From positions 1 to 32,833 of the forward strand of contig JANYEQ010000091.1 of assembly GCA_025363015.1 (NCBI GenBank): a stretch of 32,833 bases of DNA, in the 5' to 3' direction. The notes beneath the pieces are model-generated. The model saw nothing but the letters and a program-made list of their open reading frames with translations. It searched no databases and was not told the origin of the DNA. Position 1 is the first letter of the stretch; the number at the start of each line of letters is the position of its first letter. The position numbers and the translations under genes were made by a program. Source of the DNA: Bacteroidota bacterium. Its GTDB lineage: Bacteria > Bacteroidota > Bacteroidia > B-17B0 > Aurantibacillaceae. This document shows positions 1 to 32,833 of the stretch, in pieces.

Positions 1-19
1 TCTATTCGTTTAGGGGGGG

Positions 20-50
20 CAAAAGTATAAACTCTTTTTTAACTATCCAA
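20..50 (-). promoter_or_regulatory. Leftward Bacteroidota-type promoter
   Basis: Read on the minus strand, TTG (50-48) is followed after 20 nt by TACTTTTG (27-20). This matches the TTG-N17-23-TAnnTTTG consensus of Bacteroidota housekeeping promoters. It points out of the left edge, so its gene is not in the window. Confidence 0.55.
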
Positions 51-114
51 ATTTATTTTAATCTTTTTTAAAATAAATTTTTAATCCCTCTATTCTTTCC
101 CTTTTAACGGGCGA

Positions 115-144
115 CAAAAATACTAATTATTTATTTACAAACAA
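115..144 (-). promoter_or_regulatory. Second leftward Bacteroidota-type promoter
   Basis: On the minus strand TTG (144-142) is followed after 19 nt by TATTTTTG (122-115), a full match to TTG-N19-TAnnTTTG. It lies just downstream of the folK stop, so the gene left of the window probably has its own promoters and is not simply read through from folK. Confidence 0.5.
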
Positions 145-173
145 CAAAAAAAATAAAAAAATATACTATTTTT

Positions 174-656
174 TTAAAATAAAGTTACTTTTAGGCTATC
201 AGTGCATTGTAGAGTGAGTTCTTTTATTGTTTTTTTTAATTTTGGGTGAAAAAAATCTTCATTTATACTTTTTAAAGGCTGTAAAACAAAATTACGAAGG
301 TGTAAACGTGGGTGAGGTATTTGTAAGCTATTGGTTTCAATTATTTCATCGTTAAAAAACAATATGTCAATATCTATTGTTCTATCGGCATTTTGATTGC
401 TAATTCGCTCTCTACCAAGGCTTTTTTCTATTAATAGTAATGTTTTTAAAAGCTGCTCAGGCGAATAGGCTGTTTGTATTTGTATTACTTGATTTAAGTA
501 TTTTAATTGTGAAGAACTGCCCCAAGCCTCCGTTTGGTATATTGAAGACTGAGCCAAAATTTTACCACACAACTGCGTAATTTTAGCGATAGCTGAACTA
601 AGATTGACTTCTCGGTTACCTATATTTCCACCTAAACATAAAAAAACTATATTCAT
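174..656 (-). CDS. folK: 6-hydroxymethyl-7,8-dihydropterin pyrophosphokinase (HPPK)
   Basis: Transfers pyrophosphate from ATP to 6-hydroxymethyl-dihydropterin in cytosolic folate synthesis. The 160-residue protein has the usual length of a stand-alone HPPK. The N-terminal GGNIGNR (9-15) and the motif DRTIDIDIL (91-99) are visible; Asp95 and Asp97 in this motif are the family's Mg-binding pair. It is transcribed divergently from sppA with a 69-bp gap and no clear shared promoter. In many Bacteroidota folK sits next to a deoxynucleoside kinase gene; here a related kinase lies 15 kb away at 15352. Assignment is secure from motifs and length. Confidence 0.95.
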   Translation of the reverse strand: MNIVFLCLGGNIGNREVNLSSAIAKITQLCGKILAQSSIYQTEAWGSSSQLKYLNQVIQIQTAYSPEQLLKTLLLIEKSLGRERISNQNADRTIDIDILFFNDEIIETNSLQIPHPRLHLRNFVLQPLKSINEDFFHPKLKKTIKELTLQCTDSLKVTLF

Positions 657-725
657 AATAAAGTTTGTAAAGATATGTTAGAATTTAACTAAATTCACAA
701 CTTACATTATACAAACTAAAATTTC

Positions 726-2504
726 ATGAAACAATTTTTTGGAGCATTTTTTGGATCGATTATAGGAATAGTAATAGCAACTATTTTGGCTGTATTAATT
801 ATAATAGGTGCTGTAACCGCAAGTATTGGCAGCACGTTTAAGCAAGATGCCGTTACTATTACAAAACCAAACTCAATTTTAAAAATAGTACTAAATGGTA
901 CAATTATTGACAGAGAAAAGGAAGACCCATTAGCAGAACTTAGAAGTCTTGTGCCTATTGGAGCAGGCAACGAGGGAATGGGCTTAAACAGTATTTTAAA
1001 GAAAATTAATAATGCCACTTTAGACGAAAAAATAAAAGGTATTTATTTGTATTGTAAAGATATTGATGGTGGATACGCTGCTATTGAAGAGTTTAGAAAT
1101 GCTTTATTAAATTTTAAAAAATCGGGTAAATTTATTTACGCCTATGCCGAAGCGTACGGACAAAAAGAATATTACTTAGCTAGCACGGCTACAAAAATAT
1201 TTTTAAACCCGCAAGGAGCAATGGAATGGAAGGGTTTAAGCATGAGCCTTATGTTTTATAAAAATGCTTTTGATAAATTAGGCTTAGATATGCAAGTATT
1301 TAGGCATGGTAAATTTAAAAGCGCTGTAGAGCCTTTTATTGCTGATAAAATGAGCGAAGCCAATCGTTTACAATCTGAAACATTTTTAAATAGTATTTGG
1401 AACTCCATGATAACTGGCATTAGCGAAAGTAGAACTATTACCACTAACGATTTAAACGCTTTAGCAAATAATTTAACCATTCAATTCCCCGAAGATGCTT
1501 TGGCCGCAAAACTAATAGATGCAACTGTTTATGAAGATGAAGTACTATCTGAATTAAAAAAGAAAACTGGTATTACTGAAAAAGAAAAACTTAATTTTAT
1601 TTTATTTGATAAATATGATTTTAAATCCAAAAAAGATGTTATTACTACTACAGATAAAATAGCCGTAATATATGCCGAGGGCAGTATTGAGAGTGGCGAA
1701 GGTGGCGATGATAAAATTGGTAGCGACCAACTTGCGCAAGCCATTAAAGATGCTCGATTAGATGATAAAATTAAAGCTATTGTGTTGCGCGTAAATTCTC
1801 CAGGAGGCAGTGCCCTTGCTAGCGACGTAATTTGGCGCGAAGTAGCATTGGCTAAAAAAGCAAAACCAACCATAGTAAGTATGGGTAATTTAGCCGCAAG
1901 TGGTGGCTATTATATTAGCTGTGCTGCTGATAGAATTTTTGCACAACCCAATACCATTACAGGATCGATAGGTGTGTTTGGATTGATACCTAATTTACAA
2001 AAAGCATTACAAGATAAATTAGGAATTACCATAGATACCGTAAATACAAACAAACACAGCGATGTAGGCAGTACGCTACGACCAGTGAGTAAAGAGGAGT
2101 ATAATTACATACAAACTAGTGTTGAAAAAGTGTATGATGTGTTTACTAAACGTGTTGCCGAAGGAAGAAACATGCCACAAAGTAGTGTAGATAGTATTGG
2201 ACAAGGGCGCGTTTGGAGTGGTGCCGATGCCTTAAAAATTAATTTAGTAGATGAGTTAGGGGGCTTAAACGACGCTATTGCTTACGCTGCAAAAAAAGCA
2301 AATTTAAAAAACTATAAATTAACCGAATTACCAAAACGAACTAATCCTTTAGATAAATGGCTTGGAAAGGTAGAAAAAGATGCTGAAACGCGTATTATAC
2401 AACGAAACTTAGGTTTTACTTACCCATTTTTAAAACAGCTGCAAACCGTTATACAGGTAAAAGGAGTACAAACACGTATGCCTTTTGAACTAATAATTGA
2501 GTAA
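726..2504 (+). CDS. sppA: Signal peptide peptidase SppA, long (67K) type
   Basis: Membrane-anchored serine protease that degrades signal peptides left in the membrane. The 592-residue length fits the two-domain, E. coli-like form. An N-terminal hydrophobic segment (about residues 7-33) forms the anchor. The Lys/Ser dyad is split between the two S49 domains: Lys198 in GKFKSAVEP and Ser392 in GNLAASGGYY, equivalent to E. coli Lys209 and Ser409. The SPGG turn (358-361) typical of S49 is present. The ATG at 726 is preceded by an A-rich leader without Shine-Dalgarno, as is normal in this phylum. No truncation is seen. Confidence 0.95.
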   Translation: MKQFFGAFFGSIIGIVIATILAVLIIIGAVTASIGSTFKQDAVTITKPNSILKIVLNGTIIDREKEDPLAELRSLVPIGAGNEGMGLNSILKKINNATLDEKIKGIYLYCKDIDGGYAAIEEFRNALLNFKKSGKFIYAYAEAYGQKEYYLASTATKIFLNPQGAMEWKGLSMSLMFYKNAFDKLGLDMQVFRHGKFKSAVEPFIADKMSEANRLQSETFLNSIWNSMITGISESRTITTNDLNALANNLTIQFPEDALAAKLIDATVYEDEVLSELKKKTGITEKEKLNFILFDKYDFKSKKDVITTTDKIAVIYAEGSIESGEGGDDKIGSDQLAQAIKDARLDDKIKAIVLRVNSPGGSALASDVIWREVALAKKAKPTIVSMGNLAASGGYYISCAADRIFAQPNTITGSIGVFGLIPNLQKALQDKLGITIDTVNTNKHSDVGSTLRPVSKEEYNYIQTSVEKVYDVFTKRVAEGRNMPQSSVDSIGQGRVWSGADALKINLVDELGGLNDAIAYAAKKANLKNYKLTELPKRTNPLDKWLGKVEKDAETRIIQRNLGFTYPFLKQLQTVIQVKGVQTRMPFELIIE

Positions 2505-2532
2505 AACAAATAATAAAATAAATTTAGGGTAT

Positions 2533-2540
2533 TACTTTTG
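2533..2540 (+). promoter_or_regulatory. -7 element upstream of T9SS protein gene
   Basis: TACTTTTG is an exact match to TAnnTTTG, 34 bp before the ATG of the gene at 2575. No TTG was found at the proper distance upstream, so only the -7 half is supported. Confidence 0.45.
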
Positions 2541-2574
2541 TATTGTATTTTAGTAAAATTAAAATACAAATTTT

Positions 2575-4194
2575 ATGAAATTAAAAGTAACTGTTATTGC
2601 ATTAACAACGCTATTTAGTGTTGTATTAAAAAGTCAAAATTTTGTAATAGGGCACAACAATATACCCTATGCCAACTCGCATTGGAACGAAACCCACAGC
2701 AGTGCTGTAATTTTAAATAATAGCATTTACAATACATTTACAGGTTGGCAAACGGGCTTTGCTGCATTTAATATTAAAAAAACAAACCTAAATGGCAACG
2801 TAGTTTTTTGGAAAGAAGATAGTGCATCAACTTCCGCTTCGCCAAGTAAACTCATTGTTGGTAATAATAGATTATATTATATCTGCAAAAATCAATTAAC
2901 GGTTTTAGATACAAACCTTGCACTTAAATATATTAGTACTTATACCACAGCTATACCAAATAATAATTGGTACTTTAACGATGGCTTAATTGCACAAAAC
3001 GGCGATTTAGTGTTAGTAGGTGCTTCGGCTAATTACAGTGGCAATACCTACTCAAACATACAGGCACTAGTGGTGCGTATTAACGCTACAACTGGTAATT
3101 TAATTTATAGTAAAACATTTACCAATACCACACCATGTACCGCCACAAGTATTGTTGAAAATGCTGTAAACAATAGCTTATTTATTTCGGGAAGAGTAAT
3201 AAGTAATGGCTACACCACTTTTTTATTGAACATAAGTAACGATAATTTAGGCACTTTAAACTCATCTAAATATTTTACGCCAACCAATGCTGCTTTTAAA
3301 AATATAGAAGTTAAAAAAATGATTATTAAAAACGCAAGTTTATATTTATTTGGGCAAGATTCAGCCGCTAAATTAGTAGTAACAAAAACTAATTTAAATT
3401 TAACAGCCACATTTCAAACACAATATTTTACAAATTTTATTTTTGAAGATGTTATTAAAAGTACCATTAATAATAATTTTTATGTAACGGGTTATGGACC
3501 TAGAACATATACATCTGTACCCTTATCTATTTTACAATTAGATACTTTACTAAGCGTTACAAAATCTATTGTTTATCCACAAATACTTAACAAATATGAT
3601 TCGCTATCAAACTTTAATTTAGATTATTACAATGGCTTAAACGGAGCTTATAGTAATTTTGGCGCTTCTATTTTCGAAAAAAATAATTATATCTATACAC
3701 TATCAAACAAAAGCAATATAAATTCGGCGTATGGCATGGGAAATACCAACCAATATTTTACAAAAGAAGCCACTACGTTTGCAAGCAATTGTGTTACTAA
3801 TTTTAGTGTAAATATTGCAAATTATAGTTACAATATTGCGCCTACAACATTTACAAGTAATGTAATAACAGCATCAAGCTATACACAATCGTCGCCAATT
3901 AGCAACATTATACCAACTGTAGCTGTTAATTGTGGCGCTGTAACAAGCATTTATAATAATACGAATCAAAACATACCAAAAATTTATGCTTATAATAAAC
4001 TAATTTATTTACAAGATGTAGAATTTGCAAACAGTACCTTTGAAATATATACACTTACAGGGCAAAAAGTATTTACAACTCAATTACATTACAATCAAAA
4101 ACAAATAGATATATTAAACCTTACAACGGGAATTTATATTTATAAATTGTATTATAATTTTGAAGTTTATAGTAAAAAAATTGTGATTGAATAA
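2575..4194 (+). CDS. Secreted protein with T9SS type A sorting domain
   Basis: A 539-residue exported protein of unknown role. A signal peptide covers about residues 1-20 (MKLKVTVIALTTLF then KSQ). The middle is rich in Asn, Thr and Ser with regular beta-strand spacing (hydrophobic pairs alternating with TGN/NNN turns), as in propeller-like surface proteins; I do not recognise a named domain. The last 70 residues form a type A C-terminal sorting domain: a strand with TFEIYTLTGQKVF, then LTTGIYIYKL and the basic end SKKIVIE. This predicts passage through the outer membrane by the type IX system and cleavage or anchoring at the cell surface. It ends 15 bp from the convergent epimerase gene. Confidence 0.85.
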   Translation: MKLKVTVIALTTLFSVVLKSQNFVIGHNNIPYANSHWNETHSSAVILNNSIYNTFTGWQTGFAAFNIKKTNLNGNVVFWKEDSASTSASPSKLIVGNNRLYYICKNQLTVLDTNLALKYISTYTTAIPNNNWYFNDGLIAQNGDLVLVGASANYSGNTYSNIQALVVRINATTGNLIYSKTFTNTTPCTATSIVENAVNNSLFISGRVISNGYTTFLLNISNDNLGTLNSSKYFTPTNAAFKNIEVKKMIIKNASLYLFGQDSAAKLVVTKTNLNLTATFQTQYFTNFIFEDVIKSTINNNFYVTGYGPRTYTSVPLSILQLDTLLSVTKSIVYPQILNKYDSLSNFNLDYYNGLNGAYSNFGASIFEKNNYIYTLSNKSNINSAYGMGNTNQYFTKEATTFASNCVTNFSVNIANYSYNIAPTTFTSNVITASSYTQSSPISNIIPTVAVNCGAVTSIYNNTNQNIPKIYAYNKLIYLQDVEFANSTFEIYTLTGQKVFTTQLHYNQKQIDILNLTTGIYIYKLYYNFEVYSKKIVIE

Positions 4195-4209
4195 TAATAA
4201 CAAAGTAAT

Positions 4210-5073
4210 TTAGTTTATGGTAATAGCATAGCTACAATTAAATGTACTTAAGCCATTTAAAGTTAAAATACCATCTTTGGTTTTAAGATTAGTATTTGTA
4301 TTTTCATTGTCTGCAATACCATACCAAGGCTCTAAACAAATAAATTTATGGCATTGTTTTTTTGCCCAAATACCAAAGTAAGGCCAGTTGTTACAATCCA
4401 TTGTTATTTTTTGATTACCAATAAGTGAACATAAACTTATTTTATTTATTTGCGAATTTTCAAAAACTAACGCATCATTATCAAACCAATCTGTTGAGAG
4501 GACTAATTTATTTTTAGGAACATTTAATTTTGATTTATGGTTTGTTCGTAAACCATTGTTTAATTGTGCAAGTACAAAATCTGATGTTTCAAATTTTAAA
4601 TAATAATCGTTTAAAGTATCGTTACCATTAAGTTGGCAGCTAAATGCAGGGTGTGCGCCAATACTAAAGTATAGTAAAGAATTTGAAGGATTAATTACTA
4701 AGTAGCTAACAGTTAATTTATTTTCAATTAATTTATACTGTATTTGAAAAATAAAATCAAAGGGATAATTTATTTTTGATTCAGGACTGGACTTTAATTC
4801 AAAGGTACAGGTATTTTGGCTTGATGAAATTAATTTAAAAATATAATCTCTTGCAAAACCATGTTGGGTTAATTTATAGTTTGTAGTATTAAAACTATAA
4901 ATATCATTTTTTAATTTACCAACTATTGGAAACAAAACAGGTGCGTGCCTTTTCCATTCTTCATCAGCTTGCCAAATAAATTCGGTTTGTTGTTTATTTT
5001 TAATGCTACAAATTTCAGCGCCAAAATGGTTTATTTTTACGCTTAGTATTGAAGATGTTAAGGTACTTTGCAT
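4210..5073 (-). CDS. Aldose 1-epimerase family protein (LacX-like)
   Basis: Cytosolic galactose-mutarotase-fold protein, likely a sugar or sugar-phosphate epimerase of the LacX/YeaD-like branch. Visible motifs are HAPVLFPIVG (43-52), QHGFAR (70-75) with the first catalytic-type His, and GAHPAF with His141; an acidic site near the C-terminus (CLEPWYG) carries the expected Glu. I use the ATG at 5073 (287 residues). A longer frame begins at TTG 5082, one base from the upstream stop, and is less likely. It is the last gene of a four-gene leftward run (GH3, LysE, DUF493, epimerase) with very small gaps. The true substrate cannot be read from the sequence. Confidence 0.85.
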   Translation of the reverse strand: MQSTLTSSILSVKINHFGAEICSIKNKQQTEFIWQADEEWKRHAPVLFPIVGKLKNDIYSFNTTNYKLTQHGFARDYIFKLISSSQNTCTFELKSSPESKINYPFDFIFQIQYKLIENKLTVSYLVINPSNSLLYFSIGAHPAFSCQLNGNDTLNDYYLKFETSDFVLAQLNNGLRTNHKSKLNVPKNKLVLSTDWFDNDALVFENSQINKISLCSLIGNQKITMDCNNWPYFGIWAKKQCHKFICLEPWYGIADNENTNTNLKTKDGILTLNGLSTFNCSYAITIN

Positions 5074-5083
5074 TCCAAACAAT

Positions 5084-5356
5084 TTACAAAAATATTACAC
5101 CTTCAATTTCAGAAACTTTTTTATACACCTCAATAATTTCATCAACGCTTACTACTACTACTTTAGCGGTAATACTTGTATATTTTCCGTTTCCACTTTC
5201 TTTAATATGAATATCAGCATCGGTTTCAAATAAATTTTCAATTAATGCAATTTTTCTATTATCGCTTTGAACGATGAATTTGTACATATATACACTCGGG
5301 AGAGTAGTTGTTTCTTCAAGTGTTTTTCGCAAAGTTACAAGCTCTTGCTCTGTCAT
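5084..5356 (-). CDS. DUF493 (YbeD-like) family protein
   Basis: A 90-residue small cytosolic protein. It has the beta-alpha-beta pattern of DUF493: a core strand with the phrase YMYKFIVQ, an acidic helix, then GKYTSITAKVVVVSVDEIIEVY, and the end VEGVIFL-like (EIEGVIFL). The YbeD group has an ACT-like fold with a possible allosteric role, but no reaction is known. It sits 5 bp after the LysE gene and 10 bp before the epimerase ATG, so it is almost certainly co-transcribed with them. Confidence 0.8.
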   Translation of the reverse strand: MTEQELVTLRKTLEETTTLPSVYMYKFIVQSDNRKIALIENLFETDADIHIKESGNGKYTSITAKVVVVSVDEIIEVYKKVSEIEGVIFL

Positions 5357-5361
5357 ATTAT

Positions 5362-5997
5362 TTATTCAAAATAATGATTATAAATAAGTACTAAACCAAA
5401 AATAATTAATAAAGCACCAGTTATTCGGTTAATTAAAAGCATTATTTTATCGGTTAAAAATTGTTTTAATTTTGTAGAAGCCGATATTTTTCCTAATTCA
5501 ACTAACAATACTAAGCCTAAAGTAATACTAAAATAAATTACCATTTTAATTACAGAATAATCTAAGGTTTTACTTACTGCAGTTACATTTCCTAACCATA
5601 AAATCCAAACGGCAGGATTTAACATGTTTAAAAAAAAGCCTTTTAATAACATGGTTTTTGTAGATGGTATTTTTATTTCAATCGTTTCGCCTTCATTTTT
5701 CGCTAAAGGCTTTCTAAAATATAAGGCGCCAAAAATAATTAATAAAATACCTGCTAAAATCCCCATAAAGCGTTGATTTTTTTCGTCTTGTATTAAATTA
5801 GTAGCGCCAAAATGCACTAAAAATATGATTAAAATGCATAAAAAAAAGTCGCTTAAAACAACACCAATAGCCAATAATGAGCCCGTACGATACCCATGCT
5901 TAATACCAGTATTTATAAGTGCAAAAAATGCTGGACCAAACGAAAAAGTAAGGAAAAGTACAATTAAAATTGTTTGATATATTAAACTTAAAATCAA
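5362..5997 (-). CDS. LysE-family amino acid or metabolite exporter
   Basis: A 211-residue inner-membrane protein with about six hydrophobic spans. The first carries the family signature FGPAFFALINTGIKHGYRTG (residues 20-39) and the fourth the NMLNPAVWILWLG motif; both are typical of LysE/RhtB exporters. The start is TTG at 5997, the only initiation codon that fits before an in-frame stop. It overlaps the TGA of the GH3 gene as TTGA, a 4-nt overlap that suggests translational coupling. The exported compound is unknown. Its tight link to GH3, which conjugates amino acids to acids in plants, makes an amino acid or its conjugate a reasonable guess only. Confidence 0.87.
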   Translation of the reverse strand: MILSLIYQTILIVLFLTFSFGPAFFALINTGIKHGYRTGSLLAIGVVLSDFFLCILIIFLVHFGATNLIQDEKNQRFMGILAGILLIIFGALYFRKPLAKNEGETIEIKIPSTKTMLLKGFFLNMLNPAVWILWLGNVTAVSKTLDYSVIKMVIYFSITLGLVLLVELGKISASTKLKQFLTDKIMLLINRITGALLIIFGLVLIYNHYFE

Positions 5998-7532
5998 GTA
6001 ATGTTTATGTTTTTAGTTTCTAGAAAGGCCAACCACTCGTTTAAATGTTTGCCTTTTAATACCCGCGGAAATTTACTTTGCCCACCTAATTTATTTTTAC
6101 TTGCTAAAAAATCAACAAATAATTGATTGGGTAATACCGTTACAATTACTTCTTTTATGGCATGTTTACGCTCAACAGCGTAATCATCATTTAATATCTT
6201 TAAATGTGAATCTATTTTTTGTTTAATAATTTCAGAATCAATTAGTTTATCAGTACCAACAAACCAATGGTGTGCAAAAAGACCTTGATAGGGTTTGCCA
6301 ACCACGCAAAATTCATTAATATTTATTCCTAAATCTACCGAGGCAAGTTTAACAGCTTGATTCATATTATCAACACTTAAATGCTCTCCACATAAACTTA
6401 AAAAATGTTTGGTACGTCCTGTAATAATAATTTCGCAACGTTTTAAATTTGTAAACTTTATAGTATCGCCCACTAAGTAACGCCAAGCTCCAGCACTATT
6501 AGTAACAAGCATGGCATATTCTTTACTTACCTCAACTTCATTTATTATAAGTGCTTTTGCATTTGGTTTTATATTTCCATCTGCATCAAAATTTTCTACG
6601 TTAAAGGGTACAAACTCAAAAAACAATTTATTGTCGGTCATTAATTTCATTGCCTGTTGTGCATTTGGTCGTTCTTGATAGGCAAAAAAACCTTCGCTTG
6701 CCATGTAGGTATCTAAATAAATAATTGGCTTGCCACACAAACCATCTATACTTTGCTTGTATGGGTGAATAGCAACGCCACCATGCACATATACTGCTAA
6801 ATTTGGCCATACATCGTGTATGGTTTTTACGTTGTATTTTTTAATAATACGTTCAAACACAATTTGTATCCACGCGGGTACACCACAAATAAAACCAACA
6901 TTCCATGATTTTGCATTATCTACAATTTCTTGTAATTTGTTTTCCCAATTTGTTAAACCCCTAATATCAGGGCCAGGTAATGTAAAACTTTGAAACCAGC
7001 GTGGCTGTGTACCAGTAGTAATGCCACTTAAATCTCCACTAAAATAAGTACCATTAAAATTTAAATTAGTGCTACCGCCAACAAATAAAATTTCAGTTTC
7101 ATATTGTTCTTTTGTAAAATTAAAATGTTTGGTTGATAGTACTTGTTTTAAAGTGCCTTTTTGAATGGATTTTAAAAGATCTTTTGTAACAGGAATATGT
7201 TTGCTAGCTGCTTCGGATGTGCCCGAACTTAAAGCAAAATAATTTATTTTTCCGGGCCAACATACATCGCGCTCGCCTTTTAATGCCCTATGCCACCATG
7301 CATCAAAAATACTTTGATAATCGTAAATAGGTACATTTTGTTGAAATAATTTTATAGGATCTTCTTGTACTAAAATTTGATTAAAGCCATACTTAGTGCC
7401 AAAAGCTGTAAATTGTGCTTTGGTTAATAATTTTTGAAGTTGCTTAATTTGTTGCTTATACACGTTTTTACGAACGGGTATACGTGACGTAATGTTTATA
7501 GCACTTTTTATTATTGAACCGAGTACAGCCAT
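5994..7532 (-). CDS. GH3 auxin-responsive promoter family protein (acyl-adenylate-forming)
   Basis: A 512-residue ANL-superfamily enzyme of the bacterial GH3 group. It shows the adenylation P-loop LSSGTS (101-106) followed by SKHIPVT, the middle motif YMASEGFFAYQ, and YLVGDTIKFTN with the ribose-binding Asp. These three are the nucleotide-binding motifs of GH3 acyl-amido synthetases. The plant enzymes join amino acids to jasmonate or auxin; bacterial substrates are not established. It is the first gene of the run with LysE, DUF493 and the epimerase, and it starts 57 bp after the M42 stop. Confidence 0.88.
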   Translation of the reverse strand: MAVLGSIIKSAINITSRIPVRKNVYKQQIKQLQKLLTKAQFTAFGTKYGFNQILVQEDPIKLFQQNVPIYDYQSIFDAWWHRALKGERDVCWPGKINYFALSSGTSEAASKHIPVTKDLLKSIQKGTLKQVLSTKHFNFTKEQYETEILFVGGSTNLNFNGTYFSGDLSGITTGTQPRWFQSFTLPGPDIRGLTNWENKLQEIVDNAKSWNVGFICGVPAWIQIVFERIIKKYNVKTIHDVWPNLAVYVHGGVAIHPYKQSIDGLCGKPIIYLDTYMASEGFFAYQERPNAQQAMKLMTDNKLFFEFVPFNVENFDADGNIKPNAKALIINEVEVSKEYAMLVTNSAGAWRYLVGDTIKFTNLKRCEIIITGRTKHFLSLCGEHLSVDNMNQAVKLASVDLGININEFCVVGKPYQGLFAHHWFVGTDKLIDSEIIKQKIDSHLKILNDDYAVERKHAIKEVIVTVLPNQLFVDFLASKNKLGGQSKFPRVLKGKHLNEWLAFLETKNINIT

Positions 7533-7536
7533 ATTA

Positions 7537-7561
7537 TTTTTGATTGAAGATTTTTGATTGA
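7537..7561. repeat. Short direct repeat TTTTTGATTGA x2
   Basis: TTTTTGATTGA occurs at 7537-7547 and 7551-7561, a 14-bp period, with a partial third unit after it, in the gap between the M42 and GH3 genes. Short ATCAA-rich tandem units of this type are common between genes in Bacteroidota. No function is assigned. Confidence 0.5.
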
Positions 7562-7588
7562 CGATTTTTATTTTTAATCTGTAATCAT

Positions 7589-8704
7589 TTACTTAATGTA
7601 TCTAAAATCGTGATTATTTTTTATTTGTTTTAACGATGCGTAAATTAATTTTATAACCTCTTCTACATCTTGTTTATTTACACTTTCAACTGTGGTGTGC
7701 ATATACCTTAAAGGTAAACTAATTAAAGCTGAGGCAATACCATCGGTACTATACGCAAAGGCATCTGTATCAGTGCCTGTACTTCGTGCTGCTGCCAAGC
7801 GCTGAAATGGTATTTTATTTTTTGTAGCCGCATCAATAATTAATTTTAATAAATTATTTTGTACGGCTGGGGCATAACTTAATACTGGTCCTTTACCACA
7901 ACTTAAATCGCCACTTGTTATTTTATTCATCATGGGCGTATTGGTATCGTGGCAAACATCGGTAACAATAGCTACGTTTGGTTTAATTTTACGAGCAATC
8001 ATCGTTGCGCCATTTAAACCTACTTCTTCCTGCACGGAGTTTACAATGTATAAACCAAATGGTAATTTATCTTTATTTTCTTTTAATAAACGTGCTACTT
8101 CAGCAATCATAAATCCACCCACGCGATTATCTAAAGCACGACCTGTATAATAACGGTTGTTTAATTCCATTAACTCATCTTCGTAAGTAATTACGCAACC
8201 AACGTGTACACCTAATTCGGCAACTTCTTTATCAGATTTACATCCTAAATCTAAAAAAATGTTTTTTAAAGTAGGTGTTTCTTCTTTACCAGGTTCGCGC
8301 ACATGAATAGCTGGCCAACCAAATACACCTTTTACAATACCTTTGTCAGTATGAATATTAACTCGTTTTGAAGGTGCAATTTGATGATCGCTTCCACCGT
8401 TGCGACACACATAAATAAAACCTTCTTTTGTAATATAATGCACAAACCAACTAATTTCATCGGCATGGGCTTCAATAACTACCTTATATGGTGCAGAAGG
8501 GTTAATAACACCTACTGCCGTTCCATAGGTATCTACAAAATGCTCATCTATGTATGGTTTTAGGTAATTAAGCCAAATTTTTTGGCCGCTACTTTCAAAG
8601 CCTGTGGGCGATGTATTATTTAAATACTCGTATAAAAATTTTGTTGAATTTTGATTTAATATTGATTTTATTTTTTTTTGATTTACCTCTTTAGTTTTTG
8701 CCAT
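7589..8704 (-). CDS. M42-family metallopeptidase (aminopeptidase)
   Basis: A cytosolic co-catalytic zinc aminopeptidase of the M42 (TET-like, glutamyl-aminopeptidase/FrvX) family, 371 residues, near the usual 340-370. All expected ligands can be read: His80 in EAHADE, Asp192 in RALDNRVGG (bridging), Glu226-Glu227 in VQEEVG (catalytic Glu and ligand), Asp249 in VTDVCHD and His336 in LRYMHTTVE. M42 enzymes usually assemble into a dodecameric tetrahedron that trims peptides after proteasome-like breakdown. The ATG at 8704 follows a terminator hairpin, so it begins its own transcription unit. Specificity cannot be told from the sequence. Confidence 0.92.
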   Translation of the reverse strand: MAKTKEVNQKKIKSILNQNSTKFLYEYLNNTSPTGFESSGQKIWLNYLKPYIDEHFVDTYGTAVGVINPSAPYKVVIEAHADEISWFVHYITKEGFIYVCRNGGSDHQIAPSKRVNIHTDKGIVKGVFGWPAIHVREPGKEETPTLKNIFLDLGCKSDKEVAELGVHVGCVITYEDELMELNNRYYTGRALDNRVGGFMIAEVARLLKENKDKLPFGLYIVNSVQEEVGLNGATMIARKIKPNVAIVTDVCHDTNTPMMNKITSGDLSCGKGPVLSYAPAVQNNLLKLIIDAATKNKIPFQRLAAARSTGTDTDAFAYSTDGIASALISLPLRYMHTTVESVNKQDVEEVIKLIYASLKQIKNNHDFRYIK

Positions 8705-8748
8705 AATTTGTATTTATAATCTTTAAATTAACGAAAAATAAATGAAAT

Positions 8749-8780
8749 AAAAAAAGGAAACAAATGAGTTTCCTTTTTTT
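8749..8780 (-). terminator. Rho-independent terminator after the PKD protein gene
   Basis: A perfect 13-bp stem (8749-8761 with 8768-8780) around a 6-nt loop; core GGAAAC/GTTTCC flanked by seven A and seven T. It lies 26 bp beyond the stop of the leftward gene at 8807 and is symmetrical enough to work in both directions. Confidence 0.85.
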
Positions 8781-8806
8781 ATTGTTTTAAATTTTTAACA
8801 AAAATT

Positions 8807-11800
8807 TTATTTTATTAAAGCTACATGCCCTACTAACTCATGGTTTTTATGAAACACATCAACCACTTCAGCTTTCCAAACGTATACATCTTGTTTAATA
8901 GGTTCACTACTTCCTTTGGTATTTCCATCCCATTCGGTATCAATATCATTTGTTTCAAATAATAAGTGCCCCCAACGATCGTAAATTTTTATATTAAACT
9001 TGGCAATACCAACACCTTTTGCTGAAAAACCATCGTTAACGCCATCGCCATTTGGCGTAAACGTATTTGGTATATATACCACAAACGAAGGTTTAATTTT
9101 TATGATGGCCGAAGTAGTATCGGCACAACCAAATTGGTTTTTTACAACCTGAAAAATTATAGGGGTAGCTTTATCAATATTAGTTAAGGTATGGTTAAAA
9201 TTTGGAGTGCCAAAGCTACTACCATCATTAATAAAGTAACTTGTAGCCGCTGCACCAGTGGCAATAGAAGTTACTGAAATAATAGGCTCGTTTTCGTCAA
9301 CCTCATCAGGTTCTACTTTAAAACTTGCAATTGGTAACGGATGAACAACTACAAAATTAGGTTGAGTTAAAGTAGTTATACAACCACTATCGCTTACTAA
9401 TTTTAAAGTAACATTATAATTACCTGTATTATAGCAATGCGTTGGGTTTTTGATATAATTAGGTAAACTACCATCGCCAAATTGCCATTGATAAGTAACA
9501 ATATTACCCGTTGCAATAGTTGAATTATTATTAAAATTAACACATAAGCTTGGGCAACCTATTTTGTTTTGTGCTGTAAATATAGCTTGTGGTTTTGGGT
9601 TAACATATATTGCTTTTGATTTTACATTACTGCAACCGTATTGTGTTTGTACTTCTAATTTAACTAAATAAACGCCATTTGAAGTATATGTTAAACTAGG
9701 GCTAGCAATTAAGTTATCAATAATTCCATCGCCATTAAAATCCCATTGATTACTACTTATAGCACCATCGCTACTAATTGATAAATTTGTAAAAGCGGTT
9801 ACATCACCCAAACAACTTGATTTTGCTGAGAAATTTGCAATTGGGTTAGCATGTACAATTGCTGTATTTATTTTTGTAGAAGTACATTGATAATTACTAA
9901 CGGCTTGCAACTTGCAATTAAAAACACCACTTGTTGGATATACTTTACTAGGGTTTACGCTTATTGTATCATCCCAAATACCATCGTTTTCAAAGTCCCA
10001 ACGCCATTTTGTAATCGTACCGCTATTTATAATTGTAGTGTTATTATATTGAGTGGCCTGGTTTACACATGCCATGTTTGAACTAAAATTTACGTTTGGT
10101 AAATAATATACGTTTACTGTTGTACTAAATGTATTACTGCAATTAAAGTTAGAAACTGCCGTTAATTGTACTGTATAGTTACCTGGCGCAGAATAATTTA
10201 ATTGAGGATTAGTTTGAGTAGATTGAACTGAGTTTCCAAAATTCCAATTATAATTTGTTAAACTATTACCGGTTACAATTGTGCTTTGGCTTGTAAATGT
10301 GGATGTACCTCCAAAACAAGTATTATTTGCTGTAAACGAAGCTGTTGGATTTGCGTTTACAATAACGTTTAATGTTGCGTTACTTATACAATTATTATTA
10401 CTAACAGCTTGTAGGTTTACAATATAATTGCCTGCACTTGGATATATAAAAGTAGGGGCTTGGGCATTACTATTTGGAATCCCATTATTATCAAAATCCC
10501 AAATCCAATTAGTAATGTTGCCACTACTTATAGTGCTTAAATTATTAAAGGCAGTAGCAATACCATAACACACAGGGGCAGCATTAAAATTTAATACGGG
10601 TAATGGAAATAATGTTACACTATTTGTTGTAGAGGCTATACAACCCTGATTACTTGTTGCTGATAGGGTAACATTATATGTTCCAGCTGTAGAATAATTA
10701 AAAGAGGGATTTGTTTGGGTTGAAGTATTACTGGTGCCAAAATTCCAATAATAATTTGTAATAACGCCATTTGAAATACTACTATTATTTGTAAAATTTA
10801 CAGCCGAATTTAAGCAGGTATTATTTGTACTAAAATTTACTGTTGGATAAGGATAAATAGCGATGTTTTGAACAGCAGTATTACTACAACCTTTACTAGA
10901 CATAGCAATTAAGCTTATGGAATAATTACCAGTACTGGCAAAATTAATAATTGGGTTGGTTTGAGTACTTGTTAATGCTCCAAAATTCCAGTTATAACTA
11001 GTAATTACACCGCTACTAATACTTGATGTGTTAGTGAAAGTATATTGCTGCGCACAGGCACTTGCAGCAGCTATATTAAATGAAACTATAGGATTTGGAT
11101 AATTATTTAATGTATAAGTAAACTCAGGCCCTACACAGCCCGTAACCAAAGTTGTTTGGCAAGTATAAATGCCTACCGCAGTGCTATTAATACATTGATT
11201 TGTATTGTTTATAATGCCTGGGCCATTCCAAACATAAGTGCCAAAACCATTTGGTGCACAATAATTTTTAGTTGCTCCTATGCAAACTGTATCGCTACTA
11301 CCTCTTACAAATGCTGCACAAATACCGTCAATATAAGCATAGCCAAAATGCCCACCCAAAGCACAATCGTAGGTTGTAAAACGAATGGTAACATTTTGTC
11401 CAATATAATTTGTTAAATCTACTACAACATTTGTCCAAGGTTTGTAAATAACGCCTGCAGTATTTGGTGAGTTAAAAAATCCTGGAATATTACCACCAGC
11501 TGCAACATTATAAAATGTACAAGGTATTTGTAAACCGTTAGTATCTAGCATTTCTACAGTAAATGCTGGTTGTTGGCTTGCTGTATGCCCTGGGTCTTGA
11601 AAAACTACAGCATATTTATATGTAAAATTGGCATTAGTTGCGCTTACTAAAAAGGTTTGTTCAATTCTATCCGCCTCACCGCCGTTAATATTATTACCTA
11701 AACGTAAAGAGAAATTTCCACCAGGCGAAACCACTGGAAATCCACCCAAGGCATCTACTGCCGTGCCCGACAATATGGTTTGTTGCCCACCAGGTGTAAG

Positions 11801-12160
11801 GCAGCAACCTATTGGATTAAATAATGGATGAAAGCCTGAAGTAGGTATCCAGCCATTGTAATTGCCATTTTCGAAATCAATATTAATACATCCACCCGCA
11901 AGTGTTGAGTTTTGATTGAAAGCAATTGGTTTTAAATTTGTGTTTGTGCTGTGATGTGTGTGCGAGTGGCACATTTGCTGCGAAGAAATAAATTCTTTTT
12001 TTTCGAGAGGGTTTAAATGCAGCTTTTCGGAATAAGAATTCCAAAACGATTGGTTAAAAGGTGCAGTATTATCAATAGCAATACTGTTGTTGGTTTGAGC
12101 GTAAGTTATTGCTTGAATAACTATGCCAAACACGGCGATTAAGTAAATTTTTGTTTTCAT
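8807..12160 (-). CDS. Large PKD-repeat surface protein with T9SS type B (gliding-type) sorting domain
   Basis: A 1117-residue exported protein, probably an adhesin or matrix protein. A signal peptide spans about 1-21 (ending TYAQ). Residues of about 90-290 form a jelly-roll/MAM-like module (starting CINIDFENGNYNGW; ending YAYIDGIC). After this come seven PKD-like repeats of 80-95 residues, each with a C..(8-12)..F/Y..T/N..S start and a W-(D/N)-F centre; several centres (DFDNNGI, DFENDGI, DFNGDGI) look like calcium loops. A further degenerate repeat leads to the C-terminal type B domain: YIPNTFTPNGDGVND, IKIYDRWGHLLFE, TEWDGN and DVYVWKAEV. This domain is the classic tail of large surface proteins sent through T9SS. 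A terminator follows the gene. Confidence 0.9.
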   Translation of the reverse strand: MKTKIYLIAVFGIVIQAITYAQTNNSIAIDNTAPFNQSFWNSYSEKLHLNPLEKKEFISSQQMCHSHTHHSTNTNLKPIAFNQNSTLAGGCINIDFENGNYNGWIPTSGFHPLFNPIGCCLTPGGQQTILSGTAVDALGGFPVVSPGGNFSLRLGNNINGGEADRIEQTFLVSATNANFTYKYAVVFQDPGHTASQQPAFTVEMLDTNGLQIPCTFYNVAAGGNIPGFFNSPNTAGVIYKPWTNVVVDLTNYIGQNVTIRFTTYDCALGGHFGYAYIDGICAAFVRGSSDTVCIGATKNYCAPNGFGTYVWNGPGIINNTNQCINSTAVGIYTCQTTLVTGCVGPEFTYTLNNYPNPIVSFNIAAASACAQQYTFTNTSSISSGVITSYNWNFGALTSTQTNPIINFASTGNYSISLIAMSSKGCSNTAVQNIAIYPYPTVNFSTNNTCLNSAVNFTNNSSISNGVITNYYWNFGTSNTSTQTNPSFNYSTAGTYNVTLSATSNQGCIASTTNSVTLFPLPVLNFNAAPVCYGIATAFNNLSTISSGNITNWIWDFDNNGIPNSNAQAPTFIYPSAGNYIVNLQAVSNNNCISNATLNVIVNANPTASFTANNTCFGGTSTFTSQSTIVTGNSLTNYNWNFGNSVQSTQTNPQLNYSAPGNYTVQLTAVSNFNCSNTFSTTVNVYYLPNVNFSSNMACVNQATQYNNTTIINSGTITKWRWDFENDGIWDDTISVNPSKVYPTSGVFNCKLQAVSNYQCTSTKINTAIVHANPIANFSAKSSCLGDVTAFTNLSISSDGAISSNQWDFNGDGIIDNLIASPSLTYTSNGVYLVKLEVQTQYGCSNVKSKAIYVNPKPQAIFTAQNKIGCPSLCVNFNNNSTIATGNIVTYQWQFGDGSLPNYIKNPTHCYNTGNYNVTLKLVSDSGCITTLTQPNFVVVHPLPIASFKVEPDEVDENEPIISVTSIATGAAATSYFINDGSSFGTPNFNHTLTNIDKATPIIFQVVKNQFGCADTTSAIIKIKPSFVVYIPNTFTPNGDGVNDGFSAKGVGIAKFNIKIYDRWGHLLFETNDIDTEWDGNTKGSSEPIKQDVYVWKAEVVDVFHKNHELVGHVALIK

Positions 12161-12530
12161 GGCGCGGAGATTTTAAATAGGTAAGTGTTTTCATTGTTTA
12201 TTTTGTTTTAGTTGTTAAAAAAATATTTAATTAATTTTTGTTTTACCAGCCCTTTTAAAAGTGTTGTATTTATTAGGGTTTAGAGTATAATTGTTTTTAA
12301 TATATTATTATACGTTTACAAATTGAAAAGGTTATAAAGGTTACAGTGTTTTAGACAAAGGCTTTAAAAAGTAACTTAAAAATGGATTTAGGTTAGCTTA
12401 AATTAAGTAATATGTAAATACGCAAAAGGATAAACTAATCCTCGTTGAAGGCTATATTTTATAATTTCCAGCCAAGGGGTAATCATTAATATTAATAAAG
12501 CATTAACTATTGTTTGTATTACTAAAAATA
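12161..12530. other. Gene-free spacer between infC and the PKD protein gene
   Basis: About 370 bp of AT-rich DNA upstream of the leftward PKD gene. I see no open frame with a plausible product, no rpmI or rplT, no tRNA and no exact TAnnTTTG element on the minus strand. It presumably holds the promoter of the PKD gene. Confidence 0.4.
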
Positions 12531-12562
12531 AAAAAGCGTATTAAAAAATTAATACGCTTTTT
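12531..12562 (-). terminator. Rho-independent terminator directly after infC
   Basis: A perfect 14-bp stem (12531-12544 with 12549-12562) around a 4-nt loop, core AGCGTATTAA/TTAATACGCT, followed on the minus strand by a T-rich run. It starts 19 bp beyond the infC stop, so the thrS-infC transcript ends here. Confidence 0.88.
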
Positions 12563-12581
12563 AAAAATTTAAAATGTAATT

Positions 12582-13232
12582 TTATTTTTTACGAGGCCCT
12601 AAAACCATTTGCATACGTTTACCTTCTAATACTGGTAATTGTTCGGCTTTTCCCCATTCTTCTAACTCATTAGCAAAGCGCAATAATAAAATTTCGCCTT
12701 GTTCTTTAAATACAATCTCACGTCCTCTAAAAAACACAAAGGCTTTTACTTTACAACCTTCTTGTAAAAATTTAATGGCGTGGTTCTTTTTAAAATTAAA
12801 ATCGTGGTCATCAGTATGTGGACCAAAACGAATATCTTTAATTACAATTTTACTGGCTTTGGCTTTTACTTCCTTAGCTTTCTTTTTTTGTTCATATAAA
12901 AACTTACCGTAATCAACAATTTTACAAACTGGTGGGTCAATATTTGGCGCAATTTCTACTAAATCTAATTCTAAATCTTTTGCCATTTTTAAAGCTTCGG
13001 CAATTGAATACACACCGGCTTCTATATCATCGCCAACAACACGTACTGTTTTAGCATAAATACGATCGTTTATTTTATGTAATTCTTCTTTAACACCTGG
13101 GCGTTTAAATCCAATTTTTAATCCGCGTGGTTGTTTAAATACAGGTTTTTCGCCAGGTTTTACAACTGCTGGTTTGTTAGCATTGTTAACATTTGGTTTT
13201 GGCGCAAAATAGGGCTTTTTTTGATTGTTGAT
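12582..13232 (-). CDS. infC: Translation initiation factor IF-3 with non-AUG (ATC) start
   Basis: IF-3 binds the 30S subunit, prevents subunit joining and rejects wrong start codons. The frame is open from 13253 and has no ATG, GTG or TTG before the middle of the N-domain. The first GTG (13013) is the Val of a conserved [10 protein letters not shown] segment and would remove a third of the N-domain. A GGAGGT Shine-Dalgarno (13242-13237) lies 4 nt before ATC at 13232. This start gives 216 residues: a Lys/Pro/Asn-rich extension (1-45), the N-domain (about 50-118, [15 protein letters not shown]) and the C-domain with [12 protein letters not shown] and the end [10 protein letters not shown]-3 genes in other bacteria start with AUU or a similar codon so that IF-3 can repress itself; the same is inferred here. 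It follows thrS by 21 bp. Confidence 0.9.
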
Positions 13233-13236
13233 GTTG

Positions 13237-13242
13237 ACCTCC
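13237..13242 (-). promoter_or_regulatory. Strong Shine-Dalgarno of infC
   Basis: GGAGGT on the minus strand, the only strong Shine-Dalgarno I see before a gene in this window, where other starts have A-rich leaders. It fixes the infC start at the ATC codon 4 nt downstream. Confidence 0.75.
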
Positions 13243-13253
13243 GTTTTTTTAGT

Positions 13254-15206
13254 TTATACTGTTGTTATTTGTTTTTTAAAATCGTTTGTAATTATATTAT
13301 TTACAAATTTAATAAATTCATCAATACCAAATACACCACTATCGCCTTTTCCATGTTCGCGAAGGGCAATTTTTTGCTCGGCTTCTTCTTTTTCGCCTAC
13401 AATTAGCATAAATGGTATTTTTTTAATTTCGTTATCGCGTATTTTTTTACCAATTTTTTCGTTTCTATCATCTACAAAACCGCGTATATCTTGTTCTGCC
13501 AATAACTCTTTTACTTTATGGGCGTAATCATTATATTTTTCGCTTATTGGTAAAATGGCAAACTGATCGGGCGTTAGCCATAATGGAAAATTACCGGCAC
13601 AATGCTCAATTAAAACGGCAATAAAGCGCTCTAAGCTGCCAAATGGTGCACGGTGTATCATTACTGGGCGATGTTTTAAATTGTCGCTACCTGTGTATTC
13701 TAGCTCAAAACGCTCGGGTAAATTGTAATCTACTTGTATGGTGCCTAATTGCCATTTACGGCCTAAGGCATCTTTTACCATAAAATCTAATTTAGGGCCG
13801 TAAAAAGCGGCTTCTCCAAGCTCTGTAACTGTTTTTAAACCTTTTTCGGCAGCGGAATCAATAATAGCCTGCTCTGCCAAAGCCCAGTTTTCATCGCTAC
13901 CAATGTATTTACTTTTATTTTCAGGGTCGCGTAAACTAATTTGAGCAGTGTATTCTTTAAAATCTAACGCATTAAACACGTGCAACACTAAATCAATTAC
14001 TTTTAAAAATTCTTCTTTTACTTGGTCGGGCCTACAAAATAAATGGGCATCATCTTGTGTAAAGCCACGTACACGCGTTAAACCGTGCAATTCACCAGCT
14101 TGTTCGTAACGATAAACGGTTCCAAACTCGGCATAACGAACAGGTAAATCTTTATAGGATTTAGGCGATGCTTTGTAAATTTCGCAATGATGTGGGCAGT
14201 TCATTGGCTTTAAAAAAAACTCTTCGTTTTCGCGAGGTGTTTTTATGGGTTGAAACGAATCTGCACCATATTTTTCGTAATGACCAGAGCAAACGTATAA
14301 ATCTTTTAATGCAATGTGTGGCGTTGCAACAGGTAAATATCCTGCTTTTAATTGTGCCTTTTGCATAAATTGTATTAAACGTTCGCGCAAAGCGGCACCT
14401 TTTGGTAACCACAAAGGTAAGCCCATGCCTACTTTTTCGCTAAAAGTAAAAAGTTCTAATTCTTTACCTAACTTGCGGTGGTCGCGTTTTTTAGCTTCTT
14501 CTAAAAGGGTTAAATATTCTTTTAATTCTTTATCTTTTGGAAACGTAATACCATAAATACGTGTTAATTGCTTGTTTTTTTCGTCGCCACGCCAATATGC
14601 ACCTGCCACGCGTAATAACTTAACCGCTTTTATAAAGCCAGTATTTGGAATGTGAGGCCCACGGCACAAATCGGTAAAATTACCTTGTGTGTAAAAGGTA
14701 ATGGAGCCATCTTGCAAGCCATCAATTAATTCTAATTTATAAGGGTCGGCTTTTTGAGTAAAATAATTTATGGCATCTTGTTTAGAAATTTCTTTACGAA
14801 TAAATTCACTTTTTTGCGAAGCGAGCTCCATCATTTTGGTTTCTACTTTTTCAACTTCATCAATCGAAAACACTTTATCACCAAAATCAATATCATAATA
14901 AAAACCATTTTCAACAGCAGGCCCAATAGCAAATTTACTACCAGGGTAAAGGCTTTCTAAGGCCTCGGCCATTAAGTGGGCAGATGAGTGCCAAAGGGTT
15001 TGTTTACCTTCGGTATCATTCCAGGTTAATAATTGTAAGTGGCTATCGCTGTTAATAGGTCGGTTAGAATCCCAAATTTCGCCGTTTACTTTTGCCGCTA
15101 AAACGTTACGTGCTAAGCCTTCGCTAATGCTAATGGCTATTTGATGAGAAGAGGTTCCTTTTTCGTATTCGCGAATAGAGCCATCGGGTAATGTAATTTT
15201 AATCAT
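13254..15206 (-). CDS. thrS: Threonine-tRNA ligase
   Basis: Charges tRNA-Thr in the cytosol. The 650 residues contain all four expected parts: TGS domain (1-62), editing domain (about 65-225) with HSSAH (His73, His77) and CRGPH (Cys181, His185), class II core (about 240-535) with the zinc ligand Cys337 in MNCPHH and motif 3 in [11 protein letters not shown], and the anticodon-binding domain (about 540-640). The ATG at 15206 follows a small leader that carries a hairpin resembling a tRNA-Thr anticodon arm, described separately. It is the first gene of a two-gene operon with infC. Confidence 0.97.
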
Positions 15207-15212
15207 AAGGTT

Positions 15213-15236
15213 AATCCTACTTACAACGTAGGGATT
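15213..15236 (-). promoter_or_regulatory. thrS leader hairpin resembling the tRNA-Thr(UGU) anticodon arm
   Basis: On the minus strand the thrS leader contains CCTAC-GTTGTAA-GTAGG (15232-15216): a 5-bp stem with a 7-nt loop. Three more pairs (AAT/ATT) extend it past one bulged C. Numbered as an anticodon arm, the loop has U33, UGU at 34-36 (a threonine anticodon) and A37-A38. The hairpin ends 9 nt before the thrS ATG. In E. coli ThrRS represses its own mRNA by binding an anticodon-arm mimic just upstream of the ribosome site; the same role is inferred here. Confidence 0.6.
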
Positions 15237-15250
15237 TTTAATTTAAGCAT

Positions 15251-15258
15251 TAAAGATA
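15251..15258 (-). promoter_or_regulatory. Possible -7 element of thrS
   Basis: TATCTTTA on the minus strand differs from TAnnTTTG only in the last base. It would place the transcript start about 38 nt before the thrS ATG, so that the hairpin makes up most of the leader. No -33 TTG was found. Confidence 0.35.
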
Positions 15259-15351
15259 TATAATTTTTATAGATTAGTAAAATGCATTATTAGATTTTTT
15301 TTGAATTATTTATTAAAAAAAGTTTATATTAGTAAAACATAAAAAAATTAA

Positions 15352-15966
15352 ATGAACAAACAAAAAACAAATAACCTAAAGTACATTTGCATTGAGGGGA
15401 ACATAGGTTCGGGGAAAAGCACCATAGCAAAGGCGTTGGCAAAACAATTAAATACTATTTATTTACCTGAAGAATTTGAAGAAAATGAGTTATTGCCCTT
15501 GTTTTATAAAGATGCCAAGCAATTTGGCTTCCCACTAGAATATAGTTTTTTAATTAGTCGTTTTAACCAAATTAAAAATGCTTTTAAAAAAAATAATAAA
15601 CTAATAATTGCGGATTATAGTTTTTATAAATGTTTATGGTTTGCTAAAATAAATTTAAGTAAGCGCGACTTTATTTTTTTCGAAAAACATTTTAACGCTA
15701 TTTTAAATGAACTACCAAAGCCAGATGTAGTGATACATTTAGCAACTGATATTAAAAATTTAAAACAAAATATAGAAAAGCGCGGTAGACCATACGAGCA
15801 AACAATTACAAACGAATACCTAAAAAAAATAGAAAAACAGTACTGCAAAGGCATAAAAAAAATTAAAGTAGATAATATTTTAGAAATAAATATTAATACC
15901 TACTCTACTACTTTAGTAAAAGATACGCTGAAATTTATTGATGGTTTTTTGAAGGATTTAAAATAA
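15352..15966 (+). CDS. Deoxynucleoside kinase family protein
   Basis: A 204-residue cytosolic P-loop kinase that likely phosphorylates deoxynucleosides in salvage. The Walker A motif GNIGSGKST is at 16-24. The lid segment has RGRPYEQTITNEYLKKIE, close to the usual RGR-x-E-x(4-6)-YL pattern. At the place of the catalytic D/E-R-S motif of characterised kinases, the protein reads DYS (in ADYSFYKCLWFAK), so the Arg is replaced by Tyr; this may be a feature of a Bacteroidota subfamily. It is divergent from thrS. Substrate preference cannot be inferred. Confidence 0.85.
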   Translation: MNKQKTNNLKYICIEGNIGSGKSTIAKALAKQLNTIYLPEEFEENELLPLFYKDAKQFGFPLEYSFLISRFNQIKNAFKKNNKLIIADYSFYKCLWFAKINLSKRDFIFFEKHFNAILNELPKPDVVIHLATDIKNLKQNIEKRGRPYEQTITNEYLKKIEKQYCKGIKKIKVDNILEININTYSTTLVKDTLKFIDGFLKDLK

Positions 15967-16026
15967 ATAGGGCTAACACATAATATGAGTAAAGGATTTA
16001 CAACTAATGATTTCAAATAAATTTGT

Positions 16027-16034
16027 ATCTTTAT
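16027..16034 (+). promoter_or_regulatory. Possible -7 element of the J-domain gene
   Basis: TATCTTTA, one base off TAnnTTTG, 38 bp before the ATG at 16073. No -33 TTG is visible. Confidence 0.3.
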
Positions 16035-16072
16035 GACCGTTGTAATTTTTACAAGCTATAAATAAAAAACGA

Positions 16073-16522
16073 ATGAAACGCATTACCGAATACCGAAAAT
16101 TATTTAATATTAGTAAAGAAACTGAACTTGCTGAATTAAAACTTATATACCGAGGTTTAATGAAAGAATGGCATCCAGATAAATTTGTAGATGAAACCCA
16201 AAAAGCCGACGCCGAACTTAAAAGTAAAACGATTATTGAGGCGTATCATTTTTTAGTAAGTATCTCTCCTGAAACCCATGCCTCTACTATAGAAGAGTAT
16301 AAATTAACAACCAGCACCGCTGCCATTGATGACTATTTGTATAAAGGCCAAACATTAAAAATTACTTTTACTGATGGCAGTAAATATGAATATTTTGGTG
16401 TAAATGTAAATACTTACAACAAATTAATTAATTCGGGAAATATTGCCCGTTTTGCACGTAGGCATATTTTTGATAGTTATGTTTATAGAAATGTATTTAA
16501 ACCTAACGCTGTTATAGTTTAA
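16073..16522 (+). CDS. J-domain plus KTSC-domain protein
   Basis: A 149-residue two-part protein. Residues 1-65 resemble a J-domain: helix II (ELKLIYRGLMKEW), the Hsp70-activating HPD at 34-36, and helix III ending AYHFLVS. Residues of about 85-145 match the KTSC pattern, a small fold seen next to lysyl-tRNA synthetase domains and phage proteins: Y-E-Y-F-GV, YNKLINSGNIARFARRHI and YVYRN. A co-chaperone role for DnaK with the KTSC part acting as a target or nucleic-acid binder is inference. It ends 7 bp from the convergent lipid kinase gene and seems to be a single-gene unit. Confidence 0.8.
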   Translation: MKRITEYRKLFNISKETELAELKLIYRGLMKEWHPDKFVDETQKADAELKSKTIIEAYHFLVSISPETHASTIEEYKLTTSTAAIDDYLYKGQTLKITFTDGSKYEYFGVNVNTYNKLINSGNIARFARRHIFDSYVYRNVFKPNAVIV

Positions 16523-16529
16523 TTATTTT

Positions 16530-17438
16530 TTAAATAGCTTTAAACGTATTGCCTACAATAACTTTTAGCGATTGTGGCTTGCAATTATATATCACTTCGG
16601 CATCTGCAATGGCAGGCTCTCCATCAAAATGAATTGTATCTTTTGTATCACGTGTAATGGATAGTGTATTAGCCGTATAGGTTTCTATATGCTTACTTAA
16701 ATGTGCTTTGTTGCGTATTATTTTAATAAATAAACCAAATACACTAAACGGATTAAAGGGTTTTAAAATAACAATATGAAATTTACCATCTTGCATATTA
16801 GCTTGTGGTGCAATATAAAAATCGTTACCATATTGCCCCGCATTAGCAACAGTTATTAAAAATGCTTTTCGTTTTAATACTTCGCCATTAAATTTTAAAG
16901 TGTAGTTTTTTGCTCTGTATTTAAACAATTGTGTAAATGTAATTTTTATATAACTCTGCAATCCACGTTTAGCAGAAGTAGCAAATAAATTTCCAATATG
17001 GGCATCAAAACCAATGCCACTGGTGCAAAAAAACGGAATAGTGTTTACCGTACCACTATCAATAGTAACGGTTTTGCCATTATAAATTTGTTTTATTACT
17101 TCTTCTACCTTCATAGATAAACCAAGACTACGTGCTAAGCCATTGCCCGAGCCAGCGGGTACAATTCCTAGAGCAATATCTGTACCTACAATGCTTTTTG
17201 CAACTTGATTAACGGTGCCATCACCACCTACTGCTACAACATCAGTATAGTTTTGAGAGTGTAAAATATCTAAGACTTCTTTAAAATGATTTTTATCTTT
17301 CCAGATTACAATTTGATAATACACATTTTGTGGAAATTCTTTACGAATTGTGTCTATTAAATGTTCGGATATTTTTTTTCCAGCATTTGGGTTTACAATA
17401 AACAAAAGTTTACGAGGCATAGTTGGCGTTGTTATCAT
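16530..17438 (-). CDS. YegS/DAGK-family lipid kinase
   Basis: A 302-residue kinase of the diacylglycerol/sphingosine kinase superfamily that phosphorylates a lipid at the inner membrane. Visible motifs are FIVNPNAGKK (13-22), the catalytic GGDGT (71-75) and PAGSGNGLAR (94-103). The C-terminal beta-rich domain has the conserved HFDGEPA segment. The ATG at 17438 gives the full frame; a start at 17420 (MPRKLLFIV) is closer to the usual family N-terminus and is equally possible. The lipid substrate is unknown. A 13-bp imperfect inverted repeat (17439-17451 with 17478-17490) covers its leader. Confidence 0.9.
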   Translation of the reverse strand: MITTPTMPRKLLFIVNPNAGKKISEHLIDTIRKEFPQNVYYQIVIWKDKNHFKEVLDILHSQNYTDVVAVGGDGTVNQVAKSIVGTDIALGIVPAGSGNGLARSLGLSMKVEEVIKQIYNGKTVTIDSGTVNTIPFFCTSGIGFDAHIGNLFATSAKRGLQSYIKITFTQLFKYRAKNYTLKFNGEVLKRKAFLITVANAGQYGNDFYIAPQANMQDGKFHIVILKPFNPFSVFGLFIKIIRNKAHLSKHIETYTANTLSITRDTKDTIHFDGEPAIADAEVIYNCKPQSLKVIVGNTFKAI

Positions 17439-17517
17439 AAAGCTATATTTAGAGGTGTTAAATTAAAATAATAAATTTAAATACAGCTTTATTTATTAAT
17501 ATTAATCATTAAATAAA

Positions 17518-17544
17518 TTTAAAAGTATTACTACTACTTTTAAA
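17518..17544 (-). terminator. Hairpin after the glycosyltransferase gene, possible terminator
   Basis: A 10-bp stem (17518-17527 with 17535-17544) around a 7-nt loop, 30 bp past the leftward stop at 17575. It is AT-rich and its trailing T-run is broken, so termination is uncertain. Confidence 0.35.
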
Positions 17545-17574
17545 AATGATACTTTGTGTTTTGTTATCATATAA

Positions 17575-18663
17575 TTATATGCTTATTATTTCTTTATAAA
17601 TTCTATCTTTTGCATTCACTACCCAATTTTTAAATAATCTGTTTTCACTATTATTGGTAGATATAAAATTGGTAAGTTTACTTAAATTAAACGTATCGTT
17701 AAATACGCCTGCACCAGCTTTTACAGCATCGCGTGAATTACAAAATTGTTCATAATGCCCATGTATAGGAACCATTAGTACGGGTTTACCCAAATACATA
17801 GCTTCGCAAACACTTTCAAAACCTGCACTACTAGCAAGGCCACTTGCTTTGCTCATCATTTCTAAAAACAAAGTATCGTTAATAGCGTGTATAAATAATT
17901 TATCTTTATCAAAGGTATAACTTAAATAAAGTTTATCGGGTTGGTCGGTAAAGCAATGCAACTCCATACTTGGATTTGCCTTGTGCCATTCTAAAATTTC
18001 TTCAAAGTAACCATTGTTTACTAAATATACTAAATAAAAATTATCTTGTTGGGTTTCCATTTCAAAAATTTCTTTGCGCAATAAGGGAGGTACAACCACT
18101 ACATCTTGATTATTAGTATGTATTTTATAAAACGATAATGCTAAATTTTTACAAGAGCCTGTAGCTGTTAATTTTGTGAAATATTTTATAGAAGCCTTAT
18201 CTAACCATCTTCCTGGAGGAAATTCGAAATCGGGGTGAAAATAAATGTATTGATGCGCTACGCAAATCATTTTAATGGTAGGTTTATAAAATCGATAATA
18301 TAATCCTATTAATAAATCAAAAAAATTTATTACAGCGTCGGGTTTATGTTCTTTCATTAACGCATCAATTGTTTTTAAACTTTGTTTAAATGTTTTAATC
18401 TTTTTTACATTGTGTATAACTGATTTTGTAATATTTATACTTTTATTTTTTTTATCGGTTACAAAATTTGGGCTTTGTAGTTGAATTATAGGCGCTTTTA
18501 TTTTTTCGAAAAAAAATTTAGGAATATCTCTACTTCCGCTACTACCTAGTAATACAGCGCAAACAGTGTGACCTTGTTCAATAAGCATATCATACATACT
18601 CATGGCTTGTGTCATGTGTCCACGTCCTTCACCTTGCACTGCTAAAATATATTTTTTCTGCAT
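17575..18663 (-). CDS. MJ1255-type glycosyltransferase
   Basis: A 362-residue GT-B fold protein of the family 28-like group often named after MJ1255. The N-terminus has the glycine-rich GEGRGH (11-16) after a first strand, and GSSGSRDIP follows the second. The C-terminal donor site is seen at about 275-310: SAGFESVCEAMYLGKPVLMV then GHYEQ, which resembles the UDP-sugar site of MurG-like enzymes. It lies 5 bp after the LpxH-like gene, so the two are co-transcribed and probably act together on a cell-envelope glycolipid; this is inferred from context. Confidence 0.82.
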   Translation of the reverse strand: MQKKYILAVQGEGRGHMTQAMSMYDMLIEQGHTVCAVLLGSSGSRDIPKFFFEKIKAPIIQLQSPNFVTDKKNKSINITKSVIHNVKKIKTFKQSLKTIDALMKEHKPDAVINFFDLLIGLYYRFYKPTIKMICVAHQYIYFHPDFEFPPGRWLDKASIKYFTKLTATGSCKNLALSFYKIHTNNQDVVVVPPLLRKEIFEMETQQDNFYLVYLVNNGYFEEILEWHKANPSMELHCFTDQPDKLYLSYTFDKDKLFIHAINDTLFLEMMSKASGLASSAGFESVCEAMYLGKPVLMVPIHGHYEQFCNSRDAVKAGAGVFNDTFNLSKLTNFISTNNSENRLFKNWVVNAKDRIYKEIISI

Positions 18664-18668
18664 TTTAA

Positions 18669-19493
18669 TTATTCTTTTATGGTTACGCCTTTAGGTAAAA
18701 TTTGTGAAATAGAGTTTGTGTTGGTTTTTAATTCTAAATATTTGTTATACTCTTCTAACCATTCTTTATAATAAATTATTTTCCAATTACCTTCCGTATC
18801 TTCTACCAAAGCAGTGAGACTTTCCACCCAGTCGCCACTATTTAAATATTCAATACCATCAATTACTTTAATGGCAGGATGATGTATATGACCACAAATA
18901 ATACCTGCACATTTGCGTGCCTTAGCTACTTTAACCAATTCATTTTCGTAATCAGAAATAAATGAAACTGCTGATTTCACTTTTGCCTTAACTACTTGTG
19001 ATAAAGAGTAATAAGGCAAACCACGTTTTTCGCGATAAGTATTGTAATGCCTATTTAACCATAACAAAAAAGTATAACCTACATCGCCTAATTTGGCAAT
19101 CCACTTTAGTTTAGTAGTTACATTATCGAAAATATCGCCATGCGTAACAAAATATTTTTTAGTTACGCCATAATGTGTATAATGTTTTTTAATAGAAAAA
19201 TTTCCAATTTTTAGCGGTAAAATCTCCTCTAAAAAATCGTCGTGATTACCTCTTAAATAAATAATTTGACACTTTTTTTTAGAAGTTAAACTGATAATAT
19301 GTTTAAAAAAATTACTGTGTTGTTTTTTCCATTTACCGCTTTTTTTAAGCTGCCAGCCATCAATAATATCACCGTTTAAAATGAGAGTTTCGCATTTATG
19401 ATGTTTTAAAAAATGGACAACCTCTTTGGCTTTGCTTGCTTTAATGCCTAAATGAATATCTGAGAGAACAATGGTTTTATAAAACGTTTTCAT
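18669..19493 (-). CDS. LpxH-like metallophosphoesterase (UDP-2,3-diacylglucosamine diphosphatase family)
   Basis: A 274-residue calcineurin-type phosphoesterase. The two-metal site can be read in order: SDIHLG (Asp12, His14), NGDIIDGW (Asp42), LRGNHDD, THGDIFD and CGHIHHP. The spacing and the RGNHDD/GDWVESLTALVE segments place it in the UDP-2,3-diacylglucosamine diphosphatase-like group, which cuts the pyrophosphate in lipid A synthesis; it is longer than classical LpxH. It leads the two-gene unit with the glycosyltransferase. Confidence 0.85.
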   Translation of the reverse strand: MKTFYKTIVLSDIHLGIKASKAKEVVHFLKHHKCETLILNGDIIDGWQLKKSGKWKKQHSNFFKHIISLTSKKKCQIIYLRGNHDDFLEEILPLKIGNFSIKKHYTHYGVTKKYFVTHGDIFDNVTTKLKWIAKLGDVGYTFLLWLNRHYNTYREKRGLPYYSLSQVVKAKVKSAVSFISDYENELVKVAKARKCAGIICGHIHHPAIKVIDGIEYLNSGDWVESLTALVEDTEGNWKIIYYKEWLEEYNKYLELKTNTNSISQILPKGVTIKE

Positions 19494-19662
19494 TAATAAA
19501 GTTTTACAAATATGGCGAGGCTATGTATTATTAATTTTAAGTAGGAGTTAATTAAAAATTAAAGAATATATTGAGTAATAACTAAACAGGTTAATTAAAT
19601 GCATTTTTAATGTTATGTGTAATTTTTAATAAAAAATTAAAATTGTATTAAACAATAAAAAA

Positions 19663-19696
19663 TTGGGCTTATTTTAATTGTAGAATAGTATCTTTG
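19663..19696 (+). promoter_or_regulatory. Promoter of tRNA-Arg(CCT)
   Basis: TTG (19663-19665), a 23-nt spacer and TATCTTTG (19689-19696), an exact TAnnTTTG match. It ends 11 bp before the tRNA. The same TATCTTTG is found before lspA and before the second tRNA-Arg. Confidence 0.65.
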
Positions 19697-19707
19697 CCAT
19701 AATTATT

Positions 19708-19779
19708 GGCCCCGTAGTTCAATGGATAGAATAGAAGTTTCCTAAACTTTTGATCCCAGTTCGATTCTGGGCGGGGCTA
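19708..19779 (+). tRNA. tRNA-Arg(CCT)
   Basis: Full cloverleaf: acceptor GGCCCCG/CGGGGCT with a terminal G-U pair, D-stem GTTC/GAAT, anticodon stem GAAGT/ACTTT with loop TTCCTAA, and T-arm CCCAG-TTCGATT-CTGGG. The anticodon CCT (34-36) reads AGG, arginine. Discriminator A; the CCA end is not encoded. Confidence 0.93.
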
Positions 19780-19811
19780 CTTTAAAATTTTAACAATTTC
19801 AATCTACTTTA

Positions 19812-19836
19812 ACCCGCATGTAACGGGTGTTTTTTT
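19812..19836 (+). terminator. Rho-independent terminator after tRNA-Arg(CCT)
   Basis: ACCCG (19812-19816), a 7-nt loop and CGGGT (19824-19828), then G and seven T. It lies about 32 bp beyond the tRNA. Confidence 0.8.
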
Positions 19837-20287
19837 ACTACGTTTTAAATTAACCCATATTTACTGAATTTTATTTTAGTAGTACTATAAAACGTTTCTG
19901 TAAATATTAAAATTTTGTAAAAATAATCTAAAGAGATTTTTTATTGATGTTTCATTATAGTATATAATAAGAAAGAATTATTTTATCCTTAACCTCTATA
20001 CAATTATATTAAAGAAATAATACTATATACTAAAAAAATAATGGCGATTTAATTGCTGTAATAAATGAAACTAGTTTTTTCTTCGATCATTTAATAAAAA
20101 AAGCCCATTTGCCAAACAATTTATAAACCACTCAACTATAACAGTAATAAGTATTCCAGCTTATTCAAACCCTTATTTATTTTCATATAACCCTTATTTA
20201 AGTAGCTCATTATCGGGTATATAATACTTAAAAAAACGATAGATTATTTATTAATTAAAAAATCAAAAGTAATATAATGTGTGAATT
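19837..20287. other. Gene-free spacer before the stress-type cluster
   Basis: About 450 bp of very AT-rich DNA. I see no frame with a plausible protein, no tRNA-like fold and no conserved motif until the ATGTAAC repeats at 20288. Confidence 0.4.
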
Positions 20288-20344
20288 ATGTAACTTATTG
20301 AATAAGTGATGTAACACAATTAACTTTTAATAGGCGCAACTTTG
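20288..20344 (+). promoter_or_regulatory. Promoter/operator of the CsbD cluster: paired ATGTAAC repeats
   Basis: ATGTAAC (20288-20294) and ATGTAACACA (20309-20318) are direct repeats 21 bp apart. The second starts 28 bp before CAACTTTG (20337-20344), a one-base variant of TAnnTTTG. A second copy with the same spacings is at 25956-26012. No TTG stands at the -33 position; the repeat takes its place, which suggests an activator or special sigma factor. Confidence 0.7.
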
Positions 20345-20361
20345 CATTATAAATAAATATA

Positions 20362-20550
20362 ATGAAAAATTTAACTGAAATAAATGGGAATTGGAATGAG
20401 ACCAAAGGAAAATTAAAACAAAAATTTGCTATACTAACAGATAGCGAAATGTTGTTAATTGAAGGCAAGCAAGATGAAATGCTTGGTAGATTGCAAATAA
20501 AACTTGGAAAAACAAAAGAAGAAATACTAAAAGTTATTTCTGAATTATAA
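20362..20550 (+). CDS. CsbD family stress protein
   Basis: A 62-residue, very hydrophilic small protein with the CsbD pattern: NGNWNETKGKLKQKF, LTDSE and EGKQDEMLGRLQIKLGKTKEE. CsbD in Bacillus subtilis belongs to the general stress regulon; the molecular function is not known. It is the first gene after the paired-repeat promoter and stands 36 bp before the lipoprotein gene. This supports a stress role for the whole unit, by inference. Confidence 0.88.
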   Translation: MKNLTEINGNWNETKGKLKQKFAILTDSEMLLIEGKQDEMLGRLQIKLGKTKEEILKVISEL

Positions 20551-20586
20551 TTTATAAAAAAGTATAAACAATTAAAATTAAATAAA

Positions 20587-21168
20587 ATGAAAAAAATAAT
20601 TACACTTAGCATTATCGCACTTTTATTCGGAACAGTAATAACTTCTTGCACAACTAAAATATCATTAGTTAAAAAACACTATTCAAAAGGCTATTACTTG
20701 GCTTTTAACAAGGTAAATCATAATACAAACTCTAAAAAACAAGAGAATAATGTAACTAATTTAAATACTACTCCAATATATGTTACTCAAAACACAAACT
20801 CATCAGATGTAGAATTAAAAAAGAATATAGAGAATAGTAAAGTAAATATAGAAACTACTAAACCTATTGCTTTTGCATCTTCACAAAAACTAAATACTGT
20901 TAACGATAAAAAAAATACGCAAGCAAATAAAGTTGTTTTTTATCAAAAACATACATTTAAAGTAAATAATACGCAAGTAAGTACAAAACAAAATAGAAGT
21001 TCTAATTCAGATGAAGGAAGAAGCTTATTTTGGATAATCATCCTTGTGCTAATTATTTTATGGGCTTTAGGTTTAATTTCTGGTGGATTTGGACTTGGAA
21101 TATTAATAAATCTATTATTATTAGTAGCTCTTATCCTTTTAATATTATGGCTTTTAAGAGTAGTATAA
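20587..21168 (+). CDS. Lipoprotein with C-terminal double membrane segment
   Basis: A 193-residue protein of unknown function. The signal sequence ends in a lipobox (ITSC) with Cys21 as the lipidation site. Residues 30-140 are a low-complexity linker rich in Asn, Thr, Lys and Ser. The end (about 147-193) has two membrane spans starting LFWIIILVLIILWALGLI, very similar in pattern to the free 51-residue protein encoded next at 21253. A lipid anchor at one end and a membrane hairpin at the other could bridge two surfaces of the envelope; this is inference. Confidence 0.75.
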   Translation: MKKIITLSIIALLFGTVITSCTTKISLVKKHYSKGYYLAFNKVNHNTNSKKQENNVTNLNTTPIYVTQNTNSSDVELKKNIENSKVNIETTKPIAFASSQKLNTVNDKKNTQANKVVFYQKHTFKVNNTQVSTKQNRSSNSDEGRSLFWIIILVLIILWALGLISGGFGLGILINLLLLVALILLILWLLRVV

Positions 21169-21252
21169 TAAATTAAAACAAAATAATACAGGCACTAATA
21201 TTGATATTGACAAAACAAAAAAACAGATTATAAACAATTAAAAAAAACAATT

Positions 21253-21408
21253 ATGGGAAATTTACTTTATTTAATAGCAGTAGTATTAGTTATTTTTTGG
21301 CTAATTGGCTTTATAGGCTATAATGCAGGAGGTATTATACATATTTTATTAGTAGTAGCAGTAATAGCTATATTATTAAGAGTTATTGAAGGTCGCAAAC
21401 CACTTTAA
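21253..21408 (+). CDS. lmo0937-family membrane miniprotein
   Basis: A 51-residue, two-span membrane protein: MGNLLYLIAVVLVIFWLIGF, a short turn (IGYNAGG), then IIHILLVVAVIAILLRVIEG and a basic end. This is the standard form of the lmo0937 family, found widely in Bacteroidota and Firmicutes next to CsbD and YtxH genes. Function unknown. It lies 84 bp after the lipoprotein gene and 35 bp before ytxH, inside the same co-directional run. Confidence 0.85.
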   Translation: MGNLLYLIAVVLVIFWLIGFIGYNAGGIIHILLVVAVIAILLRVIEGRKPL

Positions 21409-21443
21409 AAAAATAAATTATAAATAATTTTAAAATAAAAAAC

Positions 21444-21689
21444 ATGAATACAGGAAAAGTAGTATTGGGCGTATTGGCAGGTGTTGCTGCAGGAGCAATT
21501 TTAGGTATTTTATTTGCACCCGATAAAGGTTCAGAGACCAGAAAAAAAATTGCAAAAAAAAGTTGTGATACTGCAGATGACTTAAAAGAAAAATTTGACG
21601 AACTTTTAAGTAGTCTTTCTGAAAAATTTGAAGCAGTAAAAGCTGAAGCAAATGAAATGGTTGAAAAAGAAAAAAAATCAGCTGTATAA
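21444..21689 (+). CDS. YtxH domain protein
   Basis: An 81-residue protein with the YtxH plan: a glycine/alanine-rich membrane segment (GVLAGVAAGAILGILFAP, about 8-25), the DKGSETRKKI boundary motif, and a charged helical tail (about 40-78) likely to form a coiled coil. YtxH proteins belong to general stress regulons in Bacillus. It is the fourth gene of the cluster. No catalytic residues are seen. Confidence 0.88.
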   Translation: MNTGKVVLGVLAGVAAGAILGILFAPDKGSETRKKIAKKSCDTADDLKEKFDELLSSLSEKFEAVKAEANEMVEKEKKSAV

Positions 21690-21776
21690 AATCAATACAA
21701 TTATTTAACTAAATAAAGTCTATTTATTTCATAAAAAAGAAATTTATTTTTAAATAAATAATAAATAAAATATATA

Positions 21777-22118
21777 ATGGACCAAAATAAATTAGAAGAA
21801 GTTACTACAAATGTAAATGCTTATCTAAAAACAAATATTGAAATAATTAAATTAGAATTAGTTGAGCAAGCTTCTAATATTGGCTCACGCTTAATTGCTA
21901 ATTTTTTAGTTCTTATTGTTGCGCTTTTGTTAGTACTATTTATTAGCTTGAGTGCTGGCTTCTATCTATCTAATTATTTTGGCAATAACTATTTGGGTTT
22001 TATGGCAGTAGCAGGATTTTATTTTATAATTGGGCTGGTATTATTATTTGGAAAAAAATATTTAATAGAAAAACCGATGCGAGAAAAAATTATTAGTAAA
22101 GCATTTAGCGACAACTAA
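21777..22118 (+). CDS. Phage-holin-3_6/YqjE-like (holin-X) membrane protein
   Basis: A 113-residue inner-membrane protein. An amphipathic N-terminal helix (to about 40, with EIIKLELVEQ) is followed by two hydrophobic spans (about 43-67 and 75-95) and a basic tail (EKPMREKI). This order matches the holin-X/YqjE group that accompanies YtxH and CsbD genes in many bacteria. Despite the family name it is not evidence of a prophage: no phage genes surround it. Confidence 0.78.
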   Translation: MDQNKLEEVTTNVNAYLKTNIEIIKLELVEQASNIGSRLIANFLVLIVALLLVLFISLSAGFYLSNYFGNNYLGFMAVAGFYFIIGLVLLFGKKYLIEKPMREKIISKAFSDN

Positions 22119-22143
22119 AAAATTAAAGCTAAGCATAAGATAA

Positions 22144-22524
22144 ATGATAAAAGAGAATATAAAAAATCGTAAGGAATTACAATTACGAATTTTAGAGTTA
22201 AAAAATCTAAGGGTAAAACAGGAAATAGAATTAAAGGATTCCATAAAAGAATTTGCAAATACACTTAGTCCCGTAGCTATGATTAAAAACTCTTTGCATG
22301 AATTAGTTCATGATAAAGACGTGAAATTAGATTTAGCAAATTTAAGTTTAAATGCCGGAGCTAACTTTGTAATTGATAAAATTTTAGGTAAAAACAGAAG
22401 TGTAAAAGGTTATTTATCTTCTTTACTAATGGAAAATGTTTCTAAATTTTTTATAAATAAAAACGTGCCTGAAATTATTAGTGGTATAAGTAAACTAATA
22501 AGTAGTAAATCAAAACCTTCTTAA
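22144..22524 (+). CDS. Unknown protein of the stress cluster
   Basis: A 126-residue protein that I do not recognise. Residues 1-35 are highly charged and likely helical. The middle has SPVAMIKNSLHELVHD and LNAGANFVIDKILGK, a weakly hydrophobic stretch; the end is Ser/Lys rich. There is no clear transmembrane span or signal peptide. It sits 25 bp after the holin-X-like gene and 4 bp before the AI-2E transporter gene, so it is translated as part of the same message. A peripheral partner of the holin-X-like protein is possible. Confidence 0.7.
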   Translation: MIKENIKNRKELQLRILELKNLRVKQEIELKDSIKEFANTLSPVAMIKNSLHELVHDKDVKLDLANLSLNAGANFVIDKILGKNRSVKGYLSSLLMENVSKFFINKNVPEIISGISKLISSKSKPS

Positions 22525-22528
22525 ATCA

Positions 22529-23623
22529 ATGAGTATAACATTAAAAAACCCTTTTTATGCAAAAGCCTCTATAATTTTTATAGGGCTATTTGCTTTTATA
22601 AGTGTGTTATACATTGCTCAGTCAATTATTCTACCCATTTTATATTCTATACTCATTGCCATTTCATTAAGCCCATTAGTTGGTTATTTTGTTCGAAAAA
22701 AAATGAATCGCGTTTTAGCAATTGCTATTTCATTAGCCATTGTTTTTTTAGCTTCAATTATGCTTATCCTTCTTATATCGTCTCAAGCAAGCATGTTTAC
22801 AGATTCGTTTCCTCTATTAGTAGAAAAATTTTACTTAACGTTAAATCATACTGTTCATTGGGTATCTGCTAATTTTAATGTGAGTACCCGTAAAATAAAT
22901 ACGTTTATTACTGACACAAAAATCGAAATTATGAATAGCGGAAAATCTTCTATTGGTTCTGCAATTTCTGTATTAGGACATTCACTATTAGTACTGGTTT
23001 TAATTCCGGTGTATGTATTTATGATTTTATTTTATCAACCCCTATTACTAGATTTTATTCGTCGGTGTTTTGTGGTACAAAATCAAAAAGAAGTTAATGA
23101 AGTTTTAAAAATAACAAAAACTATTATTCAAAAATATTTAAGAGCGTTATTAATAGAAGCTGCAATTATTGCAACACTTAATTCTATTGGTTTATTAATT
23201 ATTGGGATTGATTATGCTATTATACTTGGCATTATGGGGGCAATATTAAATGTTATACCTTATATTGGAGGTATAACAGCAGTTACACTTCCTGCCATTA
23301 TTGCTTTTGCTACTAAATCGCCCACTTATGTTTTGTTAGTAATAGCATTATATATAATAATTCAGTTTATTGATAATCATTATATTTCGCCTAAAGTAGT
23401 TGCCTCAAAAGTAAAAATTAATGCCCTTGTATCAATCATTGTTGTGCTAAGTGGTGGAGCATTATGGGGTATAGCAGGTATGTTTTTGTCCATTCCTCTA
23501 ACAGCTATCGTTAAAGTTATTTGCGATCATATTGAGCCTTTAAAGCCTTGGGGCTTTTTATTAGGCGATACCATGCCCACTATTGCAGTATTTAAACTTA
23601 AATCAAAAGCTAGTACTAAATAA
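22529..23623 (+). CDS. AI-2E family transporter (PerM-like)
   Basis: A 364-residue polytopic inner-membrane protein with about eight spans. The conserved C-terminal half is clear: GAILNVIPYIGG, then DNHYISPKVVASKVKINAL, VVLSGGALWGIAGMFLSIPL and the final IEPLKPWGFLLGD. Members export or import varied compounds (AI-2, Na+/H+ exchange in some), so the name gives no safe substrate. It is 4 bp downstream of the unknown 126-residue gene and 77 bp before mlaE. Confidence 0.88.
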   Translation: MSITLKNPFYAKASIIFIGLFAFISVLYIAQSIILPILYSILIAISLSPLVGYFVRKKMNRVLAIAISLAIVFLASIMLILLISSQASMFTDSFPLLVEKFYLTLNHTVHWVSANFNVSTRKINTFITDTKIEIMNSGKSSIGSAISVLGHSLLVLVLIPVYVFMILFYQPLLLDFIRRCFVVQNQKEVNEVLKITKTIIQKYLRALLIEAAIIATLNSIGLLIIGIDYAIILGIMGAILNVIPYIGGITAVTLPAIIAFATKSPTYVLLVIALYIIIQFIDNHYISPKVVASKVKINALVSIIVVLSGGALWGIAGMFLSIPLTAIVKVICDHIEPLKPWGFLLGDTMPTIAVFKLKSKASTK

Positions 23624-23700
23624 TCATTAAGCATCAATAAATAAGTTATAATAAATTTATGTTAAATAAACACTATAAAGTATTTTAATTAAAACAACAA

Positions 23701-24519
23701 ATGCCTAATACTATTTTAAAATATAAAACTATTATAGAAAATGTTAAAACAAACTCTATTTATAAATTTTTTAAAGTTTTTTTTACCGAAGTAACTTTAA
23801 TAACAAAATTTACTGTAAATTTTTTTAAAACATTATTTATTCCTCCATACGAATTTAATGAGTTAATAAAACAATGTTATATCGTTGGTTGTAAATCTTT
23901 ACCCCTTGTTGGTATTACAGGTTTTATTATGGGGCTTGTATTAACCATTCAGTCGCGCCCAACGTTAGCGCAATTTGGTGCCGAGTCGTGGTTACCTGCA
24001 ATGGTGGGCGTTTCAATTGTTCGCGAAATTGGACCTGTAATTACAGCCATCATTTGTGCAGGTAAAATAGGGTCTAGTATTGGTGCCGAATTAGCTTCAA
24101 TGAAAGTAACTGAACAAATTGATGCGATGGAAGTTTCTGGCATAAATCCTTTTAAATACATTGTTGTTACACGCATTTTAGCCACTACATTAATGATTCC
24201 TTTACTCGTAATTTTTTCGGATGCAATTGCATTATTCGGTTCGTTTTTAGCTGTAAATATAAAAGGCGATGTAAGTTTTATATTATACTTTGCAAAAGTT
24301 TTTGAAAAGTTAAATTTTATAGATTTAATGCCATCATTAATAAAAACAATTTTCTTTGGCTTTGCTATTGGCTTAATTGGTTGTTATAAAGGATATAATT
24401 CCGATAAAGGCACACAAGGTGTTGGAGCGTCTGCCAACTCTGCTGTTGTTATGGGGTCGTTACTGGTATTTATTATTGATATGATTGCTGTTCAACTTAC
24501 AAGTTTATTTACACCATAG
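23701..24519 (+). CDS. mlaE: MlaE-type phospholipid ABC transporter permease
   Basis: A 272-residue permease of the MCE transport system, which moves phospholipids between the two membranes. After an N-terminal amphipathic stretch the MlaE core is seen: GFIMGLVLTIQS, SIVREIGPVITAIICAGKIGSSIGAELASMKVTEQIDAMEVSG and FKYIVVTRILAT. Five to six spans. It is followed by the ATPase gene after 1 bp and then by the MCE-domain gene, the standard E-F-D order. Confidence 0.93.
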   Translation: MPNTILKYKTIIENVKTNSIYKFFKVFFTEVTLITKFTVNFFKTLFIPPYEFNELIKQCYIVGCKSLPLVGITGFIMGLVLTIQSRPTLAQFGAESWLPAMVGVSIVREIGPVITAIICAGKIGSSIGAELASMKVTEQIDAMEVSGINPFKYIVVTRILATTLMIPLLVIFSDAIALFGSFLAVNIKGDVSFILYFAKVFEKLNFIDLMPSLIKTIFFGFAIGLIGCYKGYNSDKGTQGVGASANSAVVMGSLLVFIIDMIAVQLTSLFTP

Positions 24520-24520
24520 T

Positions 24521-25246
24521 ATGGAAAACGTAATTGAAATAGAGCATCTTAAAAAATCGTTTGGAAACAATCAAGTTTTAAAGGATATTAGTTTAAATTT
24601 GGCTAAAGGTGAAAACCTTGTTATACTTGGTAAATCTGGTACTGGCAAATCTGTATTAATTAAATGTATTGTAGGATTAATAAAACCCGATGAAGGAAAA
24701 CTTACCGCATTACAAAAAAATATTTTAGAATTAAATACTAAAGAATTAAATGCGCTACGAAAAAAAATTGGTTTTTTATTTCAAAGTGCCGCTCTTTACG
24801 ACTCTATGTCAGTAAAAGAAAATTTAGAATTTCCGCTTCGAGATTTAAAAGAACTGAAGCAAGATGAAATTAATATTAAAGTAATAGAAGCATTACAGAA
24901 TGTGGGGCTTGAAAAAGCAATTAATAAAATGCCTTCAGAGCTTTCAGGCGGTATGCGAAAACGCATTGGATTGGCCCGCACATTAATTTTAAATCCTGAA
25001 ATTATGTTGTACGATGAGCCTACAACAGGTCTCGATCCAATTACATCAAAAGAAATAAGCAGTTTAATTTTAGAAATGCAGAAAAAGTTTAACACCGCAT
25101 CAATTATTATTACTCATGATATTGAATGTGCTCGAATTACCGCTAATCGTGTGATTGTATTAAATGATGGAACATGTTATGCCGAAGGAACGTTTAAAGA
25201 ATTAGAGCAATCTAATGACGAAAAAATAAAGGGGTTTTTTATTTAA
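24521..25246 (+). CDS. mlaF: MlaF-type ABC transporter ATPase
   Basis: A 241-residue ATPase that drives the MlaE permease. Walker A GKSGTGKS (37-44), signature LSGGM (141-145) and Walker B MLYDEPTTGLD with the catalytic Glu166. The ATG at 24521, one base after the mlaE stop, gives MENVIEIEHLKKSFG, the normal N-terminus; a longer frame from 24485 only overlaps mlaE. The extra turn DSMSVKENLEFPL after the Q-loop is typical of MCE-system ATPases. Confidence 0.95.
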   Translation: MENVIEIEHLKKSFGNNQVLKDISLNLAKGENLVILGKSGTGKSVLIKCIVGLIKPDEGKLTALQKNILELNTKELNALRKKIGFLFQSAALYDSMSVKENLEFPLRDLKELKQDEINIKVIEALQNVGLEKAINKMPSELSGGMRKRIGLARTLILNPEIMLYDEPTTGLDPITSKEISSLILEMQKKFNTASIIITHDIECARITANRVIVLNDGTCYAEGTFKELEQSNDEKIKGFFI

Positions 25247-25270
25247 ATAAAAATAATAATTAATATACAT

Positions 25271-25945
25271 ATGCAAAATCAAGTAGGTAGTAAAATTAAA
25301 TTAGGAATATTTGTTTCCTCAGCAATTATATTTTTAATAATAGGCATTTATTTTATTGGCAAAAAGCAACAATTATTTAATCACACGTTTCATGTAAGCA
25401 GTTTGTTTAAAGATATTAATGGCCTGCAAGTTGGCAACAATGTACGTTTGGCAGGTATTAATATTGGGATAATAGAAAATATATCTATGATTTCTGATAC
25501 ATCTGTAAAAGTAGATTTTACGATAGATGAAAGTTCAAGAAAATTTATTAAAAAAGATGCAAAGGCAATTATTGGTAACGATGGCTTGATGGGAAATAAA
25601 ATTGTACTAATTACACATGGCACTAAAGGCACTAAACAAATTGAAGATTACGATTATTTAGTAACTACAATGCCCATTAGTTTTGATGATATTCTGTTAA
25701 ACCTCAAAAAAACAACTGCTAATGCAGCAAACATTACCGAAGATATGTCAGCCGTATTTGCAAATATTCGTAGCGGTAAAGGCACTATTGGTAAATTATT
25801 TATGGATACAGTTTTTGCTGATAATATTGATAAAACAATTGTAAATATTAAACAAGGCGCCGGTGGATTTAAACAAAATATGAATGCGGCTAGCCAAAGT
25901 TTTTTATTACGTAAATTCTTTAAGAAAAAAGAAGATAAAAAATAA
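25271..25945 (+). CDS. mlaD: MlaD-type MCE-domain substrate-binding protein
   Basis: A 224-residue protein with an N-terminal membrane span (about 10-29) and one MCE domain (about 40-120): FKDINGLQVGNNVRLAGINIG then DGLMGNKIVLI. The C-terminal tail is helical with NAANITEDMS and ends in Lys. It should form the periplasmic hexameric ring of the Mla complex. No MlaB or MlaC gene is near, as is common in Bacteroidota. It follows mlaF by 24 bp. Confidence 0.92.
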   Translation: MQNQVGSKIKLGIFVSSAIIFLIIGIYFIGKKQQLFNHTFHVSSLFKDINGLQVGNNVRLAGINIGIIENISMISDTSVKVDFTIDESSRKFIKKDAKAIIGNDGLMGNKIVLITHGTKGTKQIEDYDYLVTTMPISFDDILLNLKKTTANAANITEDMSAVFANIRSGKGTIGKLFMDTVFADNIDKTIVNIKQGAGGFKQNMNAASQSFLLRKFFKKKEDKK

Positions 25946-25955
25946 AATAGGATTA

Positions 25956-26012
25956 ATGTAACATATATAATAAATTATGTAACACATCTCTAGTAAAATA
26001 CAAACAACTTTG
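25956..26012 (+). promoter_or_regulatory. Second paired-ATGTAAC promoter/operator
   Basis: ATGTAAC (25956-25962) and ATGTAACACA (25977-25986), 21 bp apart, the second 28 bp before CAACTTTG (26005-26012). All spacings equal those at 20288-20344, and TATAAATAA-like sequence follows in both. It lies in the 92-bp gap before the gene at 26038. Confidence 0.7.
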
Positions 26013-26037
26013 TATAAATAATTTAAAACTAATAAAA

Positions 26038-26436
26038 ATGACAACTACAACTCATAATTCAAATAATAAATTAGGAATCTGGATGGATCATTCAGCCGCT
26101 CACCTTATCGAATTTACAAATGGCTCTGCTGTAACAAAAACAATAGCCTCTAAATTTACTACTGATGTAAAAAAACTTAGTCTCAATAAAAACGAAAATT
26201 TAATGCATAACAAAGAGCAACATCAACAAGCTGAATATTATAATAAAATTGGTGAAGAAATTAGAAACTATGGCGAAGTTATTTTATTTGGTCCTACAAA
26301 TGCAAAAGTAGAACTTTTTAATATTTTAAAAGCCAATCATAATTTTGAAAAAATAAAAATAGAAACCCAACAAACAGATAAAATGACAGAGAATCAACAG
26401 CATGCATTTGTTAAAGATTATTTTACAACATCCTAA
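26038..26436 (+). CDS. Conserved unknown protein, eRF1/host-attachment-like
   Basis: A 132-residue cytosolic protein. It starts with GIWMDHSAAHLIEF (residues about 13-26), has a central helical part, and ends with a compact motif pair: ILFGPTNAKVELFN and DKMTENQQHAF. The layout (a short beta strand with WMDH, later GP-x-x-AK) is reminiscent of eRF1-like/translational machinery or host-attachment proteins; I do not assign a function. It has its own copy of the cluster promoter and is followed by a strong terminator, so it can be made alone or with the upstream genes. Confidence 0.7.
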   Translation: MTTTTHNSNNKLGIWMDHSAAHLIEFTNGSAVTKTIASKFTTDVKKLSLNKNENLMHNKEQHQQAEYYNKIGEEIRNYGEVILFGPTNAKVELFNILKANHNFEKIKIETQQTDKMTENQQHAFVKDYFTTS

Positions 26437-26461
26437 AACAAATAAAATATTATCAATTATT

Positions 26462-26494
26462 AAAATGAGGAATTATAGTTCCTCATTTTTTTTT
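26462..26494 (+). terminator. Rho-independent terminator closing the cluster
   Basis: An 11-bp stem (26462-26472 with 26479-26489), core ATGAGGAA/TTCCTCAT, 6-nt loop, followed by more T. It lies 25 bp after the stop at 26436. I saw no other terminator between 20362 and here. Confidence 0.88.
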
Positions 26495-26536
26495 AATTAA
26501 TTTGAAGTGCTAGTAATATTAACCCATTAAATTTAA

Positions 26537-26641
26537 AAATATAAAAAGTACACCGCAATTATTTCAACAGCAGTTTTGTTTACAAGCATATTAACTGCAC
26601 AACAAGCCTCTAAATTAAATGAAAGATTTAATTTAAGTTAA
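26537..26641 (+). pseudogene. Possible remnant of a secreted-protein N-terminus
   Basis: A short frame reads KYKKYTAIISTAVLFTSIL then TAQQ, which looks like a signal peptide with its cleavage site, and stops after 34 codons. There is no start codon: a stop lies directly before the first Lys. Perhaps a decayed gene. The rest of the 360-bp gap up to lspA shows nothing except the lspA -7 element. Confidence 0.3.
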
Positions 26642-26770
26642 AAGCATTAATTCATTAAAATCAAATTTATAGCCGCTATAACAGTTTATTTATATAATTA
26701 TTTACACTTAATCTAATATTTTCACTAAATAAGTTGTTTAAACTTCAATAAAAAAACATATTAAAAAGTA

Positions 26771-26778
26771 TATCTTTG
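26771..26778 (+). promoter_or_regulatory. -7 element of lspA-hemH
   Basis: TATCTTTG, an exact TAnnTTTG match, 20 bp before the lspA ATG. No properly spaced TTG was found. Confidence 0.5.
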
Positions 26779-26797
26779 TCATCAAAATTATACCTTA

Positions 26798-27469
26798 ATG
26801 TTTCAAAAAATTAAAATCCCCTTATTTACAATTTTTGCTGTTTTATTTATTGATCAGTTTATTAAAATTTACATTAAATTAAATTACCCCTTAGGCGAAG
26901 TAGCAAACCTTGGCAATTGGTGTATTTTACATTTCACCGAAAACCCTGGCATGGCTTTTGGCTATGAATTTGGCGGTAATTATGGCAAATTAATTTTAAG
27001 TGTATTTCGTATTTTAGCCTGTATTGGTGGCGTATTTTACATTAGGCACATTGTAAAAAATAAAGAACATATTGGCTTTATTTTTTCGGTATCGCTTATA
27101 TTGGCAGGTGCTGTTGGTAATATTTTAGACAGTGTTTTTTATGGCGTACTTTTTGGCGAAAGTGATGAGTTTAATGTGGCTAAATTTTTACCAGTAAATG
27201 GTGGTTATGCAGGTGTATTACATGGCAGAGTGGTAGATATGTTTTATTTTCCAATTATAAATGGACATTTTCCAAGTTGGTTTCCTATTTGGGGTGGCGA
27301 AGAATTTCAATTTTTTAGACCCATTTTTAACTTTGCCGATTTTGCCATCTCTTTGGGTGTAGGTATTATTCTTGCATTTCAAAAACGTTTTACAAAAAAA
27401 AATATACCTGTTGTACAAACTATTATTCCACAACCTAATCCCAACGATACAAACATTACTAGCAACTAA
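26798..27469 (+). CDS. lspA: Lipoprotein signal peptidase LspA
   Basis: Cleaves signal peptides from lipid-modified prolipoproteins in the inner membrane. The catalytic Asp pair is Asp147 (GRVVDMFYF) and Asp181 (NFADFAIS); ENPGMAFG (48-55), the N-terminal DQ (19-20) and GNILDS (108-112 region) are the other conserved parts. At 223 residues it is longer than the E. coli enzyme (164) because of an insert around 113-140 and 151-175 and a C-terminal tail; this long form is usual in Bacteroidota. It precedes hemH by 19 bp. Confidence 0.95.
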   Translation: MFQKIKIPLFTIFAVLFIDQFIKIYIKLNYPLGEVANLGNWCILHFTENPGMAFGYEFGGNYGKLILSVFRILACIGGVFYIRHIVKNKEHIGFIFSVSLILAGAVGNILDSVFYGVLFGESDEFNVAKFLPVNGGYAGVLHGRVVDMFYFPIINGHFPSWFPIWGGEEFQFFRPIFNFADFAISLGVGIILAFQKRFTKKNIPVVQTIIPQPNPNDTNITSN

Positions 27470-27488
27470 TGTATTTAACATTTAAATA

Positions 27489-28499
27489 ATGAAAGAAACT
27501 ATATTACTAATAAATTTAGGCACCCCAAACTCGCCATCTATTGGTAAAGTTGGCAAATATTTAACACAATTTTTAAACGATAAACGCGTAATAGATGTAA
27601 ACCCCATTTTACGTTTTATTTTGGTTAATTTAATTATTGTACCTACCCGAAGTTTTAAATCAAGCAAACTATACAAAGCCATCTGGACAAAAGATGGCTC
27701 TCCCCTACTCTTTAATAGCATTGCTTTACAACAAAAATTACAACAGCAGGTTGGCGCAAACTATCATGTAGAGTTGGCCATGCGCTACCAAACACCAAGC
27801 ATAAAAAACACCTTAGAAAAAATTAGAGAACAGCGACCACAAAAAATACATATTTTACCCCTATATCCGCAATATGCTAGTAGTAGCACAGGAAGCACAA
27901 TTGAAGAGGTTTTAAAACATATTAAAAGTTGGGAAGTAATACCAAACCTAAATATTATTAGCAAATTTTACAATCATCCAAAATTTATACAAGCACTTTT
28001 GGTGGAAGCCAATAAACACGACATAAATCAATACGACCATGTTGTATTTAGTTACCACGGTTTACCAATAAGACACATAAAAAAAGGCTCTGCACATTAT
28101 GGTGGCAATACCTGCCAAATGGGTGCTTGCTGCAATAGCATTACAAAAAACAATCACTATTGCTACCGGGCCAATTGCTTTGAAACTACTCGCCAGCTGG
28201 TAAAGGCACTTCATATTCCTGAACAAAAATATACTACCAGTTTTCAAAGCCGATTAACTAAAAACTGGTTAACACCCTTTAGTGATAAGGTAATTGAAGA
28301 TTTAGCGAAAAAAGGCGCTAAAAAAGTATTGGTATTTTCGCCAGCGTTTGTAGCCGATTGCTTAGAAACCATTTACGAAATTGGTACAGAGTATGACGAA
28401 ATTTTTAAAGAATACGGCGGCGAAAAAATAACGCTGGTAAATAGCCTAAATACTAACGATGCATGGGTAAATGCTGTTAAAGAAATTGTGTTAAATTAA
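27489..28499 (+). CDS. hemH: Ferrochelatase
   Basis: Inserts Fe(II) into protoporphyrin or coproporphyrin in heme synthesis. The 336 residues show the N-terminal LLINLGTPNSP, the metal-site His190 in FSYHGLP, and Glu293 in CLETIYEI, the two residues of the active site. Five cysteines (209, 214, 215, 225, 230) are packed between them; some microbial ferrochelatases hold a [2Fe-2S] cluster at such a place, so a cluster is possible. Likely co-transcribed with lspA. Confidence 0.96.
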   Translation: MKETILLINLGTPNSPSIGKVGKYLTQFLNDKRVIDVNPILRFILVNLIIVPTRSFKSSKLYKAIWTKDGSPLLFNSIALQQKLQQQVGANYHVELAMRYQTPSIKNTLEKIREQRPQKIHILPLYPQYASSSTGSTIEEVLKHIKSWEVIPNLNIISKFYNHPKFIQALLVEANKHDINQYDHVVFSYHGLPIRHIKKGSAHYGGNTCQMGACCNSITKNNHYCYRANCFETTRQLVKALHIPEQKYTTSFQSRLTKNWLTPFSDKVIEDLAKKGAKKVLVFSPAFVADCLETIYEIGTEYDEIFKEYGGEKITLVNSLNTNDAWVNAVKEIVLN

Positions 28500-28551
28500 T
28501 CTTTAATTTTAAATACTACAATTTATAGCAATCAATTGCTACTAACCTCAC

Positions 28552-28559
28552 TAACTTTG
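28552..28559 (+). promoter_or_regulatory. -7 element of the radical SAM gene
   Basis: TAACTTTG, an exact TAnnTTTG match, 20 bp before the TTG start at 28579. No -33 TTG at proper spacing. Confidence 0.45.
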
Positions 28560-28578
28560 TTTTATAAAAAACATTCGT

Positions 28579-29646
28579 TTGGTTGAGCAAGACACATATT
28601 TTAAAGGCCGTGGGTCACAAATAAACACCCACAATAAGTTTAGTAAAATTAAATACGTACAAGAACATGTAGAGGTTTTAGACGAAGAATTTTTAGTAAA
28701 CGAAAAAACCGAAATTATTTATACGTACCCAAAAACGGTTATTAACAAAGTAGATAGCCCAGATATTGGCTTAAACTATTCCTTAAATCCTTACCAAGGT
28801 TGCGAGTACGGTTGTATTTATTGTTACGCCCGTAATAGTCACGAATACTGGGGATATAGCGCTGGCTTAGATTTTGAACAAAAAATAATAGTAAAACAAA
28901 ACGTAATTGATGTATTAGAAAAACAATTTAGCAGCAAAAATTGGAAGCCTATGCCCATTATGCTTTCTGGCAATACAGATTGCTACCAGCCCATTGAAAA
29001 AAAATTAGAAATTACACGCCGTATTTTACAAACCTGTTTAAAATACAAACATCCTGTAGGTGTTATTACCAAAAATGCTTTAATAACCCGCGATATAGAT
29101 GTGCTGGAAGAATTAGCAAGTTATAATTTAGTGCACGTAATGGTTTCTATTACGGGTACCGACGAAAATATGCGTCAAAAATTAGAACCTAGAACTGCTA
29201 CCTATAAAAACCGATTTAAAATAATACAAGCCATGGCACAAAACGGTATACCTTGTGGTGTAATGGTAGCGCCTATTATACCAGGCATAAATAACCACGA
29301 AATACCAAACGTAGTTGAGCAAGCAGCTGCAGCTGGCGCTACAAAAGCCGGCTATACCATTGCACGCTTAAATGGCGCTGTAGGTCCAATTTTTAAAGAT
29401 TGGTTATTAAAAAATTTTCCAGATAGAGCAAACAAAGTATGGAATCAAATTTGTGAGGTGCACGGTGGCAATGTAAACGATAGCCGTTTTGGTGTGCGCA
29501 TGCGTGGCGAAGGCAAAATGGCCGAAAGTATTAAACAATTATTTACACTCTCAAAACTGCGCTTTATAAAAACCGAAAGTGATTTTGAATTTAACACCAG
29601 CTTATTTAATCACAAAGCAGGTAATAGCCAACTAAGTTTATTTTAA
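28579..29646 (+). CDS. PA0069/Rv2578c-family radical SAM protein
   Basis: A 355-residue radical S-adenosylmethionine protein of the spore-photoproduct-lyase-like group. The cluster-binding CxxxCxxC is CEYGCIYC with Cys75, Cys79 and Cys82, preceded by LNPYQG and followed by the family's YARNSHEYWG. Later LSGNTDCYQPIE and LEPRT match the same family. The start is TTG at 28579; no ATG fits upstream. The reaction is unknown. It lies 79 bp after hemH with its own -7 element. Confidence 0.88.
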   Translation: MVEQDTYFKGRGSQINTHNKFSKIKYVQEHVEVLDEEFLVNEKTEIIYTYPKTVINKVDSPDIGLNYSLNPYQGCEYGCIYCYARNSHEYWGYSAGLDFEQKIIVKQNVIDVLEKQFSSKNWKPMPIMLSGNTDCYQPIEKKLEITRRILQTCLKYKHPVGVITKNALITRDIDVLEELASYNLVHVMVSITGTDENMRQKLEPRTATYKNRFKIIQAMAQNGIPCGVMVAPIIPGINNHEIPNVVEQAAAAGATKAGYTIARLNGAVGPIFKDWLLKNFPDRANKVWNQICEVHGGNVNDSRFGVRMRGEGKMAESIKQLFTLSKLRFIKTESDFEFNTSLFNHKAGNSQLSLF

Positions 29647-29717
29647 ATTTAGTGTTTTAGTATCCATACTCTTTAAAATTCTAACTTTTTACCCGCTTTT
29701 ACTTAAAACAAATTAAG

Positions 29718-29725
29718 TATCTTTG
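29718..29725 (+). promoter_or_regulatory. -7 element of tRNA-Arg(CCG)
   Basis: TATCTTTG, the same octamer as before the first tRNA-Arg, 16 bp before the tRNA. No clear -33 TTG. Confidence 0.5.
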
Positions 29726-29741
29726 AAGAGTAGCATTAAAA

Positions 29742-29815
29742 AACTCCGTAGTTCAACTGGATAGAATGCCAGATTCCGGTTCTGGTGGTTGGAGGTTCGA
29801 ATCCTCTCGGGGTTA
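29742..29815 (+). tRNA. tRNA-Arg(CCG)
   Basis: Acceptor AACTCCG/CGGGGTT (one T-G pair), D-stem GTTC/GAAT, anticodon stem CCAGA/TCTGG with loop TTCCGGT, and T-arm GGAGG-TTCGAAT-CCTCT. The anticodon CCG reads CGG, arginine. Discriminator A; no CCA encoded. It marks the boundary to the accessory-looking DNA on its right. Confidence 0.93.
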
Positions 29816-29829
29816 CTAATTACCAATGC

Positions 29830-29925
29830 CAATTAAATTTAGATTTAATAAATGGTGTTTATTTTGTAAGTACAATAAACGATAAAGGTGAAAAAACAGT
29901 TAAAAAATTGCTTATTGCTAAGTAA
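29830..29925 (+). pseudogene. Orphan T9SS type A tail fragment
   Basis: The frame reads QLNLDLINGVYFVSTINDKG, then EKTVKKLLIAK and stop. This is the last third of a type A sorting domain (GVYFV...KKLLI). No gene body precedes it: the tRNA-Arg ends 14 bp upstream and the frame runs open into it. It appears to be the tail of a lost surface-protein gene. Confidence 0.6.
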
Positions 29926-30397
29926 AGTTTCTTTTTTTAAAAAAGAAAAGTTGTTAATACAATTTTTCTTTTTTTTAGCTTATACTTTCTATTCTCAACC
30001 CATTGCAAATTATATTTATAATGGGGGGTTTGAATTAAAAAATAACTGCATTATAACAGATATTAATTCTGTAAAGTATTGGCGCAGTATCGACTCTGTA
30101 TCTGGAGGAAACGTTCAGTTTTATAGTACTTGTTTTCCCAATGTGCCAACTGGGGGACTTACTTATCAATGGCCACGAACAGGGAATAATTTTTGTTATC
30201 CCACTTTTTTATGTGAGCCTCCTCAATGTTCCTCATATAGAGGATATGCCCGAAATCGTTTAAAAGCAAATTTAGTAGCAGGCAAAACATATTGCGTTAA
30301 ATTTTATGTGAATATTGGTAATCCAGCCACTTACGGTATTGATGGTTTTGGTGCATATTTTGGAGTTACCACCAATAGGGGCGGACAATTCCCGTAA
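29888..30397 (+). pseudogene. Truncated secreted protein (N-terminal part only)
   Basis: A 169-codon frame. The part after a signal peptide (LIQFFFFLAYTFYSQ) has NGGFELKN, a WRSIDS segment, the patterns YRGYARNRLKANLVAGKTY and YGIDGFGAYFG; this is the carbohydrate-binding-like start typical of large T9SS-exported or OmpA-linked proteins. The frame is cut at 30397, where the GC-rich element begins, so the rest is missing. Start is uncertain: GTG 29888, or TTG 29951, which gives a shorter and more usual signal peptide. It overlaps the orphan tail in another frame. Confidence 0.6.
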
Positions 30398-30735
30398 GAC
30401 AGTTCATCGGCAGACAAAAAACATTTCGCTTCGACAGTCAACCGCAGAGCAGCTCTTATCGATCCGACTAACATTCCGAAAAAGAACTCTAAAATTTTTT
30501 GTCGACGCACGTTTTGGCTGAAGCCAATAGAACAGCTATTCTTCGCTGCAAGTCATTTGCAAGTTGGCGCTTTAACTGAACCGCGCCAACCAAGCCCGTT
30601 TTATTATTGATTTTTTTGGGTTGCAAAACACTTGCAGCCCTACCGCACAAAAAAAAAGGCGTGGCGGGAAGCCGCCACATTAATGCGCGTGCGCTGTGCG
30701 CCATAATGCGCGGCCTGCGGCAGCATGGCATGTAA
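30378..30735. repeat. GC-rich, hairpin-packed element
   Basis: About 350 bp with a base composition unlike the rest: my hand count gives 53% GC for 30541-30600 and 68% for 30661-30720, against roughly 30% around. It contains tandem inverted repeats: TTGGCT/AGCCAA (30514-30527), AATAG/CTATT (30526-30540), GTTGGCGC/GCGCCAAC (30563-30590), GGGTTGCA/TGCAGCCC (30618-30640, one G-T pair) and GTGGCGG/CCGCCAC (30661-30678), plus a direct repeat TAATGCGCG at 30681 and 30704. No convincing gene is in it. Probably a dispersed repeat or remnant of a mobile element that cut the preceding gene. Confidence 0.55.
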
Positions 30736-30857
30736 GAATAAGTAATTTTACCCTAGTGCTACTTTTATTGGAAAAAATGTTAAAAACGCTATACCCCGCA
30801 AATATTTATAGTACTTTCAATACGAACTTATACCGTTAAACTTTAAAATTTATTGCC

Positions 30858-32069
30858 GTGAATAACAGAATTTATTTTTTCCAAAGATTAATTAACATCA
30901 ATAAGATTTGCTTTTTTAATCTGACACTTTTGTTTATTTATTGTAATTGCCATTGTTTTAGTCAGACAAACTCTTTTGCTACGAAAACTAGCGAAAACTT
31001 GGCAGAATATGTAGGTTCCTACGTTCCACCTTTGAGGTTTCAGTTAAAAGAGATAGAAATAATAAAAAAAGAAGAAAAACTGTTTTATTCTCTAAAGGGG
31101 AGTAACACCATTGGAGAATTGATACCCTTGAAAAAAGGAAAATTTTCGTGTATAGATAAAAGCAACTGGCAAATTGAATTTGTAAAGTATAACGATTGGG
31201 ATGTGTCGCATTTGAATTTAACAATAGGTAGCACAGAGTATAGATTTATAAAAAATGTTAGTCCAACTTCAGAGGGACTTCCAAACTTACCGGCTGCCTG
31301 CAAAACCATAACCGTTACCGCCTGCATTAATGATGAAAGTAATTTACATATAAAGAACAACATGATTTTTTGGGAAACTCTGAATGATGTTCCGCCGGGA
31401 ACCCATGAAGACTGTGATAGAACAACAAAAATAAATACTAAAGAATGGAAGGACTGGAAATCACCATACCAACTAAATTTTAAGACCGGTGGCCTTACTG
31501 TTCAGCCGATTATTTTACAAAGTAATGAAATCTCAGAAATCATACAGGCTCCGGATTCTTCCAATGGCTGGGAAACAATAATGCATTTTAGCGATCCTTC
31601 AGCATATCCTCATTTATATTCAGTGATATTTAATTTTTGTCCTCAAGGTACGATCGAAAAACATGTAGTTCATAAAATCACTCAAAACCCAAACAATAGC
31701 ATAAGTATTGTTTTGGACACCACAATTTTCAAACGAAACAAATCGACTATTGAAATTGCCGCCCATAAAATATTTTTTGAGCACGGGAAAGCAGAGCTAA
31801 CACCATTAGCAAAATTAGAATTGAAAGGGGTATATGATTCGTTAAAAACAAACAACAAAACGGTTAAAATAATAGGTTACAAAAAAACCGAAAGCAAAGA
31901 CTATGATGATTGGAAACTCTATTATGAAAGATCTATTTCTGTTAGCGTCTATTTAATAAATGTCGGCTTGGATTCGAAAAGAATTCAATTTTTTGGTTAC
32001 GGCGACGACAATAAGGCGATCGAAAAAGATCTTAAAAAGCGTATTGAATTGGTTATAATGGATCGCTAA
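30858..32069 (+). CDS. Exported protein with OmpA-like C-terminal domain
   Basis: A 403-residue envelope protein. The N-terminus has a signal peptide (to about residue 36, ending CFSQ). Residues of about 48-135 resemble DUF3471-type beta domains (YVGSYVPPLRF, KLFYSLKG, ELIPLKKGKFS). The middle (about 145-290) has a beta-rich region of unknown type with several Cys (148, 156, 186). From about 305 an OmpA-like peptidoglycan-binding fold is recognisable: IFFEHGKAELTPLAKLEL, TVKIIGYK, YYERSISVSVYLINVGL, IQFFGYGDD and the end KRIELVI; it lacks the usual strict D and R residues, so binding to peptidoglycan may be weak. The start is GTG. Leu codons are mixed (TTG, CTG, TTA, CTA), unlike the TTA-dominated genes on the left. 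Confidence 0.75.
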   Translation: MNNRIYFFQRLININKICFFNLTLLFIYCNCHCFSQTNSFATKTSENLAEYVGSYVPPLRFQLKEIEIIKKEEKLFYSLKGSNTIGELIPLKKGKFSCIDKSNWQIEFVKYNDWDVSHLNLTIGSTEYRFIKNVSPTSEGLPNLPAACKTITVTACINDESNLHIKNNMIFWETLNDVPPGTHEDCDRTTKINTKEWKDWKSPYQLNFKTGGLTVQPIILQSNEISEIIQAPDSSNGWETIMHFSDPSAYPHLYSVIFNFCPQGTIEKHVVHKITQNPNNSISIVLDTTIFKRNKSTIEIAAHKIFFEHGKAELTPLAKLELKGVYDSLKTNNKTVKIIGYKKTESKDYDDWKLYYERSISVSVYLINVGLDSKRIQFFGYGDDNKAIEKDLKKRIELVIMDR

Positions 32070-32172
32070 CAACTTCAATTTACACGAAATTTGTTCGCCT
32101 AAAAGTTCCCAAAAAACCTTAAATATTCAGTTTTATGTTGCATACTTAAATCGAATATCCTAGTTTTAGAAA

Positions 32173-32200
32173 AATTACAAAAAAGGTAATTAATTTTTTT
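32173..32200 (+). terminator. Weak Rho-independent terminator
   Basis: AATTAC (32173-32178), a 7-nt A-rich loop and GTAATT (32186-32191), followed by AATTTTTTT. The stem is short and AT-rich. It lies 104 bp after the OmpA-type gene. Confidence 0.4.
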
Positions 32201-32262
32201 CAATAAGTTGTGACTAAAGTAAGAATTAGCATTATTAACCGATTTTATGCTTTGATTATATT

Positions 32263-32833
32263 GTGACGAAACAATTTTTAATTATTTTCTTGTTTATTGC
32301 ATTTAAACAAATGCGGTCACAATCTTCCGTTTCAGGCAAAGTACTTGATAGTTTGGAAATCCCCGTATCTTATCAACCAATTGCATTGTTAGATGCCAAA
32401 GACAGCTCTGTGCTCAAGGGCGTTCTAACCGATGATGCGGGTAAATATCAGTTTGAGAAAATAAAGCAGGGTAATTATTTGCTTAAAGTAATCGCATCAG
32501 GTTTTAAAATAAAATTTAGCGAGGTCTTTAAAGTTGATAGCTTAGATACATTTGAAGCTCCCGACCTCCAGTTGAAATCATCCGATATTAGTTTGAACGA
32601 GGTGTCGGTTACGGTAATGAAAAAAACCATTGAATTTAAAAACGGAAATATCACAGTAAATATAGAGGACAGTCCTTTAGCTGTTGGGAATAGCTTATAC
32701 GATCTGTTATCAAAATTACCAGGGGTAACAGTTATAGATGATGCCATTTCTATAAACGGAAAAGCCGGCGTAAGGATATTAATTGATGAACGTATACAGC
32801 AATATTCAGGGCAGCAATTAATAACACTATTAA
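32263..32833 (+). CDS. Outer-membrane receptor-type protein, 3' end outside the window
   Basis: The first 190 codons of a larger protein. After a GTG start and a signal peptide (FLIIFLFIAF...RSQ) a carboxypeptidase-regulatory-like domain (about 22-105) is visible: SGKVLDS, VLTDDAGKYQFEKIKQGNY and DLQLKSSDISLNEVSV. Next comes a plug-like region with ENGNITVNIEDS-type sequence (KNGNITVNIEDSPLA), LYDLLSKLPGVTV and AGVRILIDER. This order is that of outer-membrane beta-barrel (TonB-dependent-receptor-like) proteins of Bacteroidota. The barrel lies beyond the window. No properly spaced promoter was found. Confidence 0.85.
   Translation, partial: MTKQFLIIFLFIAFKQMRSQSSVSGKVLDSLEIPVSYQPIALLDAKDSSVLKGVLTDDAGKYQFEKIKQGNYLLKVIASGFKIKFSEVFKVDSLDTFEAPDLQLKSSDISLNEVSVTVMKKTIEFKNGNITVNIEDSPLAVGNSLYDLLSKLPGVTVIDDAISINGKAGVRILIDERIQQYSGQQLITLL

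Follow-up and report, generated by a model that had tools for sequence, protein, structure and literature searches.

A tRNA-Thr anticodon-arm mimic upstream of thrS as a probable translational operator of threonyl-tRNA synthetase in Bacteroidota

The operator of Escherichia coli thrS is the classic example of gene regulation by tRNA mimicry, and the question raised by the present locus is whether a small hairpin situated just before thrS in a member of the Bacteroidota serves the same end. E. coli threonyl-tRNA synthetase (ThrRS) is described as binding anticodon-like hairpins in the leader of its own mRNA and thereby blocking the 30S subunit, and a change of the anticodon-like bases to those of methionine is described as placing the gene under the control of MetRS (PMC7373986, PMC9976931, PMC11088916). 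A first-pass annotation of the DNA analyzed here, a stretch of 32,833 nucleotides hereafter called the window, proposed autorepression through such a mimic and knew of no description in Bacteroidota; likewise, no description of a thrS operator in this phylum was found in the open-licence literature that we searched. From the comparison of leader sequences presented below, we consider it very probable that ThrRS represses its own translation via an anticodon-arm mimic and that the hairpin would be the operator.

The hairpin was found as claimed, with a 5-bp stem, a 7-nt loop, U33, the triplet UGU and A37-A38, and it ends 9 nt before the thrS ATG (15206-15204, minus strand). On that strand, the 5' half of the stem occupies 15232-15228, the loop 15227-15221 and the 3' half 15220-15216, and the loop is numbered G32 U33 U34 G35 U36 A37 A38; the GU at positions 35-36 of the triplet is the part that is constant among relatives. 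The other features of the region are collected in Table 1. No other such arm is present within 250 nt upstream of thrS in the window, even when stems of 4 bp are admitted. Comparable hairpins in the 32.8-kb window are few, five on one strand and none on the other for 7-nt loops, and two and none, respectively, for 8-nt loops, so that a chance origin of this single sequence would be only mildly improbable. Folding of the 121-nt stretch around the arm revealed no unusual stability (z -0.63) because a hairpin of this size is not conspicuous in such a fold.

Table 1. Positions of the thrS leader elements and adjoining genes in the window.
Feature	Position	Strand	Description	Basis
Likely promoter -7 box	15251..15258	-	TATCTTTA	Sequence; box enriched in family leaders
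Arm with three further A-T pairs	15213..15236	-	A-T pairs lie beyond a bulged C; span given in the first-pass annotation	Sequence of the window alone
Anticodon-arm mimic	15216..15232	-	5-bp stem CCTAC/GTAGG, 7-nt loop GTTGTAA	Sequence, covariance-model match, covariation
Anticodon-like triplet	15223..15225	-	UGU (34-36) in the loop	Sequence
Spacer from arm to start codon	15207..15215	-	AT-rich, 9 nt	Sequence; 7-15 nt in 58 family leaders
thrS	13254..15206	-	Threonyl-tRNA synthetase, 650 aa	TIGR00418, 720 bits; aligned to E. coli ThrRS 1qf6
infC	12582..13232	-	IF-3, next gene downstream of thrS; probable ATC start at 13232-13230	Start inferred

Judged from the sequences of relatives, the arm is more than a product of chance. 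The genomes searched for ThrRS numbered 40 for the genus and 87 for the family, and the leaders of the resulting loci were read; 63 own-family leaders were used, thrS having been matched in 74 genomes of the family. The hairpin is thus not missing in close relatives: 58 of the 63 leaders carry it, and the five that do not belong to genus g3 (four) and genus g8 (one). These armless leaders (L101-L104 and L106) represent natural controls for thrS expression. The stem is built from 11 different pairings in the 58 leaders. It is fully paired on the 54 distinct leaders (100% of 270 cells), a percentage biased toward structure because the rows were chosen for having the hairpin, yet 58 of 63 leaders qualified. 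The covarying stem that the first-pass annotation had proposed to look for is found in these leaders. Cells changed on both sides number 41 versus 11.5 in shuffles, and the covariation score is 0.493 versus 0.257, both values lying above all 500 shuffles; when slid, the score reaches at most 0.130. Two of the five measures are not clearly above the shuffles, that is, the number of pairs with changes on both sides (four of five versus 2.6, reached by 44 of 500) and the number of further pair types (7 versus 6.6, reached by 272 of 500).

A covariance model composed of the arm, the spacer and the first six coding bases was also searched against the 87 family genomes at E values up to 0.5. Sixty-eight genomes were matched, each exactly once, and 19 had no match; all 68 matches sit at the start of thrS when their positions are compared with those of the ThrRS search; since the model includes the thrS start, this result shows that the whole element is unique, not that arms are missing elsewhere. 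In the window, the match spans 15201-15236. Ten of the 68 matched genomes had contributed no row to the training alignment. One of the 74 genomes with a thrS match (G069) is without the 5' end of the gene, and the element is therefore present in 68 of the 73 family genomes in which that end is present.

The constraint on the loop was read from 407 unique Bacteroidota thrS leaders with a rule demanding U33, a stem of at least 5 bp and a 7- or 8-nt loop. The leaders come from 441 loci after exclusion of identical sequences, those shorter than 130 nt and N-rich ones, and loci whose tblastn match starts after residue 3 had been excluded beforehand. GU occupies positions 35-36 in 205 of the 407, compared with 14 for the next dinucleotide, although the leaders are related by descent and the counts are not independent events. 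Twenty dinucleotide-preserving shuffles yielded a mean of 3.95 and a maximum of 10 leaders, while stretches inside the gene, which served as a coding control, yielded 0 of 232. When one base was freed at a time, the 205 leaders stood against 11 for the next base at position 33, 12 at position 35 and 14 at position 36. The concern that the search is circular, hairpins being picked for their GU, is countered by the comparison of 16 dinucleotides, the shuffles, the internal coding stretches and the one-base-free counts. Base 34 of the 205 arms is U in 175, A in 14, C in 12 and G in 4, and base 37 is A in 169, T in 32 and G in 4, so that A37 is not universal. The anticodons for threonine have the form NGU, in which position 34 cannot serve as an identity base. 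A free base 34 together with fixed U33, G35 and U36 would be explained if the reader is ThrRS, which must accept every NGU anticodon. The loop, then, does not vary freely at positions 33, 35 and 36, and position 34 varies like the wobble base of tRNA-Thr.

Two tRNA-Thr genes occur among 29 tRNA matches in the genome. The anticodon arm of tRNA-Thr(UGU), ACTGA-TTTGTAA-TCAGT, has the loop of the leader arm at six of seven positions, the sole mismatch being position 32, and a different stem. The leader stem equals that of tRNA-Thr(GGU), whose arm is CCTCC-TTGGTAA-GGAGG, in four of five pairs, which may be a coincidence given the variable stems in relatives. The proposed mimicry of tRNA-Thr(UGU) thus stands with respect to the loop, but the mimic is one of threonine tRNA generally (NGU) and not of the UGU isoacceptor specifically. 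On the protein side, the thrS product is the presumed binder and repressor acting on the arm. It aligns nearly over its full length with E. coli ThrRS (1qf6), and its R590, E607 and R616 align to Arg583, Glu600 and Arg609, which are named as binding residues (PMC6430810). By this alignment, the residues that bind the E. coli arm are conserved in the enzyme of the window.

Beyond the window's own family, the arm was found in named loci of Pedobacter, Mucilaginibacter, Olivibacter, Sphingobacterium, Algoriphagus, Echinicola and Cyclobacterium, some of which may be the same genomes as other loci in the set. Over the 70 nt shown, L095, a leader of family f36, does not differ from the leader of L200, a named Mucilaginibacter locus, and f36 is therefore called Sphingobacteriaceae here; leaders from 90 of its 91 genomes were used, one (G509) being left out because it starts at residue 174. 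Of these 90 leaders, 81 have a proximal arm, typically AATCAT-AGTTGTAG-ATGATT, with the start codon lying in the 3' strand of the stem; where the start is GTG, in two leaders, a G-U pair preserves the stem. The 3' strand is coding, and its constancy is partly due to the protein; the 5' strand, AATCAT, is non-coding. A second, distal arm passes the strict rule in 62 of the 90 leaders, a count that includes L373, with an arm at -177 that possibly arose by chance. The distal arm lies mostly 50-63 and sometimes 80-96 nt before the start, and its base 34 is U in 43, A in 12, C in 4 and G in 3. Some distal arms, read by eye (L371, L388, L402, L410, L414, L417, L421 and L440) have C, A or G at position 33 and keep GUA at 35-37, and U33 therefore seems less strict than G35-U36. 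Neither arm was found in nine leaders, although four of them (L442-L445) show, by eye, a weaker single arm with a 4-bp stem. The 7-nt loop first annotated in the window is not general, 107 of the 205 arms having an 8-nt loop, and Sphingobacteriaceae mostly have two arms.

The distribution in the remaining lineages is patchy. In family f19, 18 of 25 leaders pass the rule, and several of the seven that miss it carry, by eye, similar arms broken by a mismatch; the stem of the f19 arms (L080-L093, L476-L491) is longer and imperfect, and the loop mostly has 8 nt. In family f14, the arm is present in 15 and absent from 15 of the 30 leaders read, these being the 30 of 59 genomes most similar to the window ThrRS, and some f14 leaders match named Cyclobacteriaceae-type loci. 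Eight Cyclobacteriaceae-type leaders (L447-L450, L452, L454, L460 and L461) have in common, in the interval from arm to start codon, a ATGTTTCAT stretch that is perhaps a second element. Among 60 leaders sampled from further families (19 from the same class and 41 from the rest of the phylum), the arm is absent from 56; four pass the rule with weight 11 and six without a weight limit, and of those passing, L295 and L307, both from the same class, look convincing while the rest resemble chance matches. Outside the own family, 246 genomes of the class were searched and 79 leaders read, from the higher-scoring matches listed, and for the phylum, 60 leaders of 218; an order-level survey of genomes at least 90% complete added nothing, as all 65 belonged to the window's family. 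On a FastTree phylogeny of 85 ThrRS sequences, kept from 243 after thinning at 86% identity, the arm label needs 10 changes, compared with 23.7 in shuffles, and well-supported branches force at least 7 of the 10. Arm-bearing sequences are clustered on this tree, yet there were several gains or losses, and the tree does not tell which. Such a patchy distribution indicates that ThrRS does not need the arm.

Conserved hairpins in leaders can have other functions, and the surroundings of the arm bear on several of them. Of the 58 family leaders, 50 have a TAnnTTT[GA] box, which we take to be the Bacteroidota -7 consensus, no more than 45 nt upstream of the arm, compared with 11% in mononucleotide shuffles, and 36 of these 50 boxes end at a distance of 14-16 nt from it; in Sphingobacteriaceae, 55 of 62 leaders have a slightly looser box ahead of the distal arm, a count without a shuffle baseline. 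With boxes just upstream, the first arm would be near the 5' end of the mRNA, and from its sequence the thrS mRNA of the window is predicted to start near 15244 and to have a 5' UTR of about 37 nt. An inverted repeat so close to a likely -7 box might be a DNA operator for a transcription factor adjoining the promoter, but the letters of the repeat vary with compensation among the 11 stem pairings, the non-palindromic UNGU between the repeats is fixed, which is the opposite of a protein-DNA palindrome, and in Sphingobacteriaceae the repeat takes in coding sequence, all of which makes this explanation highly improbable. Proximity to the predicted 5' end would suit a general leader hairpin that stabilizes the mRNA end, acts as an insulator or covers Shine-Dalgarno-like bases, its loop sequence being incidental. 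All 58 family leaders have AGG, GGG or GAG in the 3' strand of the stem, which is overlapped by a Shine-Dalgarno-like tetramer in nine; the window is one of these, its only such bases (AGGA) overlapping the stem. No such tetramer was found in the spacer of any of the 58, and a weak Shine-Dalgarno sequence may lie inside the stem. Against a general hairpin, however, there is constraint against every alternative base at loop positions 33, 35 and 36, the spacing of stem and AUG ranges from 7 to 15 nt, which is ill suited to Shine-Dalgarno pairing, and folding gave no excess stability, so that we allow it only a very slim chance. Our confidence in a ThrRS operator is very slightly lower on account of these Shine-Dalgarno-like bases and of the two measures of covariation that do not exceed shuffles.

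The remaining alternatives concern what is read and to what effect. thrS is a T-box target in other organisms, and a tRNA-reading leader of this type was considered for the present locus. At the gathering score, Rfam reported two tRNA genes in the window and nothing else, and the loop carries the anticodon itself and not its complement, the codon; a T-box riboswitch, with its specifier codon, T-box sequence and antiterminator, was rejected on these grounds, and the likelihood of any T-box-like leader is close to nil. The arm might instead bind ThrRS as an activator or a protector of the mRNA, and the present data bear on recognition, not on the sign of the effect. Human TARS1 is described as reading UGU, or CGU instead, in loops of the VEGF and ANG 5' UTRs and as raising translation of these target mRNAs (PMC6430810). 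As described there, the likeness consists of a UGU loop read with the same three residues, and the difference is that the human enzyme acts in trans without self-control. A positive role is nevertheless a slim prospect for thrS because the arm overlaps the initiation region, and a start codon inside the stem, as in Sphingobacteriaceae, can hardly aid initiation while bound.

Repression by ThrRS, the reading that we prefer, would proceed as follows. The thrS mRNA probably starts a few nucleotides upstream of the arm, and free ThrRS in excess over tRNA-Thr would bind the arm via its C-terminal anticodon-binding domain and recognize G35 and U36 in the way it reads them on tRNA. From its site at about -10 to -26, ThrRS would deny the 30S subunit access to the start codon and lower thrS translation, which would resume when abundant tRNA-Thr titrates ThrRS away. 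In Sphingobacteriaceae, where there are mostly two arms and the AUG lies in the proximal stem, ThrRS binding would lock the start codon directly. Initiation in Flavobacterium johnsoniae is described as tuned by structure near the start codon, and Bacteroidota as lacking Shine-Dalgarno sequences, with adenines upstream of the start also tuning initiation (PMC6847099). Given initiation of this kind, an enzyme bound upstream of the AUG or on it seems a plausible block. The autorepression reading thus gains support from the arm and its location at thrS, the covariation of the stem, the constraint on the loop and the conserved synthetase residues, from which we infer binding, competition with the ribosome and tRNA, and repression.

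Domains 2 and 4 of the E. coli thrS operator mimic the anticodon arm of tRNA-Thr, and the K-12 leader holds GTGATCT-TTCGTGT-GGGTCAC (the pairing is ours). The operator is described as having four domains and a bipartite ribosome site (PMC11088916, PMC3858243). Like the window, it places an anticodon-arm mimic with NGU upstream of thrS, and its two arms have a parallel in the 62 Sphingobacteriaceae leaders with a distal arm, although in these, unlike in E. coli, the proximal stem includes the start codon. A single arm is present in the window, and none of the 63 own-family leaders has two at the usual threshold. Nor does the window have the Shine-Dalgarno sequence in a single-stranded domain 1 or the split ribosome site; in their place are the short predicted leader, an arm close to the AUG and a spacer free of Shine-Dalgarno sequence. 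Because of the missing second arm and the missing Shine-Dalgarno domain with its split site, the window leader was not filed as an E. coli operator, though by analogy it may work like one. Anticodon mimicry in synthetase mRNAs extends to yeast, where the second of two studies reportedly concerns HisRS. Yeast AspRS is described as recognizing an anticodon-like arm in its own mRNA (PMC9976931), and the second case appears in PMC6542539. The yeast systems resemble the one proposed here in that a synthetase reads an anticodon-like arm in its own mRNA, and differ in the enzymes, the eukaryotic nature of the mRNAs and the placement of the arm.

It seems likely that the mimicry in Bacteroidota arose independently of that in E. 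coli and took a one-arm form and a two-arm form in which ThrRS locks the AUG; the separate origin is suggested by the distribution within Bacteroidota, the phylum that the survey covered. A second operator of the E. coli kind would offer a natural comparison of control with and without Shine-Dalgarno initiation, and cultured genera that carry the arm are at hand in Pedobacter, Mucilaginibacter, Sphingobacterium and Algoriphagus. The one-arm leader would be a minimal RNA for structural work, and the changing base 34 beside the fixed G35-U36 might serve as an evolutionary read-out of threonine tRNA identity.

Several minor observations concern other genes of the assembly. The apparent ATC start of infC lies behind a GGAGG five bases upstream (13230-13242, minus strand). 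A non-AUG start is here paired with a Shine-Dalgarno sequence, although such sequences are rarely used in the phylum, and a CGGAGG-like stretch is also found downstream of thrS in several loci of the genus; this arrangement suggests autocontrol of IF-3 via the rare start codon of infC. The same assembly contains a second thrS-infC pair (L002, G000:C87:55998-60034), in whose leader no arm was seen. The ThrRS it encodes is 53% identical to that of the window and 75-81% identical to those of four genomes of family f32, and no second full-length thrS was found in the other 39 genus genomes searched; contamination or horizontal gain is possible. Further downstream of thrS, at 8807-12160 on the minus strand, the window encodes a 1117-aa protein that contains numerous PKD domains and carries a CHU_C type IX secretion signal.
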